Part shown: positions 1 to 64,000 of the stretch, in pieces
Layout: each line of letters opens with the position of its first letter
Numbering within the stretch: position 1 is the first letter of the stretch
Origin: Wenyingzhuangia aestuarii
GTDB taxonomy: Bacteria; Bacteroidota; Bacteroidia; Flavobacteriales; Flavobacteriaceae
DNA length: 64,000 bases
Direction of reading: 5' to 3'
Assembly: GCF_011927765.1 (NCBI RefSeq)
Contig: NZ_JAATJG010000003.1
Coordinates: 62,001 to 126,000, forward strand
Position numbers and translations under genes: made by a program
Notes under the pieces: generated by a model
Told to the model about the DNA's origin: nothing
Databases searched by the model: none
The model's input: the letters and a program-made list of their open reading frames with translations, nothing else

Positions 1-575
1 AATTCTTCTGATTTTTCAGAAACTGAACTTACCAACTTAGATTGATTATTTAATACTTCCATTTGAGCAGATTGTACTTTCGTCATACTATCTTCTTGAG
101 TAGCATACATAGAGTTAATCTTTTCTAAGTGATTTGCTGCAGAATTAATTTCTTTGTTATACTTACTAGTATCGGCAACAGAACTTGAACTTTCTCCAAT
201 TTGTTTTGCAGCAGCAGACAAATTATTCATGCTTGTTGTTAATTTGTTAATTACATCTGCATCTAAATTAGAAGCAGCTAACATTTCATCTATCTTTTTA
301 GTTAAAACTCCTTCTGGACTTTCTTTTTCTTTTTTTGTAGATCCCATACCTCCTGCTAATTCAGGATACACTAATGACCAATCTAACTCCTCTTGTGGCA
401 AAGGTTCAAATGCTGATAATAAGAAAATTAAAGCTTCGGTACCTAAACCTACAATTAACATTAGGTTTGCATTAGGCATGTGGATAATTTTAAACAAAGC
501 CCCAATAATAACGATAGCTCCTCCAATACCATAGGCCATTGCCATAAACTTTTTAAATCCTTTTGAGTGTAACAT
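1..575 (-). CDS. gldL: GldL, gliding motility/T9SS motor protein (3' end cut off by window edge)
   Basis: Reading the minus strand from the ATG at 575-573 gives a protein that begins MLHSKGFKKFMAMAYGIGG. It has two membrane segments (about residues 14-31 and 38-56) and then a long polar, partly coiled-coil cytoplasmic region that runs off the window at about residue 191. This is the GldL architecture. In the family, GldL and GldM form the proton-driven inner-membrane motor that powers the type IX secretion system and gliding. The second helix carries an acidic residue (Glu47, in GLGTEALIF), as expected for the motor's proton-transfer helix. The gene lies 31 bp downstream of gldK, matching the gldKLMN order; gldM and gldN should follow beyond the window. 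Only the C-terminus is missing. Confidence 0.93.
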   Translation of the reverse strand, partial: MLHSKGFKKFMAMAYGIGGAIVIIGALFKIIHMPNANLMLIVGLGTEALIFLLSAFEPLPQEELDWSLVYPELAGGMGSTKKEKESPEGVLTKKIDEMLAASNLDADVINKLTTSMNNLSAAAKQIGESSSSVADTSKYNKEINSAANHLEKINSMYATQEDSMTKVQSAQMEVLNNQSKLVSSVSEKSEE

Positions 576-606
576 AGTATAGTATAATTTATTTAATCTA
601 GTTTTT

Positions 607-1995
607 TTAATAATCTAATCCTCCCCATCTAGCTTCACCTAAATAGTCTTGTACAGTTCTAAATCCAATGTAAGATTTAGCAGAATCTGCATATTCGTAA
701 TCTTGTGTACTTACTTCTAAAAAATAAGCAATGTCTTTCCAAGATCCACCTCTAATTACTTTTCGTTTATTGGTAGGATCATCTACATCAACATTTAAAG
801 ATGATGTTACATAAGATGCTGAAGTATTGTAAGCTGTAGATGTCCATTCTGACACGTTTCCTGCCATGTTATACAATCCATAATCATTTGCTTGAAATGA
901 TAAAGCTTCTACAGTATAAGTAAATCCATCTGCAGCTAAATTATTACGCTTAGGTCTAAAGTTTGCTAAATAGTAACCATGTCTATCCGTTACATATGGA
1001 CCTCCCCATGGATATTTACCGTTTTCTATACCTCCTCTAGCAGCAAATTCCCATTCAGCCTCTGTAGGTAATCTAAAATCTGGTGTTTGTACTCCTGACC
1101 CTATTGCTTTTAAATAGTCATTTTTCTTTTTAGTTCTCCAATTACAGAAAGCTTTAGCCTGATTCCAGCTAACTCCAACAACCGGATACTCTTCGTAAGC
1201 CGTGTGCCAAAAGTAATTCTTAACCATTACGTCGTTATGAGAGTAAGCAAAATCTTTAGCCCACACAGCTGTATCTGGATATACATTAATATCTACCTCA
1301 TCATAAACATTCTTTTTAGCAACATTCATAATGTTACTTTTGTGCTTAGATAAATATGAATACTTTAATAAAGAAATATCAAAAACTCTAACATTTCCAG
1401 CATCATCGCTTGGTAAATATAATTGATCCATTACCTCTGCATATTCTTCATCTGGAAACTCATCAGCTCTCCACATTAAGGGTACACTCCAATTTAAAGG
1501 CAAAGTTCCTTTATGATTTTGACTAATCACTCCATAAGTTTTAATCATGTATTTTTGGTAAGGAGTATAGTTTTCTTCTTCAGCAGCACTTCCTATTTTT
1601 GGTTCGATGTATTTGTAATCTGCAATAGAAAAACGTTTATCATCTTCTTTAGAAGCACCAACAATAGACTCTGCATAATTGGCTAACTCTGTTCTTACGA
1701 TAGAATCTCTAACCCAGTATACAAATTCTTTATATTCGCTATTGGTAATTTCAGTATCATCCATAAAAAATTCTTTTACAGATACAGATCTAGGAGGAAC
1801 TTCAAATCCACCCCACCTATTTTCTTCTGTTTTACCCATAGTAAAAGAACCTCCTGGAACCAAAACCATACCGAACGGTTTTTCTGCAAACCATGCAGTT
1901 TCTGCTTTTGATCCTATAAGTTCTCCACGATCACCAAAACCTCCACAACTAACCAGTGTAGTTATTATCATGGAAAGGAACAGTATTTTCTTCAT
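607..1995 (-). CDS. gldK: GldK, gliding motility/T9SS lipoprotein with FGE-sulfatase fold
   Basis: The 462-residue protein starts with a lipoprotein signal (MKKILFLSMIITTLVSC; lipid-modified Cys17). A formylglycine-generating-enzyme-like domain spans most of the rest, with VLVPGGSFTMG near residue 45, the central PVVGVSWNQAKAFCNWR, RLPTEAEWEFAARGG, and a C-terminal NVSEWTS...VIRGGSW...GFRT. GldK forms periplasmic outer-membrane rings with GldN and is essential for T9SS secretion and gliding; the fold is related to sulfatase-activating enzymes but is used structurally. It precedes gldL by 31 bp on the same strand, so the two are almost certainly co-transcribed. Family assignment is firm. Confidence 0.95.
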   Translation of the reverse strand: MKKILFLSMIITTLVSCGGFGDRGELIGSKAETAWFAEKPFGMVLVPGGSFTMGKTEENRWGGFEVPPRSVSVKEFFMDDTEITNSEYKEFVYWVRDSIVRTELANYAESIVGASKEDDKRFSIADYKYIEPKIGSAAEEENYTPYQKYMIKTYGVISQNHKGTLPLNWSVPLMWRADEFPDEEYAEVMDQLYLPSDDAGNVRVFDISLLKYSYLSKHKSNIMNVAKKNVYDEVDINVYPDTAVWAKDFAYSHNDVMVKNYFWHTAYEEYPVVGVSWNQAKAFCNWRTKKKNDYLKAIGSGVQTPDFRLPTEAEWEFAARGGIENGKYPWGGPYVTDRHGYYLANFRPKRNNLAADGFTYTVEALSFQANDYGLYNMAGNVSEWTSTAYNTSASYVTSSLNVDVDDPTNKRKVIRGGSWKDIAYFLEVSTQDYEYADSAKSYIGFRTVQDYLGEARWGGLDY

Positions 1996-2091
1996 ATTGT
2001 CTTATTATCTATTTTGTATAGAATTTCGTAAACTTAGAAAAAAAATCCAAACCTACAATGAAAGTCTACAGCATATTATAAAGCTATTAAA

Positions 2092-3246
2092 CTAAGTTAA
2101 CTTCTTGTGAACATTAAACCATCTTTCGGGTACTTTTTGCTCTATTGTTTTTACATAATCATCGTAAGAACATGGCACTAAAACATGTCTATTGTACTTA
2201 CTTTTTGTGGGTACATCTACTTGCATCCACCAACGTTGGCTTTTATCACTTTGATAAAAACTAATTACCTCCCCTTCAAACGGGACTAAATATTTTAAAT
2301 AGCTCTCTTTTGAACCATATGGATAATCATTTGTTCTTAATGAAAACCCTTCTATAAAATACCAAATCATCTGAGAAATCAACTTGCTTGTTTGATGATT
2401 TACATCAAACAGTTTGTTGTATTCATAAATACCAAAAGAGGTTACTTTATCGCTTATTCCCGCATATCTTGCAATAGCACAAATATCATCTCCAAACAAT
2501 CCGTTTGGATTTGCATTTCCATTAGCAGGAGCTACACTAGATCTTACAACTCCCATATCTATGGCTACAATATCGGCATCTCTCATTACAGGTTCTGCAA
2601 TGGTAATATCTTTTAATGCACCAACTCTATAGGCTTCAAAGCTCAGGGTCTCTATTAAAGATATTTCTTCTTGAGAATTGTAATAGGTTTGATATCCTAA
2701 ATTGGCATAATTAAACAAATTACAAGGCTCTTCTAAAATAATCTTACTTAAATAAGAATTTGAATTTAACTCTTCTTCTATATTTCCAAAACTAAATTTT
2801 GGACTCACTACTGCTAAATTAACCACCTGATCTAGTTGATTGTATCCTCTGTAATTTGCATACACCAAATCTTGACCACCTCCTATAATAATAGGAACTA
2901 TATTCTTCTTTACTAAAAAAGAAACTGTTTCTTGTACGGCATAATACGTATCGGAAACACTATTTCCTTGATTGACACTTCCTAAGTCAGCAATGGAAAC
3001 ATTCCAATTACCTAAATAAAGTTTGTACAATTCTTTACGAATATCGTCCGCTCCAATAGCTGTTTCTTGATTTCCCACCGCTAATCTACCTTCTCTAACA
3101 TCAAAAATAGCCAAACTAACATTTTCTAAATCAGGAAACCCCTGTTCACTAGTGTGCTTTGCTATCTGACTTTCGAAAAAATCTCCAGAATTTTCGTTTT
3201 CACTAAAAACGTCTTTAGGTATGGGCGTAAAAAAATCTTGAATCAT
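2092..3246 (-). CDS. Arginase/formimidoylglutamase-fold protein with degenerate metal site
   Basis: A 384-residue protein of the arginase/agmatinase/formiminoglutamase superfamily. The fold landmarks are visible: an N-terminal GREG-like strand, PIIIGGGQDLVYANY at about 118-132 where active members have GGxH, and DIVAIDMGVVRSS at about 225-237 where active members have the SxDxDxxDP loop. The metal ligands are not conserved: His is Gln125 in GGGQD, the DxHxD strand reads AVVSPKFSF (145-153), and the second Asp cluster is reduced to Asp230. It is therefore unlikely to be a working binuclear-Mn ureohydrolase. It sits 10 bp downstream of topA and upstream of gldK, an arrangement I know from other flavobacteria, where it is usually annotated formimidoylglutamase. 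The true function is unknown. Confidence 0.8.
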   Translation of the reverse strand: MIQDFFTPIPKDVFSENENSGDFFESQIAKHTSEQGFPDLENVSLAIFDVREGRLAVGNQETAIGADDIRKELYKLYLGNWNVSIADLGSVNQGNSVSDTYYAVQETVSFLVKKNIVPIIIGGGQDLVYANYRGYNQLDQVVNLAVVSPKFSFGNIEEELNSNSYLSKIILEEPCNLFNYANLGYQTYYNSQEEISLIETLSFEAYRVGALKDITIAEPVMRDADIVAIDMGVVRSSVAPANGNANPNGLFGDDICAIARYAGISDKVTSFGIYEYNKLFDVNHQTSKLISQMIWYFIEGFSLRTNDYPYGSKESYLKYLVPFEGEVISFYQSDKSQRWWMQVDVPTKSKYNRHVLVPCSYDDYVKTIEQKVPERWFNVHKKLT

Positions 3247-3255
3247 AAACTAAGC

Positions 3256-5796
3256 TTACTTCTTAGGAGTTTTTTTAGTTGCTGTTTTCTTTGCAGTCGT
3301 TTTCTTTACAGCTGTTTTTTTAGCTGGGGCTTTTTTTGCTCTTGTTTTTTTCTTAGGAGCATTCTTCTCTATAATATCTTTTACTTCTTCTAACGTTAAA
3401 GCAGGTGCATCTATTGTTTTAGCTAATTCAATTTTTGTTTTTCCCTTTAAAATATTATGTCTTCCCCAACGAGCTTTTTCTACTCTAATACCTTCTTCTT
3501 CCCAGTTATGAACAACTTTATCTATCTCTTTTTGCTTCTTAACCTCAATTAATTCAACAATATCATCATAAGATAAATTATCAAAATCGTATTTTTTATT
3601 TACGTTGATGAAAATTCCATTCCATTTGATAAAAGGTCCAAAACGACCTACTCCTTTTTGTACAGGTAAATTTTCGTACTCTGCAATAGGAGCATCAGCT
3701 TTTATTTTTGCTTCTATCAATTCTACAGCCCTGTCAAAATCTACAGACATAGGATCTTCTCCTCTATCTAAAGAAACGTACATAGCTCCGTATTTAATAT
3801 AAGGACCAAAACGACCGTTAGAAACTACGGCTTCTTCTCCTTTATATTCTCCTAAGTTTTTAGGTAATAAGAATAGGTCTAAAACTTCTTCTAAGGTAAC
3901 AGTTCCTAAGTTTTGCTCTTTTAACAAGCTAGCAAATTCTTTTTCTTCGTCATCGGGACCTCCAATTTGAGCCAAAGGACCAAATTTACCTAAACGAACT
4001 AAAACGGTTTTACCAGATTCTGGATGTGTTCCTAAAATACGTTCTCCACTTTCTCTTTCTGCATTTTCGGCAACATCTTTTACAACAGTATGGAATCCTT
4101 GATAAAATTCCTTGATCATTCCAATCCACTCCTCATTTCCTTCTGCTATTTCATCAAACTGAGCTTCTACTTTTGCAGTAAACCCATAATCTAAAATTTT
4201 CTCGAAATGTGCTACCAAAAAGTCATTTACAATGTTTCCAATATCTGTAGGAACTAATTTTCCTTTATCAGAACCCACTTTTTCTGTTAACGTTTTAGCC
4301 GCTACTTTGTTGTTTTGCAAAATAAATTGCTCATATGCTCTTTCCTCTCCCTCAATAGTTCCTTTTTCTACATATCCTCTACGTAAAACAGTAGATATAG
4401 TAGGTGCATAAGTAGACGGTCTACCAATTCCTAACTCTTCTAATTGCTTTACCAAAGATGCTTCTGTAAAACGATAAGGTGCTTTTGAAAAACGCTGTGT
4501 AGCCGTAATATATTCGTGTTCTAAAACATCACCTACAGTTAAACGTGGCAACATTCCATCTTGCTCTTCATCTTCGTTATCTGTTCCTTCTAAGTATACC
4601 TTTAAGAAACCTTCAAACTTAATCATCTCCCCATTTGAGGTAAACACTTTGCTGTTTTTATTGTTCTCAATTTTTACGTTGGTACGTTCTAATTGAGCAT
4701 CACTCATTTGAGAAGCTAAAGTTCTTTTCCAAATTAAATCATACAATCTGTTTTGATCGTATTCTTGATTAATTTCATGACGACTCATATCTGTAGGACG
4801 GATGGCCTCATGCGCTTCTTGTGCTCCTTTAGACTTAGTATTATAATTTCTAGGCTTACTAAATTCTGCCCCATATGAAGATGTAATCTCTTCTGCGGCT
4901 GCTTTTTTAGCATCCTCAGATAAGTTTACACTATCTGTTCTCATGTAAGTAATAATCCCCGCTTCATACAAACGCTGAGCAACAGTCATGGTTTTAGAAA
5001 CTGAATATCCTAACTTTCTTGCTGCCTCTTGTTGTAAAGTAGATGTTGTAAAAGGTGCTGCTGGTGATTTTTTTGCTGGTTTTGTGGTTAAATCCGTAAT
5101 TTTAAATTCAGCCCCAACACATTCGTTTAAAAAAGCTTGGGCTTGTTCTCTAGTATCAAATGCTTTTGAAATAGTAGCTTTAAAGCTTTTTCCTTCATCA
5201 TTGTAAAACTCTGCAACTACTTTGTAACTAGCCTCACTTACAAACTCTAAAATACTACGTTCTCTTTCTACAATTAAACGTACAGCTACAGATTGTACTC
5301 TACCTGCTGACAACCCTGCTTTTACTTTTCTCCATAAAACCGGAGATAATTCATATCCTACAATTCTGTCTAAGACTCTACGTGCTTGCTGAGCATCAAC
5401 TAAATTATAGTTAATTTTTCTTGGATTTTCTACCGCTTTTAAAATTGCAGTCTTAGTAATTTCATGAAAAACAATACGCTTTGTATCTTCTTCCTTTAAA
5501 TTTAACTGTTCTTTTAAATGCCATGCAATTGCCTCTCCTTCGCGATCCTCATCACTTGCTAACCAAACAATGTCTGCTTTTTTAGCCAAGGCTTTTAATT
5601 TTTTAACAACTGCTTTTTTATCGTCAGAAACTAAATAGGTTGGCGAAAAATCACCATCTACGTCAATTCCGAGACCGTTTGAAGGCAAATCTGCAATGTG
5701 TCCAAAACTGGACTCCACTTGAAACTCTTTCCCTAAAAACTTCTCTATTGTCTTTGCTTTTGCTGGTGACTCTACTATTACAAGATTACTTGCCAT
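3256..5796 (-). CDS. topA: DNA topoisomerase I (type IA)
   Basis: 846 residues. The N-terminal TOPRIM domain starts LVIVESPAKAKTIEKFLG and carries the metal-binding DEDREGEA at 82-89. The active-site Tyr is Tyr284 in GIITYMRTDS. The enzyme relaxes negatively supercoiled DNA by single-strand passage. Instead of the Cys4 zinc ribbons of E. coli TopA, the C-terminus has topoisomerase C-terminal repeats (FGPLAQIG, FGPYIKYG, FGPFIKWNG), then a tail from about residue 812 made of Lys/Ala/Thr triplets resembling histone H1 or bacterial AKK-repeat DNA-binding tails. A -7-like TACTTTTG lies upstream on the minus strand (5842-5835). The arginase-fold gene follows 9 bp downstream. Confidence 0.97.
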   Translation of the reverse strand: MASNLVIVESPAKAKTIEKFLGKEFQVESSFGHIADLPSNGLGIDVDGDFSPTYLVSDDKKAVVKKLKALAKKADIVWLASDEDREGEAIAWHLKEQLNLKEEDTKRIVFHEITKTAILKAVENPRKINYNLVDAQQARRVLDRIVGYELSPVLWRKVKAGLSAGRVQSVAVRLIVERERSILEFVSEASYKVVAEFYNDEGKSFKATISKAFDTREQAQAFLNECVGAEFKITDLTTKPAKKSPAAPFTTSTLQQEAARKLGYSVSKTMTVAQRLYEAGIITYMRTDSVNLSEDAKKAAAEEITSSYGAEFSKPRNYNTKSKGAQEAHEAIRPTDMSRHEINQEYDQNRLYDLIWKRTLASQMSDAQLERTNVKIENNKNSKVFTSNGEMIKFEGFLKVYLEGTDNEDEEQDGMLPRLTVGDVLEHEYITATQRFSKAPYRFTEASLVKQLEELGIGRPSTYAPTISTVLRRGYVEKGTIEGEERAYEQFILQNNKVAAKTLTEKVGSDKGKLVPTDIGNIVNDFLVAHFEKILDYGFTAKVEAQFDEIAEGNEEWIGMIKEFYQGFHTVVKDVAENAERESGERILGTHPESGKTVLVRLGKFGPLAQIGGPDDEEKEFASLLKEQNLGTVTLEEVLDLFLLPKNLGEYKGEEAVVSNGRFGPYIKYGAMYVSLDRGEDPMSVDFDRAVELIEAKIKADAPIAEYENLPVQKGVGRFGPFIKWNGIFINVNKKYDFDNLSYDDIVELIEVKKQKEIDKVVHNWEEEGIRVEKARWGRHNILKGKTKIELAKTIDAPALTLEEVKDIIEKNAPKKKTRAKKAPAKKTAVKKTTAKKTATKKTPKK

Positions 5797-5834
5797 ATGT
5801 TAATTTCTTCCTTATTTAGTACTCTAATATGGCA

Positions 5835-5842
5835 CAAAAGTA
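5835..5842 (-). promoter_or_regulatory. Candidate -7 element of topA (TACTTTTG)
   Basis: The minus strand reads TACTTTTG here, an exact match to the Bacteroidetes sigma-A -7 consensus TAnnTTTG, 38 bp before the topA start codon. I found no TTG at a suitable -33 distance, so this is a half-promoter call. Confidence 0.4.
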
Positions 5843-5913
5843 GGGAGAAAAATTAAAACCTACGTTCTTAATTTATGTTTTAAGATTTTCTTAACCAGAT
5901 ATATTATGACATC

Positions 5914-5946
5914 TTGTCACAAGTCGTAATATTTTGTGTAAATTTG
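5914..5946 (+). promoter_or_regulatory. Candidate miaB promoter (TTG-N22-TAAATTTG)
   Basis: TTG at 5914-5916 and an exact TAnnTTTG element (TAAATTTG) at 5939-5946 are separated by 22 bp, within the range used by Bacteroidetes housekeeping promoters. The miaB start codon is 22 bp further on. Confidence 0.55.
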
Positions 5947-5968
5947 CATCCTTAGAAATTTACACAAA

Positions 5969-7423
5969 ATGAGCAGAATTACGACAGAAGAAAAAATTAT
6001 TGATGCCAACAAACAAGGGCATCCACTTTCTACTGACCAAAAGGAAGGTAATACCAAAAAACTTTATATAGAAAGTTATGGTTGCCAAATGAACATGAAT
6101 GACAGTGAGATTGTTGCCTCTATTCTAGCAGAAACAGGATACAATACAACTCTTAACCTAGAAGAAGCTGATTTGGTAATGGTAAACACCTGTTCTATTC
6201 GCGAAAAAGCAGAACAAACCATCCGTAAGCGTTTGCAAAAATACAATGCCATCAAAAAAATAAATCCAAACATGAAAGTGGGGGTTTTAGGATGTATGGC
6301 AGAGCGTTTAAAATCTAAATTCTTAGAAGAAGAAAAAATTGTAGACTTAGTTGTAGGTCCAGATGCTTATAGAGATTTACCTAATTTATTAGGAGAAGTA
6401 AACGAAGGTAGAAATGCTGTAAACGTACTTTTATCTAAAGAAGAAACTTATGCTGATGTTTCTCCTGTTCGTTTAAATTCTAACGGAGTATCTGCTTTTG
6501 TAACCATTACACGTGGTTGCGACAATATGTGTACATTTTGTGTAGTTCCTTTTACACGTGGTAGAGAACGTAGTAGAGATCCGCAAAGTATTATTTCTGA
6601 AATTAAAGATTTACAAGCTAAAGGATATAAAGAAATTACCTTATTAGGACAAAACGTAGATAGCTACCTATGGTACGGTGGTGGTCTTAAAAAAGATTTT
6701 AACAAAGCAAGTGATATTGCCCAGGCTACAGCTGTTGGTTTTGCTGATTTACTAAAAATGGTAGCAAGTACGTTTCCAAAAATGTGGGTTCGCTTTTTTA
6801 CAAACAACCCTCAGGATATGGATATTAATGTATTACATACCATGGTAAAATATCCTAACATTTGTAGATACTTACATTTACCTGTTCAATCTGGAAGTAC
6901 AACCGTATTAGAAAGAATGAACCGTCAGCACACCCGCGAAGAATACATGGAATTAATAGATACTATTAAAACCTTGTTACCAGATTGTGCTATTTCTCAA
7001 GATATGATTATTGGTTTTTGTGGAGAAACAGAAGAAGAACACAAAGACACTTTAAGTTTAATGGAATATGTAAATTATGACTATGGATTTATGTTTTCTT
7101 ATTCTGAAAGACCAGGAACTTTGGCTGAGAAAAAATTCCCAGACGATGTTCCTGCTGAAGTTAAAAAGAGACGTTTACAAGAAGTTATTGATTTACAAAG
7201 AAAAATGAGTCTTGCCAATACACAGGCTTATTTAGGAAAAACAGTAGTTGCTTTGGTAGAAGGAAATTCTAAAAAATCTGATCAACATTGGATGGCTAGA
7301 AACTCTCAAAACTATGCCATTGTTTTCCCTAAAGGAGAGCAAAAAGTGGGAGATTTTGTAAAAATTAAAATTACCGATTGTACCTCTGCTACTTTATTAG
7401 GAGAATATGTAGAACAAGCTTAA
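5969..7423 (+). CDS. miaB: tRNA-2-methylthio-N6-dimethylallyladenosine synthase MiaB
   Basis: A 484-residue methylthiotransferase of the radical-SAM family. The N-terminal UPF0004 domain has its three cluster cysteines (Cys39 in YGCQMN, Cys75 in NTCSIRE, Cys109 in LGCMAER). The radical-SAM motif CxxxCxxC is Cys184/188/191 in TRGCDNMCTFC, followed by the family-typical TRGRERSR. A C-terminal TRAM-like domain follows. MiaB adds the 2-methylthio group to i6A37 of tRNAs reading UNN codons. The motifs and length separate it from RimO and MtaB. It is first in a plus-strand run that continues into a sigma-54 activator 20 bp downstream. Confidence 0.96.
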   Translation: MSRITTEEKIIDANKQGHPLSTDQKEGNTKKLYIESYGCQMNMNDSEIVASILAETGYNTTLNLEEADLVMVNTCSIREKAEQTIRKRLQKYNAIKKINPNMKVGVLGCMAERLKSKFLEEEKIVDLVVGPDAYRDLPNLLGEVNEGRNAVNVLLSKEETYADVSPVRLNSNGVSAFVTITRGCDNMCTFCVVPFTRGRERSRDPQSIISEIKDLQAKGYKEITLLGQNVDSYLWYGGGLKKDFNKASDIAQATAVGFADLLKMVASTFPKMWVRFFTNNPQDMDINVLHTMVKYPNICRYLHLPVQSGSTTVLERMNRQHTREEYMELIDTIKTLLPDCAISQDMIIGFCGETEEEHKDTLSLMEYVNYDYGFMFSYSERPGTLAEKKFPDDVPAEVKKRRLQEVIDLQRKMSLANTQAYLGKTVVALVEGNSKKSDQHWMARNSQNYAIVFPKGEQKVGDFVKIKITDCTSATLLGEYVEQA

Positions 7424-7443
7424 TAATATTACAAAAAACATCT

Positions 7444-8670
7444 ATGGAATCTGTTCAAGTAATTAAACAAAGATTTGGAATTATAGGTAACGATCCTCAA
7501 CTAAATAGATCTATCGAAAAAGCTACACGTGTAGCTCCTACCGATATTTCTGTATTGGTTATTGGTGAAAGTGGTGTTGGTAAAGAAAGTATTCCTAAAA
7601 TTATTCATTCCCTATCTCACAGAAAGCACAACAATTACATTGCTGTAAACTGTGGAGCTATTCCCGAAGGAACTATTGATAGTGAATTATTTGGTCACGA
7701 AAAAGGTGCTTTTACGGGAGCAACCAATGCTCGTAAAGGTTATTTTGAAGTTGCCGATGGTGGAACTATTTTTTTAGATGAAGTTGGAGAATTACCGCTA
7801 ACAACTCAAGTTAGATTGTTACGTGTTTTAGAAAATGGTGAATTTATTAAAGTAGGATCTTCTGAGGTTCAAAAAACCAATGTAAGAATTGTAGCCGCTA
7901 CCAATGTAAAAATGATAGAGGCTATTAAAAAAGGAACTTTTAGAGAAGATTTATATTATAGATTAAGTACGATAGAAATTGAATTGCCTCCATTAAGAAA
8001 TAGAAACGAGGATATTCATTTATTGTTTAGAAAGTTTGCTTCAGATTTTGCTCAGAAATACAAAATGCCAACGGTTCGTTTAAATGATGAGGCCATCAAT
8101 TTATTATCTAGATATCATTTCCCTGGAAACATTCGTCAACTTAGAAACATTGCAGAACAAGTTTCTATTATTGAAGAAAGTAGAAATATAAATGCCGAAA
8201 CACTTAAGCATTATTTACCCGACTTAAGCAAATCATCTTTACCAATGATTTTAGAAGAACAGAAATCTTTTAGTGGAGAAGAAAAATCGAGCTTATTAAA
8301 AATGATTTATGAGTTACGTTCAGAATTAAATGAACTAAAACAAGTAACCTTAAACATTATGCACAATGGTAAAGAAAAAGAAGCTTTTATAGAAAACTCT
8401 TTACCTAAAGCACTAGCGGCTCCTATTGCAAAAAATCCTAGCTTATTAGCTTATCAAAAAGAGGAAGAAGAAACTCTAGAAGAAAACGACGAAGAATATC
8501 CTTACATAGAAACTATTGAAGAAGACGAAAACTTGTCTTTGCAAGACAAAGAAATAGAAATGATTAAAAAATCTTTAGAACGCAATAGCAACAAACGCAA
8601 ACTAGCTGCAAAGGAACTAGGTATCTCAGAACGAACTTTGTATCGAAAAATAAAACAGTACGATTTATAA
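7444..8670 (+). CDS. Sigma-54-dependent transcriptional activator without receiver domain
   Basis: I start this gene at the ATG at 7444 (MESVQVIKQRFGIIG), 20 bp after miaB. A longer frame back to 7378 would overlap miaB and adds a non-homologous-looking leader. The 408-residue protein is an AAA+ bacterial enhancer-binding protein: Walker A GESGVGKES (41-49), the sigma-54 contact loop GAFTGA (88-93), Walker B IFLDE (109-113), and a C-terminal Fis-type helix-turn-helix (about 365-405, ending RTLYRKIKQYDL). No N-terminal response-regulator or GAF/PAS domain is present; the AAA+ domain begins almost at once. An acidic linker (about 335-370) precedes the HTH. Its targets are not evident from this window. 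The gene sits upstream of lptE in other flavobacteria too. Confidence 0.92.
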   Translation: MESVQVIKQRFGIIGNDPQLNRSIEKATRVAPTDISVLVIGESGVGKESIPKIIHSLSHRKHNNYIAVNCGAIPEGTIDSELFGHEKGAFTGATNARKGYFEVADGGTIFLDEVGELPLTTQVRLLRVLENGEFIKVGSSEVQKTNVRIVAATNVKMIEAIKKGTFREDLYYRLSTIEIELPPLRNRNEDIHLLFRKFASDFAQKYKMPTVRLNDEAINLLSRYHFPGNIRQLRNIAEQVSIIEESRNINAETLKHYLPDLSKSSLPMILEEQKSFSGEEKSSLLKMIYELRSELNELKQVTLNIMHNGKEKEAFIENSLPKALAAPIAKNPSLLAYQKEEEETLEENDEEYPYIETIEEDENLSLQDKEIEMIKKSLERNSNKRKLAAKELGISERTLYRKIKQYDL

Positions 8671-8700
8671 ACTATATTTGTTCATCAAGTTAAATACATT

Positions 8701-9210
8701 ATGTTAAAAGGAATTCTATCAAAAATTACAGCACTTATAGCCTTAACTACTATTATTAGTTGTGGTATTTACAGTTTTACAGGAGGTGATACTGGAGATG
8801 CTAAAACCATACAAATAGATTTTTTTAACAACAATGCAGATTTAATTGAGCCTAGTTTAAGTCAGGATTTTACCATTAACCTACAAGATTTCTTTATTAC
8901 TCAAACCAATTTAAACTTGGTAAAAAACGGAGGAGATTTACAATTTGAAGGTGAAATTACCAGATACACCATTACTCCAATGACTGCCACAGCAGATCAA
9001 ACTGCTGCACAAAACAGATTAACCATTGAATTTAATGTTCGTTTTTACAATAGAACTGATGAAACTAAAAACTTTGAAAAAAGATTTAGCCATTTTTACG
9101 ATTACGATGCCAACGAAATTTTACAAGGGACTACTTTAGAAACTGCCTTTGAAGAAATATTCGAAAGAATAAATCAAAATATTTTTAATGCTTCTGTAGC
9201 TAACTGGTAA
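8701..9210 (+). CDS. lptE: LptE-family LPS-assembly lipoprotein
   Basis: The 169-residue protein has a lipoprotein signal peptide ending at the lipobox IISC (Cys21), then GIYSFTGG, a pattern typical of Bacteroidota LptE. The mature part is a small alpha/beta domain with ITRYTITPM and a C-terminal ALGT-like amphipathic region. LptE plugs the LptD barrel and helps insert lipopolysaccharide into the outer leaflet. Its place between the sigma-54 activator and secG is the conserved flavobacterial context and supports the call. It starts 30 bp after the activator gene and ends 3 bp before the next one. Confidence 0.85.
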   Translation: MLKGILSKITALIALTTIISCGIYSFTGGDTGDAKTIQIDFFNNNADLIEPSLSQDFTINLQDFFITQTNLNLVKNGGDLQFEGEITRYTITPMTATADQTAAQNRLTIEFNVRFYNRTDETKNFEKRFSHFYDYDANEILQGTTLETAFEEIFERINQNIFNASVANW

Positions 9211-9213
9211 ACT

Positions 9214-9921
9214 ATGCAAGAATTCACACAAGCAATAAAATCTAATCAAATAGAATCCCTTAGTATTGAAAATCTAGAAGGAATTGCTGATGAATTCCCT
9301 TATTTTCAGTTTGCAAAAACAATATTATTAAAAAAATATCATCAACAAGAACACTACAAATACAATAGTACTTTAAAAAATGTTGCTGCACACACCGTAA
9401 ACAGAGAGGTCTTATTTGATTACATTACACATATAGAAGAAATTGTTAAACCTATTGAAAAAACAACCAATACAGACAACAATGTAGACCCAGTCCTCCC
9501 TACCAAAACAACAACGGAAGTTAACAAAGAAGAAGCTCCTTTTCATTTTACACGTTCAGAAAAACACAGTTTTCATCAATGGTTACAGCTATCTAGCGCA
9601 ACTCCTATTGTAAGAGAACAACCTAAAGAAGTAAAAAAAGAAAACAATCCAAAACTGAATATTATCAATAAATTTATTCAGAACAACCCCAAAATAAGTC
9701 CTGTTAAAAAGACAACACAAACTAGTTCTGTTGGTTTAAAAACTACAAAATCAGACATTTCTAATGAGTTAATGACAGAGACTCTAGCCAAGGTATATTT
9801 GGCTCAAAAGAAATATGACAATGCGATTCAAGCTTACAAAATTTTAAGTTTGAAATATCCAGAAAAAAGTGGTTTATTTGCAGACCAAATACAAAGAATA
9901 AAAAAAATACAAAATACATAA
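9214..9921 (+). CDS. Conserved flavobacterial protein of unknown function with C-terminal TPR-like segment
   Basis: I do not recognise a named family. The 235-residue protein lacks a signal peptide. It has an N-terminal helical domain (about 1-90), a low-complexity Thr/Lys/Asn-rich middle (about 85-115 and 140-180), and a C-terminal helix pair (about 187-225; ELMTETLAKVYLAQKKYDNA then IQAYKILSLKYPEKS) that looks like a single tetratricopeptide unit. Such modules usually mediate protein-protein contacts. It is squeezed between lptE (3 bp gap) and secG (3 bp gap), so it is surely co-transcribed with them. A cytoplasmic role linked to envelope export is only an inference. Confidence 0.75.
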   Translation: MQEFTQAIKSNQIESLSIENLEGIADEFPYFQFAKTILLKKYHQQEHYKYNSTLKNVAAHTVNREVLFDYITHIEEIVKPIEKTTNTDNNVDPVLPTKTTTEVNKEEAPFHFTRSEKHSFHQWLQLSSATPIVREQPKEVKKENNPKLNIINKFIQNNPKISPVKKTTQTSSVGLKTTKSDISNELMTETLAKVYLAQKKYDNAIQAYKILSLKYPEKSGLFADQIQRIKKIQNT

Positions 9922-9924
9922 ATC

Positions 9925-10290
9925 ATGACATATAATATATTGTTAATCTTAATCATGGTAGTTGCAGTACTACTTATCCTAATTGTTTTAGTTCAAAACC
10001 CTAAAGGAGGAGGATTATCTTCATCTTTAACAGGTGGTTCTGGAAGTACAATTGGAGGTGTACAAAGCACAAACAACTTTTTAGACAAAGCTACTTGGAC
10101 ATTAGCTATTACTTTAATGGTTTTAATCTTAGGGTCTAGTTTAGTAATTCCAAGGGACGAAGCTAGCAAGTCTGAATTACAAGAAACAATTCAACAAAGA
10201 GATCAAGTTGCTCCAGCACAAGATAACGCTGCAGACATAGAAGACATTATTAATGACAATTCTGCAACAGAAGAAAGCACTGAGGAATAA
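9925..10290 (+). CDS. secG: Preprotein translocase subunit SecG
   Basis: 121 residues with two hydrophobic helices (about 3-23 and 52-72) flanking the family signature VQNPKGGGLSSSLTGGSGSTIGG. This is the SecG topology, with an added acidic, polar C-terminal tail of about 45 residues that is common in Bacteroidota. SecG stimulates SecYEG-mediated export at the inner membrane. It starts 3 bp after the preceding unknown gene and is the last gene before a strong terminator. Confidence 0.93.
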   Translation: MTYNILLILIMVVAVLLILIVLVQNPKGGGLSSSLTGGSGSTIGGVQSTNNFLDKATWTLAITLMVLILGSSLVIPRDEASKSELQETIQQRDQVAPAQDNAADIEDIINDNSATEESTEE

Positions 10291-10310
10291 TATCTCAAAA
10301 AACAACCTAA

Positions 10311-10350
10311 AAAAATGTCATCATGTCACCACATGATGACATTTTTGTTT
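10311..10350 (+). terminator. Intrinsic terminator after secG
   Basis: A perfect 16-bp stem (10311-10326 with 10331-10346; core ATGTCATCATGT) closes a CACC loop. The 3' arm ends in TTTTT followed by GTTTT. It separates the miaB-to-secG run from groESL. Confidence 0.85.
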
Positions 10351-10427
10351 TAGAACAATCTTGTTTATGAATTGGCATACTTTTCGTTCCTGTACAAACA
10401 ACAAATAACAATTTTAATTAAATAATT

Positions 10428-10703
10428 ATGAGTGTAAACATTAAACCATTAGCTGATAGAGTTTTGGTAGAGCCAGCTCCAGCGGAAACAAAAACTGCTT
10501 CTGGATTAATTATCCCAGATTCTGCAAAAGAAAAGCCATTAACAGGTAAAGTAGTAGCTGCAGGTAACGGTACCAAAGACAACCCAATTACTGTAAAGGT
10601 TGGAGACACTGTATTATACGGTAAATACGCTGGTACTGAATTAGCTTACGAAGGAAACGATTATTTAATCATGAGAGAAAGCGACATTTTAGCAATTATC
10701 TAA
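10428..10703 (+). CDS. groES: Co-chaperonin GroES
   Basis: 91 residues, the usual 10-kDa chaperonin length, beginning [20 protein letters not shown] and containing the mobile loop (about 18-32) and the conserved [24 protein letters not shown]. GroES caps the GroEL ring. It is followed 18 bp later by groEL in the standard operon. I looked for a CIRCE inverted repeat (TTAGCACTC...GAGTGCTAA) in the 137 bp upstream and saw none, so HrcA control is not evident from sequence. Confidence 0.97.
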
Positions 10704-12356
<1,653 letters not shown>

Positions 12357-12376
12357 TCATTTTCTTATACAAAACT

Positions 12377-12407
12377 AAAAATCCCAACTCAATGAGTTGG
12401 GATTTTT
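12377..12407. terminator. Terminator between convergent groEL and DUF4270 gene
   Basis: A 14-bp perfect stem (12377-12390 with 12394-12407; core ATCCCAACTC) closes an AAT loop and is followed by a T run on the plus strand. The A-rich left flank gives a weaker T run on the minus strand, so it may serve both genes. Confidence 0.85.
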
Positions 12408-12428
12408 TTATATTAACTATTTAAAAAC

Positions 12429-13847
12429 TTATTCATTTATTTTAGAATAAATCAACTCTAATATTGGAGCTTTAGTTTCGCTACTCACATCATTTAAAAG
12501 CACCAATCCTTTAGCAGTAGTAGATCTTAAATCTACAAAAGTAGTTTCAGACCTACTTTCTTTAATTCTTAATTCCGAAATTTCTCCATCAGCCAAAGCA
12601 TCTTTTATAAACTTAGTAATCAAAAATCTTACGTATGGATCTGTTCTATTTTCTGTATCATTAAACCGAACAATACCATCAACAAAGCTACTAGCTCCTA
12701 AATAAGAATAATCTTTTATAGGAACAGCCTCTCCTTCATCATTTACAGCATAAATATGCAATGTACTTAACAAATCAGAATAATCTCCATCAACAGCCTC
12801 TTTGATGTAAACTTTTAACATTGCTTGATTAATTAGCCATTCCTCATTTTTAGAGTCTACGCTATAGTCTGCAACTATTTCTGATATATCAACTTTTGCA
12901 TGATAACCACTTGCTCCCTGAACATATACTTCATTTGGCTGGTTAGCATTTGCATGATCGTGACTGTATAAATTGTGTAACGCTCCGTTTAAACTAAAAG
13001 ACAATACCTCATCAACATCCTCTTTTCCAACTTCTTGATTGGTATATTCTATCTTTAATCTTGCAGCTCCTAAATCAAAAGGAACAACTAAGCCATCACC
13101 AGAAACTTTAGTAGCCTCAAATTTTACCCCTTTAAAGAATTTTCTCATTTCATCATCATTTGTAATCGTATTACTATCCAATGCATCTAGAAAATTGGTT
13201 TTAAAATCATATGAATCTAAAGGAATTCTTAATGTATCAGCTTCTTCGTAAGTAGCATTAAAACTATAACCAGACAACACACCTAACTCTGTTGGATCAA
13301 CTAATTTTTCCTTAGTTCCTGCATCGTTTTTACCATTAGAATAATATACTCTTGTGTCACCATTCGCATTAAATCGTTCTAAATAGGTCTCAAAAGTAGA
13401 AACTTCAAAATCAAATACTGTTGATATATCTCCAAGAGCATTTGCTAATTCATACACATCAGTCTCATCTGCAACTAAAGAAACCGCTATAGGTATTTCC
13501 AAATAAGCATTTACATTAATTGTAGTTACGTCAGCAGGGGTATCGTTATCAGTTCTTTCTACAGGATATGTATCTGCTACAACTTGACCAACAAAACCAG
13601 CATTTAGGGTTCCAAAATCACTACTTGTATAATCTCCAACCAAATAAGTTGATAATAAATTTGAAGGTACAGAGTCTATAACTTCTGTTTCAATAACAGG
13701 ATGAATATTAATTGTATCTCTAACAAAACTACTGTTGTTAATTAATCCATCAGCAGAAGTAGCTATATCATTGCTACAGCTCACAAAAAAAACCATAGTA
13801 CCAAGAGCTGCTATGGTTTTAAAAGACTTTATGTTAAAAAGTGTCAT
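12429..13847 (-). CDS. DUF4270-family lipoprotein
   Basis: The 472-residue protein has a lipoprotein signal with lipobox FVSC (Cys24). The mature protein is beta-rich and shows features I associate with DUF4270: a near-N-terminal LLSTYLVGDYTSSDFGTLNA and a C-terminal strand pattern ending in APILELIYSKI. DUF4270 proteins are Bacteroidota envelope lipoproteins without an established function. The gene starts 16 bp downstream of the glycogen-synthase-like gene on the minus strand, a pairing that recurs in flavobacteria upstream of panC. It is unclear whether the two act together. Confidence 0.8.
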   Translation of the reverse strand: MTLFNIKSFKTIAALGTMVFFVSCSNDIATSADGLINNSSFVRDTINIHPVIETEVIDSVPSNLLSTYLVGDYTSSDFGTLNAGFVGQVVADTYPVERTDNDTPADVTTINVNAYLEIPIAVSLVADETDVYELANALGDISTVFDFEVSTFETYLERFNANGDTRVYYSNGKNDAGTKEKLVDPTELGVLSGYSFNATYEEADTLRIPLDSYDFKTNFLDALDSNTITNDDEMRKFFKGVKFEATKVSGDGLVVPFDLGAARLKIEYTNQEVGKEDVDEVLSFSLNGALHNLYSHDHANANQPNEVYVQGASGYHAKVDISEIVADYSVDSKNEEWLINQAMLKVYIKEAVDGDYSDLLSTLHIYAVNDEGEAVPIKDYSYLGASSFVDGIVRFNDTENRTDPYVRFLITKFIKDALADGEISELRIKESRSETTFVDLRSTTAKGLVLLNDVSSETKAPILELIYSKINE

Positions 13848-13863
13848 ATGTTCTTTTTATTCT

Positions 13864-14676
13864 TTATTGATTCATAACTTTTTCTGAATAAAACTCTAAA
13901 TAAGCTTCAGCAAAAGTATCTTCAGTTTGATAATCTAAAAATGGTTTTTCCAACTCATCTAAATAATCTTCTAAATCATCATTCACAAATCTACTTGCCT
14001 TAATTACAGCATCAGAATTATCAATTGCACTTTTTAAAATGTTTGCAAAAGTAGCATCTTTTAATACTGTTATCTTATCCTCAGGAATCTCATCATAACT
14101 TACTTTTTCTGCTAAATTACCAGCTAAAGCACCTTCAAATTCATTGTCGTAAACAGAAGTTACAATTTTAGTATTTGCAAATAAAGCATCATCTTTATAA
14201 TACTCCTTTAAATATAATGGCAATAAACATGCCATCCAACCATGTACATGAATAATATCTGGAGCCCAGTTTAATTTTTTTACAGTCTCTACAACTCCCT
14301 TTGCAAAAAAGATAGCACGCTCGTCATTGTCATCAAACATTACGTCGTTTTCATCAGTAAACGTAGCCTTTCTTTTAAAGTACTCTTCGTTATCTATAAA
14401 GTAAACCTGCATTCTTTCTTTAGGAATAGATGCTACCTTAATAATTAAAGGCATATCCATGTCATTAATAATTAAATTCATCCCAGAAAGTCTAATTACT
14501 TCGTGTAACTGATGTCTTCTTTCGTTAATCACTCCGTATCTCGGCATAAAAATTCTTGTCTGAACTCCTTTGTGATGTGCTTTTTTTGCGGCCTCGAAAG
14601 ACATTTCTGACATTTCAGTTAGTGGTGTATACGGTGTTACCTCACTAGAAACGTATAAAACTCTCTTGTTTTTCAT
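13864..14676 (-). CDS. Half-length glycogen/starch synthase-like protein (GT5 N-terminal domain only)
   Basis: The 270-residue protein matches the N-terminal Rossmann-like domain of GT5 glycogen synthase: VLYVSSEVTPYTPLTEMSE at the start, then RIFMPRYGVI, YFIDNEEYF and PDIIHVHGWMACLLPLYLK. Full GT5 enzymes are about 480 residues and need a second GT-B domain with the ADP-glucose-binding lysine and EPCGL-like region; that half is missing. The start motif KxGGL of active enzymes reads TPLTEM here. It is therefore probably not a self-sufficient synthase. This short form is common in flavobacteria beside panC, so it looks like a fixed variant and not a recent truncation. Function unknown. Confidence 0.82.
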   Translation of the reverse strand: MKNKRVLYVSSEVTPYTPLTEMSEMSFEAAKKAHHKGVQTRIFMPRYGVINERRHQLHEVIRLSGMNLIINDMDMPLIIKVASIPKERMQVYFIDNEEYFKRKATFTDENDVMFDDNDERAIFFAKGVVETVKKLNWAPDIIHVHGWMACLLPLYLKEYYKDDALFANTKIVTSVYDNEFEGALAGNLAEKVSYDEIPEDKITVLKDATFANILKSAIDNSDAVIKASRFVNDDLEDYLDELEKPFLDYQTEDTFAEAYLEFYSEKVMNQ

Positions 14677-14745
14677 AAATCATTCAATTATTGAATATAA
14701 TTTTGCAAAAGTATGAAAAAATACCCAATATATAAGGATTTATAG

Positions 14746-14753
14746 TAAGTTTG
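14746..14753 (+). promoter_or_regulatory. Candidate -7 element of panC (TAAGTTTG)
   Basis: An exact TAnnTTTG match lies 27 bp before the panC start. No TTG occurs at a good -33 distance. The divergent glycogen-synthase-like gene starts 104 bp away, and its strand carries TACTTTTG at 14713-14706, so the interval probably holds two back-to-back promoters. Confidence 0.4.
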
Positions 14754-14779
14754 CAGTTGCTCAAATGTAATTGTAAGGA

Positions 14780-15637
14780 ATGAAAGTATTCACTGCTAGA
14801 GATTTAACTCAATCGCACATTCTAGACCTTAAGAACAAAGGTCTATCTATTGGTTTGGTTCCTACTATGGGAGCGCTACACCAAGGTCATTTAGCTCTTG
14901 TTAAACAAGCCAAGCAACACAATGATATTGTGATAGTTAGCATATTTGTAAATCCTACACAATTTAATAATTCTAGTGACTTAGAAAAATATCCTAGAAC
15001 GTTAGAAGACGATTTAAAAAAACTACAAAGCGTAAATTGTGACCTAGTATTTACACCAACTACAGAAGAGATGTATGATGCAAATGAAAAAGCAGAAATC
15101 TTTGATTTTGATGGTTTGGACAAAGAAATGGAAGGAAAATTTAGAGATAATCACTTTAATGGGGTAGGAACTATTGTTAAAAAACTATTTAACATTACAA
15201 CACCAACCAATGCTTATTTTGGCGAAAAAGACTTTCAACAATTACAGATTATTAAAAAACTAGTAGAAATTACCCAACAACCTGTAAACATTATTGGTTG
15301 TACAATACACAGAGAGGCTGACGGATTAGCTATGAGTTCTAGAAACACTAGACTAAGTAAAGAGCATAGAGAAAGTGCTCCTTTTATTTATGAAACACTA
15401 ACCCAGGCTAAAAAATTGGCAAACACCTCTACTCCATCTGAAGTAGAAAAATATGTAAGTGATAAATTTAACAATCATCACAATTTAGTATTAGAATATT
15501 TTTCTGTAGCTAATGAAAATGATTTAAAAACAGCTACATCTTTTAGCAACACTCAGAAACAGAGAGGGTTTATTGCTGCTTTTGCCGGTGAGATTAGATT
15601 GATAGATAACATAGCACTTTACGAATTATCTAACTAG
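14780..15637 (+). CDS. panC: Pantothenate synthetase PanC
   Basis: 285 residues. It has the ATP-binding signature PTMGALHQGH (28-37), FVNPTQFN, YFGEKDFQQLQIIKKLV, and the KMSKS-like MSSRNTRLS. PanC condenses D-pantoate with beta-alanine in an ATP-dependent reaction, giving pantothenate for coenzyme A. The next gene, panD, supplies beta-alanine, so the pair forms a pathway module. No panB is in this window. Confidence 0.97.
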   Translation: MKVFTARDLTQSHILDLKNKGLSIGLVPTMGALHQGHLALVKQAKQHNDIVIVSIFVNPTQFNNSSDLEKYPRTLEDDLKKLQSVNCDLVFTPTTEEMYDANEKAEIFDFDGLDKEMEGKFRDNHFNGVGTIVKKLFNITTPTNAYFGEKDFQQLQIIKKLVEITQQPVNIIGCTIHREADGLAMSSRNTRLSKEHRESAPFIYETLTQAKKLANTSTPSEVEKYVSDKFNNHHNLVLEYFSVANENDLKTATSFSNTQKQRGFIAAFAGEIRLIDNIALYELSN

Positions 15638-15665
15638 TTATAGTTTAAATTCAGATATAAATAAT

Positions 15666-15673
15666 TAATTTTG
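15666..15673 (+). promoter_or_regulatory. -7 element (TAATTTTG) 4 nt upstream of panD start codon
   Basis: An exact TAnnTTTG match is followed by CCCC and then the panD ATG at 15678. If used, transcription would begin at or next to the start codon. No TTG is present at a usual -33 distance. Confidence 0.45.
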
Positions 15674-15677
15674 CCCC

Positions 15678-16028
15678 ATGCAAATTGAAGTAGTTAAATC
15701 TAAAATACATAGAGTAAAGGTTACTGGAGCCGACTTAAACTATATTGGTAGTATTACTATTGATAAAGTATTAATGGAAGCTGCCAACATGATTGAAGGC
15801 GAAAAAGTATCCATAGTAAACGTAAACAACGGAGAACGTTTAGACACCTATATTATTCCAGGAGAAAAAAATAGTGGTGAAATTACCTTAAACGGACCTG
15901 CCGCTAGACGTGTAGCTCCAGGAGATATTATTATTATTATCTCTTATGGTTTGATGGATTTTGAAGAGGCTAAAACTTTTAGTCCTGCCATTGTTTTCCC
16001 TAACGAGGAAACAAACACACTTACTTAA
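15678..16028 (+). CDS. panD: Aspartate 1-decarboxylase PanD
   Basis: 116 residues. The self-processing site is Gly24-Ser25 in [10 protein letters not shown]; cleavage there creates the N-terminal pyruvoyl group on the alpha chain. Other markers are the [10 protein letters not shown] and [20 protein letters not shown] blocks. It makes beta-alanine for PanC. The start is fixed by the position of the cleavage site. It ends 2 bp before the flippase gene, with the panC-panD-flippase-radA order usual for flavobacteria. Confidence 0.97.
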
Positions 16029-16030
16029 GA

Positions 16031-16999
16031 TTGAAAGCTAGTACCCAAAAAACATTAAAAACAGCATTACCACTTTTATTAGGGGTGTTTTTAATTTGGC
16101 TATCGCTTTCTAAACTTACTACTGATGAAATAAATCAGATTAAAGACTCATTTTACAACGCTAATTACTGGTGGATTGGTTTGTCTTTAGTAATTGGTGC
16201 CTTAAGTCACTTATCTAGAGCTTACCGCTGGAAGTTTATGTTAAACCCTTTGGGATATCAGCCTAAATTCCAAAACTCTGCCATGGCTGTATTTATTGCC
16301 TATTTGGTAAATATGGGTATTCCTAGAGCTGGAGAAGTTAGTAGAGCTGCTACTATTAATCAATACGAAGGAGTTCCTTTTGAAAAAGCATTTGGAACTA
16401 TTGTAGCAGAAAGATTAGCAGACATGATTGTTTATTTATTTTTAATTGCTTTGGCTTTTATAGCCCAATATCAATTAATTAGCAAATTACTACTTTCTAA
16501 AATTCCAGAAAACCCAATACTTTTAATTGGAATTGTATCTGTTATTGTTTTAGGAATTTACCTGTTTTTTAGAGCAACCAAAAAATCTCAAAATCCTTTT
16601 TTTAAAAAACTAAGATCTTTTGCTGCCGGATTGTACGAAGGAATTCAGACCATTTTAACCATGGAAAAGAAATGGGCTTTTATTGGTCACACCTTATTTA
16701 TTTGGTTAGCTTATATAATGATGCTTTACGTAGTAATTTTTGCATTGCCAGAAACTACTAACATTGGTTTTGGTGCCATTTTAACCTGTTTTGTAATGGG
16801 AACATTTGCTTTTGCTACCACTAATGGAGGAATTGGATCTTATCCATACATTATTCAACAAACACTATTATTATATGCTGTTCCTATGGGAGTTGGTGCT
16901 AGTTTTGGTTGGATTATGTGGACCTCTCAAACACTTTTAGTAATTATTCTAGGAGGACTTTCTTTTTTATTACTGCCTTTATTAAATAAGAGCAGATAA
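16031..16999 (+). CDS. Lysylphosphatidylglycerol synthase/flippase-type integral membrane protein
   Basis: The 322-residue protein has about eight hydrophobic helices and the conserved blocks of the UPF0104/LPG_synthase_TM family: ALSHLSRAYRWKFML (about 60-74), NMGIPRAGEVSRAATINQYEG (about 98-118), FGTIVAERLADM, and FATTNGGIGSYP. I use the TTG start at 16031, directly after the panD stop, because the frame has no ATG before the first membrane segment. Members such as the MprF N-terminal domain flip lipids, but stand-alone bacterial and archaeal proteins have no fixed substrate. It is co-transcribed with panCD. Confidence 0.85.
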   Translation: MKASTQKTLKTALPLLLGVFLIWLSLSKLTTDEINQIKDSFYNANYWWIGLSLVIGALSHLSRAYRWKFMLNPLGYQPKFQNSAMAVFIAYLVNMGIPRAGEVSRAATINQYEGVPFEKAFGTIVAERLADMIVYLFLIALAFIAQYQLISKLLLSKIPENPILLIGIVSVIVLGIYLFFRATKKSQNPFFKKLRSFAAGLYEGIQTILTMEKKWAFIGHTLFIWLAYIMMLYVVIFALPETTNIGFGAILTCFVMGTFAFATTNGGIGSYPYIIQQTLLLYAVPMGVGASFGWIMWTSQTLLVIILGGLSFLLLPLLNKSR

Positions 17000-17065
17000 A
17001 CCACACACAACAGTTGTTAATTTGCCCGCAAGGATTTACATTTATAACTCCTTGTAAAAACCATT

Positions 17066-18421
17066 ATGGCCAAAACTAAAATAGCATATTTTTGTCAAAA
17101 TTGCGGAACCCAACATTCTAAATGGATGGGACAATGCGGAACCTGTAAAGAATGGAACACCATTGTAGAAGAAGTAGTTGTTAAAGAAGAAAAAGCAGAT
17201 TGGAAGATTGATAAAACTCCCAGGAAAGCCAACACTCCTTTAAAAGTTAAAGACATTGAAATTCAAAACGAAGTTCGTTACAATGCCGTTAGTACAGAGC
17301 TTAATAATGTATTAGGTGGCGGAATTGTTCCCGGATCCATTATCTTATTAGGTGGAGAACCTGGTATTGGAAAATCTACGCTAATGCTTCAGGTTGCTTT
17401 AAGTATGAAACATAAAGTTTTATACGTATCTGGAGAAGAAAGCCAAACACAAATAAAGTTAAGAGCAGAACGTGTTCAAAACTTAAATCAGGACTGTTTA
17501 ATTTTAACAGAAACCAATACACAAAAAATATTCAAAGCCATTCAAATAGAACAACCCGAGATTTTGGTGATTGATTCTATTCAAACTTTACATACAGATT
17601 ATGTAGAAAGCTCTGCAGGTTCTGTATCACAAATAAAAGAAACTACTACCGAACTTATTAAGTTTGCCAAAGAAACAGGAACTCCTGTATTGGTTATTGG
17701 TCACATTAACAAAGAAGGAAGCATTGCTGGCCCTAAAATGTTAGAACACATGGTAGATGTGGTTTTACAATTTGAAGGAGATAGAAATCACACTTATAGA
17801 ATTCTAAGAGCACTGAAAAATCGTTTTGGTTCTACTCAAGAATTAGGAATTTTTGAAATGAGAAGCGGTGGTTTGCGTGAAGTTAAAAATCCATCAGAAA
17901 TATTAATTTCTAAAAAAGATGGAGATTTAAGTGGAACTGCTATTGCAGCCACCTTAGAAGGAATGAGACCTTTAATGATAGAAGTACAAGCCCTAGTAAG
18001 TACAGCTGTTTACGGTACTCCTCAACGTTCTTCTACAGGATATAATCTTAAACGCTTAAACATGATTTTAGCCGTTTTAGAAAAAAGAGCTGGGTTTAGA
18101 TTAGGAGCTAAAGATGTATTTTTAAACATTACTGGTGGAATTTCTGTAGATGACCCTGCTATTGATTTGGCTGTGGTAGTTGCAGTACTATCTAGCAATG
18201 AAGACGAACCCGTACCCCAGAATTATGCTTTTGCTGCCGAAGTTGGTTTGGCCGGAGAAATTAGACCTATTAACAGAGTAGAACAACGAATTAGTGAAGC
18301 CGAAAAACTAGGTTTCGAAAAAATATTTGTTTCTAAATTCTGTAAAACTTCTCAAAAGGAAAGCAATATCGAAATTATTAAAATAAGCAAAATAGAAGAT
18401 TTGGTAGATCTATTATTCTAA
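17066..18421 (+). CDS. radA: DNA repair protein RadA (Sms)
   Basis: 451 residues with the full RadA order. It has an N-terminal Cys4 zinc finger (Cys10, Cys13, Cys24, Cys27), a RecA-like ATPase with Walker A GGEPGIGKST, the RadA-specific KNRFGST motif, and a C-terminal Lon-protease-like domain (from about residue 330; GGISVDDPAIDLAVVVAV) that lacks a catalytic Ser. RadA is a hexameric helicase that drives branch migration during recombination. It is separated from the flippase gene by 66 bp. Firm identification. Confidence 0.96.
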   Translation: MAKTKIAYFCQNCGTQHSKWMGQCGTCKEWNTIVEEVVVKEEKADWKIDKTPRKANTPLKVKDIEIQNEVRYNAVSTELNNVLGGGIVPGSIILLGGEPGIGKSTLMLQVALSMKHKVLYVSGEESQTQIKLRAERVQNLNQDCLILTETNTQKIFKAIQIEQPEILVIDSIQTLHTDYVESSAGSVSQIKETTTELIKFAKETGTPVLVIGHINKEGSIAGPKMLEHMVDVVLQFEGDRNHTYRILRALKNRFGSTQELGIFEMRSGGLREVKNPSEILISKKDGDLSGTAIAATLEGMRPLMIEVQALVSTAVYGTPQRSSTGYNLKRLNMILAVLEKRAGFRLGAKDVFLNITGGISVDDPAIDLAVVVAVLSSNEDEPVPQNYAFAAEVGLAGEIRPINRVEQRISEAEKLGFEKIFVSKFCKTSQKESNIEIIKISKIEDLVDLLF

Positions 18422-18432
18422 AAACTACACCT

Positions 18433-19422
18433 ATGAAGTTTCTTAAATACAGCTTAATCGGAATTTTTATCTTAGCAAGCAACATTAATTCAACTGCTCA
18501 AAACTTGAGTAATTGTTCTTGGCACACAATAGAAACCACAAACCAACCGGTACAAAGACACGAAGCTGCTTTTATAGAAGCCAATCATCAATTTTATTTA
18601 CTGGGAGGAAGAAGAATTCAGCCCGTTTCTATTTTTAATCCCGAAAACAATTCATGGAACAAAGGAGTTAAACCACCTATAGAATTACATCATTTTGAAG
18701 GAATGTCTTATCAAAACAATATTTATGTTGTTGGCGGATTTACAGGAAAATATCCTCACGAAACTCCACTAACAAATGCATATATCTATCACACTAAAAA
18801 AGATTATTGGACTAAGGGTTTTGAAATCCCTAAAGACAGAAGAAGAGGTTCTGCAATGGCTAAAATATACAAAGACAAATTATATTTGATTTGCGGAATT
18901 ACAGATGGCCACTGGAATGGACATGTAAATTGGTTTGATGAATACAATTTTAAAACAAAAACATGGACCAAATTACCCAATGCACCAAGAGCAAGAGATC
19001 ATGCTGCATCGGTAATTATAAATAATAAACTTTACCTAATTGGAGGAAGACGAAGTTCTGGAATTACAAAACAGGTATTTAACATTACCATTCCAGAGGT
19101 AGATGTTTTTGATTTTAAAACTCAAAAATGGTCTACATTAACACAACCTATACCTACACAAAGGGCCGGTTGTATGGCTGTGGCTTTTCAGGATAAAATT
19201 ATATTTGCAGGTGGAGAAAGTATACATCAAAAACTAGCACATAATGAAGTAGAATGCTACGATACATTAACAGAAACTTGGACAACATTAGCTCCTTTAC
19301 GTACAGGAAGACATGGCTCACAATTAATTGTATACAAAAACAAAATCTACACAGCCTCAGGAAGTGGAAATAGAGGTGGGAGTCCAGAACTAAAAACAAT
19401 AGAAGTTTTTAAACTTAAATAA
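18433..19422 (+). CDS. Secreted Kelch-repeat beta-propeller protein
   Basis: The 329-residue protein has a signal peptide (about 1-22; LIGIFILASNINSTAQ) and about six Kelch repeats, each with a hydrophobic strand ending in a Gly pair: FYLLGGRR, IYVVGGFTG, LYLICGITDG, LYLIGGRRSS, IIFAGGES and a last IYTASGSG. It should fold as a periplasmic or secreted beta-propeller. The sequence resembles NanM-like propellers in general form, but I see no specific catalytic signature. It starts 11 bp after radA and its stop overlaps the end of the convergent AraC gene by 8 bp. A link to the neighbouring iron island is not shown. Confidence 0.82.
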   Translation: MKFLKYSLIGIFILASNINSTAQNLSNCSWHTIETTNQPVQRHEAAFIEANHQFYLLGGRRIQPVSIFNPENNSWNKGVKPPIELHHFEGMSYQNNIYVVGGFTGKYPHETPLTNAYIYHTKKDYWTKGFEIPKDRRRGSAMAKIYKDKLYLICGITDGHWNGHVNWFDEYNFKTKTWTKLPNAPRARDHAASVIINNKLYLIGGRRSSGITKQVFNITIPEVDVFDFKTQKWSTLTQPIPTQRAGCMAVAFQDKIIFAGGESIHQKLAHNEVECYDTLTETWTTLAPLRTGRHGSQLIVYKNKIYTASGSGNRGGSPELKTIEVFKLK

Positions 19423-20452
19423 AAAACACTTCAAAATCACTCAAACAAATCATATACAAAATTTGAGAAGTATGCTTTTTTAACTGACTAGGCAAGTAAC
19501 CTAACATTTTTTTAAAAGCAACTGTAAAATGTTGAGGATTTTTATACCCTACTTCATAAGAAGCTTGGGCAATAGTATATTTTTCTTTCTGAATTAACTC
19601 TTTTGCCTTTTCTATTCTTAAAGATGTTATATATTTAAAAATAGTTGTCCCATATAATTGTTTAAAACTCTTTTTTAATTTAGAAGTATTCATCCCTGCC
19701 AATAAAGATAACTCTGGAATAGTTAGCTCCTTTTTTAAGTTGAGTCTTATGTGTTTTTCAACTTCTTTTAAATTTACTTTATCCAACTCATCTACCTCAT
19801 CGTCTTCAACAACCTCTATTGCATTAATGTTTAATGAAATTAATAACAGTTCAGTAATTTTAGCTTCTAAAAAAGCTTTTTTCATTACTCCTCTAAAGCT
19901 ACAATTCACAATATCGTTTACAACGGTAACCAGTTGCTCATTCATTAAAACACCTCCTTTAAAAAAAGGATAGGGTTCCTTCTTTAGTTTTGCATTTTTT
20001 AATTTTTGAGAAGTTCCTGTAAAACAATAACCCATTATATTTTGCAACAATGCCTCTGTAAAAAATATTTCTATAGAATTTTGATGTAGTTGATGAAAAG
20101 AGCATTTTGCTTTAGACTCCGGTATATAAAACAAATTATACATCCCTTTTAAAACGTCTACAACACTTTTTTCTTTGTTTTTAAAATTACAAATCCAATT
20201 TCCATCCAACTGAAAATGTAATTTAAACAAAGGAAAACTATTAGTTGTAGATAGTTTTACAGCACCTGTATGCTTTATATCTATAAACAAAATATATATT
20301 TTATTCAGCTGTATGTCTTTAACACAGCCTACTACACCTTCCTTATCAATCACCCATTCTTTCTCCTCTAATTTTAAACTAGTTAAATCTTTATTAAATT
20401 TTTTAACCAACTCACCAGTTTTAAAAATTGAACTTTTTAAACAGATTTCCAT
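19415..20452 (-). CDS. AraC-family transcriptional regulator, likely of the adjacent iron/siderophore uptake genes
   Basis: The 345-residue protein has a C-terminal AraC/XylS double helix-turn-helix (about 230-330): LTIPELSLLAGMNTSKLKKSFKQLYG, then a second HTH with IAQASYEVGYKNPQHFTVAFKKMLGYLPSQ. The N-terminal about 220 residues form an effector-binding domain without a clear cupin signature; this layout is like PchR/YbtA-type siderophore regulators. It is divergent from a TonB-dependent receptor across 116 bp. That gap holds two direct TTGCGTTAT repeats and a palindromic double promoter. Control of the receptor operon is inferred from position. Confidence 0.85.
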   Translation of the reverse strand: MEICLKSSIFKTGELVKKFNKDLTSLKLEEKEWVIDKEGVVGCVKDIQLNKIYILFIDIKHTGAVKLSTTNSFPLFKLHFQLDGNWICNFKNKEKSVVDVLKGMYNLFYIPESKAKCSFHQLHQNSIEIFFTEALLQNIMGYCFTGTSQKLKNAKLKKEPYPFFKGGVLMNEQLVTVVNDIVNCSFRGVMKKAFLEAKITELLLISLNINAIEVVEDDEVDELDKVNLKEVEKHIRLNLKKELTIPELSLLAGMNTSKLKKSFKQLYGTTIFKYITSLRIEKAKELIQKEKYTIAQASYEVGYKNPQHFTVAFKKMLGYLPSQLKKHTSQILYMICLSDFEVFFI

Positions 20453-20461
20453 TTATTCCTT

Positions 20462-20491
20462 TTGCGTTATAATAATTTCCTATTGCGTTAT
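20462..20491. promoter_or_regulatory. Candidate AraC-type operator: direct TTGCGTTAT repeats 21 bp apart
   Basis: TTGCGTTAT occurs at 20462-20470 and again at 20483-20491. The start-to-start distance is 21 bp, two helical turns, which is the classic geometry of AraC-family half-sites. The site lies between the AraC gene start (20452) and the receptor promoter, just upstream of where RNA polymerase would bind. Confidence 0.55.
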
Positions 20492-20512
20492 CTAGACTAG
20501 TTAAACATAAGA

Positions 20513-20528
20513 TACTTTTGCAAAAGTA
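20513..20528. promoter_or_regulatory. Palindromic divergent promoter core (TACTTTTGCAAAAGTA)
   Basis: The 16-bp perfect palindrome contains an exact TAnnTTTG -7 element on each strand, facing opposite ways. It could start the receptor operon on the plus strand and the AraC gene on the minus strand from overlapping sites, so only one polymerase could bind at a time. Confidence 0.5.
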
Positions 20529-20568
20529 ATTTATTTTTATCAAATCTAAATAAGAAACTCCAACGGAG

Positions 20569-23019
20569 ATGAAAAAAATCCTATTCTTTATTCTTTTCGT
20601 TAGTTGTGTGGCTATCGCACAAAGAAAACATCATAAGCACCATGGTAAACACCAAATACTGGTAGGTACCATTGCAAACAATAACGGAGAGCCTTTAATG
20701 GGAGCTACTATTTTAGTAGACGATAACAAATATGCAACTATAGCAAATGATAAGGGTGAATATTTTATTCATAACATATCAGAAGGAAAACACATTGTAC
20801 AAGCATCTTATTTAGGTTTTTCTCCAGAAAAAAAAGAAATTTTTGTTAGTAAAGACCCAAAATCACAAAAAATAAATTGTCATTTTTCTTTAAAAGAGAG
20901 TTCAGAATCTTTGCAAAAAGTAGAATTATCTGCAAAATCTCAAAAAACAGAAATTGAAACTAAAGGTTTTGCTGTAAATGTAGTCGAAACTAAAGAAGCA
21001 AGTCTTAGAAACGTACAAACTAACGAGTTATTAAACACAACCGTAGGTGTTAAAATTCGTCAAAACGGAGGTTTAGGTTCAAATGTAGAATATTCACTGA
21101 ACGGATTGTCTGGAAACTCTGTTCGTATTTTTATTGATGGTATTCCAATTTCTATGTATGGATCTTCTTTTAGTCTAAACAGCATTCCTCCTTCTATGAT
21201 TGAAAACATTGAAATTTACAAGGGAGTTGTACCAGGTCACTTGGCCGATGATGCTTTAGGAGGAGCTATTAATATTGTCATGAAAAAAGGAGCTAAAAGC
21301 AATCTTAATGCATCTATCTCTTATGGATCTTTTAACACTTTTCAATCAAGTGTTAATGGTCTGTATCGATTTGATAAATCTGGTTTCACAATAAAAGCAT
21401 CAGCCTTTTATAACTATTCGGCAAATGATTATAAAGTTTGGGGAAGAGGTGTAGTAGACATTGCTCCTAACGGAAGAACTACTGAAATTACTGCTACAAT
21501 GTTTAACAATGCATATGAATCCGTAGGAGGAGTAGCGCAAGTTGGTTTTACAGATGTAAAATGGGCTGATCAATTTTTAGTAGGATTTACAGGTTCATAT
21601 GATTATAAAGAAATTCCAAATGGGGCATTCATGTCCACACTCCCCTACAAAGGAAGATTTATGGAATCCGATTCTAAACTTGCTACCCTAACCTATTTAA
21701 AAAAAGATCTATTTACCAAAGGATTAAATGTAAACATCAATGGTTTGTATGGTAAAAGAAACAGAGTAGTAAACGATACAGTTCCCTGGATTTATACCTG
21801 GAAGGGAGAAAGGTTAAAAGACTTAAACAATAACGACATACAATACAATTGGGGATCGCAACAAGAAAAAAGTGAATATGGTCCCATTCTAAATTACATA
21901 GACAGGAATGTATCATCTATAAGAACAGGTGTTTCTTATGAAATTAACAAACAACACAAAGTTTTATTAAACCATGTATACAGTGGAATTGACAGAGAAG
22001 ATCATGATGAATACTCATCTGCATTAGCCAATACATTTACAGAAACAAAAGATTTATATAAAAATATTTACTCTTTAAGCTATGAACTAAATGCTTTTGA
22101 CGAAAAATTAAAACTTAATCTTTTTGGAAAGCATTATCACCAAAAAGTTTTAAACACAAATCCTGTTTTTAACGAAAAAAAAACAGAAGTTATAGAAGAA
22201 ATTTACAAAAGCAAAAAAAAATATAATGGTTATGGGTTTGCAACTTCTTATGTATTGTTCCCTAACATCACCCTAATTACATCAGCAGAAAAGGCTGTAA
22301 GACTACCTGATGAAACCGAAATATTTGGAAACACCGGAGACAATGTAGATGGAAATTTAACCCTTAAACCAGAAATTAGTTACAACTACAATTTAGGGGT
22401 ACGATTTGGTAAGCTCCATATAAAAAAACATGCACTTACACTTTCTACCAATTTGTTCTCTAGAAATATTCAAGACCTAATTAGTCTTCCTATTAATAGT
22501 GAGCAATTAAATCAAGATGATGAAGTTATCAGCTATGTAAACTTAGAAAAATCTAGTACATCAAAAGGAATAGATTTAGATGTAAACTATAGTTATAATA
22601 ATAATTTTGGAATCAACTTTAACTTATCTCGCTTAAATTTAACAACCACTGTTAACAACCTAGAAGTTGATGTACCCAACACCCCTAAATTCACAATGAA
22701 TGCAGGTACGCGTTATTCCATTAAAAACTTTATTCAAAAAAACTCTCGTTTAAACCTATTCTATAGCATCTATTTTACTGATGAGTTTTCCTATATACAA
22801 TCTCAAGAAAGTGGTGTTAGAGATGATACAAACTTTTCAGATGTTCCACTACAATTAGTTCAAGACCTAGGCTTGAGCTATGCGTTCCCTAAAGAACGTT
22901 TTGTGTTAAGTTTTGATGCCAAAAATATATTCAACAAAACAGCATATGACAATTTATCTATACAAAAACCAGGTAGAAGCTTTTACTTAAAATTAAATTA
23001 CACAATCAATAAATTCTAA
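20569..23019 (+). CDS. TonB-dependent receptor, XusA-like, with His-rich N-terminus
   Basis: The 816-residue protein has a signal peptide (cleavage near Ala17), then HHKHHGKH at residues 21-28, a carboxypeptidase-regulatory-like beta-sandwich (about 30-110), a TonB plug (about 125-240; NSVRIFIDGIPISMYG and IEIYKGVVPGHLADDALGGAINIVMKK), and a 22-strand barrel ending in a C-terminal aromatic-rich strand (SFYLKLNYTINKF). It should bind and import a ligand across the outer membrane with TonB energy. The DUF4374 lipoprotein and PepSY reductase downstream match the XusABC xenosiderophore system of Bacteroides, so a ferric siderophore is the best guess. No SusD partner is present, which argues against a glycan. 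The extra His cluster suggests metal binding. Confidence 0.88.
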   Translation: MKKILFFILFVSCVAIAQRKHHKHHGKHQILVGTIANNNGEPLMGATILVDDNKYATIANDKGEYFIHNISEGKHIVQASYLGFSPEKKEIFVSKDPKSQKINCHFSLKESSESLQKVELSAKSQKTEIETKGFAVNVVETKEASLRNVQTNELLNTTVGVKIRQNGGLGSNVEYSLNGLSGNSVRIFIDGIPISMYGSSFSLNSIPPSMIENIEIYKGVVPGHLADDALGGAINIVMKKGAKSNLNASISYGSFNTFQSSVNGLYRFDKSGFTIKASAFYNYSANDYKVWGRGVVDIAPNGRTTEITATMFNNAYESVGGVAQVGFTDVKWADQFLVGFTGSYDYKEIPNGAFMSTLPYKGRFMESDSKLATLTYLKKDLFTKGLNVNINGLYGKRNRVVNDTVPWIYTWKGERLKDLNNNDIQYNWGSQQEKSEYGPILNYIDRNVSSIRTGVSYEINKQHKVLLNHVYSGIDREDHDEYSSALANTFTETKDLYKNIYSLSYELNAFDEKLKLNLFGKHYHQKVLNTNPVFNEKKTEVIEEIYKSKKKYNGYGFATSYVLFPNITLITSAEKAVRLPDETEIFGNTGDNVDGNLTLKPEISYNYNLGVRFGKLHIKKHALTLSTNLFSRNIQDLISLPINSEQLNQDDEVISYVNLEKSSTSKGIDLDVNYSYNNNFGINFNLSRLNLTTTVNNLEVDVPNTPKFTMNAGTRYSIKNFIQKNSRLNLFYSIYFTDEFSYIQSQESGVRDDTNFSDVPLQLVQDLGLSYAFPKERFVLSFDAKNIFNKTAYDNLSIQKPGRSFYLKLNYTINKF

Positions 23020-23030
23020 ATACAATCAAT

Positions 23031-24398
23031 ATGAAAAATCAGTTTTTTAACCTAAAAACAATAACACTAGCCTTAAGTTCTTTATTACTTATTGTAGGTT
23101 GTAGTGAAGATGATAAAGTAGATGGAGCTAGTACTCCTATTGAAACAAAAGATGCATCAGACAGATGGATTACTGTAGCGGGTGCTAAAATGGGTACCAA
23201 TCCTGGAGATGGTAATGGTGGAACACTTGTATACACTGTAAGTAGCCAAAATGCTAAAGACCCAAATAAAGTAATTGCTCCTTTTGACAATGGATATGTA
23301 GTACCTTCTAACAGGACGGCAAGATTACAAGCTTCTGAAGATGGAAATACATTATTTAATATTACTTACGCAGGTGATACTGGAGGAAGTTTCTTTAAAT
23401 ACACAGTAGGTGGAGGACAAGAATTTAACCAAATTGGATTGCCAGTTACAGTTGCTCAATATGTAGGTACAGCTCCAAGATGGATTAAATTATTTGACGG
23501 AGATAATACAGGTGCAGCTGTATACGTATCTACAAACGATATAATAGATGATAAAGGTACAGACGATGTAACGGATGATGTATATCAAAAAACAGAGTCT
23601 AAAATTGCTGTAGTAACCATTAATTTAGCAGACCAAGCTATTAATGAATTTAAAGAACATACTATATCTTTAAATGATATAGATGCTGCCAAAGGATATT
23701 ATATTTCTAGAATAGATATGCCTGTTTTAAATGCTAGTGGAGATAAATTATATATTGGTGCACAGGTAAGGAAAAAAGACCCTACAACCTTAGAAGGAGA
23801 TAGCGATTACGAAATTTTAGGTTCTAAAACTATTGTATTAGACTACCCGTCATTAGACAATCCATCTATTATTTCTTCTACTATAGGACATGGAAATACA
23901 AACGGATACCGTAGTATTAATGCTTTTGAGTATAACGGAGATGTGTATCAAGCAAACCAAAGTGATCCAGAAGGTTCTCATATCTTAAAAATTGGAACAA
24001 ACAATCAATACGATGATACATTTGATTTTAATTTAGATGATGCTTTAGGAGTTACAGGTGCTTATGTATTAGCATGGAGACCAGCAGCTAACGGAAAAGC
24101 AGTCCTAGCTTACCGTCACGAAGGTTCGGAAGAAGGTGCTGCTGGTGCACAAGGATTCTTTGCTTTAGTAGATTTAAACGCTAAAACAGCTACAAAAATT
24201 AATAAAATTCCTTACAGCGCAGATTTCTACTTATTCCAATACCAAGGTTTTGCAGTATATGGAAATGAAATTTATGTAACTGAAGCTCCTGTTGGTCAAG
24301 ATGGAAACATCTATGTAATAGACACAGAAACTGGAGTAGTTACTAAAGGTGCTCAATTAAAAAATATAGAAGGAAGTCACTTTATCGGTACTTTCTAA
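23031..24398 (+). CDS. DUF4374 surface lipoprotein, XusB-like
   Basis: The 455-residue protein has lipobox IVGC (Cys24) followed by SEDD, an acidic stretch that fits the Bacteroidota lipoprotein export signal for surface display. The remainder is a repetitive beta-propeller-like domain (repeated AxDGNxLxNITYAGD, DKLYIGAQVR, GNEIYVTEAPVG patterns) that I assign to DUF4374. In Bacteroides thetaiotaomicron, XusB is a DUF4374 lipoprotein that binds ferric enterobactin next to receptor XusA. The gene follows the receptor by 11 bp, the same order. A role in capturing ferric siderophore at the surface is inferred from this match. Confidence 0.8.
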   Translation: MKNQFFNLKTITLALSSLLLIVGCSEDDKVDGASTPIETKDASDRWITVAGAKMGTNPGDGNGGTLVYTVSSQNAKDPNKVIAPFDNGYVVPSNRTARLQASEDGNTLFNITYAGDTGGSFFKYTVGGGQEFNQIGLPVTVAQYVGTAPRWIKLFDGDNTGAAVYVSTNDIIDDKGTDDVTDDVYQKTESKIAVVTINLADQAINEFKEHTISLNDIDAAKGYYISRIDMPVLNASGDKLYIGAQVRKKDPTTLEGDSDYEILGSKTIVLDYPSLDNPSIISSTIGHGNTNGYRSINAFEYNGDVYQANQSDPEGSHILKIGTNNQYDDTFDFNLDDALGVTGAYVLAWRPAANGKAVLAYRHEGSEEGAAGAQGFFALVDLNAKTATKINKIPYSADFYLFQYQGFAVYGNEIYVTEAPVGQDGNIYVIDTETGVVTKGAQLKNIEGSHFIGTF

Positions 24399-24422
24399 CA
24401 CAACAAAGAAACACTAATTCTT

Positions 24423-24459
24423 AAGTCCCTTTCTAAATTTAAAATTCAGAAAGGGACTT
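24423..24459 (+). other. Intra-operon hairpin between DUF4374 and ankyrin genes
   Basis: A 12-bp stem AAGTCCCTTTCT (24423-24434) with AGAAAGGGACTT (24448-24459) closes a 13-nt AT-rich loop. Only TTCCTAAT follows, so it is a poor intrinsic terminator. It may be a partial terminator or an mRNA-stabilising element that lowers expression of the downstream genes relative to the receptor and lipoprotein. Confidence 0.5.
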
Positions 24460-24476
24460 TCCTAATAAAACACAAA

Positions 24477-25976
24477 ATGAAAAAAATAATCACGCTTTTA
24501 TTGCTTGCACTTCCGTTGTTAACTTTTGCCCAAAGACCGCAGCAGGAGGATAGTAATATTTTTCACAACTATGAATTTTGGAAGAAGCAGCCAAGTCTTT
24601 CTCTAATAAAAGAAAAAATTAAAGAAGGTCACAGTGCTGTAAAACAAAATAGAGCTGCTTTTGATGCAACCAGCTATGCTATTATGACCAAAAACCCTAC
24701 AGCTACAATAGAATATTTATTGTCTTTACCAGGTAACAATGTAAACAAGTCTACACACGATAACAGAAGCTACTTAATGTGGTCTGGATATGCTGGAGAT
24801 ATTGAGGTAATGAAATTGTTACTTAGCAAAGGAGCAGATACCAAAGTAGTAGGAAGCCACGGTTTTAACTGGTTTACATTTACCGTAAATACTGGTCACG
24901 AAAACACAGCAATTTACGACTTAATGGCTGCTAATGGAGTTGATTTAAAAGAAACCAACCGAGCTGGTGCCAATGCTATTTTATTATTAGCTGCACATAG
25001 TAAAGACGGTAAAATTCTAAATTACTTTGAGCAAAAAGGATTAGACATTAAAGCAACAGACAAACAAGGAAACAACTTGTTATTTTATGCTGCACAACGT
25101 GGAAATTTAGAATTGATAAAGAAATACATCGCTAAAGGATTTGACTACAAAAAAACGAATACGGAAGGAGAAAACATTGTGCTTTTTGCAAGTCATGGAG
25201 CAAGAGGTTACAGCAATTCTCTAGAAGTCTATCAGTATTTTGATTCTTTAGGGTTAGATTTTACTTTGGCAAATAAAAAAGGACAAAACGCATTGCATTA
25301 CATTGCTAGAGGTACTAAAGATGCAGCTGTACTAGCTTATTTCATTAAAAAAGGAGCAAATCCACATCAAAAAGACGAAAATGGAAACACTCCATTTTTA
25401 AATGCAGTACAAGGAAATAATGAAATGGTGGTAAAACAATTATTGCCTAATGTAAAAGACATCAACCACAAAAACAACGAAGGTTTTACAGCTATTACCC
25501 TTGCTACACAACGTGTAAACGTAACTCTTTTTACTACTTTAAAAGAAAAGGGAGCAAATGTAAATGTTGTAGATGCTGATGGAAACAATTTATTCTATCA
25601 CCTATTTAATGCTTACAACAGAAGAAGTGCTAAAGGGTTTGATGCTTTTGCTACTGCTTTAGAAAACGCAAATGTTTCTTCTAAAAACGCTTCTAAAAAC
25701 ACAACCTTGTTACACGTTGCTATAGAAAAAGGAGAAAGAAAACTAATTCAGAAAGCCATGGAATTAGGGATCGGTATCAACCAAAAAAATAGTGATGGTT
25801 TAACACCTTTACACATTGCAGCCATGAAAGCAAAGGATGTAAAATTGTTACAAATGTTACTACACAAAGGAGCTGATAAAGCTATAAAAACAGATTTTGA
25901 CGAAAGTGTATACGATTTGGCAAAAGAAAACGAATTGCTAAACAAGTCAGACATCAACTTTTTAAAACAATCTTAA
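24477..25976 (+). CDS. Exported ankyrin-repeat protein in the iron island
   Basis: The 499-residue protein has a signal peptide (about 1-18; TLLLLALPLLTFAQ) and about ten ankyrin repeats from about residue 60 to the end. Examples are IEVMKLLLSKGADTKVVG, LELIKKYIAKGFDY, AVLAYFIKKGANPHQKDENGNTPFLNAV and VKLLQMLLHKGADKAIKT. It should act in the periplasm as a protein-binding scaffold. It lies 78 bp after the DUF4374 gene and 11 bp before the DUF2271 gene on the same strand. The minimal Xus system of Bacteroides as I know it does not include an ankyrin protein. What it binds is unknown; the receptor plug, the DUF2271 protein and the PepSY periplasmic loop are the nearest candidates. Confidence 0.85.
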   Translation: MKKIITLLLLALPLLTFAQRPQQEDSNIFHNYEFWKKQPSLSLIKEKIKEGHSAVKQNRAAFDATSYAIMTKNPTATIEYLLSLPGNNVNKSTHDNRSYLMWSGYAGDIEVMKLLLSKGADTKVVGSHGFNWFTFTVNTGHENTAIYDLMAANGVDLKETNRAGANAILLLAAHSKDGKILNYFEQKGLDIKATDKQGNNLLFYAAQRGNLELIKKYIAKGFDYKKTNTEGENIVLFASHGARGYSNSLEVYQYFDSLGLDFTLANKKGQNALHYIARGTKDAAVLAYFIKKGANPHQKDENGNTPFLNAVQGNNEMVVKQLLPNVKDINHKNNEGFTAITLATQRVNVTLFTTLKEKGANVNVVDADGNNLFYHLFNAYNRRSAKGFDAFATALENANVSSKNASKNTTLLHVAIEKGERKLIQKAMELGIGINQKNSDGLTPLHIAAMKAKDVKLLQMLLHKGADKAIKTDFDESVYDLAKENELLNKSDINFLKQS

Positions 25977-25987
25977 TTTAAATTCTC

Positions 25988-26479
25988 ATGAAAATTTACA
26001 ACTATTTATTTGTAGTTATTTGCCTATCCTTAATGGCATTTACTACCTTAAAAAATGCAGAACCTACACAAAAATACAAGTGCATGGTTCAGTTAAAAAA
26101 TTATGAAGGAGAAGGTGCTTATGTAATTGTATCTGTAGTAGATAAAGATGACAATTATGTAAAGACATTACGTATTTTAGGAGATGATGAAAAATGGTAC
26201 CCAGATTTACCAAAATGGTGGAACTTTTTTGAAAAAGCAAAAGAACCAGATACCGATGCTATTACAGGAGCTACCATTGCAGGTGGAGAACGTTCTTTAT
26301 TTGTATTTAACTTAAATCCAAACGATTTAAACAACGGTAACAAACTTAGATTTGAAACTGCTGTAGAACATCAAGAACATTATTTAAAGGATCTAGAAGT
26401 TTCTTTAAATACAGAAAATTTAAAAAACAAATACGAAGGAACAGGATACATTCGTTACGTTAGAATTTTACCAAACTAA
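25988..26479 (+). CDS. DUF2271 periplasmic protein with flavinylation-like motif
   Basis: The 163-residue protein has a signal peptide or N-terminal anchor (about 1-20) and the DUF2271 pattern: KYKCMVQLKNYEGEGAYVIV, then WYPDLPKWWNFF, then DAITGATIAGG. Residues 90-96 (DAITGAT) fit the Dxx[ST]GA[ST] sequence to which ApbE attaches FMN; Thr96 would be the modified residue. DUF2271 proteins are reported to belong to extracytosolic flavin electron-transfer systems together with PepSY-type membrane proteins, and here the next gene is exactly such a reductase, 7 bp downstream. No apbE lies in the window, so the transferase would have to be elsewhere in the genome. FMN attachment is inferred, not shown. 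Confidence 0.8.
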   Translation: MKIYNYLFVVICLSLMAFTTLKNAEPTQKYKCMVQLKNYEGEGAYVIVSVVDKDDNYVKTLRILGDDEKWYPDLPKWWNFFEKAKEPDTDAITGATIAGGERSLFVFNLNPNDLNNGNKLRFETAVEHQEHYLKDLEVSLNTENLKNKYEGTGYIRYVRILPN

Positions 26480-26486
26480 TTAGCAC

Positions 26487-28679
26487 ATGCTTCACAAAAT
26501 TTGGAGATACAGTCATTTTTACCTGACTGTATCTTCTTCTTTATTTTTACTTTTGGCTGCCGTTACGGGGGCTTTTTTGGCTTTTAAACCCATACAAGAC
26601 AAACTACAACCTTTTTACATTCATCAGGCTGAAGATGTTATTTTGTCCACATTAGTAGACACGCTAACTCACAAATACGATGAAGTTTTAGATGTAGAAA
26701 TAGACAACAACTATTTTGTAAAAGCTAGCGTTTTTGGTACAGAGGCAGAAGGTCAATTTTACATCAATCCTTTTGATGGAAATAAATTAGCAGATTTACC
26801 AAAGTCCAATGCTTTTTTTGAATCTATCACCAATTTTCATAGATCCTTATTTTTAAAAACACCTGGTAGAATTTTTGTAGGAATTACTTCTTTTCTACTT
26901 TTTTTAATAGCCATTACAGGTTTGTTATTGGCCATTAAAAGACAAGGTGGTTTTATTCAACTTTGCTCCAAAATTGTAAACGATAAATCTATACAATACA
27001 ATCACGTAGCTCTAGGTAGATTGTTACTAATTCCTATTGTAATTGTTGCTTTTACAGGTACGTATTTGTCTATGGAAAAACTGTCTTTACTTCCTAAAAC
27101 CAAGGCTTCTGTAAACACATACAATCCTAATAACACTCACAACATTCCTTTTTCTGAGTTTGCTATTTTTAAAAACACCAAGATTAAAGAAATTACCAAA
27201 TTAGAATTTCCCTTTTCTACAGATGAGGAAGATTATTTTACACTCAGTTTAAAAGATAGAGAACTTAAAATCCATCAAAAAACAGGAGAAATAGTTAAAG
27301 AAACTCGTTATCCTTTTGTTCAAATTCTATCCATCTTAAGTTTTAACTTACACACAGGAACCGGAAGTATTCTTTGGTCTATTGTTTTATTAATAAGCTC
27401 TGTTGGAATTTTGTACTTTATGTATTCTGGAGCCATGATATCTTATTATAGAATCCGATCTAAAACCAAAAATAAATTTACAGCTCAACAGGCAGAATTC
27501 ATCATTTTAGTAGGATCGGAAAACGGAGGCACCAAAAGATTAGGAAAAGTATTACAGCAAGCATTGCTAAAAGCAAACCAAAAAGTATTTGTAGATGATT
27601 TAAATAATTATCAAAACTATCCTCAATTAAAACAATTACTAATTTTAACCTCTACCTACGGACAAGGAGAACCACCAAGTAATGCCAATTTATTTTTAAA
27701 CAAACTACAACAAACTAAAATCAGCACTCCTTTTGAATGTCATGTCATTGGTTTTGGTTCTTTTTCTTATCCTAAGTTTTGCGAATTTGCTAAAGAAATT
27801 CATGCACAAGCCACTATACAACCTAACATTCATGTAACTGAAAAAACTCCGTTGTTAATTCACAATCAGAATTACCAACAGTTTAGAGATTGGACACAAC
27901 AATGGGCAAAATCTAATCATTTAAACCTATCCATTCCACAAGAACTCTCAACCAAAAAACAAAAAGAAATTGCTTTTAAAGTGACGGATAAAATCAACAT
28001 AAAAGATACTTATGACGAAACCTTTACTTTAAGTTTAACTCCTACCAAAAGAAAACGATTTGTAGCTGGTGATTTGCTAAGTATTACACCTCCACAAGAA
28101 AGCACAGAGCGCTTGTATTCCATTGGAACAAATTCTAAAGGTGATATGCTATTAAGCATTAAAAAACACGATTATGGAGTTTGTTCTAACTATTTAAATA
28201 ACTTAAACATAAACGATACGTTAAAAGCGAGCATTCAACAAAACAAAGAATTCCATTTTCCTAAAAAAGCTACTAGTGTTACTTTAATTGCTAACGGAAC
28301 AGGAATTGCTCCTTTCTTAGGAATGATCCATCAAAAAACAAAGGCAAACATTACCTTGTATTGGGGAACTAGAACAAAAACCTCAACAACACTTTACCAT
28401 TCGTTTATAGCAGAAGCCAAACAAAAAGGAACACTGCATCAATTTAACTTGGCATTTTCTAAAGAAGTACATCCGTTTAATTATGTACAAGATTTGTTAG
28501 TAAAAGATGAAATCACCATTGCCCATAAACTTAAAAATGGAGATGTATTTATGCTCTGTGGTTCTATCGCTATGAGAAATGCTGTCTTTATTCAGTTAGA
28601 AAAAATCTGCATCAAACACCAATTAAACTCTTTTGATATTTACAAAAACAACGGACAAATTTTAACCGATTGTTATTAA
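26487..28679 (+). CDS. PepSY transmembrane-flavodoxin-ferredoxin reductase fusion (XusC-like ferric reductase candidate)
   Basis: The 730-residue protein is a fusion. Residues about 1-325 are a PepSY_TM region with four membrane helices (about 15-33, 128-150, 177-195, 293-315) and His118 (NFHRSLF), His173 (YNHVALG) and His289 (FNLHTG) as possible haem ligands. Residues about 336-475 are a flavodoxin domain (LVGSENGGTKRLGK, STYGQGEPPSNA). The C-terminal part is a CysJ-type FAD/NADPH module (ERLYSIG, GTGIAPFLGM, MLCGS). Electrons would flow from cytosolic NAD(P)H through FAD and FMN into the membrane and out to the periplasm. With the neighbouring DUF2271 protein this looks like a reductive step that frees iron from an imported siderophore. 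The last step is inference. Confidence 0.87.
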   Translation: MLHKIWRYSHFYLTVSSSLFLLLAAVTGAFLAFKPIQDKLQPFYIHQAEDVILSTLVDTLTHKYDEVLDVEIDNNYFVKASVFGTEAEGQFYINPFDGNKLADLPKSNAFFESITNFHRSLFLKTPGRIFVGITSFLLFLIAITGLLLAIKRQGGFIQLCSKIVNDKSIQYNHVALGRLLLIPIVIVAFTGTYLSMEKLSLLPKTKASVNTYNPNNTHNIPFSEFAIFKNTKIKEITKLEFPFSTDEEDYFTLSLKDRELKIHQKTGEIVKETRYPFVQILSILSFNLHTGTGSILWSIVLLISSVGILYFMYSGAMISYYRIRSKTKNKFTAQQAEFIILVGSENGGTKRLGKVLQQALLKANQKVFVDDLNNYQNYPQLKQLLILTSTYGQGEPPSNANLFLNKLQQTKISTPFECHVIGFGSFSYPKFCEFAKEIHAQATIQPNIHVTEKTPLLIHNQNYQQFRDWTQQWAKSNHLNLSIPQELSTKKQKEIAFKVTDKINIKDTYDETFTLSLTPTKRKRFVAGDLLSITPPQESTERLYSIGTNSKGDMLLSIKKHDYGVCSNYLNNLNINDTLKASIQQNKEFHFPKKATSVTLIANGTGIAPFLGMIHQKTKANITLYWGTRTKTSTTLYHSFIAEAKQKGTLHQFNLAFSKEVHPFNYVQDLLVKDEITIAHKLKNGDVFMLCGSIAMRNAVFIQLEKICIKHQLNSFDIYKNNGQILTDCY

Positions 28680-28690
28680 TTTTAAAACCA

Positions 28691-28721
28691 AAAAAGCTCA
28701 ACAGAATCTGTTGAGCTTTTT
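28691..28721. terminator. Bidirectional terminator between the iron island and gpmI
   Basis: A 14-bp stem (28691-28704 with 28708-28721; core AGCTCAACAG) closes an AAT loop. It has A and T runs on its two sides, so it can terminate both the plus-strand reductase gene and the minus-strand gpmI. Confidence 0.85.
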
Positions 28722-28745
28722 TACTAAAATCTATTTTTTAATTCC

Positions 28746-30263
28746 TTAAACCAATGGGAATCTTGTCATTTCTTCGGGTTGATCTACACCAATCAATTTT
28801 AAAATAGTTGGAGCTACATCCCCTAAAACTCCATCTTTAATTTCTTTAATGTCGTTATCCACTAAAATCATAGGAACTGGGTTAGTAGTATGTGCTGTGT
28901 TTGGAGATCCATCAGGATTCATCATTACCTCACAGTTACCATGATCGGCAATTACCAACGTAGAATATCCGTTTTCTAAACCTGTTTCAATAACCGCTTT
29001 TGCACAAGCATCTACCGCTTCACAAGCTTTAATAGCAGCATCCATCATTCCAGTATGTCCTACCATATCACCGTTAGCAAAATTTAAACAAACAAAATCT
29101 GCTTCCCCTTTCTTTAAATCCTCACACAAAGCATCTTTTAATTCGTAAGCACTCATTTCTGGCTTTAAATCATACGTAGCTACTTTAGGTGAATCTCTTA
29201 AAATCCTAGACTCTCCTTCAAAAGGATCTTCTTGCCCCCCTGAGAAAAAGAACGTTACGTGTGGGTACTTTTCAGTTTCCGCAATACGTATTTGTTTTTT
29301 ACCTGCAGCAGATAACACCTCTCCAATGGTATTCTTAATATTATCGTTGTTGTAAATTACATTAATTCCTTTAAACGTTTCATCGTATAAAGTAATGGTG
29401 GTGTAATACAAGTCTAATTTTTTAGTGTTGTATTCTGCAAAATCGTTTTGAGACAACATGTTTGTTAACTCTCTACCTCTATCAGTTCTGTAGTTAAAGA
29501 ACAACACTACATCTCCCTCTTCTATTTTTGCTTTTGGAGTTCCATCAGCATTGGTCATAATTACAGGCTCTAAAAACTCATCGGTAACACCCGCTGCATA
29601 GTTTGCATTTAAACTAGCAATTGCATCGGTAGATTTTGTTCCTTCAGCATTTACCACAGCGTTGTAAGCTTTGGCAACACGTTCCCAACGGTTATCTCTA
29701 TCCATAGCAAAGTAACGACCAGTCATAGAGGCTAACTCACCCGTAGTTTTAGCCATATATTCTTGAATATCGCTAATAAAACCAGCTCCAGATTTTGGAT
29801 CTGTATCTCTACCATCTGTAAAAGCGTGTAAAAATAAATCTTCTACCCCGTTTTCTTTCGCTACATCTAACAACCCTTTAATATGATCAATGTGAGCGTG
29901 AATTCCCCCATTAGAAACCAATCCTAATAAGTGAACTTTTTTATTATTTTCTTTGGCATATTTATAAGTATCAACCAACACTTTTTCTTGCCCTAACGTT
30001 TTTTCTCTAACTGCAATGTTAATCCTAGTTAAGTTCTGATATACAATTCTACCAGCCCCTAAATTCATGTGTCCTACCTCAGAATTCCCCATTTGCCCAT
30101 CTGGCAAACCAACATATTCCCCATCTGTACGTAAAGTTGCGTTTGGATATTTGTTGTATAAAGAATCAATATATGATGTATTTGCATTAAAAACTGCTGA
30201 TACTTTTGGATCTTGAGTTACTCCCCACCCATCAAGAATCATTAAGATTACTTTTTTGTTCAT
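28746..30263 (-). CDS. gpmI: 2,3-bisphosphoglycerate-independent phosphoglycerate mutase
   Basis: 505 residues, the usual iPGM length. The start has MILDGWGV with metal ligand Asp11. The catalytic Ser61 lies in GQMGNSEVGHMN, and the family motifs TDGRDTDPKSG, MTGRYFAMDRDNRWERV and IADHGNCE follow. It interconverts 3- and 2-phosphoglycerate with a di-manganese centre. It is a single gene with its own promoter and a shared terminator. Confidence 0.97.
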   Translation of the reverse strand: MNKKVILMILDGWGVTQDPKVSAVFNANTSYIDSLYNKYPNATLRTDGEYVGLPDGQMGNSEVGHMNLGAGRIVYQNLTRINIAVREKTLGQEKVLVDTYKYAKENNKKVHLLGLVSNGGIHAHIDHIKGLLDVAKENGVEDLFLHAFTDGRDTDPKSGAGFISDIQEYMAKTTGELASMTGRYFAMDRDNRWERVAKAYNAVVNAEGTKSTDAIASLNANYAAGVTDEFLEPVIMTNADGTPKAKIEEGDVVLFFNYRTDRGRELTNMLSQNDFAEYNTKKLDLYYTTITLYDETFKGINVIYNNDNIKNTIGEVLSAAGKKQIRIAETEKYPHVTFFFSGGQEDPFEGESRILRDSPKVATYDLKPEMSAYELKDALCEDLKKGEADFVCLNFANGDMVGHTGMMDAAIKACEAVDACAKAVIETGLENGYSTLVIADHGNCEVMMNPDGSPNTAHTTNPVPMILVDNDIKEIKDGVLGDVAPTILKLIGVDQPEEMTRFPLV

Positions 30264-30287
30264 TGTAGTTGAATTTTAATTCTGTAA

Positions 30288-30317
30288 CAAATATAAACAG
30301 AAGCAATCATTAACAAA
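30288..30317 (-). promoter_or_regulatory. gpmI promoter (TTTG-N18-TATATTTG)
   Basis: On the minus strand, TTTG (30317-30314) and an exact -7 element TATATTTG (30295-30288) are separated by 18 bp. This is close to the full Bacteroidetes sigma-A consensus. The gpmI start codon is 24 bp downstream. Confidence 0.65.
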
Positions 30318-30394
30318 GGCTAAAACACTAAGAAACAATGAAAAGGTTTTCGGAGGCAAAACCCCTTATTTTACAACTCCTCTATCTTTATTTC

Positions 30395-30512
30395 TAGGGT
30401 GCTCCCAAAGGTCGGGCTTTCACTACTCGCTTTTTGTTTGGCATTATTTTTAAAACAGATAAAAACCAAACAAAAGAGCTCAAACAGGCCGTTCAATCCC
30501 TAGCACATTTTA
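30395..30512. repeat. Dispersed non-coding repeat, copy 1 (variable hairpin core)
   Basis: This 330-bp gap between gpmI and acs has no credible gene. It holds a unit that matches 58106-58232. Conserved blocks are GGTCGGGCTTTC plus TACTCGCTTTT (about 30410-30433) and AAAGAGCTCAAACAGGCC plus TCAATCCCTAGCAC (about 30474-30507). Between them is an imperfect hairpin made from TTTTGTTTGG and CCAAACAAAA. The flanking GGTTTT/AAAACC inverted repeat at 30345-30363 may belong to it. It looks like a REP-type palindromic repeat with fixed ends. Confidence 0.65.
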
Positions 30513-30593
30513 AAAAAATATCACAACAAAAAAATGTTTTTGATATTGATTTAATAACCATTAAATTCATAAACCAAAAATATCGCAATAAAA

Positions 30594-32492
30594 ATGAAAA
30601 TTAAATCATATCGTCAATACAAAGAAGACTACAAACAAAGTATTCAAAACCCTGAAATATTTTGGGGAGAAATTGCCAAAAATTTTGTCTGGAGAAAAAA
30701 ATGGGACAAGGTTTTAGAATCAGATTTTACCACACCTGAAACAAAATGGTTTATAGGCGGAAAGCTAAATATTACCGAAAATTGTTTAGATAGACATTTA
30801 GAAAAACAAGGAAACAAAACAGCTATTATTTGGGAACCTAACAATCCTAAAGAAGAATCTAGACACATTACCTACAGACAACTATACCATAAAGTTTCTG
30901 CTTTTGCCAACGTGTTAAAAAACAAAGGAATTAAAAAAGGAGACAGAGTTTGTTTGTACATGCCTATGATTCCTGAATTAGCCATTGCCATGCTAGCTTG
31001 TGCTAGAATTGGTGCTGTACATTCTATTGTATTTGCAGGATTTTCTGCATCTGCTTTGGCAAGTAGAATTAACGATTCTGATTGTAAATTATTAATTACA
31101 GCCAACGAAGTTTACAGAGGTACAAAACCCATCAATTTAAAAGCAGTTTGCGATGAAGCCTTAGAAAAAACTCCTGGTATTGAAAGTGTAATTGTATACA
31201 GAAGAACTGTAGAGCCCACTGCAATGAAAGAAGGTAGAGATACTTTTTGGTTTGACGAATTGCAAAAAATAGAAAACGATTACTGCCCTGCAGAAGATAT
31301 GGATAGTGAAGATATGCTCTTTATATTATACACCTCTGGTTCTACAGGAACTCCAAAAGGAATGGTTCACACTTGTGGAGGATACATGGTAGGAAGTACC
31401 TATACCTTCCAAAATGTTTTTCAGGCAAAGAAAAACGATGTGTATTGGTGTACTGCCGATATTGGTTGGATTACAGGACATTCTTACATTATTTATGGAC
31501 CTTTAGCTAGCGGAGCCACTACGGTCATGTTTGAAGGAATTCCATCTTACCCAGATTACGGACGTTTTTGGGAAATTATAGACAAATTAAAAGTAACACA
31601 CTTTTATACCGCTCCAACTGCTATTAGAGCTTTGGCTAAACAACCTTTACACTTGGTAGAAAAACACAAACTAACCAGTTTAAAAGTACTAGGATCTGTA
31701 GGGGAACCTATTAACGAAGAAGCTTGGCACTGGTACAACGACAATATTGGAAAAGGAACTTGTCCTATTGTAGATACTTGGTGGCAAACAGAAACAGGAG
31801 CTATTATGATTGCTGCCATGGCAGGTATCACACCTTTACGTCCAACCTTTGCTACACAACCACTCCCTGGAGTACAACCGGTATTGTTAGACCCTACAGG
31901 AAAAGAACTTACTGATTCTCCTGCAGAAGGTAGTTTAGCTATTAAAGGAGCTTGGCCAAGTATGGCTAGAACCATTTATGGAAACCATCAACGTTACAAA
32001 GAAACTTATTTTTCTGCATTCCCAGGTCACTACTTTACAGGAGATGGTGCCTACCGTGATGCTATGGGGAACTATAGAATTACTGGACGTATGGATGATG
32101 TAATTATTGTTTCTGGACACAACTTAGGAACCGCTCCAATAGAAAATGCCATTAACGAACATGAAGCTATTGTAGAGTGTGCTATTGTTGGTTTTCCGCA
32201 CGACATTAAAGGAAATGCTCTGTATGCTTATGTAACAAAGTACAACGATGTTACAACAGATGAAGAGGTTTTACGTAAAGAAATTAACAAAGTAATTACC
32301 AAAACCATTGGAGCTATTGCCAAAATGGATAAAATTCAGTTTGTTAGCGGTTTACCAAAAACACGTTCTGGAAAAATTATGAGACGTATTCTAAGAAAAA
32401 TTGCTTCTAACGATGCAGAAAACTTAGGAGATATTTCTACATTACTAAACCCAGAGGTTGTAGAAGAAATTAAGAAAAATGTGATTTTATAA
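30594..32492 (+). CDS. acs: Acetyl-CoA synthetase
   Basis: 632 residues, typical Acs length. It has the AMP-forming signature LFILYTSGSTGTPKGMVHT (about 237-255), the acetate-pocket and adenylate motifs VDTWWQTETG and YFTGDGAYRD, and the C-terminal catalytic lysine region LPKTRSGKIMRRILRKIA (about 592-609), the usual site of acetylation control. It converts acetate, ATP and CoA to acetyl-CoA. It is a single gene with no clear -7 element that I could find upstream. Confidence 0.96.
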   Translation: MKIKSYRQYKEDYKQSIQNPEIFWGEIAKNFVWRKKWDKVLESDFTTPETKWFIGGKLNITENCLDRHLEKQGNKTAIIWEPNNPKEESRHITYRQLYHKVSAFANVLKNKGIKKGDRVCLYMPMIPELAIAMLACARIGAVHSIVFAGFSASALASRINDSDCKLLITANEVYRGTKPINLKAVCDEALEKTPGIESVIVYRRTVEPTAMKEGRDTFWFDELQKIENDYCPAEDMDSEDMLFILYTSGSTGTPKGMVHTCGGYMVGSTYTFQNVFQAKKNDVYWCTADIGWITGHSYIIYGPLASGATTVMFEGIPSYPDYGRFWEIIDKLKVTHFYTAPTAIRALAKQPLHLVEKHKLTSLKVLGSVGEPINEEAWHWYNDNIGKGTCPIVDTWWQTETGAIMIAAMAGITPLRPTFATQPLPGVQPVLLDPTGKELTDSPAEGSLAIKGAWPSMARTIYGNHQRYKETYFSAFPGHYFTGDGAYRDAMGNYRITGRMDDVIIVSGHNLGTAPIENAINEHEAIVECAIVGFPHDIKGNALYAYVTKYNDVTTDEEVLRKEINKVITKTIGAIAKMDKIQFVSGLPKTRSGKIMRRILRKIASNDAENLGDISTLLNPEVVEEIKKNVIL

Positions 32493-32567
32493 AACACTCC
32501 TTAACCAATTAAAGATGTAGTTAATTTTAGATACATATCTACATCTTATAAAAATAGATAAGCACCT

Positions 32568-32613
32568 AAAATTAAAAAGCCCAATACATTAACGTATTGG
32601 GCTTTTTAATTTT
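32568..32613. terminator. Bidirectional terminator between acs and the GH86 gene
   Basis: A 20-bp perfect stem (32568-32587 with 32594-32613; core AAAAGCCCAATAC) closes a 6-nt loop, with T runs in both orientations. It serves the convergent acs and GH86 genes. Confidence 0.88.
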
Positions 32614-32623
32614 ATATTTTTAG

Positions 32624-34831
32624 TTATTGTATTACAAATTTAGATTCTCCTATTTTTTTACTTCCATCTTGTAGAACCAATAAATAAACTCCTTTGTCAA
32701 ATAAGTTTACAGGAATACTAGTTTGACTATGTTTCATTGATTGTTTTATTAACAAACTACCTGAAACATTATAAATAGAAGCTATTGGATTTTTTAATTT
32801 TGCTGGTATAGTCATATTTAACATTCCATCTTTTACTGGGTTTGGAGAAATCAATAGCGTTTTTGTATCTGATGCAGTAACATCATTCACAGACAATGTT
32901 CTAATATCTGAACTAAAATTAAATACTTGCATAATTACACTACTTACATGTCCGCTAGAGTCTGGGAATTCAACAGAAACGGTATTGTTTGTAGTTAACA
33001 AATCATACGAGACAGGTATTTCTATAGTCCCAAAAAACCTCCCTTTATCTGCCTGATCGTAACCTCTCCAATCATCTGGCACAACCACTTCTGTATTATT
33101 TACTTTTACGATTGGTTTTAAAGACTTACCATGATCTCTACCTAGTCCTAACCTCAACACAGCCTCTCCATATGTATCCGATTTAACTACATTATTAACA
33201 GCAAACAAAATAGGTTGAGAAGCAACTATAGGCTGTAAACAACTGTCTGCATAATATTTTTCTTCGGTAGAAGTCTCATCAATGGTAAGGGAATTTGCAA
33301 AGGTATACTCTAAAATCATTGTAGATCCAGCTCCTAATTGGACTGTAGAAATTGAAGATGAAAAAGTCTCCTCTTCTATTACAACGTTATTACTAGAAAG
33401 GGTTAAATGTCTTTTTAAAATATTTGTAATACTGCTATCATATTTTTCAAAAACATCTAAAGTAATTTCAGTTTCCTCAGATTCTAAATTATTTAAAATT
33501 AAATATCCTTTGTTTCCATCAACATACGCATCTACCTGTATGTCTAAATCCGTAGATTTTGTGTCAATTCTAGTTCCTTTTACGTTTTTCCATAAATCGT
33601 AAAACTTAACTCTATCTGTGTATACCCATTCTCCTGTATAACTTTCTGGCTCATTAGCCTTACGCATTAATCTAGCCGGATAAGGTAAATTTTTATCTGT
33701 ATTAAAACCCCATTCTGCTTTTACAATTGTAAATGGAATTGCCATAGCTATATCTTCTGGTCTTTCCATAAAAGACATCATTAATGAGTTTTGAGCCCTT
33801 ACAAACAACCAATCTCTGTAAGAAGACCAACCTTCATTTCTAAAATCGTGTGTTTGAGCCCCATATTCTGAAATTACATAAGGTTTTTTATGTCCCAACT
33901 TTAACATACTATAATGGTCATGCATATCAAAAGTTGCCTCTACGTTACTCCCAGATCGTATATCTTCTTTTCCTCCTATTACAGGAAAATCATACAAATG
34001 CCAAGACCAAAAATCCATTTTTTCACCCGCAACATCTATAAATAATTTATCTCTATTTATCCATCTTTGAAAATCACCCGTTTCAAAATCTGGAAATGCT
34101 GCTGTGTATCCTCCTATTTTTAAATTTGGATTTTGTACTTTAATAGCATCTGCTACCTCTACATGAAAATCTGCTATCTCTTGTAATGAGTTTGTAAAAT
34201 TTTTCTTTCCTCCAAGAGCTTCATATGCTGGTTCATTAATTACTTCTATCCAACTAGGTACAGGCTCTCCATTATCTCCATAAAATTCATTAAAATAACG
34301 TCCCATATATTCTCCAGTTGCAGTTGGACTTGCCAATTTCCAACCTGTACCTTTAGTAGCTATTTGACTTTCACCTGTCCAAAACGGATGTAATTGTGCT
34401 GCGACTACATGATTGCTTTTTCTATTTTCATATACATGTAAATGCGTTTTAGAAGCATAATTATTTCTAGTGTTTATACCTTTTGATATTATGTTAGAAG
34501 GATTTGCAAAACCAGGTCTAGAAGCATCTTCTTGCATATTATTTAAATTCCAAGTAATCCCTCCTGTATCTCTTCCTAAATATACATCAAAGCCATTTAA
34601 AAAATGATCTCTTAAATCTGATGTAAAATTATCACCATCCCACTCATTTTCAATTTGATTTGCATGAATTGTGATATACTTTGTTCTATCAAATTCAGAT
34701 ATCCCACCAACAACGTGTTTTACATTTAAATTAACAGAAACTTTAGCTTGACTATTTACCTCTTGAGAAGCAGATAGCATTACTAAAATAAAACTCACAC
34801 TAAGTTTTTTATATACAGATTTAACCCTCAT
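32624..34831 (-). CDS. Secreted GH86 beta-agarase/beta-porphyranase with T9SS sorting domain
   Basis: The 735-residue protein has a signal peptide (about 1-27). A GH86-type (beta/alpha)8 catalytic domain (about 30-420) carries Glu200 in WIEVINEPAY as acid/base and Glu322 in YVISEYGAQ as nucleophile. Accessory beta-sandwich domains follow (about 425-640). The C-terminal about 75 residues are a type A T9SS sorting domain (LISPNPVKDGMLNM ... YNVSGSLLIKQ ... LFDKGVYLLVLQDG), so the enzyme leaves the cell through the secretion system whose gldKL genes are in this window. GH86 members cut agarose or porphyran endo-wise; the sequence alone does not say which. It lies 75 bp downstream of the GH16 gene. 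Confidence 0.87.
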   Translation of the reverse strand: MRVKSVYKKLSVSFILVMLSASQEVNSQAKVSVNLNVKHVVGGISEFDRTKYITIHANQIENEWDGDNFTSDLRDHFLNGFDVYLGRDTGGITWNLNNMQEDASRPGFANPSNIISKGINTRNNYASKTHLHVYENRKSNHVVAAQLHPFWTGESQIATKGTGWKLASPTATGEYMGRYFNEFYGDNGEPVPSWIEVINEPAYEALGGKKNFTNSLQEIADFHVEVADAIKVQNPNLKIGGYTAAFPDFETGDFQRWINRDKLFIDVAGEKMDFWSWHLYDFPVIGGKEDIRSGSNVEATFDMHDHYSMLKLGHKKPYVISEYGAQTHDFRNEGWSSYRDWLFVRAQNSLMMSFMERPEDIAMAIPFTIVKAEWGFNTDKNLPYPARLMRKANEPESYTGEWVYTDRVKFYDLWKNVKGTRIDTKSTDLDIQVDAYVDGNKGYLILNNLESEETEITLDVFEKYDSSITNILKRHLTLSSNNVVIEEETFSSSISTVQLGAGSTMILEYTFANSLTIDETSTEEKYYADSCLQPIVASQPILFAVNNVVKSDTYGEAVLRLGLGRDHGKSLKPIVKVNNTEVVVPDDWRGYDQADKGRFFGTIEIPVSYDLLTTNNTVSVEFPDSSGHVSSVIMQVFNFSSDIRTLSVNDVTASDTKTLLISPNPVKDGMLNMTIPAKLKNPIASIYNVSGSLLIKQSMKHSQTSIPVNLFDKGVYLLVLQDGSKKIGESKFVIQ

Positions 34832-34906
34832 AATTCGTTTTTTATTTATAAAAATTAAACACTCCTAAAAGATAGTTGCCCTTGTAATAGTTAATGCTAA
34901 AAGAAT

Positions 34907-35881
34907 TTATTTTGAAACTAATTTCCAAGTTCGTACCCAATCTACTCGCATTGTATTCACAGTATCATCTAACAATTCTTCTTTTTTAGGCAAACCTCCT
35001 ACCCAAGCAGAATCTTGTGTCCATAAATCCCAAATTAAAAATTGCTCTAACGTAAATGGTTGTTTTGTTGTTACTTTTCCAGAAGGTTCTCCGTCTAAAT
35101 AAAACTGAACCGTATATGCATCTTTCCACCAAGCACCTACTACGTGATAAGCTTCGTTCCACTTAACTCCTCTCAAGGTATTTCCTTCTGACAAATCTTT
35201 ATTGCTTGAATTTCCTTTAGCTCTTTCGGTAACTCCATCTTTCACTATAAAGTACTGAGAATTCATTTGCCATGGATATGCATCTAAATCAAAACTATTA
35301 GTTGCTTCTGCTGATGGATTTGAATTGTTTTCTATAATATCAATTTCATCTCTATCATTACTATTTCCGTTATTTAACCAAAACGTATTAAAAGCAGATA
35401 TATGAGCTGTTTTAATACTACATTCTGTATACATTGGAAATTTAATAGAAGTTTTAGATCGTACTCTTGAAGTTTCAAACCATTGATCTTCACTTGTAGA
35501 ATCTAAAGTGGCTTTTATCCACAAATTTCCATCTGTTACTCCTGAATTTTTATTTAGCATATTTACAGGAGTACCTCCGTAATTCCAATTTGTTTTTGTC
35601 CATTTATCACTATTCCAAGTTTCAAACTCATCAGACAAAGCTTCTACCTTTTCCCAAACCATTCCTTCAGGTGTGTTATCATCAAAAGATACAAATGTTG
35701 GATAATTTACATCTGCCTTAGTTACATCTATTACTTTAACCTCTACTTTAGGTTCTTCTTCTTTTGATTCTTCTGCAGGTGGTGGTATAAAATCTGCAGA
35801 ATCACTTGCACAACTTCCTACTGCTATAAATACAGAAAACAACAATACTGATGTTTTTTTCCAAAAATTAGCTCTCCTCAT
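34907..35881 (-). CDS. GH16 lipoprotein, agarase/porphyranase type
   Basis: The 324-residue protein has a lipoprotein signal (lipobox VGSC, Cys24) and an acidic Pro/Glu-rich linker (about 27-50). A GH16 laminarinase-like jelly-roll follows. The GH16 catalytic signature ExDxxE is present as Glu179-Ile-Asp181-Ile-Ile-Glu184 in DRDEIDIIENN. It would hydrolyse a beta-linked galactan at the cell surface. I assign red-algal galactan (agar or porphyran) because of the GH86 neighbour and the galactose catabolic genes upstream. A laminarinase role is less likely in this context but cannot be excluded by eye. Confidence 0.83.
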   Translation of the reverse strand: MRRANFWKKTSVLLFSVFIAVGSCASDSADFIPPPAEESKEEEPKVEVKVIDVTKADVNYPTFVSFDDNTPEGMVWEKVEALSDEFETWNSDKWTKTNWNYGGTPVNMLNKNSGVTDGNLWIKATLDSTSEDQWFETSRVRSKTSIKFPMYTECSIKTAHISAFNTFWLNNGNSNDRDEIDIIENNSNPSAEATNSFDLDAYPWQMNSQYFIVKDGVTERAKGNSSNKDLSEGNTLRGVKWNEAYHVVGAWWKDAYTVQFYLDGEPSGKVTTKQPFTLEQFLIWDLWTQDSAWVGGLPKKEELLDDTVNTMRVDWVRTWKLVSK

Positions 35882-35944
35882 ATTTCTTTAATTTTTAAGT
35901 GTTCTAAAATTAAATCATAAAAAGCGTTAAAGAAGTAACGTATG

Positions 35945-35954
35945 TTGAATTCAA
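35945..35954. promoter_or_regulatory. Palindrome TTGAATTCAA upstream of GH16
   Basis: A 10-bp perfect palindrome lies 64 bp before the GH16 start in the only promoter-sized gap of the GH16-GH86 pair. It may be an operator, but a 10-bp AT-rich palindrome is weak evidence. Confidence 0.2.
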
Positions 35955-35999
35955 TACAACAAACACATCGTCTAGCTAATATCTAGTTATGTAAAAACA

Positions 36000-36033
36000 A
36001 AAAAGAGGCTACACTTGCGTATAGCCTCTTTTT
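36000..36033 (-). terminator. Terminator after the galactose operon
   Basis: A 12-bp stem (36000-36011 with 36022-36033; core AGAGGCTA) ends, on the minus strand, in a T-rich run downstream of galT. It separates the GntR-galM-galK-galT operon from the GH16-GH86 pair. Confidence 0.8.
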
Positions 36034-36049
36034 CTAAACCTTAAATTTA

Positions 36050-37072
36050 CTATAGTAAATCTCTTAATCTTTGTGCTGCACCTTCTGCAGTAATATCACG
36101 CTGTGGAGTACCAAACATTTCGTAACCAACCATAAATTTCTTAACCGTTGCACTTCTTAATAAAGGTGGGTAAAAACTCATGTGCCAGTGCCAGTGAGCA
36201 TTGTCTTGTCCATCTGTTGGAGCTTGATGAATACCACTAGAATATGGGAAAGAAGTGTTAAACAAAGCATCGTATGCTTTTGTTAATACAGAAATAGCTT
36301 CTGCATATAATACAGCTTCTTCTTCTGTCATATCCAGAATGCTGTTTTGTTGTTTTTTAGGAGCAATCATAGCTTCAAAAGGCCAAACTGCCCAAAAAGG
36401 AATTAAAACAACAAAGGCATCGTTTTCAAAAATAATACGCTCTCTATCTCCGTTTAATTCTTGTGCTAAATAATCACCTAACAAACTAGATTTTTTATCT
36501 GCAAAGTATGCTTTTTGAGTATTATCTTTTTTAAACACTTCGTTTGGTAAACTAGATTGAGACCAAATTTGTCCGTGTGGATGTGGATTACTACATCCCA
36601 TTACAGCTCCTTTGTTTTCAAAAATTTGTACATAGTTAATAGCCTCGTTAGACCCTATTTCTTTGTACTCTCTTTGCCAAGTTTTTACTACTTCTGTAAT
36701 TCCTGGAACATCCATATCTGCCAAACTCTTAGAGTGATCTGGACTAAAGCAAATTACTTTACAAATACCTGTTTCGCTTTGTGCTTGTAACAAACCATCG
36801 TTTACTTCAAAAGAAGGTGAATCGCTTTGTAAAGCTGCAAAATCATTGGTAAAAACATACGTTCCTGTATATTTAGGATTTACATCTCCACTAATTCTTG
36901 TGTTTCCTGCACATAAATAACAAGACTCATCGTATGCTGGTCTCTTTTCGTTATTAACTGCTTCATTCTGACCTTGCCAAGGACGTTTAGATCTGTGAGG
37001 AGATACTAAAACCCACTCTCCTGTTAAGATATTAAACCTCTTATGTGAATAATCTTCTAAATTCTTATCCAT
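36050..37072 (-). CDS. galT: UDP-glucose--hexose-1-phosphate uridylyltransferase GalT
   Basis: 340 residues. The active-site histidine triad is in [11 protein letters not shown], with the uridylylated His in HPH. The zinc-site Cys pair is CYLCAG near residue 55, and a second histidine motif near the C-terminus is GIHQAPTDG...HWHWH. GalT exchanges galactose-1-phosphate with UDP-glucose in the Leloir pathway. It is the last gene of an operon after galK (23 bp gap). galE is absent from this window. Confidence 0.97.
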
Positions 37073-37095
37073 GTTATTTGTTATTTATTTCTTGA

Positions 37096-38241
37096 TTAAA
37101 TTAAGTTTGTTCCATCAGACAATGCTACCTCGTAAGGAGAACATGCGTGTCCAAATTTTTCTGTATAAGCTGCTACTGCAGTTTCTTTAAAATCAGCAAC
37201 CGCTGTTTTTTTAATTAAGTTGATTGTACAACCTCCAAAACCACCACCCATCATTCTAGCTCCTAAAATGTCTGAATTTTCTTTCGCTAAATCCACTAAG
37301 AAATCTAACTCATCACAACTTACTTTATATTGATGTTGTAATCCGTTATGAGAACCGTAGATTAATTGTCCTAATTCTACTAAATCTCCTTTTTTCATAG
37401 CAACGGCAGCAGCTTGTGCTCTGTTGTTTTCTTGAACAACATATACTACTTTTTGGAAATCCTCAGCAGACAATTGATCTTTTACTTTTTCTAAATCTGC
37501 TTCTGTAGCATCTCTTAAAGCATCAATTCCTAACAATTCTGCTGTCTTTTCACAAACAGCTCTTCTGTCGTTATAAGCACTGTCCGATAATTTGTGTTTT
37601 ACATTGGTGTTAAACAACAACAATTGATAATCTTTAAAATCAATAGTAAACGGTTCTGCTTGTGCTGTTCTACAGTCTAATAATAAAGCACTGTTTTTAA
37701 TTCCGAACATAGATGCGTACTGATCCATAATTCCACACTTTACTCCTACATAGTTATGTTCTGCAGCCTGAGAAATTAAAATCATTTCGTATTTAGTTAA
37801 ACCTAAATCAAACAATGTATTAATTCCAAAAACCACACTATTTTCTAACGCAGCAGATGATGACATTCCAGCTCCATCAGGAATATTCCCTCCAAAAACG
37901 ATGTCAAAATTCCCTACCGTTTTTCCTAATTTTTGAGTCTCAGCAACTACTCCAACAACATAAGCATGCCAGCTAGATAAGTTTTCTGTATCTAAATTAG
38001 TGGTATCAAACTGATATGTTTCATTCATATCAATAGCAATAGCAGTAGATTGTCCACTTTCACTTTTTTGAATAGCAGCAACAATTCCTTTGTCAATTGC
38101 AGCAGGAAAAACAAAACCAGCATTGTAATCTGTATGCTCTCCAATAATATTAATACGTCCCGGTGAATAAATTAGTACGGGCTCTGAGCTAAAGCTTTTT
38201 GCAAAACTTTCTGAAACTTTTTGAATTAATTTAGTATCCAT
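37096..38241 (-). CDS. galK: Galactokinase GalK
   Basis: 381 residues of the GHMP kinase family. It has the galactokinase signature GRINIIGEHTDYNAGFVFP (28-46), the phosphate-binding motif IPDGAGMSSSAALEN, and the C-terminal GGGFGGCTINL. It phosphorylates D-galactose at C1. It stands between galM and galT in one minus-strand operon. Confidence 0.97.
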   Translation of the reverse strand: MDTKLIQKVSESFAKSFSSEPVLIYSPGRINIIGEHTDYNAGFVFPAAIDKGIVAAIQKSESGQSTAIAIDMNETYQFDTTNLDTENLSSWHAYVVGVVAETQKLGKTVGNFDIVFGGNIPDGAGMSSSAALENSVVFGINTLFDLGLTKYEMILISQAAEHNYVGVKCGIMDQYASMFGIKNSALLLDCRTAQAEPFTIDFKDYQLLLFNTNVKHKLSDSAYNDRRAVCEKTAELLGIDALRDATEADLEKVKDQLSAEDFQKVVYVVQENNRAQAAAVAMKKGDLVELGQLIYGSHNGLQHQYKVSCDELDFLVDLAKENSDILGARMMGGGFGGCTINLIKKTAVADFKETAVAAYTEKFGHACSPYEVALSDGTNLI

Positions 38242-38306
38242 TTTTTATGAATTTATCTATTAATGATGATCTAACTTTTACCTTAAAGTTAAATTTGATT
38301 TATTTT

Positions 38307-39197
38307 TTAATTGATGGCTATGCTCCAAGTTACACTGTGTGAATCTCCAGCTTGCAACTCTTCTAATCCTAACTTATTATTAAAGCTATCTGAAATTCCT
38401 GTTACAGGTTCTAAAGCAATTGTATTAGCTCTTGGTGGAGTGTACATTTGGAAATAATTTTCTTTAGCAGATGATGCTATCGTCATTTTATAACTTGGTG
38501 TATTAAAAACAACCGTTCCGTGATCTAAAGCGTAACAATTATCTAATTGCTGCTCTTTAATTTCAAAAGGCATTGCTACTTTTCCTTCTATAATTCCACG
38601 TGTAATCATTCTCTCATCAAACTCAACAGTTTTAGCACTAGAAAACTCTAAACTACTTTTTGACAAGTCTTGACATACAAAATAAGGATGCCATCCTAAA
38701 GTAAAAGGAAATGCTGTAACATCGTTATTTTCTACTCCTATTTCTAAATTAAAATTTGCTGCTGTTAGCGTAAATCTTAATAAAATAGTGTACAAATACG
38801 GAAAACCAGCAGCTTTACTAGTTTCTACATACTTTAAAGTAGCAGTAGCTCCGTTTTCTGAAGCATCTGAGCTTACAAGCTCAAACGTTTTGTTATAAAT
38901 TAATCCGTGTAATGCATTGTTTAAATTCCCTTCATTACACTCTAATTGAAATTCTTGATTATTGTAGCTGTACTTTCCGTCTTTAATACGATTTGCAAAT
39001 GGAAACAAAACCGATGAGGCATAAGTACTACTATATTCTAAAGGACTTAAATCCTCAATAATTGTTTCTGCCTTTAAAACTAAACTTTCTAAAGCTCCAC
39101 CTCTATCTAAACAAATTTTAGCATTAGAAGTAGCATCCGAATTTCCTATTTCTATATAGTTTAATCCGTTTGATTGTGATTTTTTTACTGTATACAA
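38307..39197 (-). CDS. galM: Aldose 1-epimerase (galactose mutarotase)
   Basis: 296 residues of the GalM-like epimerase family. Visible are FPFANRIKDGKY (substrate-binding Arg), NALHGLIYNKTF, TLGWHPYF with the catalytic-type His, and the C-terminal NTIALEPVTGISDSFN with the catalytic Glu. It supplies alpha-D-galactose to GalK. Divergent members act on other sugar anomers, so the galactose role rests partly on the operon. Confidence 0.9.
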   Translation of the reverse strand: MYTVKKSQSNGLNYIEIGNSDATSNAKICLDRGGALESLVLKAETIIEDLSPLEYSSTYASSVLFPFANRIKDGKYSYNNQEFQLECNEGNLNNALHGLIYNKTFELVSSDASENGATATLKYVETSKAAGFPYLYTILLRFTLTAANFNLEIGVENNDVTAFPFTLGWHPYFVCQDLSKSSLEFSSAKTVEFDERMITRGIIEGKVAMPFEIKEQQLDNCYALDHGTVVFNTPSYKMTIASSAKENYFQMYTPPRANTIALEPVTGISDSFNNKLGLEELQAGDSHSVTWSIAIN

Positions 39198-39209
39198 TTT
39201 TTTATTTTT

Positions 39210-40208
39210 TTATAATGATTCTCTTATAATTAAATGATTAGGGTTTTCTATTTGCACTTGCTCTTTGTTATTTAACATTTGTGCCAAACGTTTTCCCATA
39301 TCGTTAAAATCTGTAGAAATAGTGGTAATTCCTCCCTCAACGATCTCTTTTAACAAAGTATCATTGTACGATATAATCCCTATGTTTTCAGAAAGAAGTA
39401 AACCTTGTTCTTTTACTTTTTTAACAATTCTTATTAAGTTTCTATCATCAGGAATTACATATACCTCTCCTTTTTCTAAAACTCTATCTTCAATAGAATC
39501 AACTACTTCATACTTAATATTAAAATCTTTGCAAAAACTCTCATAGCCTTTTAACATTCCTGATGGTTGAATCTTTTTGGAAAACAACAACACCATTTTA
39601 TCATACTTTTTAATAGACTCTATACCTTTTTTTAAATTTAGATAGATGTCTTTTTCAAAATTTTGATAAATACCAGAGTATTCTTTTAATTCAGGATGCA
39701 TTTGATCTAAGATGTAGACCTTTTCTTTAGGTAGTTTTTCTATAACCTGTTGTGTGTTCTTTAAATTTGCAGGCATTATTACATAAGAACTGTAATTCCC
39801 TATACTATCAAAAATTAACTTACTAAACACCTCATTATTAAAATGATGGAAATAAATATCAACTTCCGTATTTACTTCTAAATACTTTAATAAAGAATTA
39901 TATAAATCTTCTTTAAACGCGTTTAGTTCATCAAAAAGCACAAAAACTTTTTTTCCTACTTCTATATGCTCACTTAAAACATAGTAGCCTTTTCCCGCTA
40001 TGGATTGAATAATTCCTCTAGTTTTTAATTCGTTAAAAGCTGTTAGTACCGTATCTCTAGATACCTTATTCTCATTCTGAATTTTACTAATAGATGGAAG
40101 TTTATCTCCTTTTCTAAGTACTTTTCCTGCAATTGCCTCTTCAACAGACGTAATAATCTGTTTGTATTTGGGCACACCTAACTTTCTTTCTACTGGAGTT
40201 AATGTCAT
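39210..40208 (-). CDS. GntR-type regulator with LacI-like ligand domain, likely controlling the gal genes
   Basis: The 332-residue protein has an N-terminal GntR winged helix (about 10-78; VPKYKQIITSVEEAIAGKVLRKGDKLPSI...SRDTVLTAFNELKTRGII) and a C-terminal periplasmic-binding-protein fold (about 85-325). This is the GntR/LacI hybrid class that controls sugar catabolism in Bacteroidota. It is the first gene of the operon with galM (12 bp downstream), galK and galT, so galactose or a derivative is the likely effector. The start codon is only 4 nt after an exact -7 element, and an inverted repeat covers the -33 region, consistent with autorepression. Confidence 0.9.
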   Translation of the reverse strand: MTLTPVERKLGVPKYKQIITSVEEAIAGKVLRKGDKLPSISKIQNENKVSRDTVLTAFNELKTRGIIQSIAGKGYYVLSEHIEVGKKVFVLFDELNAFKEDLYNSLLKYLEVNTEVDIYFHHFNNEVFSKLIFDSIGNYSSYVIMPANLKNTQQVIEKLPKEKVYILDQMHPELKEYSGIYQNFEKDIYLNLKKGIESIKKYDKMVLLFSKKIQPSGMLKGYESFCKDFNIKYEVVDSIEDRVLEKGEVYVIPDDRNLIRIVKKVKEQGLLLSENIGIISYNDTLLKEIVEGGITTISTDFNDMGKRLAQMLNNKEQVQIENPNHLIIRESL

Positions 40209-40212
40209 ACAG

Positions 40213-40242
40213 CAAATATAAACAAAACTAGTATGTACTGGT
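40213..40242 (-). promoter_or_regulatory. gal operon promoter with overlapping inverted-repeat operator candidate
   Basis: On the minus strand an exact -7 element TATATTTG (40220-40213) lies 4 nt before the GntR start codon. Just upstream, 40227-40242 reads ACTAGTATGTACTGGT on the plus strand, an inverted repeat (ACTAGTA with TACTGGT, 6 of 7 pairs) around TG. It occupies the place of the missing -33 TTG, as a repressor site would. Confidence 0.45.
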
Positions 40243-40338
40243 AGGTTTTTTAGATAAATTTCAAAAAAACATATATAAAAACCGTTAACAAAAAACGTAA
40301 AACACTAATAATCAGAGTAAAAAATAAGATTTATTGCA

Positions 40339-40370
40339 TAAAAAAATCCAACTCAGAGCTGAGTTGGATT
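40339..40370 (-). terminator. Terminator after tRNA-Leu
   Basis: An 11-bp stem (AATCCAACTCA with TGAGTTGGATT, 40345-40370) and a run of six T on the minus strand follow the tRNA 3' end directly. The rest of the gap between the GntR gene and prs (40209-40571) holds only the promoters and the tRNA. Confidence 0.8.
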
Positions 40371-40372
40371 AG

Positions 40373-40454
40373 TACCTAGGGCGGGAATCGAACCCGCACT
40401 TCCGAAGAAACTGGATTTTGAATCCAGCGCGTCTACCAATTCCGCCACCTAGGC
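40373..40454 (-). tRNA. tRNA-Leu (anticodon CAA)
   Basis: The minus strand folds as a class II tRNA. The acceptor stem pairs GCCTAGG with CCTAGGT (one G-U pair), with discriminator A at 40373. The D-arm has GGCGGAATTGGTAGACGC, and the anticodon stem CTGGA/TCCAG encloses loop TTCAAAA with anticodon CAA, reading UUG. A variable arm (TTCTTCGGAAG) and a T arm with GGTTCGATTCC follow. CCA is not encoded. The length is 82 nt. Confidence 0.95.
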
Positions 40455-40506
40455 TTTTTTTGGACTTGGTGGTGCAAATGTAAAAAAATATCAACGTATT
40501 GACACA

Positions 40507-40534
40507 TTGTAAACCAAAAAAATTTCTACTTTTG
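40507..40534 (+). promoter_or_regulatory. prs promoter (TTG-N17-TACTTTTG)
   Basis: TTG at 40507-40509 and an exact -7 element TACTTTTG at 40527-40534 are separated by 17 bp. The prs start codon is 37 bp downstream. Confidence 0.6.
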
Positions 40535-40571
40535 CAAACAAATTAATCCATACTCAACAATACAATCTCAA

Positions 40572-41513
40572 ATGTCTGTTAATCAATTAACTCCAAAAGT
40601 TTTTGCATGTTCACAAAGTACTGAATTGGCTAATGCTATAGCTAAACATTACGGAACTGAACTAGGTGACCTAACTGTAGCAAGATTCAGCGATGGTGAA
40701 TTTCAACCTGTAATCAACGAAACTGTTCGTGGTAGAAGGGTCTTTATTATAGGATCTACTTTTCCAAACTCAGACAACTTAATGGAACTGTTATTAATCT
40801 TAGATGCATGTAAAAGAGCATCTGCTAAACACGTAACAGCAGTAATTCCTTATTTTGGATGGGCTCGTCAGGACAGAAAAGATCAACCTCGTGTAGCTAT
40901 TGGAGCTAAAATGGTTGCTAATTTATTAGAAGCTGCCGGTGCAACTCGTGTAATGACTATGGACTTACACGCTGGACAAATTCAAGGATTCTTTGAAAAA
41001 CCAGTTGATCACCTATACGGTTCTACAATTTTCTTACCTTATATAGAAAGTTTAAACCTACCTAACTTAACCATAGCTTCTCCAGACATGGGAGGTTCTA
41101 AAAGAGCTTATGCTTATGCTAAGTACTTAAATAGCGATGTGGTTATTTGTTACAAACAAAGAGCTAAAGCCAATGTGATTTCTCATATGGAATTAATTGG
41201 AAATGTTACTGGTCAGCATGTTGTTTTAGTAGATGATATGGCTGATACTGCCGGAACATTAACAAAAGCTGCGGATTTAATGATGGAAAGAGGAGCATTA
41301 AGTGTTAGAGCAATTGTAACTCACCCTATCTTATCTGGTGATGCTTACGAAAAAATAGAAAACTCTCAATTAACAGAGTTAATTACCTCAGACACTATTC
41401 CATTAAAACAACAGAGTTCTAAAATAAAAGTACTATCTTGCGCTCCCTTATTTGCGGAGGTAATGGATAAAGTTCAGAACTTCAAGTCAATTACGGATAA
41501 ATTTATCATTTAA
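40572..41513 (+). CDS. prs: Ribose-phosphate pyrophosphokinase
   Basis: 313 residues, full-length class I PRPP synthetase. It has [31 protein letters not shown] (ATP site), the [14 protein letters not shown] histidine motif, and the PRPP-binding loop [14 protein letters not shown]. It makes PRPP for nucleotide, histidine and tryptophan synthesis. It lies 8 bp before rplY, so the two are co-transcribed, as is common in flavobacteria. Confidence 0.97.
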
Positions 41514-41521
41514 TATATATT

Positions 41522-42091
41522 ATGAAATCAATTACAATCAAAGGATCTCAAAGAGAAAGCGTAGGTAAGTCAGCGACTAAAGCCTTACGTAATGCTGGAC
41601 AGGTACCTTGCGTTATATACGGAGGGGACAAAGTTTTACACTTTTCAGCAGATGAAAAACAATTCAAAAACTTAGTGTATACTCCTAACGTTTATACTGC
41701 TACGATTGAAGTAAACGGTGAAAAAATTGAAACTATCTTACAAGATATTCAATTCCACCCAATTCACGACAGAATTATTCACGCAGATTTCTACCAGTTA
41801 CAGGCTGACAAAGAAATTTCTATGAACATTCCTGTAAACTTAGTTGGTAACTCTAAAGGGGTTATTGCTGGGGGTGCATTACGTCATAACTTACGTAAGT
41901 TAAAAATTAAAGCAATTCCGGCTAACTTGCCAGATACTATTGAAGCTGATATTACGAACTTACAAATTGGTAACAAATTATACGTTTCTGCTTTAAGAAA
42001 CGATAGCTACCAAATTTTACACAATGACAACACTGTTGTTGCTCAAGTAAGAATGTCTCGTAACGCTGCAAAAGCTGCTGCTGAAGAATAA
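41522..42091 (+). CDS. rplY: 50S ribosomal protein L25/general stress protein Ctc
   Basis: 189 residues: an N-terminal L25 5S-rRNA-binding domain (about 1-92; [39 protein letters not shown]) and a C-terminal TL5/Ctc beta domain (about 95-180; [33 protein letters not shown]). This is the long Ctc form, not the short E. coli L25. It follows prs by 8 bp and ends before a palindromic terminator. Confidence 0.95.
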
Positions 42092-42112
42092 ATTATATTT
42101 TACATATAAATC

Positions 42113-42145
42113 AAAAGAGCGTTACCTAGGTAACGCTCTTTTTTT
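42113..42145 (+). terminator. Terminator after rplY
   Basis: A perfect 15-bp palindromic hairpin (42113-42127 with 42128-42142; core GAGCGTTACC) is followed by further T residues. It ends the prs-rplY transcript just before the pth promoter region. Confidence 0.88.
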
Positions 42146-42177
42146 GTTCAATAACCTTATATTTGCCAAAAACAACA

Positions 42178-42813
42178 ATGGCATTCTTTTCTAAATGGTT
42201 TCAGCCTAAACAAATTTCTAACGAACACCCCATGAAAAAATTCTTAATCGTAGGTCTTGGTAACATTGGTGCAGAATACGAAAACACAAGACACAATATT
42301 GGTTTTAAAGTTTTAGACGAACTAGCCAAACAACAAGACACCTCTTTTAGTACTGATAAATTAGGAGATGTTGCTGTGTTTAAATTTAAAGGAAGAACAT
42401 TTATTTTACTAAAACCCTCTACTTATATGAATTTAAGTGGTAAGTCTGTAAAATATTGGATGGATAAAGAAAAAATTCCTCAAGAAAATATTTTAGTAAT
42501 TTCTGATGATTTAAATATTGACTTTGGAACGTTTAGATTAAAAGCAAAAGGTAGTGCGGGTGGACACAATGGTTTAAAAGACATTAACGAAAAGTTAGGA
42601 AATCAAAACTATGCCCGTTTTAGATTTGGAATTAGCGCTATGTTTGGAAAAGGCAGACAAGTAAACTACGTTTTAGGAGAATGGAACAAGGAGGAAGAAC
42701 GTTACTTTCCTGAGCTATTAGACAAAGCCGCCAAACTGGTTATTGCTTTTGGAACCGCTGGAATTGGAAATGCTATGAATCAATACAACGGAAAACAAGT
42801 GGAAGACATATAA
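42178..42813 (+). CDS. pth: Peptidyl-tRNA hydrolase
   Basis: The Pth core begins at MKKFLIVGLGNIGAEYENTRHNIGF (internal ATG at 42232), with catalytic His in TRHNIGF, then LKPSTYMNLSG and GSAGGHNGLKDI. I place the start at the ATG at 42178, which adds 18 residues (MAFFSKWFQPKQ...); a short basic-aromatic extension is usual in flavobacterial Pth. A TTG at 42163 is in frame but overlaps an exact TATATTTG -7 element (42158-42165), so it is unlikely. Pth releases peptides from stalled peptidyl-tRNA. The 42232 start remains possible. Confidence 0.93.
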   Translation: MAFFSKWFQPKQISNEHPMKKFLIVGLGNIGAEYENTRHNIGFKVLDELAKQQDTSFSTDKLGDVAVFKFKGRTFILLKPSTYMNLSGKSVKYWMDKEKIPQENILVISDDLNIDFGTFRLKAKGSAGGHNGLKDINEKLGNQNYARFRFGISAMFGKGRQVNYVLGEWNKEEERYFPELLDKAAKLVIAFGTAGIGNAMNQYNGKQVEDI

Positions 42814-42814
42814 T

Positions 42815-42844
42815 AAAAAAGGAGCCTAATTAGGCTCCTTTTTT
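42815..42844. terminator. Bidirectional terminator between pth and queD
   Basis: A perfect 15-bp palindromic hairpin (core AGGAGCCTAATTAGGCTCCT) has six A on the left and six T on the right, so it can stop transcription from both convergent genes. Confidence 0.88.
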
Positions 42845-42849
42845 ATGTA

Positions 42850-43302
42850 TTACAACTGATCACTAGCATACCACTCTGCAAAAGAGCTACTTGTTTCTTG
42901 TAGTTTTAAGGAGTGTAATTCTATATGATTAGGTAATCGTTTTTTAATTTTATCAGCAAAATCAAGAATCATCATTTCACTTGTAGGTTGATAATCTACC
43001 AAAATTACATTATGACCTCTGTCTTGTAATTCTTTTGCCAACTCTACATGAGGTGTGTTTTTATTAAACACTGTTGCATGATCAAAAACATCTTCAACCT
43101 CAGACTTTACAATTGTTTTTAAATCCGTAAAATCTATCACCATTCCGTTTTTAACATGACTTGAATCCTCTATAGGAGAACCAATAACTGTTACATATAA
43201 TTTATAACTGTGACCATGAACATTTCTACATTTACCATCGTAACCGTGCAATGCATGACCTGTTTCAAAATCAAACTTTTTTGTAATTCTTATTTTTTTC
43301 AT
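42850..43302 (-). CDS. queD: 6-carboxytetrahydropterin synthase QueD-like
   Basis: 150 residues of the 6-pyruvoyl-tetrahydropterin synthase family. Zinc ligands are His16 (TGHAL), His29 and His31 (NVHGHSY), and the catalytic Cys25 lies in GKCRNVHGH. Further on come VIDFTDLK, DHATVFNKNTP and PTSEMM. QueD converts dihydroneopterin triphosphate to carboxytetrahydropterin on the way to queuosine. It is the last gene of a minus-strand run and is 1 bp from the enoyl-CoA hydratase gene. A PTPS-I-type variant role cannot be excluded. Confidence 0.88.
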   Translation of the reverse strand: MKKIRITKKFDFETGHALHGYDGKCRNVHGHSYKLYVTVIGSPIEDSSHVKNGMVIDFTDLKTIVKSEVEDVFDHATVFNKNTPHVELAKELQDRGHNVILVDYQPTSEMMILDFADKIKKRLPNHIELHSLKLQETSSSFAEWYASDQL

Positions 43303-43303
43303 C

Positions 43304-44065
43304 CTATTTATTTTTAAACTGGGCTAATGCTTTTTTAGTTTCTTCTGACAACACCAACTTACCACTTATAGCAGCTCTTTCTTTTAACAACTCACCCCAA
43401 TCATCAGTATTATCTTTCCACAAAGTTCTTTTAAGTGCCGATAAAGCTTGTGAATTATAGGTAGTTAATTGTTTTAAAAACTCAGAAACTCCTTTATTTA
43501 ACTCTACTACACTTGTTGCTACCTTAGCATACAAGCCCACTTCTTTTGCCCATACAGCTGTTTTCCACTCTGTAGGGTTTAAGGTTAACTCTGTAAAATT
43601 AGCCAATCCTATTTTTCTAGACACAGCGGGTTCTATTACAAAAGGACCTATTCCAATACTAAGTTCTGACAACTTAACACTAGCCTGATCTGTAGCAAAA
43701 ACGTAATCACTAGCGGCTGCTATACCAACTCCACCTCCAACGGTTTTTCCTTGTATAGAAGTCACCACTATTTTATGACTTTTACGAATGGCATTTATAA
43801 CATTGGCAAAGCCCATAAAAAAAGCAGTTCCTTTATCTAACGTTTCTATTTCTAATAATTCATCAAAAGAAGCTCCTGCACAAAATGCTTTTTCTCCAGA
43901 ACTTTTTAAATGAATTACACTTACATCTTCACGATCATCAAAAGACAAAATAGCCTTACTTAATTGTTTTAATTGCTCACTATTTAGTGAATTACTAGCA
44001 GGACTATAAAATTCTATTTCCGCTACTCTATTTGTTAAAGTAGCCTTTACATATGCTAAATCCAT
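43304..44065 (-). CDS. Enoyl-CoA hydratase/isomerase family protein
   Basis: A 253-residue crotonase-fold protein. The CoA-binding/oxyanion strand is AFCAGASFDELL (about 61-72), and the second oxyanion block is GKTVGGGVGIAAASDYVFAT (about 105-124). The usual catalytic Glu of hydratases after the second block is not obvious: the segment reads LSELSIGIGPFVIEPAVSRKIG. The substrate is not predictable; members include hydratases, isomerases and methylglutaconyl-CoA hydratases. The closest general resemblance is to methylglutaconyl-CoA hydratase-like proteins. It sits between a MATE transporter (10 bp) and queD. Confidence 0.82.
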   Translation of the reverse strand: MDLAYVKATLTNRVAEIEFYSPASNSLNSEQLKQLSKAILSFDDREDVSVIHLKSSGEKAFCAGASFDELLEIETLDKGTAFFMGFANVINAIRKSHKIVVTSIQGKTVGGGVGIAAASDYVFATDQASVKLSELSIGIGPFVIEPAVSRKIGLANFTELTLNPTEWKTAVWAKEVGLYAKVATSVVELNKGVSEFLKQLTTYNSQALSALKRTLWKDNTDDWGELLKERAAISGKLVLSEETKKALAQFKNK

Positions 44066-44075
44066 ATTATTTATT

Positions 44076-45407
44076 TTATTGAAGATTTAATTTTAAAAGC
44101 TTTACAAATTTTATACGCAAAAGTAAGGCTCTTAACAACATCCATATGAGAAAAGCAATCCAAATTGCATATATTTTAAATTCTAAGAAATCTAAGATAA
44201 TCAAAGTAGGTACAAATCCTACAAAAGTGGCTATTAGCTGTGTATTTCTTAAGCTAACAGCTTCTGCCATTCCTTTATACACATCATCATACACAAAAGC
44301 AATGGCATTTAAAGGTTGCATAATTAACACCATCCAAAAGAAATTTTCAAACGTATCTATCACTTCTTGATCATTGGTAAATATTTTTCCGATGTACGGA
44401 TATAACATAAAAAACAAAATAGCTAAAGACACCGATACAATCAAAGCATATTTAGTAATTGTTTTTACCAATAACGCTAAATCTTTATAATTATTTTCTC
44501 CTTTTAACTTTCCTGATATAATTGCTGAAACACTCGCATATCCATCAATAAAAAAAGCAAAAAATAACCAAATTTGAAAAGCAATAGTAAAAGCAGCTAT
44601 GTAATTAGATCCATATTTGGTAGCATAAGCATTAGAGAGCACTAAACTTGTATTTAAAGCAATGGTTCTAACCAACATGTTTAAACTAATACTAATGGTT
44701 CTTTTTAATTCCGGATGTACCTTAAATATTATTTTTAAACGGAAAGGTGTTTTTACAAATAACAACACCAAAGCAAAAACAAACATTACAAACTGTGCTA
44801 TTAAACTTGCCCAGGCTGCTCCTTCTACATGCATAGCCGGAATTAACCCATCTACACCATACACCAATAAAAAGTCCAACAGAATGTTTAAAATAGCTCC
44901 TGTAGCACTAATCACCATAGGCCAAAAAGTATTTTGTAAACCTCTAAAGATAGAAAATACAGAAACTATAAATAACAGCAAGGGAAAACCCAAAGCCCTA
45001 ATTCTATAATAAGAAACGGTATAATCTAACACCAAACCATTAGCATTGTAGAGTTGAAAGATTTGAATGGTTAAAAAATACGTTATACAATAAATAGCAC
45101 AGCCCAACACAATGTTGATTCCTATCATTTGAGCAGGCAATCCTATAATTTTATCTAATTCTTTTTTTCCTAAATACTCGGCTACTAAGGCCGCAATAGC
45201 TACTTTACTTTGTGTAAAAATCCACCCTAAAGTTGCAATAAAAGAACCTGCAAGCCCAACTGCTGCCAAAGCCTCGGTGGCGTTTATAGACACATTTCCT
45301 ACCACAGCGGTGTCTGTTAAAGAAAGTATAGGTTCTATAACTCCAGATACAATAGCTGGAACTGCAATACTATTGATGTATTTAAACGAAAATTTACGCT
45401 TGCCCAT
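44076..45407 (-). CDS. MATE-family multidrug/toxin efflux transporter
   Basis: The 443-residue membrane protein has about 12 hydrophobic helices. The MATE fingerprints are IAVPAIVSGVIEPILSLTDTAVVG near the N-terminus and the matching second-half segment with VRTIALNTSLVLSNAYATKYGS. The layout is like the DinF branch. It would exchange Na+ or H+ for organic cations or toxic metabolites. It overlaps the alpha/beta-hydrolase gene upstream by 14 bp, a sign of translational coupling. Confidence 0.92.
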   Translation of the reverse strand: MGKRKFSFKYINSIAVPAIVSGVIEPILSLTDTAVVGNVSINATEALAAVGLAGSFIATLGWIFTQSKVAIAALVAEYLGKKELDKIIGLPAQMIGINIVLGCAIYCITYFLTIQIFQLYNANGLVLDYTVSYYRIRALGFPLLLFIVSVFSIFRGLQNTFWPMVISATGAILNILLDFLLVYGVDGLIPAMHVEGAAWASLIAQFVMFVFALVLLFVKTPFRLKIIFKVHPELKRTISISLNMLVRTIALNTSLVLSNAYATKYGSNYIAAFTIAFQIWLFFAFFIDGYASVSAIISGKLKGENNYKDLALLVKTITKYALIVSVSLAILFFMLYPYIGKIFTNDQEVIDTFENFFWMVLIMQPLNAIAFVYDDVYKGMAEAVSLRNTQLIATFVGFVPTLIILDFLEFKIYAIWIAFLIWMLLRALLLRIKFVKLLKLNLQ

Positions 45408-46239
45408 TGATAAATTGGATTGATTTTTCTACAACCTTTTTTAAGTCTGATGGCATTTCTTTTTCTGTATAAGGTTGAGAACATCCTAGCGCATGATTCA
45501 TGTTTTCTATCCAAACCAATTGGCTATTTGGATTCCATTTTTTTACATTTTCAGATTCAAAGGCTTTTACCACAACATCATTAGTTCCATGTACCAATAA
45601 ATGATTTGCTTTTAAATTTTTAGCAGCGTTTTGAATATTAAATCGATCTTTATTTTTGACAAAATCTTTATAAAAAGAAATGTAATGTGGCATTTTCTGT
45701 TTGGTTCTAGCATTTTTAATATGTGCTACCCCTCTTAATTTCCACCACCACAACTTAAAGCCTGTAGGAAAACGAACTTCAAAATCGGACACTCCAGCCC
45801 AAGAAATTATATTTTTTACTCTTGTATCTTCATTTGCCTTTAACGTAACAATTCCTCCTCCTCTAGAATGACCAATTAACGTTAAATTCTCTGTATCTAT
45901 TTCTGATGCTAACTCATCATTCTGTAAAACAAAATCTATTACCGATTGTAAATCGTCCATTTCTTTGGTGAATGTATTTTTACCAAAAGCTTTTAAATCT
46001 GGAAAATCTATAGGTTGCTCTGCCGTTCCTCCGTTATGTGAAAAACTAAACTTTGCAAAAAAGAAATTTTGTTTGGCAAATTCAGTTGCCATTAAATTCC
46101 AAGCCCCCCAATCTTTATATCCTTTGTATCCGTGACAAAAAATTACGATTGCTTTTTTTTGTCCATTTTTGGTATAATGTAAATCTGTTAAAATTGGTTT
46201 TTGGTGCTTTCCTTGCACCTGAATATTTTTGTGAACCAT
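45394..46239 (-). CDS. Alpha/beta-hydrolase family protein
   Basis: 281 residues with the alpha/beta-hydrolase pattern: IVIFCHGYKGYKDWGAW (oxyanion region, about 31-47), the nucleophile elbow GHSRGGG (about 123-129), HGTNDVVV carrying the acid Asp, and catalytic His in ENMNHALG. It looks like a serine esterase or dienelactone-hydrolase-like enzyme. The substrate is unknown. It touches the AddB-like gene (1-bp overlap) and overlaps the MATE gene, so all are in one transcript. Confidence 0.87.
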   Translation of the reverse strand: MVHKNIQVQGKHQKPILTDLHYTKNGQKKAIVIFCHGYKGYKDWGAWNLMATEFAKQNFFFAKFSFSHNGGTAEQPIDFPDLKAFGKNTFTKEMDDLQSVIDFVLQNDELASEIDTENLTLIGHSRGGGIVTLKANEDTRVKNIISWAGVSDFEVRFPTGFKLWWWKLRGVAHIKNARTKQKMPHYISFYKDFVKNKDRFNIQNAAKNLKANHLLVHGTNDVVVKAFESENVKKWNPNSQLVWIENMNHALGCSQPYTEKEMPSDLKKVVEKSIQFINGQA

Positions 46240-48992
46240 TATACTTCTTTTTTATACTTTTTGTCTAAATTCTCTACAAAAGTACGTTTGTTATCTAAAA
46301 TCTCATCAATCAAAGCAAACAATGCTTGTTTAAAACTTTCTAAATGCGCTGTTGTAACCGTGTATTCTTTGTTTCTAGGGTTTTCAGAAAAATTCATTGC
46401 TAAAAATCCTGCTTTAAAATTCTTAAACGAATAAATTCCTGTTTCTAAAACTCTTTCATCTAAATTAAATTTATGTTCTTCTGAATACAACAAAACATAC
46501 GTCATTACTTGTAGAATTTTATGGTATTTATAATCGGAAGTCACTAAAGACAAATCTGACAATTTTAAATCTTTGGCCTCTACTTTTCCCGTTTTATAAT
46601 CTACAATTCTTCTTACACCATCAACCTCATCAACCCTGTCTATTTTTCCTTTTAAAGCTACTTTATGCCCATTTGGAGTTGTTAACTCTACCTTATACTC
46701 TCCTTCTAAATCTTTAACAATAATTTCTTTACCTGCCTTAATCTCTTCCAACTCTTTGTTTAAGAAATTTAGCACAAATTGATTAGCAACTTCATTAATC
46801 AACCTGTTTTTCCCTGTAGTAGTATCTCCGGATTTAAAGTATTCTTTAAATTTAGAAGCCACCATTTCTTTAGCTTCCGATTTCATTTTTTTGATATCTT
46901 CTGCAATAAGAATTTTACCCACATAAGGCTTGTATAAAAACTCTAAAGAATCGTGAACTACAGTTCCTAAGGTATTGTGAGCAACTTCTTCTTCTACCTT
47001 ATCTGTCTCTTTAATTTTTAACACAATTTTCTGGTAAAAACTAAGTGGATCGTTTATATATTCTATAATTCTACTTGGCGATGCTCCTTTTTTAAAATAG
47101 TTAAGTAACAATTCCATCACTCTAGGAGTTTTTTCTACTTCTCTTGCCGTTACCGTATTTTTATGAACAGGAGCCACTACATTTTTATACGTAATATCTT
47201 TTTCTTTATCAATTAACAACTGTGTTAAGAATCTACTCATTTCACCCGCTCCAAAATCATTGGGCTTGGTATTGTACAATAAATAAATATTTTCTGCTCT
47301 CTGAATTAATCGATAAAAGTGATACGAGAAAATAGCATCTTTAGCCAAATAGGTAGGCATGTTAAAATGCTTTTTTACTTCAAAAGAAATAAAAGAACGC
47401 TCTGTTTTTCCTGATGGTAAGATCCCTTCGTTTACAGAAGTTAATATCACATTTTTAAAATCTAAACAACGGGTTTCTAAAACCCCCATTAATTGCATTC
47501 CTTCTAAAGCTTCCCCTTTAAAATCTACCGTTTCTAAGGGCAATAACTTTTTAAATATTTTATACAATACTTTAATATTGCTAATGTATTTGTATTGATT
47601 ATTTAAGTTGATTATTTCTTGAAACACTTTTCTGTACCCCTCTACATACAATAATTCTATACCTTCTAACTTGCTATTTAAGTAGTTGATAAAATCTATA
47701 ATTGCAGATAAAAATTCTAAAACATTAGGAAACTCTCCAAACAAAGCACTAATTGATTTGTGAAAACCATGCTTATCACAAAGATTGATGATGGTATTTT
47801 GTGTAATAAACACCAAGTTGTTTTTGGTGATATTGTCTATAACTTTACTATTGGTGTTTTCCGTAATTTTATTGACATATGGGTGTCTAAAAAATGACAA
47901 AACATCTTTGTAATAAAAAGATTCTTTCCCTAATTTTTGCTTATTCAAATGCAAATCAAACAAAGACTGAAACAAACCTGCTAAAGGAATATTGCTCAAC
48001 GCATATCCCATTGTAATATTTACCTTATTCACCTCACTTGGCAACGAATTTAAAACTACGGGTAAAATAGATTCTTCCGCCAATACAAAGGCAGTATCTT
48101 TTGGATCTATTTGCTTTCCTAAAAACGACGTAGCAGCTTTAATTCCGGTAACATTTAGAGGAGTTCCTAAAACCTGAATATTTTTCTTTTGCTTAAAATG
48201 ATTGTTTACAAAATTCTTTCGTCCTTCTTTTTGCAAACATTCCCACTCGTTAAAAAACTTTCTTACAAACATACCAGCCTCATGCTCGTCATCTAAGTAA
48301 TATTCATCTACATCCCAATAAATATGATTGTGATCTTTGGCTAAAAAACTTTTAAAAATTTCTTCTTCGGCTTTGTTTAAAGCATTAAATCCGATAAAAT
48401 GAAACGATTCATTCTTACGCGTTTCTAAATATTCTTTATGATTGTGATAAGCCTCTCTATAAATTAAACCTTGATATCCTGCTTTTTTATCTAATAAAGT
48501 ACTGCTCAGTTTTTGATAATACACATACAAGTCTTTTACAAAATTCATGTAATTTTTAATTGTATCTGTTTCCGTTTCTTTTTCTGGAGACCAATCTTTT
48601 ATATTCTGAAGATCTGTTAAGTAAGAAAAAATTTCTTTTCCATTTACCAAATGCCTATCAATCTCATTAAAATCTTGAATTACAATAGTTGCCCAACCAA
48701 TAAATCTTTCAAAGGTATCGGGTTCTGTGCCTTTAAATTCTTGATTATAAATATTAAAAAACTCAAAAACCAAAGAAACCTGATCCATACTTTCTAAGCC
48801 AGACATCTCTTTGATAAACTTTTCTATACTAACTATTTTTGGCAAAAAAGACACCTTACCATTTAGCTCATCTTTAAAACAATTTTTAAGATAAATACCT
48901 GCACGTTCACTAGGAACTATACAAGTTGTGTTTTTTAAATCTTGTTGTTTATCTATTACAGCTTTCGCTGTTTCTTTTAAAAATGTCTTCAT
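46239..48992 (-). CDS. AddB-like inactivated-helicase/PD-(D/E)XK nuclease
   Basis: About 917 residues starting at MKTFLKETAKAVIDKQ (ATG at 48992; an ATG four codons earlier at 49004 is an alternative). The N-terminal part has a superfamily 1 helicase layout without a convincing Walker A, as in AddB (TCIVPSERAGIYLKN). The C-terminal about 250 residues carry a RecB-type PD-(D/E)XK nuclease: HDSLEFLYKP, GKIDRVDEVDG and IVDYKTGK, with catalytic Asp and Lys. With the AddA-like gene at 51386-54496 it would form an AddAB double-strand-break resection enzyme. Two outer-membrane protein genes lie between them. Confidence 0.85.
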   Translation of the reverse strand: MKTFLKETAKAVIDKQQDLKNTTCIVPSERAGIYLKNCFKDELNGKVSFLPKIVSIEKFIKEMSGLESMDQVSLVFEFFNIYNQEFKGTEPDTFERFIGWATIVIQDFNEIDRHLVNGKEIFSYLTDLQNIKDWSPEKETETDTIKNYMNFVKDLYVYYQKLSSTLLDKKAGYQGLIYREAYHNHKEYLETRKNESFHFIGFNALNKAEEEIFKSFLAKDHNHIYWDVDEYYLDDEHEAGMFVRKFFNEWECLQKEGRKNFVNNHFKQKKNIQVLGTPLNVTGIKAATSFLGKQIDPKDTAFVLAEESILPVVLNSLPSEVNKVNITMGYALSNIPLAGLFQSLFDLHLNKQKLGKESFYYKDVLSFFRHPYVNKITENTNSKVIDNITKNNLVFITQNTIINLCDKHGFHKSISALFGEFPNVLEFLSAIIDFINYLNSKLEGIELLYVEGYRKVFQEIINLNNQYKYISNIKVLYKIFKKLLPLETVDFKGEALEGMQLMGVLETRCLDFKNVILTSVNEGILPSGKTERSFISFEVKKHFNMPTYLAKDAIFSYHFYRLIQRAENIYLLYNTKPNDFGAGEMSRFLTQLLIDKEKDITYKNVVAPVHKNTVTAREVEKTPRVMELLLNYFKKGASPSRIIEYINDPLSFYQKIVLKIKETDKVEEEVAHNTLGTVVHDSLEFLYKPYVGKILIAEDIKKMKSEAKEMVASKFKEYFKSGDTTTGKNRLINEVANQFVLNFLNKELEEIKAGKEIIVKDLEGEYKVELTTPNGHKVALKGKIDRVDEVDGVRRIVDYKTGKVEAKDLKLSDLSLVTSDYKYHKILQVMTYVLLYSEEHKFNLDERVLETGIYSFKNFKAGFLAMNFSENPRNKEYTVTTAHLESFKQALFALIDEILDNKRTFVENLDKKYKKEV

Positions 48993-49056
48993 ATATATGT
49001 TCAAAAAGCTGTTATATAAAGGAACGGTTTTTTTAAAGAGTATAAAAAATTAGGCA

Positions 49057-49089
49057 TAAAAAAAGCCGTCTCAAATTGAGACGGCTTTT
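49057..49089 (-). terminator. Terminator after the OmpA-TSP3 gene
   Basis: A 14-bp stem AAAAGCCGTCTCAA (49061-49074) pairs with 49076-49089 and ends in a T run on the minus strand just downstream of the OmpA gene. Confidence 0.82.
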
Positions 49090-49107
49090 AGAATATTTTA
49101 AAACTTA

Positions 49108-50571
49108 TTATTTTTCAATTGCACTTAAAACAACTCTTCTGTTTAAAGCTCTACCTGCTGCAGTATTATTACTTGCAATAGGTTTAGTTTCACCATAACC
49201 AACAGCGTTTAATCTCCAGTTAGCAATTCCGTGAGATGTTAAATAATCTACAACAGCTTGTGCTCTTTCTTGAGATAGCTTTAAGTTTTTAGCATCGTTA
49301 CCAGAGCTATCAGAATGTCCTTCTACATCAAAACGAACTCCGTCAAATTCTCTCATTACTTTAACAATTACATCTAAAGTTTTTGTTACTCCAGGTTTAA
49401 AAGCTGCTTTACCAGAATTAAACTGAATTGTTTTAGCATATGTACCTAATGATTTTTTTGCTTCTTCTGTTAACTTAACAGGACATCCATTGTTAGATTT
49501 TGGTCCTCTTTCGTTTACACAGTTATCTAAATTATCAGTTACACCATCACCATCTGTATCCGCCCATGGACAACCACCGTTAGCAACTGCTCCAAAAGTC
49601 TTAGGACACTTATCATTGTTATCAGACAATCCATCTTTATCAGAATCTGGACATCCAGCATCTTTTTTAGGACCTGCTAATGTTGGACATAAATCTTTGT
49701 TATCAGCAACACCATCTCCATCTGTATCAGGACAACCACCAAATTCTCCAGCTTTGTTTGGACAAGCATCAAATTTATCAGCTATACCATCTCCATCTGC
49801 ATCAGGACAACCTTTAGTTGCAACAGTACCTGCTAATTCAGGACATTCGTCATCTTTATCAGAAACTCCGTCACCATCCATATCAGGACAACCTTGTAAT
49901 TCTTTTTTACCTACTATTTGAGGACAAGCATCATCTGCATCTAACACTCCGTCAGAATCGGTATCTTTAGCTCCAAACTTTAACACTAAAGAAATAGAGT
50001 GTTGAAAATGGTACGCTCCAATGTATGGTGCACTACCAACTCCGTTAGCATCAAACAAAGAACTTGTTTTGTATGCAGATTCAAAATTCAAACCTACTTT
50101 ATCATTAAACCATGTGTTAAAACCTAAAGTTGGAGATAATTCTAAAGCAGAGTTACTATCTACCCAAGCACCACCAATACTAAATTTAGCATAAGGGTCA
50201 AACCATCCTGTTTGTCCAAACAATTCATTTAAGTCATATCTTAAACCAAAGTCTAAAGAATAATATGTTTTTTCACTTACTTCTCCAGAAGGAATTTCAT
50301 CAATAGAGTTTAATGCCCCAACAACATCTACTGTAAAACCTTTGTTTAAATACTTTGCAACATATAATCTACTTAATACAGGTAATGCATTAAAGTCTTT
50401 TACACCAATATAATCTTTCAACTGATCAAAAGGTTTAGATATCCCATATCCAGAAACATCTATCATATTAATCCCGACTCCAATAGCCCATGGATTTTTT
50501 TCATCTTGTGCAAATGACTTTATTGAAAAAATCATTACAATTAAAAGCGATACTATTTTAATTTTTTTCAT
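49108..50571 (-). CDS. OmpA-family outer-membrane protein with thrombospondin type 3 repeats
   Basis: I start at the ATG at 50571 (MKKIKIVSLLIVMIFSIKSFAQ), which gives a clean signal peptide; an upstream in-frame ATG at 50622 would add 17 residues running back through the promoter-proximal leader. The 487-residue protein has an N-terminal beta-barrel (about 22-200), five or six Ca-binding TSP3 repeats (about 200-340; DTDGDGV.D..D.CP units), and a C-terminal OmpA peptidoglycan-binding domain (about 360-487; VEGHSDSSGNDAKNLKLSQERAQAVVDYL). It anchors the outer membrane to the wall. A paralogue of its barrel lies directly upstream. Confidence 0.92.
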   Translation of the reverse strand: MKKIKIVSLLIVMIFSIKSFAQDEKNPWAIGVGINMIDVSGYGISKPFDQLKDYIGVKDFNALPVLSRLYVAKYLNKGFTVDVVGALNSIDEIPSGEVSEKTYYSLDFGLRYDLNELFGQTGWFDPYAKFSIGGAWVDSNSALELSPTLGFNTWFNDKVGLNFESAYKTSSLFDANGVGSAPYIGAYHFQHSISLVLKFGAKDTDSDGVLDADDACPQIVGKKELQGCPDMDGDGVSDKDDECPELAGTVATKGCPDADGDGIADKFDACPNKAGEFGGCPDTDGDGVADNKDLCPTLAGPKKDAGCPDSDKDGLSDNNDKCPKTFGAVANGGCPWADTDGDGVTDNLDNCVNERGPKSNNGCPVKLTEEAKKSLGTYAKTIQFNSGKAAFKPGVTKTLDVIVKVMREFDGVRFDVEGHSDSSGNDAKNLKLSQERAQAVVDYLTSHGIANWRLNAVGYGETKPIASNNTAAGRALNRRVVLSAIEK

Positions 50572-50602
50572 ATTAATTTTAGTTTTTAGTTTAAAATTAC
50601 TG

Positions 50603-50629
50603 CAAATATACGAAATTAACATACATCAA
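50603..50629 (-). promoter_or_regulatory. OmpA-TSP3 gene promoter (TTG-N16-TATATTTG)
   Basis: On the minus strand TTG (50629-50627) and an exact -7 element TATATTTG (50610-50603) are separated by 16 bp. This supports the ATG at 50571 as the start, 31 bp downstream. Confidence 0.55.
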
Positions 50630-50640
50630 TTATTAACCTA

Positions 50641-50686
50641 TGTTACAAAAAAACAAAAGGCTATTTCATTACGAAATAGCCTTTTG
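50641..50686 (-). terminator. Terminator after the small barrel gene
   Basis: A 14-bp stem (50654-50667 with 50673-50686; core AAAAGGCTATTTC) is followed on the minus strand by a T-rich run. It separates the small barrel gene from the OmpA-TSP3 gene. Confidence 0.82.
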
Positions 50687-50710
50687 CATGTTATTTATTC
50701 TTTATAGTAA

Positions 50711-51319
50711 TTACTCATCAAACCTTAATACAAAAGAAATTGAGTGTTGAAAATGGTATCCTGAAGAAACAATAGCTGAATTGTTTGTTCCTACTAATGA
50801 ACTAGTTTTGTACGATGATTCAAAGTTTAAACCAACATTTTCATTAAACCAAGTGTTAAATCCATAAGATGGAGAAATTACAAATCCTACAGATTCAGAA
50901 TCAACCCATGCTCCACCTAAAGATAACTTTACGTAAGGATCAAACCAAGCAGTATCTCCTACTAACTCGTTTAAATCATATCTAGCACCAAAATCAACAG
51001 AATAATACGCTGCATCATCTGGACTTCCAAAAGGAGATTTACTAATTGTGTTAATGGCAACAGCACCATCTACAATAATTCCTTTGTCTAAATATCTAGC
51101 AACAGATAATCTAGATAAAGATGGCAATGTATTCCAATCTCCAGCACTAAAATAATCAGAAACCTGAGAACCCAAGTCTCCCAAACCTGCAGCACTAACA
51201 TCTACCATGTTAATACCAAAACCGATAGCCCATTTATTTTCTTCATCTTGTGCATTTGCCTTTAAAGACGTTAACGACACAAACAATGAGAACAATAATA
51301 ATACTTTTAAATTTTTCAT
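50711..51319 (-). CDS. Outer-membrane beta-barrel protein, paralogue of the OmpA-TSP3 barrel
   Basis: The 202-residue protein has a signal peptide (about 1-23; LKVLLLFSLFVSLTSLKANAQ) and an eight-strand-type barrel. Its sequence follows the barrel of the downstream OmpA protein closely: WAIGFGINMVDVS against WAIGVGINMIDVS, RYDLNELVGDTAWFDPYVKLSLGGAWVDS against RYDLNELFGQTGWFDPYAKFSIGGAWVDS, and the shared ending HFQHSIS. It stops where the other continues into TSP3 repeats. An exact TATATTTG at 51349-51342 marks its own promoter. Function unknown. Confidence 0.9.
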   Translation of the reverse strand: MKNLKVLLLFSLFVSLTSLKANAQDEENKWAIGFGINMVDVSAAGLGDLGSQVSDYFSAGDWNTLPSLSRLSVARYLDKGIIVDGAVAINTISKSPFGSPDDAAYYSVDFGARYDLNELVGDTAWFDPYVKLSLGGAWVDSESVGFVISPSYGFNTWFNENVGLNFESSYKTSSLVGTNNSAIVSSGYHFQHSISFVLRFDE

Positions 51320-51341
51320 GATTTATTATGTTTTATTCTAA

Positions 51342-51349
51342 CAAATATA
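51342..51349 (-). promoter_or_regulatory. -7 element (TATATTTG) of the small barrel gene
   Basis: An exact TAnnTTTG match on the minus strand lies 22 bp before the start codon. No TTG sits at the right -33 distance. Confidence 0.45.
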
Positions 51350-51385
51350 AAAAAAATAACAAGCTTTACTACACATAGTATAAAA

Positions 51386-54300
51386 TTATGAAATCCTTAT
51401 CTCTATAGAATCATTACAATAAACCAAAAATTTATTTTTAACAACATAGCCCATAGAACTTAAAACATTACCGTAATTTTCTATTTGTAATTGATGTTGG
51501 GAATTAAAAACTCCTGTTTTATAATCTATAATAGTTACCTCTTTATGGTTAAAAATAATTCTATCCATAATATTAACTTCACCACTTTGAGTTATAAAAG
51601 AGCGTTCGTTAAAAACCTCTAAACCTTCTTTATAATAAGTTACTAAGTCTTTATGTTGAACAACATTATTTATAATTTGTTTAGCTTTTGCAGATACCTG
51701 ACTAGAAAGCGCTTGTTGATCTATATAACTAAAAGCTAATGGAACATCTTTAATAGATACAATTTTTTCAAAAGCATGATGTATTAGGTTTCCAAACAAT
51801 CTTGCCTCATCTTCAGTTTCTTGATTTTGAACCACAAAAATTTGATTCTCTTTTTTATCAATACTTAAAAAATCATCTAATACCCAATTCTCTTCACTAT
51901 CCTTAACTTTAGATAACCTTTCCGGATTTCCAACTTCGTAACTTAATTCACCTCCTTTTTCCGTAGCAAACAATTTAAAATAGTCTGAATAGTTTTTTAC
52001 CGTATTGGATTTAGTATTCTTTGTATCGCACAAAATAAATAACTGTTCTTCAGCCCTAGTTAAAGCCACATATAATAAATTAAAATTATCTAGCTGAATT
52101 TCTTCATTTACTTTATCTAAATATTCTTTTCCTTGAGCTCCATATAGTTCTAACTTACTAGAAACTGGAATTTGAAAACTCTCAAAATCTTGAAACAGCT
52201 CTCTTCCTTTAGTATTGTACCAAACTTTTTCGTTCTGAATGTATTCTGTATCTAAATCAAAAGGGAAAATTACTACGGGAAACTCTAGTCCTTTGGATTT
52301 ATGAATCGTCATAATCTGAACAGCATTTTTACTTGGCGAAACCTCTACTGTTAATTTTTCTCGCTTTCTATTCCAATACTGCAAAAAGGACTGCAATCCT
52401 CCAGATTCTTTTAATTGAAATTGTAAAACCAAATCTAAAAAGGCTTGTCCAAAAATATCAATGATGGGTTGCAGCTTAAACGCTCTAATAATATATTCAA
52501 CTCCATCATATAAAGACTGAGCAAAAAACTCTGATAGTTTAAAATCTACCTCTAAGTATACTAATAACTCATCTATGTTATTTGCTTTAATACAGGTTTC
52601 GTAAAACTCATGTTCCGGAATTTGAATCCCCAAATGATCTTTAAAAAAACACAATATCTCTATCAATTCTTCTTTGTCATCATTGTTCTCCAACCATCGC
52701 ATAAAACGAATAAAAAACTGTACAAGTTGATTGTTTTTTAACAACAAACTGTCTGGAGAAATTACCTCAACACCTTTAGACACCAAATAATCTGCAACAG
52801 CAATTCCATTTGTTTTTTTACGGGTTAACACACAAATATCTCCTCTATTAAAACCTTTTGCTTCTATATCTAAAATCTGCTGATAAATTTTTTCTGAATA
52901 AAATTCATGAGCTTCAAACTCCTCATCCCTTTCAAACACCTCTAATTTTACATAACCACCTTCTTTGCTATTTACTCCTTGATTTTTTTCTTGATCATAT
53001 ATTTCTTGATAAGTAGGCTGTTTTAAATAAGATGAAATAAAAGAGAAAAACTGATTGTTAAAGTTGATGACATTGCTATAACTACGAAAGTTTGTGTTTA
53101 GTGTTAAAATTTCTTTTTCTACAAAAAACTGATTTTCGTTTTCATTAGACAATTCCACAAATTGCGATGCTTTTCCTCCCCTCCATCTGTAAATAGATTG
53201 TTTAGCATCTCCCACCAACATTAATCCACCTTTGTTTTGCGATAGCGTGTTATGAATTAACGGAATTAAATTCTGCCATTGCAATTCAGAAGTATCTTGC
53301 ATTTCATCTATAAAGAAATACTGAAATTTCTCTCCTAAACGCTCATAAATAAAAGGAACCGGTTGATCTTTAATTTGCTTACTTATAAAACGATTAAATT
53401 CTGAGTTTAATCTAAAATTATTTTCTTCTTTTAAATTAGAAAACTCCTTGTTTATATGACTTAGAACCGCCAACGGAACTAAAGATTTTAATATTTTTTT
53501 AACTAAAAAGTATTGTCCTAAATGGTCTTGACATAATTTTTGAGAAATAGCGTACAATGTTAGTAGCTCTTCCTGAATCAAATCAATTTTATCTCTATCT
53601 GCTAATTTTACAGGATCTTTGGGTTTAGATTTGGCATACAACACTCCTTTTTCCATATTTCCAATCAATCGTTTCCCTGCCAACTCTTCTTCTTTTAACA
53701 TCCAACTTCCTAAAAACTTTTTAAAGTAATTGGGTAAATCTCCACTAGCAAAAGAACTATATGTAATGTCATTTTCATCAATCAAACCAAGAGACTGTTC
53801 TCCTACTTGTTTAAAAGCCTGCTCTGTATCTAGTAAATATTTTTTTAAGCGTTTTTCTAATTTCTGAAAATCGGAAAGATGAGTATTTACCAATTTAGAA
53901 ACCTCAATTTCATTTTCTTCGTTTAACAAAAGCTTGGCAACCTCTATTAAAGAAGCGTTAATATTCCAAGATTTGTCATCATTTACCTGATGTAACGTAT
54001 AGTTTACCAAGGTTTCTGTTAACTCTTTATCTTCTCCAATTCTAGAAACCAATAAATCAATAGTTTCTTCTAACAAAGGCTCTGCATCCATTTCTACTTC
54101 AAAATCTAGAGGCAACCCTAAATCCAAAGAAAAAGTTCTAATAAGCTTATGTGTAAAACTATCGATAGTAATGATGTTAAAACTTGCATAATTATGCAAT
54201 ATATTATTAAGAACTCTTTTAGATTTTTCCTTAATTTCTGTAGTTGATAATCCTGTTTCTGTTTTTAAAACCTCCACAATAGGATTTTCTTTTTCTATAG

Positions 54301-54496
54301 AAGCATCTTTTAACGTAGTTAACACACGCTGTTTCATTTCTGATGCTGCTTTGTTGGTAAACGTTATGGCTAATATTTTCTGAAATTCAAAATCGCCGGA
54401 AGTCAGCACAATTTTTAAATATTCTTTAACCAACGTAAATGTTTTACCACTACCTGCCGAAGCATTGTAAACTTTAAAAAAACTTTCTGAAATCAT
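51386..54496 (-). CDS. AddA-like UvrD/Rep helicase-nuclease
   Basis: I start at the ATG at 54496 (MISESFFKVYNASAGSGKTF); a frame extension to 54529 would run through the upstream terminator hairpin. The 1036-residue protein is a superfamily 1A helicase: Walker A ASAGSGKT (12-19), LAITFTNKAASEMKQR, FFIDEMQDTSELQW (Walker B), LVGDAKQSIYRWRGG, LTLNTNFRS, and IMTIHKSKGLEFPVVIFP. A C-terminal RecB-type nuclease domain has NIMDRIIF...IIDYKTG. This is the AddA (RecB-like) partner for end resection at double-strand breaks. The AddB-like gene is 2.4 kb downstream on the same strand. Confidence 0.9.
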   Translation of the reverse strand: MISESFFKVYNASAGSGKTFTLVKEYLKIVLTSGDFEFQKILAITFTNKAASEMKQRVLTTLKDASIEKENPIVEVLKTETGLSTTEIKEKSKRVLNNILHNYASFNIITIDSFTHKLIRTFSLDLGLPLDFEVEMDAEPLLEETIDLLVSRIGEDKELTETLVNYTLHQVNDDKSWNINASLIEVAKLLLNEENEIEVSKLVNTHLSDFQKLEKRLKKYLLDTEQAFKQVGEQSLGLIDENDITYSSFASGDLPNYFKKFLGSWMLKEEELAGKRLIGNMEKGVLYAKSKPKDPVKLADRDKIDLIQEELLTLYAISQKLCQDHLGQYFLVKKILKSLVPLAVLSHINKEFSNLKEENNFRLNSEFNRFISKQIKDQPVPFIYERLGEKFQYFFIDEMQDTSELQWQNLIPLIHNTLSQNKGGLMLVGDAKQSIYRWRGGKASQFVELSNENENQFFVEKEILTLNTNFRSYSNVINFNNQFFSFISSYLKQPTYQEIYDQEKNQGVNSKEGGYVKLEVFERDEEFEAHEFYSEKIYQQILDIEAKGFNRGDICVLTRKKTNGIAVADYLVSKGVEVISPDSLLLKNNQLVQFFIRFMRWLENNDDKEELIEILCFFKDHLGIQIPEHEFYETCIKANNIDELLVYLEVDFKLSEFFAQSLYDGVEYIIRAFKLQPIIDIFGQAFLDLVLQFQLKESGGLQSFLQYWNRKREKLTVEVSPSKNAVQIMTIHKSKGLEFPVVIFPFDLDTEYIQNEKVWYNTKGRELFQDFESFQIPVSSKLELYGAQGKEYLDKVNEEIQLDNFNLLYVALTRAEEQLFILCDTKNTKSNTVKNYSDYFKLFATEKGGELSYEVGNPERLSKVKDSEENWVLDDFLSIDKKENQIFVVQNQETEDEARLFGNLIHHAFEKIVSIKDVPLAFSYIDQQALSSQVSAKAKQIINNVVQHKDLVTYYKEGLEVFNERSFITQSGEVNIMDRIIFNHKEVTIIDYKTGVFNSQHQLQIENYGNVLSSMGYVVKNKFLVYCNDSIEIRIS

Positions 54497-54501
54497 AGCA
54501 T

Positions 54502-54537
54502 AAAAAAAGAGATTGTCTAAAATAGACAATCTCTTTT
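54502..54537 (-). terminator. Terminator after the TerB-like gene
   Basis: A 15-bp perfect stem (54505-54519 with 54523-54537; core GAGATTGTCTA) closes an AAA loop and ends in a T run on the minus strand. It lies between the TerB-like gene and the AddA-like start. Confidence 0.83.
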
Positions 54538-54557
54538 AATAAAGAGCTACATACAAT

Positions 54558-55001
54558 CTACTCTTTCGGAATTGTATTTGCTCTTTTAATTTCTTTGGTA
54601 AAAGTCTCCAAATCAGCTTTATTTTGAACTAACTCTACAGCTAATCTTACAACTTCTTCATGTGTTTCTATACGGAATCCAATACCAATAGCTAGTTTTT
54701 CTAACAATTTAATAGACAAGTCTAAAGATTCTTTCTCTACCAACAGCATATCTGTAAGTGTATAAAGCCTTTCTATTCTTTCCTCATAACCCGACGGAGG
54801 ATTCATAGGATACTGTTCTGGTTTACGAATAATACTTCTGTAAGCCAAATCGCTAATATTTAATTCTTCTTTTACTTTTTTAATCAATCTAATTTCATCT
54901 CTATTTAGTTTTCCATTAGATTTTGCAATTTTTACAATGTTAGCTAAGTGTCCCCTATTTTTCTTTTGAGATCCACTTAAAAATATATTTAATATTGACA
55001 T
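54558..55001 (-). CDS. TerB-like helical protein
   Basis: The 147-residue, mostly helical protein has a TerB/DnaJ-like-N-terminal layout: NIVKIAKSNGKLNRDEIRLIKKVKEELNIS in the first half and LTDMLLVEKESLDLSIKLLEKLAIGIGF in the second. TerB-family proteins are small metal-binding or scaffold proteins, best known from tellurite resistance, but most stand-alone members have no known task. It has its own terminator and no evident operon partner. The family call is by pattern only. Confidence 0.65.
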   Translation of the reverse strand: MSILNIFLSGSQKKNRGHLANIVKIAKSNGKLNRDEIRLIKKVKEELNISDLAYRSIIRKPEQYPMNPPSGYEERIERLYTLTDMLLVEKESLDLSIKLLEKLAIGIGFRIETHEEVVRLAVELVQNKADLETFTKEIKRANTIPKE

Positions 55002-55081
55002 ATTGTTTGTTGTTTTAGGTTGTTAACTAAATATAAGATTTTAGCCTTAATTATACAACTTCAAATAACATACCAATAGTT

Positions 55082-56242
55082 TTATCCTCTAAACAAAAAG
55101 AAGTTCTGCTTAATTCCCTCTAACTCTGCATTTTTATTATCAGAAATATAAGAAACAGCCTTATTTGTGAATTCTGCTCCTTTTGGGGTTAAACTAACTA
55201 CATCATTTTTAATCACAATCATATTGTTCTGATTAGCCAATCTTAACACCTTTCTAGCTAACTGACTTGTCCAATTTATATGTTCTTGTAAGTGGTTTAC
55301 ATTTCGTTCTTGCTCCTCTTCATGATTTGCAATATGCAGCATAAACACCAACATGGCTACCTCTGTTTTTTGTTGTTTTATTTTATACCACTGAGAAATA
55401 TATCCCTTGTCCGGAGCAAACAAATACACCATAAAAAACAACAAGCCTAAAACCGTAGCAATAGTTCCTGCAATAGAAGCATCTAAAAAATGAGCTATCC
55501 AATATCCTACTATAGATGCAAACACACCTAACAAAGCAGAGTACACCAACATTTTTTTAAGATTATTGGTTAACAAGTAAATACTTGCAGCAGGTACAAT
55601 CATAAAAGCCACTACTAAAATAGCTCCAATAGCATCAAAAGCCCCAACCGTAGTTACCGATGAAACCGTCATTAACCCATAGTGAATTCCAATAGGAGTA
55701 AAACCTAAAGAAGCTGCTAAACCTGCATCAAAAGTGGCTACTTTTAATTCTTTAAAAAACAAAATCAATAAAGAAATAGAAACCGTTAAAATAGTTCCAA
55801 TCATCCATAAAGATTTGGGTCCCATATCTATTCCATTGTACATCCATCTATCAAAAGGAGCAAAAGCAACTTCTCCTAATAAAACAGCATCTACATCTAA
55901 ATGAACATCTCCTGCATTACGAGCAATTAAAATAACTCCAATACTAAACATAGACGGAAACACCAATCCTATAGCTGTATCTTCTTTTACCAAACCTGTT
56001 TTCTGAATATATTCTACCAAAACAACAGTTAACACACCTGTTAACGTAGCCATTACAATTAACAAAGGCGATGCTAAATCTTGTGTAATAAAAAAACCCA
56101 GTACAATTCCTGGTAAAATAGAATGACTAATAGCATCGCTAATTAAAGCCATTTTTCTTAACACCAAAAACACCCCTGGCAAAGCACAAGCTACAGCCAC
56201 CAAACTCAAAATAATTTGTATTTCTAACTGTGCATTTGTCAT
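55082..56242 (-). CDS. Metal ABC transporter permease (TroD/ZnuB type) with C-terminal winged-helix extension
   Basis: The 386-residue protein has about eight hydrophobic helices of the ABC-3 permease family (FLVLRKMALISDAISHSILPGIVLGF, GAFDAIGAILVVAFMIVPAASIYLL). After about residue 275 a soluble extension of about 110 residues follows, with helices and a turn ending VVSLTPKGAEF, which looks like a winged-helix/DtxR-type domain. It overlaps the next permease gene by 4 bp and is the last gene of the operon. Substrate inferred from the binding protein: Mn, Zn or Fe. Confidence 0.88.
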   Translation of the reverse strand: MTNAQLEIQIILSLVAVACALPGVFLVLRKMALISDAISHSILPGIVLGFFITQDLASPLLIVMATLTGVLTVVLVEYIQKTGLVKEDTAIGLVFPSMFSIGVILIARNAGDVHLDVDAVLLGEVAFAPFDRWMYNGIDMGPKSLWMIGTILTVSISLLILFFKELKVATFDAGLAASLGFTPIGIHYGLMTVSSVTTVGAFDAIGAILVVAFMIVPAASIYLLTNNLKKMLVYSALLGVFASIVGYWIAHFLDASIAGTIATVLGLLFFMVYLFAPDKGYISQWYKIKQQKTEVAMLVFMLHIANHEEEQERNVNHLQEHINWTSQLARKVLRLANQNNMIVIKNDVVSLTPKGAEFTNKAVSYISDNKNAELEGIKQNFFLFRG

Positions 56243-57351
56243 AACTCTTGCGTATATAAGTTTTTAGCCGTGTTAAAACCTTTTTCTGTTAAAGACCAAT
56301 CACTTCTGTTCAACAAAATCAAATCTTCGGCTTGTAATCTTTTGAGACTTTTTTTAGTGTATCCCTGAAAATTATTTAGCAACTGAATTTTATGTGGATG
56401 CGAAATATCTTCGTGATCTTTTACCAAGTTATACATAAACATCAGAGTCTTCATCAACTTTAAATCGTTTCTATTTTTCCACAATTTAATTTGCTTAAAC
56501 AACAAACCTCTAATAGGAGAAAACACAAAAGAAAACACTACAAACAACGTAGCAATTAACACAATAACAGGTCCTGTAGATAAATTGTTTGCACTAGCAC
56601 TTATAGCCGTTCCTACCACTCCAGAGGTTGCCCCAAACAAACCAGCCAACATCACCATTTTTGCCAAACTGTTAGTCCATTGTCTAGCAGCAGCAGCAGG
56701 TGCCAACAACATGGCACTCATTAAAACCACTCCCACTGTTTGTAAACCCATTACAATAGCAATTACAATAAAAGAAGTAATTAAAGTATCTATAAACTTT
56801 ACATTAAACCCTAGGGTTTTGGTATAATCCGGATCAAATAGCACCATTTTAAATTCTTTCCAGAACAATAAAACAATTAACAATGAGATTCCTGCAATGG
56901 CCGTCATTAACCAAACATCGCTAGCCAATAAGGTAGCCGCTTGACCAAATAAATATTTTTCTAACCCCGATTGATTGGCATTGGGTAATTTCTGAATATA
57001 AGTTAGCAACAACATTCCAAACCCAAAAAAAGTAGACAGTACAATTCCCAAAGCAGTGTCTGCCTTTAAGTGTGTTTTAGATATAATTCCTTTAATAAAA
57101 ACCGCACTAACCAAACCACTAGCCAAAGCCCCTAACAATAATCCGTTATTACTTTTTACTCCTAAGACCAAAAATACAATAGCAATTCCGGGTAAGGATG
57201 CATGAGAAATAGCATCTCCCAACAAACTTTGTTTTCTTAACACAGCAAAACTACCCAACATACCACAAACAGCTCCTAAAACCGCTGTTCCTAGTGTAAT
57301 AATTTGCAAGGTGTAATCCTTTAACAGTAAATTTAAATATTCATTTATCAT
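56239..57351 (-). CDS. Metal ABC transporter permease (TroC/ZnuB type) with C-terminal winged-helix extension
   Basis: The 370-residue ABC-3 family permease ([49 protein letters not shown]) also has a C-terminal soluble domain of about 95 residues with [17 protein letters not shown] and WSLTEKGFN, again winged-helix-like. It is paralogous to the other permease. The gene overlaps both neighbours by 4 bp (ATGA-type junctions), so translation is coupled. Confidence 0.88.
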
Positions 57352-58094
57352 AACTTACCTTCTGTAATACTTGTCTTATAGTTAATTCCATAAGTTTTGG
57401 TCAAGTTATCATCGTTAAAAATTTGCGCTACAGGTCCTGTGGCAATCTTTTTTACATTTAAAAAGGTCACCCAATCAAAATATTCTGGAACGGTTTGTAA
57501 ATCATGATGTACTACAATAACCGTTTTTCCTGCTTTTCTTAATTCTTTTAAAATCTGAATAATCGCTTTTTCTGTGGTTGCATCTACTCCCTGAAAAGGT
57601 TCGTCCATAAAATAAATAGATGCGTTTTGCACCAAAGCTCTCGCCAAAAAAATACGCTGCTGCTGTCCTCCTGATAACTGAGAAATTTGTCGGTTCTGAA
57701 AAGGCAACATTCCCACTTTTTCCAAAGCTTCTAATGCTTGTTTTTTCTGAGTTTGCCCAGGTCTTTTAATCCATCCTAAAGAACCGTAAGTCCCCATCAT
57801 AACCACATCTAAAGCCGTGGTAGGAAAATCCCAATCTACACTTCCTTTTTGTGGAACATAAGCCACCAAGTCTCGTTGTTTTTTATAAGGTTTTCCGTAC
57901 ACCGTTACCGATCCTGCCAAGGGTTTTATAATATCTAAAATAGCTTTTAACAAAGTAGATTTTCCCGCTCCGTTTGGCCCAACAATAGCCATTAAAACTC
58001 CCTCCGGAATTTGCAAATCAATATCCCAAAGTACCGGTTTGTAATTATACGCTACTGTTAAATCATCAATAGCAATGGCAATTTTTTGTTCCAT
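57348..58094 (-). CDS. Metal ABC transporter ATP-binding protein
   Basis: 248 residues: Walker [10 protein letters not shown] (about 39-47), Q-loop [15 protein letters not shown] typical of Mn/Zn importers of the TroB/MntB type, signature LSGGQQQR, Walker B IYFMDEP, and the H-loop VVHHD. It powers metal import through the two permeases that follow. A 221-bp gap holding a dispersed repeat separates it from the binding-protein gene. Confidence 0.95.
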
Positions 58095-58105
58095 TTTTTT
58101 TTATT

Positions 58106-58232
58106 TGGGGTGTTTCCCTTCCCGAAACTTCGGGAGGGTCGTGCTTTCCTTACTCGCTTTTAAAGACTCTCGACTCCGCTCGAGCATCTTTAAAGAGCTC
58201 AAACAGGCCAGTCAATCACTAACACTTTTATG
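58106..58232. repeat. Dispersed non-coding repeat, copy 2, inside the metal-transport operon
   Basis: Same orientation and same conserved blocks as 30395-30512: GGGTCGTGCTTTC plus TACTCGCTTTT (about 58135-58161) and AAAGAGCTCAAACAGGCC plus TCAATCACTAACAC (about 58192-58225). The cores differ but are again palindromic: a CCCGAAACTTCGGG hairpin (58121-58134), and a larger hairpin from CTTTTAAAGA (about 58157-58166) and TCTTTAAAGAG (about 58188-58198) around CTCGACTCCGCTCGAG. It fills most of the gap between the ATPase and binding-protein genes. Confidence 0.68.
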
Positions 58233-58315
58233 ATTTATCAATTAATTCTCACTTAACATCTAGTTCTTGACTATGCTTGAACACCTATTTAATTTTATAA
58301 AAACTCAATTAAGTC

Positions 58316-59227
58316 TTACTTTAATGCATTTACAATAGTATTTACATTGTAACGAAACATTCCTATATAATTTCCCATTTCGTCGCTTGGATTCCCCAAA
58401 GCATCCGAAAATAATTCTCCACCAATAACTACCGTATGCCCTTTAGAATTTACCGATGCCTGTAAAGCTTCTACCGTTCTTTTAGGAACTGAACTTTCTA
58501 CAAAAATGGCTCTTACTTTGTTTTCTATAATAAAATCAGAAATACGTTGTACATCTTTAACTCCAGCTTCTGTAGCAGTAGACAATCCTTGCAATCCTAC
58601 TACCTCAAAATCAAATTCTTTTCCAAAATAAGAAAAGGCATCGTGTGCTGTTACTAAAATTCGCTTCTCTACAGGTAATTCCTCTATTTTAGTCTTTACC
58701 TCTGTTTCTAAAGCTGTTAATTTTGCCAAATAATCTGCTCCATTTTTTTGATACACTAACTTATTTTCTGGATTTTCTTTAATCAAAGCTTCCGTTAATT
58801 TAGTGGCAATTGTTTTCCAATTCTGAATAGAAAACCAAATATGCGGATCGTGAGAACTTGCAAACGCTTCTGAATTAATGATTTGTTCATGAGCTAAAAA
58901 ATCACCCAAAGCAATGGTCTTTTTCCCTACCTGATTCATTTTTTCAAAAACATCTACCAACTTTCCTTCTAAATGCAAACCGTTGTAAATAATTAAATCG
59001 GCACTGGTTAACTTAGAAACATCTCCCTCTGAAGCTTTGTACAAATGAGGATCTACTCCTGCTCCCATAATTCCTTTTACCTCAATAGCATCTCCTCCAA
59101 TAGTTTTTACCAAATCGGTAATCATGGTGGTAGTGGTTACTACCGTAAACTTTAAATTGTTTGTTTTTTCTGCAGGTTTACAAGCTACAAAACAGATGGC
59201 AACTACAATTGCTATAATTTTTTTCAT
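58316..59227 (-). CDS. Metal ABC transporter substrate-binding lipoprotein (TroA/ZnuA/MntA type)
   Basis: 303 residues: lipobox FVAC (Cys16) and a cluster A-I solute-binding fold. The metal ligands line up with TroA: His61 (VDPHLY), His129 (DPHIWFS), His195 (TAHDAF) and Asp275 (FSDALG). There is no long His-rich loop of the ZnuA kind, and the three-His/one-Asp set suits Mn or Zn. It follows the DtxR-family gene by 1 bp, so it is expressed with its regulator. Mn, Zn and Fe remain open. Confidence 0.92.
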   Translation of the reverse strand: MKKIIAIVVAICFVACKPAEKTNNLKFTVVTTTTMITDLVKTIGGDAIEVKGIMGAGVDPHLYKASEGDVSKLTSADLIIYNGLHLEGKLVDVFEKMNQVGKKTIALGDFLAHEQIINSEAFASSHDPHIWFSIQNWKTIATKLTEALIKENPENKLVYQKNGADYLAKLTALETEVKTKIEELPVEKRILVTAHDAFSYFGKEFDFEVVGLQGLSTATEAGVKDVQRISDFIIENKVRAIFVESSVPKRTVEALQASVNSKGHTVVIGGELFSDALGNPSDEMGNYIGMFRYNVNTIVNALK

Positions 59228-59228
59228 T

Positions 59229-59900
59229 CTAATTTTTATTTTGTTTTACATACAAATTGCTAGAAATTTGCTGTGATATAGATATTTTTTGCCCCTCAAT
59301 TAATAACAACATAGAATTATCAAAATCTTCTTTGTGCAATACTTTTATCTCAACTCCTAGCTTGATATCCGCATTGTCTAAATACTTTAAAAAAGCACTA
59401 GAACTATCTTTTACACCTACAATTTTACTTTCTTCATTAATTTTTAAAGAAGACAAAACCGTAATATTTCTTTTGATAAAATTCCCGTCTTTATCTGGAA
59501 TAGGATCTCCGTGTGGATCGTATCTAGGAAAATCTAAAAAGGCATCCAAGCCATCTGTTAACTTTCTAGACTTTACATGCTCTAACTGCTCTGCAACTTC
59601 GTGAACCTCATCCCATTGAAAACCTAAATGACGAACCAAAAACACTTCCCAAAGTCTATGTTTTCTAATAACATGCACTGCAATGTCTTTTCCTGTAACG
59701 GTTAAAGATACTCCTTGGTATTTTACATAATCCACCAACTGTTTTTCAGCCAATTTTTTAATCATATCTGTTACCGATGAAGCCTTGGTTTCCAGCCTCT
59801 CCGCTATTTTATTTGTACTTACAGGTTTGTTAGCTACAACAAACAAGCTATAAATAGCTTTTAAGTAATTTTCCTCTGTTTGTGATAAATCGAATTTCAT
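59229..59900 (-). CDS. DtxR-family metal-dependent repressor (MntR/TroR-like)
   Basis: 223 residues. The winged helix is at 7-70 (TEENYLKAIYSL, IAERLETKASSVTDMIKKLAEKQLV). The dimerisation and metal-binding helices follow (HVIRKHRLWEVFLVRHLGFQWDEVHEVAEQLEHV, then DPHGDPIP) and a C-terminal FeoA-like SH3 domain (about 150-223). It should repress metal uptake when Mn(II) or Fe(II) is abundant. It is the first gene of the binding-protein/ABC operon and is divergent from a TonB-dependent receptor. A palindrome at 59945-59964 between them fits a DtxR-type operator. Confidence 0.93.
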   Translation of the reverse strand: MKFDLSQTEENYLKAIYSLFVVANKPVSTNKIAERLETKASSVTDMIKKLAEKQLVDYVKYQGVSLTVTGKDIAVHVIRKHRLWEVFLVRHLGFQWDEVHEVAEQLEHVKSRKLTDGLDAFLDFPRYDPHGDPIPDKDGNFIKRNITVLSSLKINEESKIVGVKDSSSAFLKYLDNADIKLGVEIKVLHKEDFDNSMLLLIEGQKISISQQISSNLYVKQNKN

Positions 59901-59905
59901 TATTA

Positions 59906-59913
59906 CAAATATA
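59906..59913 (-). promoter_or_regulatory. -7 element (TATATTTG) 5 nt upstream of the DtxR-family gene
   Basis: An exact TAnnTTTG match on the minus strand is followed by TAATA and the start codon at 59900. The winged-helix domain begins at once in the protein, so the start cannot move far downstream. A leaderless or near-leaderless mRNA is likely. Confidence 0.45.
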
Positions 59914-59944
59914 TAAATTTAAACAACATAAATTATTAAAAATA

Positions 59945-59964
59945 TTTTTAGACTTATCTAAAAA
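59945..59964. promoter_or_regulatory. Candidate DtxR-family operator (TTTTTAGA-CTTA-TCTAAAAA)
   Basis: Two perfect 8-bp arms, TTTTTAGA and TCTAAAAA, flank a 4-bp spacer. The TTAG...CTAA core is the hallmark of DtxR/IdeR/MntR-type sites. It lies between the regulator gene and the receptor gene and ends 6 bp before the receptor's -7 element, so a bound repressor would block that promoter and could affect both genes. Confidence 0.6.
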
Positions 59965-59970
59965 ATTATA

Positions 59971-59978
59971 TAGATTTG
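59971..59978 (+). promoter_or_regulatory. -7 element (TAGATTTG) of the second TonB-dependent receptor
   Basis: An exact TAnnTTTG match lies 28 bp before the receptor start. The palindromic operator occupies the spacer and -33 region. Confidence 0.5.
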
Positions 59979-60006
59979 CTTAAAAATAATTTCATCAATA
60001 AAAAAA

Positions 60007-62322
60007 ATGAAGATATCCGTTTACCTATTTACTTTTCTATGTTGCTTATTTACACACGCACAACACAGTCACATAAAAGGAATTGTTAGCGCTACCAACC
60101 AACCTGTACTTGCTACCATTAGTATAAAAAACACAAATCAAAATACTAGCACCAATATTAATGGGAAATATCACTTAGATATTACAGAAGGAAATCATCT
60201 TTTAGTCATTAATGCAATTGGTTACAAAACCAAAGAAGTCCGTGTTTCTATAGCTAAAAACGAACAAAAAATCATTAACATTAACTTAAAAGAAGATGTT
60301 TTAGGCTTAGACCAAGTTGTAGTAACGGCTACTAGAGGTTATTTAAACAGAAAAAAAGCTCCTGTAATTGTAACCGTTACCGATGCTAGAGTTTTAGAAG
60401 CCACACAAGCCGTAAGTTTATCCGAAGGACTGAATTTTCAACCCGGATTAAGAATGGAAACCAACTGCCAAAACTGTGGAACTTCCGAAGTAAAAATGAA
60501 TGGTTTAAACGGTTCTTACACTCAAATATTAATAGATAGCAGACCTGTATTTAGTGCTTTAAACAGCGTGTACGGATTAGATCAAATTCCGGCAAACATC
60601 ATCAAACAAATAGAAGTGATCCGTGGTGGTGGTTCTGCATTGTACGGTTCTAATGCTATTGCCGGAACTATTAACATTATCACCAAAGATCCATCAGAAA
60701 ACAGTTTTTCTGTAGGTAGTAATTTGGCACTAATTGGAGGAAATACCCAAGACAAAACCATCACATTTAACGGAACGGTAATTAACCAAGATTTTGATAC
60801 TGGAATAGCTCTTTTTGGAATGAAACGAAAAAGAGAAGCTTTTGATGCTGACAATGATGGATTTACCGAAATTACCGAAATGGAGAACACTTCTTTTGGC
60901 CTAAAAGCTTTTAACAGACCTACTGATAGAAAAAAAATTACAGCTGAATTTAACGCAAATAACGAATACCGAAGAGGGGGAAACAACTTAAACCTTCTTC
61001 CTTTTTTAGCTGATGTTACTGAGCAAATAGCATCTACCGTAATTTCTGGAGGCCTTACCTACGAGTATTTAAACCCAAACTTAAAAGACAATTATTCCGT
61101 TTACGCATCTACATCTGTTTCTAAAAACAAAAACTTTTACGGAGGATTGGCCGGTAGCAATCCAACCGGAGAAAACATTAAAGAAAGTATAGAAGGTTTT
61201 GGGAAATCTAAAGACATTACTTTTGTTACAGGAACTCAATATGCTCATAAATTTGACCAATTTTTAAACAACACAGGAACTTTTACAGGAGGAGTAGAAT
61301 ACAAATACAATAGTATAGATGATCGTAAAGAAAACCCAGATTTTGAACCTATTTTACAAACCACTCATTTAATAGGAATCTATGCACAACAAGAATGGAT
61401 AGTAAACAACAAACTTAGAATACTAGGAGGCTTAAGAGGAGATATTCACAATTTGGCAGAAGAAACAATTGTTACAAATCCAAGAGCTAACATTTTGTAC
61501 AGCATCAACAAAAACTTAAGATGGAGAACTAGTTATGCCAAAGGATTTAGAGCTCCGCAAATTTATGGAGAAGATGTGCATGCCTCTTTAGCTGCTGGAG
61601 AAATTAGTAGAATTAGAAATGCCGATGGATTAAAATCAGAAACATCACATAGTTTTTTAACCTCTTTAGACTGGAGCAAAGAATTAGAAAACGGAGATTT
61701 TTCTTTAGTAACCGAACTCTTTTACACCAAACTTAACGATGCTTTTGCACTAGAACAAGGAACAGAAACTACTCCTGATTCTGGAATTTTTGAATGGATT
61801 AGAAGCAATTCTGACGGAGCTAAAGTATATGGAATAAATATTGAATTAAAATACGCACCCAATTCAGATTGGATTTTTCAGGCAGGAGCAACCTTGCAAA
61901 GAGCTTTATTTAATAACAAAATTGAATGGTCGGAAGAAGAACCAGATCAAGCAACTAAAGAGTTTAACAAAACGCCAAAAGTTTATGGTAATTTTATAGC
62001 TACCTATGCTCCTACCAAAGCATTTCAAAACAATTTATCTGGAGTATTTACAGGCCCTATGCATGTACAGCATTTAGCAGGATACATTCCTACAGACAAG
62101 CTAGAAAAATCACCCTCCTTTTTTGAATTGAATTGGAAATCTTCTTACCAATTTTTTGTTGACACACATAAACACACTTATTTTGAAATTTCTAGTGGAA
62201 TTCAAAACCTATTTAATGCGTATCAAAATGATTTTGACCAAGGAGTAAACAGAGATGTAACTTATATTTATGGACCACAAAGACCTAGAACGTTTTTTGT
62301 TGGGCTTAAATTTGGAATTTAA
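60007..62322 (+). CDS. TonB-dependent receptor, metal-regulated, with Cys-x2-Cys plug motif
   Basis: The 771-residue protein has a signal peptide (about 1-19), a carboxypeptidase-like domain (about 21-97), a plug (about 105-235) with METNCQNCGTSEVKMNGLNGSY carrying Cys154 and Cys157, the QIEVIRGGGSALYGSNAIAGTINIITK block, and a barrel ending in an aromatic strand (RPRTFFVGLKFGI). This CQNCG-type plug recurs in Bacteroidota receptors placed with metal-regulated genes. Divergent orientation from the DtxR regulator and its ABC importer suggests that it brings the same metal, free or chelated, across the outer membrane. Haem or siderophore cannot be ruled out. Confidence 0.88.
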   Translation: MKISVYLFTFLCCLFTHAQHSHIKGIVSATNQPVLATISIKNTNQNTSTNINGKYHLDITEGNHLLVINAIGYKTKEVRVSIAKNEQKIININLKEDVLGLDQVVVTATRGYLNRKKAPVIVTVTDARVLEATQAVSLSEGLNFQPGLRMETNCQNCGTSEVKMNGLNGSYTQILIDSRPVFSALNSVYGLDQIPANIIKQIEVIRGGGSALYGSNAIAGTINIITKDPSENSFSVGSNLALIGGNTQDKTITFNGTVINQDFDTGIALFGMKRKREAFDADNDGFTEITEMENTSFGLKAFNRPTDRKKITAEFNANNEYRRGGNNLNLLPFLADVTEQIASTVISGGLTYEYLNPNLKDNYSVYASTSVSKNKNFYGGLAGSNPTGENIKESIEGFGKSKDITFVTGTQYAHKFDQFLNNTGTFTGGVEYKYNSIDDRKENPDFEPILQTTHLIGIYAQQEWIVNNKLRILGGLRGDIHNLAEETIVTNPRANILYSINKNLRWRTSYAKGFRAPQIYGEDVHASLAAGEISRIRNADGLKSETSHSFLTSLDWSKELENGDFSLVTELFYTKLNDAFALEQGTETTPDSGIFEWIRSNSDGAKVYGINIELKYAPNSDWIFQAGATLQRALFNNKIEWSEEEPDQATKEFNKTPKVYGNFIATYAPTKAFQNNLSGVFTGPMHVQHLAGYIPTDKLEKSPSFFELNWKSSYQFFVDTHKHTYFEISSGIQNLFNAYQNDFDQGVNRDVTYIYGPQRPRTFFVGLKFGI

Positions 62323-62382
62323 ACATCCAAATTTAAAATATATATACTATTTTAAATACTAGTTTATAAGCATTAAAACAAT

Positions 62383-63108
62383 ATGAAAAAAATAGTAATT
62401 ATTATTCTGATGATTGCATTTACAAAGACAAATGCTCAAATTAGTACAGACAGACCTACACAAACAGAAAGCGCACTAACAGTAAATTCTGGAGATTTAC
62501 AAATTGAAAGCGGATACTTGGTTGCTTTTGAAAACGACATCAAAAGCACCATAGCTCCTGTAGCTTTATTTAGATATGGAATTACCAAAGGGATTGAAGT
62601 TAGAATCTTAAGTCAATTTCAAACATCCAAACAAAACAACCTAACATCAAAAGGAATAAGCGATTTGCAAATTGGTACTAAAATTCAACTTTTAAACAAA
62701 AAAGATATAAACACCAAAATTGCGTTTTCATCTCAGCTATCACTACCCACAGGAAGCAAAGGATTTAGTTCAGAAAAAACAGGATCCATCAACAGGCTTT
62801 CCTTTTCACACTCCATAACCAACAGCACAAGTATTGGCTACGGAATAGGTTATGATTATTTTGGAGCCGAAAACGAAAATGCAACCTACTCTATTTCTTT
62901 TGGTAAAGCTGTAAATAATAAAGTAGGAATCTATATTGAACCTTACGGAACTTTTAAAAATCTAAACAATCATATTTCTAATATTGATGCTGGTTTTACT
63001 TATTTACAAAACGACCATCTACAATTTGATTTTTCTTTTGGAACAGGAATCAACCAAACAAACAACTATATTTCAGCAGGGATTAGTTGGCTGATTGAGC
63101 ACAAATAA
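62383..63108 (+). CDS. Small outer-membrane beta-barrel protein (MetA-pathway/transporter-like family)
   Basis: The 241-residue protein has a signal peptide (about 1-18; IILMIAFTKTNAQ) and a run of amphipathic beta strands starting ISTDRPTQTESALTVNSGDLQIESGY. The opening TDRP-type motif and strand pattern are typical of the phenol-degradation meta-pathway 'transporter' family (PF13557-like). It follows the TonB-dependent receptor by 60 bp on the same strand, so a link to metal uptake or efflux is possible but unproven. Confidence 0.75.
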   Translation: MKKIVIIILMIAFTKTNAQISTDRPTQTESALTVNSGDLQIESGYLVAFENDIKSTIAPVALFRYGITKGIEVRILSQFQTSKQNNLTSKGISDLQIGTKIQLLNKKDINTKIAFSSQLSLPTGSKGFSSEKTGSINRLSFSHSITNSTSIGYGIGYDYFGAENENATYSISFGKAVNNKVGIYIEPYGTFKNLNNHISNIDAGFTYLQNDHLQFDFSFGTGINQTNNYISAGISWLIEHK

Positions 63109-63392
63109 TCAATCTAAAAATTAAAATCTGCTTTCATAAGCATAAAATATGTGTGACCTACTTGCACACTTTATTACACAAAATAAAAATATGTAAAAAC
63201 AATTATCTGTTCTCAATTAACAAAACTCAACAAACCCAGTAAAAACAGAACCTGTAGAGAAAATACATTTTTAAAAAACAGCACTTATTTAAAATAAAAA
63301 CAAGCAAGCTAAAAAAGTTCTGTTTCCTATTTTTACATCTATAAATTCGTATTTTAGCTACCAATCAAAATAATTAAATACACAAAGTCGAT
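63109..63392. other. AT-rich gap before recA
   Basis: The 284-bp interval has no credible gene. I see only a distant inverted repeat, AACAGAAC (63244-63251) with GTTCTGTT (63317-63324), too far apart for a normal operator, and no clear SOS box or exact -7 element near recA. Confidence 0.4.
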
Positions 63393-64000
63393 ATGGCAAA
63401 AGAGACCAACGAAAAAGATGCTAAATTAAAAGCGTTACAGCTTACCTTAGATAAATTAGACAAAACTTACGGAAAAGGTGCGGTAATGAAGATGGGAGAC
63501 ATGGCTGTTCAAGATGTAGAAGTAATTCCTTCTGGATCTTTAGGAGTTGACTTAGCCTTGGGTGTTGGTGGATACCCTAGAGGTCGTATTATTGAAATTT
63601 ACGGACCTGAATCTTCTGGTAAAACAACGTTAACATTACATGCAATTGCCGAAGCTCAAAAAGCAGGTGGAATTGCCGCTTTTATTGATGCAGAGCACGC
63701 TTTTGATCGTTTCTATGCAGCAAATTTAGGAGTAGATATTGACAACTTAATTATTTCGCAACCAGACAACGGAGAACAAGCTTTAGAAATTGCTGAAAAT
63801 TTAATTCGTTCTGGTGCTATTGATATTGTAGTAATTGACTCGGTAGCAGCCTTAACTCCAAAAAGTGAAATTGAAGGAGAAATGGGAGATTCTAAAATGG
63901 GATTACACGCTCGTTTAATGTCTCAAGCTTTACGTAAATTAACAGGAACTATTAGCAAAACTAAGTGTACTGTAATATTTATTAACCAATTACGTGAAAA
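63393..64000 (+). CDS. recA: RecA recombinase (3' end beyond window)
   Basis: The frame opens at ATG 63393 ([22 protein letters not shown]) and runs to the window end, about 202 codons. It has [13 protein letters not shown], Walker [41 protein letters not shown] (Walker B and loop L1 region) and FINQLRE. This covers the N-terminal and core ATPase parts; the rest lies outside. RecA forms the strand-exchange filament on single-stranded DNA. Confidence 0.97.

Follow-up and report, generated by a model that had tools for sequence, protein, structure and literature searches.

A Xus-like operon with a predicted flavinylated DUF2271 carrier and a PepSY-diflavin reductase: a probable ferric-siderophore uptake system with its own periplasmic reductase

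Results

The window analysed here is a stretch of 64,000 nucleotides; among named organisms, Wenyingzhuangia and other marine Flavobacteriaceae are its nearest relatives. Within it lies a run of five genes on the + strand, with a divergent AraC-type regulator taken from the list of open reading frames (19415..20452, - strand) standing 5' of the run. In order, the five genes encode a TonB-dependent outer membrane receptor in the XusA-like position (20569..23019; Plug domain, E 2.2e-14), a lipoprotein of 455 aa (23031..24398), a secreted ankyrin-repeat protein of 499 aa with an N-terminal signal peptide (24477..25976; Pfam Ank_2, E 3.8e-37), a periplasmic DUF2271 protein of 163 aa with a signal peptide (25988..26479), and a transmembrane reductase of 730 aa that joins PepSY, flavodoxin, FAD and NAD(P) domains (26487..28679). 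The run is closed by an inverted repeat, AAAAAAGCTCAACAG-AATC-TGTTGAGCTTTTTT, with runs of A and T on its flanks (28690..28722, assigned to neither strand), which was read from the sequence and is a probable terminator of the operon. The initial annotation had placed the DUF2271 gene, its motif and the 7-bp gap to the reductase at these positions, and a check against the open reading frames and the sequence found all of them correct.

The DUF2271 match (PF10029, E 1.5e-36) spans residues 28-156 and scores 125.5 bits against a curated cut-off of 27.3. Residues 90-96 read DAITGAT (26255..26275, + strand), which fits the ApbE flavinylation pattern D..[ST]GA[ST] just as had been claimed, and FMN would be expected on Thr96, making the protein a predicted ApbE-flavinylated electron carrier. 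The motif holds up well among orthologues: in the unbiased set of 21 homologues found in relatives with the PF10029 profile (the window included), 20 carry it and the sole exception reads DAIVGET. Seventy-one of 80 further DUF2271 loci have the strict motif as well, a share that is biased upward because the pattern partly used to retrieve them itself contained the motif. S or T stands at the acceptor position in 81/81 sequences (the 80 loci and the window), and most have GAT; judged by this conservation, DAITGAT is in the DUF2271 protein beyond chance. A covalent FMN at the equivalent position has experimental precedent, since the main text of a 2021 survey reports that a DUF2271 protein of Amantichitinum ursilacus is flavinylated by its own ApbE and loses the flavin when the equivalent Thr is changed (PMC8238504). 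A single-sequence search of the structure database found no solved relative of the DUF2271 protein. Its mature form has only one cysteine, Cys32 (26081-26083), within a YKC motif, and this residue is invariant in 81/81 homologues; it might form a disulfide with a partner or provide a thiol close to the FMN.

The remaining nine of the 80 loci read DAITGET (three loci), DAISGET, DGIAGAT (two loci), NAITGAT, SAITGAT and SAVTGAS. All nine keep the ankyrin and reductase genes, so that either the motif is looser than the strict pattern, or flavinylation is dispensable at some loci. Forms with GET (DAITGET, DAISGET or DAIVGET) occur in separate genomes (L089, L105, L108, L116 and L041), and the change is always Ala to Glu; the four of these genomes that were checked, L089, L105, L108 and L116, carry apbE.

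The proposal of a flavinylated carrier had been made together with a call to search the full genome for apbE, and one copy is present (L002:7546-8568, E 3.8e-81). It is a solitary gene about 122 kb from the operon, adjoining neither DUF2271 nor Nqr, and its product is a probable lipoprotein. The genome has one FMN_bind protein, which sits within an apparent Nqr operon on a different contig from apbE. Because apbE stands alone and the Nqr operon lies on another contig, a single ApbE is presumably shared by Nqr and the genome's two DUF2271 proteins (the second is described below). Nqr probably already accounts for the presence of apbE, and the presence of ApbE by itself is insufficient to make DUF2271 its substrate. 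All 20 other genomes checked have apbE as well, the nine motif-variant genomes among them, and the idea that loss of the motif tracks loss of apbE was rejected on that count.

These data bear on a reading in which reduction of the substrate falls to the reductase by itself, as has been proposed for XusC and FoxB, while DUF2271 is an unflavinylated periplasmic chaperone that binds the ferric chelate or iron. The homologues with a non-canonical motif (DAITGET, DGIAGAT) that nevertheless keep the gene pair would fit such a chaperone, as would the Bacteroides Xus systems, which are described without DUF2271 (PMC13142918). Against it stand the unbroken S/T at the acceptor position, the prevalence of GAT, the presence of apbE even alongside variant motifs, and the flavinylation by experiment at the same site, and we regard the chaperone as quite improbable.

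The gene that follows, which begins 7 bp beyond the stop codon of DUF2271, had been described as encoding a membrane protein with flavodoxin and FAD/NAD domains, and Pfam agrees, with matches to PepSY_TM (7.4e-29), Flavodoxin_1 (4.6e-12), NAD_binding_1 (2.3e-8) and FAD_binding_6 (2.5e-4). From hydropathy, the PepSY_TM region (26511..27440, + strand) is predicted to form four transmembrane helices, with hydropathy peaks at residues 15-33, 129-147, 174-192 and 294-312. It is followed by a diflavin module (27504..28586, + strand), predicted to be cytosolic, in which Pfam and structure searches place a flavodoxin domain at residues 340-441, an FAD domain at 499-580 and an NAD(P) domain at 600-700. 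The NCBIfam CysJ model matches at E 3.2e-34, although its 118 bits fall far under the CysJ equivalog cut-off of 668. Matches in the PDB are to the reductase modules of cytochrome P450 reductase (CPR), CysJ and nitric oxide synthase (NOS), with NOS at the top. The module thus has the same flavodoxin and FAD/NAD(P) parts in the same order as CysJ and CPR, unlike which it is fused to a PepSY membrane domain.

For the membrane part, a fold search with the whole reductase was uninformative, being swamped by CPR and NOS chains. A profile of residues 1-330 searched against the PDB matched 7abw only, with the N-terminal half aligned (E 5.5e-6), and by this profile match the membrane part is homologous to that solved PepSY reductase. 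The 7abw structure holds two haems, each with two conserved histidines (PMC11334425). The initial annotation had offered His118, His173 and His289 as candidate haem ligands; these three are present and invariant, but the list was one short, as His10 is equally invariant. The four codons lie on the + strand at 26514-26516 (His10), 26838-26840 (His118), 27003-27005 (His173) and 27351-27353 (His289), and the four residues were invariant in 16/16, 38/38 and 73/73 homologues in successive alignments, in which no other histidine was. Four such residues are enough for two predicted bis-His haems, as would be expected of a FoxB-type PepSY siderophore reductase. The positive-inside pattern suggests that helices 1 and 3 carry His10 and His173 at their cytosolic ends, whereas helices 2 and 4 carry His118 and His289 at their periplasmic ends; paired by this topology, they would place one haem near each face of the membrane. 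The 7abw chain, of 382 residues, is matched in the membrane part only, and the reductase described here has, in addition, an NAD(P)H donor module of its own.

Ser658 and Tyr666-Val667-Gln668 are conserved in homologues of the reductase, and we take them to resemble the NADPH-binding end of the CysJ/CPR family, a resemblance that makes NADPH the likely donor. The direction of electron flow is something that sequence cannot give, and the main text of the 2021 survey deems reversal possible in principle (PMC8238504), so that DUF2271 could conceivably oxidise a periplasmic compound and pass the electrons to the cytosol. A CysJ/CPR-type module normally spends NADPH, however, reduction is what an iron-uptake context needs, and the same text cites the PepSY-like homologue VciB as a reported iron reductase (PMC8238504); taken together, these points make inward flow very improbable indeed.

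A PepSY-CysJ gene lies directly 3' of DUF2271 in 74 of the 79 loci where this could be tested. The five loci with no adjoining PepSY gene, four of them from Capnocytophaga, were dropped as exceptions when a full-length copy was found elsewhere in each genome.

The pairing of DUF2271 with the reductase had been recognised in the initial annotation and stands, but the most constant companion of DUF2271, the ankyrin protein, had been left out of it. The ankyrin gene is directly upstream of DUF2271 in 80/80 loci, 79 of them within 400 bp by automatic count. DUF2271 is found above cut-off in 9 of 148 genomes sampled across the phylum, the present one included (partial PF10029 matches elsewhere in the phylum are under the cut-off and were left out of this count). 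A full-length ankyrin homologue (E < 1e-80) occurs in the same nine genomes, adjacent to DUF2271 in each, and in 0 of the 139 without DUF2271. Adjacency kept across several families is strong linkage, though shared ancestry makes the naive probability too small. Since the ankyrin protein has a signal peptide it should be periplasmic, and its most likely role would be one of docking, that is, holding DUF2271 near its partners. No paper connecting ankyrin to bacterial PepSY proteins turned up in the open-access literature; an RNA-seq study of Tenacibaculum in which ankyrin and siderophores are both mentioned proved unrelated.

The two genes at the head of the run point to a substrate. The lipoprotein has a lipobox cysteine, Cys24, that is invariant in 26 sequences, and its family profile matches XusB of Bacteroides fragilis (9hqe) at E 2.7e-6. 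Its predicted structure, a beta-propeller (pLDDT 87.7), has XusB as its best Foldseek match (E 5.9e-16), and in the VIA fold comparison XusB reached Z 32.3 over 349 residues with an rmsd of 3.0, ahead of Barnesiella XusB (Z 25.6) and the next family (Z 21.9). A single-sequence search of the PDB gave nothing useful, and XusB came to light only when the family profile or the predicted fold was used. Neither the lipoprotein nor three of its homologues matched any Pfam family at E up to 0.01; with no match to DUF4374, we call it a XusB homologue rather than a DUF4374 member. By profile and modelled fold, then, the lipoprotein is a homologue of the siderophore-capturing XusB and a predicted siderophore-binding protein. 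XusB binds ferric siderophores, and the other members of the XusABC system are a TonB receptor and a PepSY protein (PMC13142918), so the homology of the lipoprotein is what makes the operon Xus-like. The TonB receptor matches the model of the myxochelin receptor MxcH at 1.7e-108, yet stays under the cut-off of that model. An imported ferric chelate had been suggested as a plausible electron acceptor, and since the neighbouring genes encode a TonB receptor and a siderophore lipoprotein of the XusB type, it would be the natural one.

An operon apparently equivalent to this one, judging solely from the order and annotation of its genes, has been studied in Riemerella anatipestifer CH-1. There, B739_0173 to B739_0177 are annotated as a TonB receptor, a hypothetical protein, an ankyrin protein, a predicted periplasmic protein and a nitric oxide synthase (PMC5429918). 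Pfam describes DUF2271 as "Predicted periplasmic protein", and our reductase has NOS as its best PDB match; the Riemerella "nitric oxide synthase" is probably the counterpart of this reductase. The five genes rise under iron limitation by log2 3.3, 3.6, 2.4, 3.1 and 1.0, respectively (PMC5429918), and Fur represses B739_0173 and binds its promoter (PMC7976709). A search with the published Riemerella Fur-box gave nothing convincing in the window (up to three mismatches) or upstream of homologous operons.

The triad of ankyrin, DUF2271 and reductase genes is common to two types of locus. At 21 loci it occurs with a TonB receptor and a XusB-like lipoprotein, and in 34 of 80 loci it lies beside DUF6607 (PF20311; for example L028:11063-11965), frequently near HmuY/TonB genes. 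An AraC regulator is found at 15/21 of the XusB-type loci versus 2/34 of the DUF6607-type loci. We found no paper in the open-access literature that joins DUF6607 with iron. The present genome has a locus of the second type at the start of contig C14 (L038:218-5388), where a second DUF2271 protein, also with DAITGAT, is encoded beside DUF6607, a TonB receptor and an HmuY-family protein. FeoB lies about 10 kb into this contig, and the contig ends 217 bp downstream of the locus, so that a following gene is possible. One copy of PepSY-CysJ was found in the genome, and with two DUF2271 proteins to one such reductase, the two carriers may share it.

The triad could therefore be a general periplasmic electron supply with several acceptors (haem iron, free Fe(III) or other oxidised periplasmic compounds), for which a place in the operon brings iron-responsive expression and nothing else. 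Its occurrence next to DUF6607 and HmuY/TonB genes, as well as a single reductase that may serve two carriers, would both suit such a supply. Yet every outer-membrane partner that was identified is an iron or haem uptake gene, and expression of the Riemerella operon rises when iron is limiting; we consider a general supply unlikely, if the least improbable of the alternatives to a dedicated ferric-siderophore system.

Discussion

Our favoured reading, which we hold to be likely, is that these genes form a Xus-like system for taking up ferric siderophores, equipped with a periplasmic reductase of its own that is driven by NADPH. A ferric siderophore would be captured on the cell surface by the XusB-like lipoprotein and carried by the TonB receptor into the periplasm. 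Electrons from cytosolic NADPH would enter the 730-aa reductase at its FAD domain, move on to its FMN (flavodoxin) domain and cross the membrane by two bis-His haems, of which the cytosolic one is probably held by His10/His173 and the periplasmic one by His118/His289, to reach an FMN attached by ApbE to Thr96 of DUF2271. The flavin-bearing DUF2271 protein would in turn reduce the ferric siderophore and so release Fe(II), which could be imported by, for example, FeoB, a protein encoded in the genome. The interpretation in the initial annotation is supported in its checkable parts, with apbE present, the motif conserved, a PepSY-CPR-type reductase and iron-uptake neighbours.

The core of that interpretation was, however, already known. 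The main text of the 2021 survey by Meheust et al. describes NAD-domain fusions in 1077 PepSY-like genes and 231 clusters with a TonB receptor, and proposes iron reduction (PMC8238504), which covers the PepSY-DUF2271 class, NAD fusions and TonB clusters included. The survey defines its PepSY-like flavinylation systems by PF03929 or PF16357 in a flavinylation-associated cluster, and the reductase here matches PF03929 at 7.4e-29. As in those systems, a PepSY membrane protein stands beside a flavinylatable DUF2271; unlike in them, apbE is unlinked, DUF4198 is absent from the operon, and an ankyrin gene adjoins DUF2271. The main text of the survey contains neither ankyrin nor any name in Bacteroid- or Flavobacteri- (PMC8238504).

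In common with XusABC of Bacteroides, the operon combines genes for a TonB receptor, a surface lipoprotein with the XusB fold and an inner-membrane protein of the PepSY kind, but XusABC is described as having three genes, with no DUF2271 or ankyrin, and the present operon encodes these two extra proteins and a PepSY protein that, unlike the one in Bacteroides, is fused to an NADPH-type diflavin module. None of the terms DUF2271, ankyrin and flavin appears in the XusABC paper (PMC13142918). In that work XusC is named as the probable reductase and the inner-membrane iron importer is called unknown (PMC13142918). For the freeing of siderophore iron in Bacteroidota, the operon described here supplies a candidate route that is complete from NADPH to the periplasm.

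Three features seem to be undescribed in the open-access texts searched, of which the survey is represented by its main text: the obligate ankyrin partner, the combination of the module with a system of the XusB type, and the interchange between outer-membrane sets. We tentatively propose, with rather less confidence than we place in the siderophore pathway itself, that flavobacteria and their relatives combine a fixed three-protein electron export module with varied outer-membrane iron sets, and that the ankyrin protein is a dedicated factor docking the carrier to its donor or to the ferric chelate. If this is true, the ankyrin docking factor would be a new component, with a new role, in flavinylation-based electron transfer.

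The genome also encodes a second PepSY_TM protein, of 513 aa, on contig C6 (L047:5471-10801). It is accompanied by a TonB receptor and DUF4198, with no DUF2271, and probably marks a separate siderophore uptake and reduction locus.
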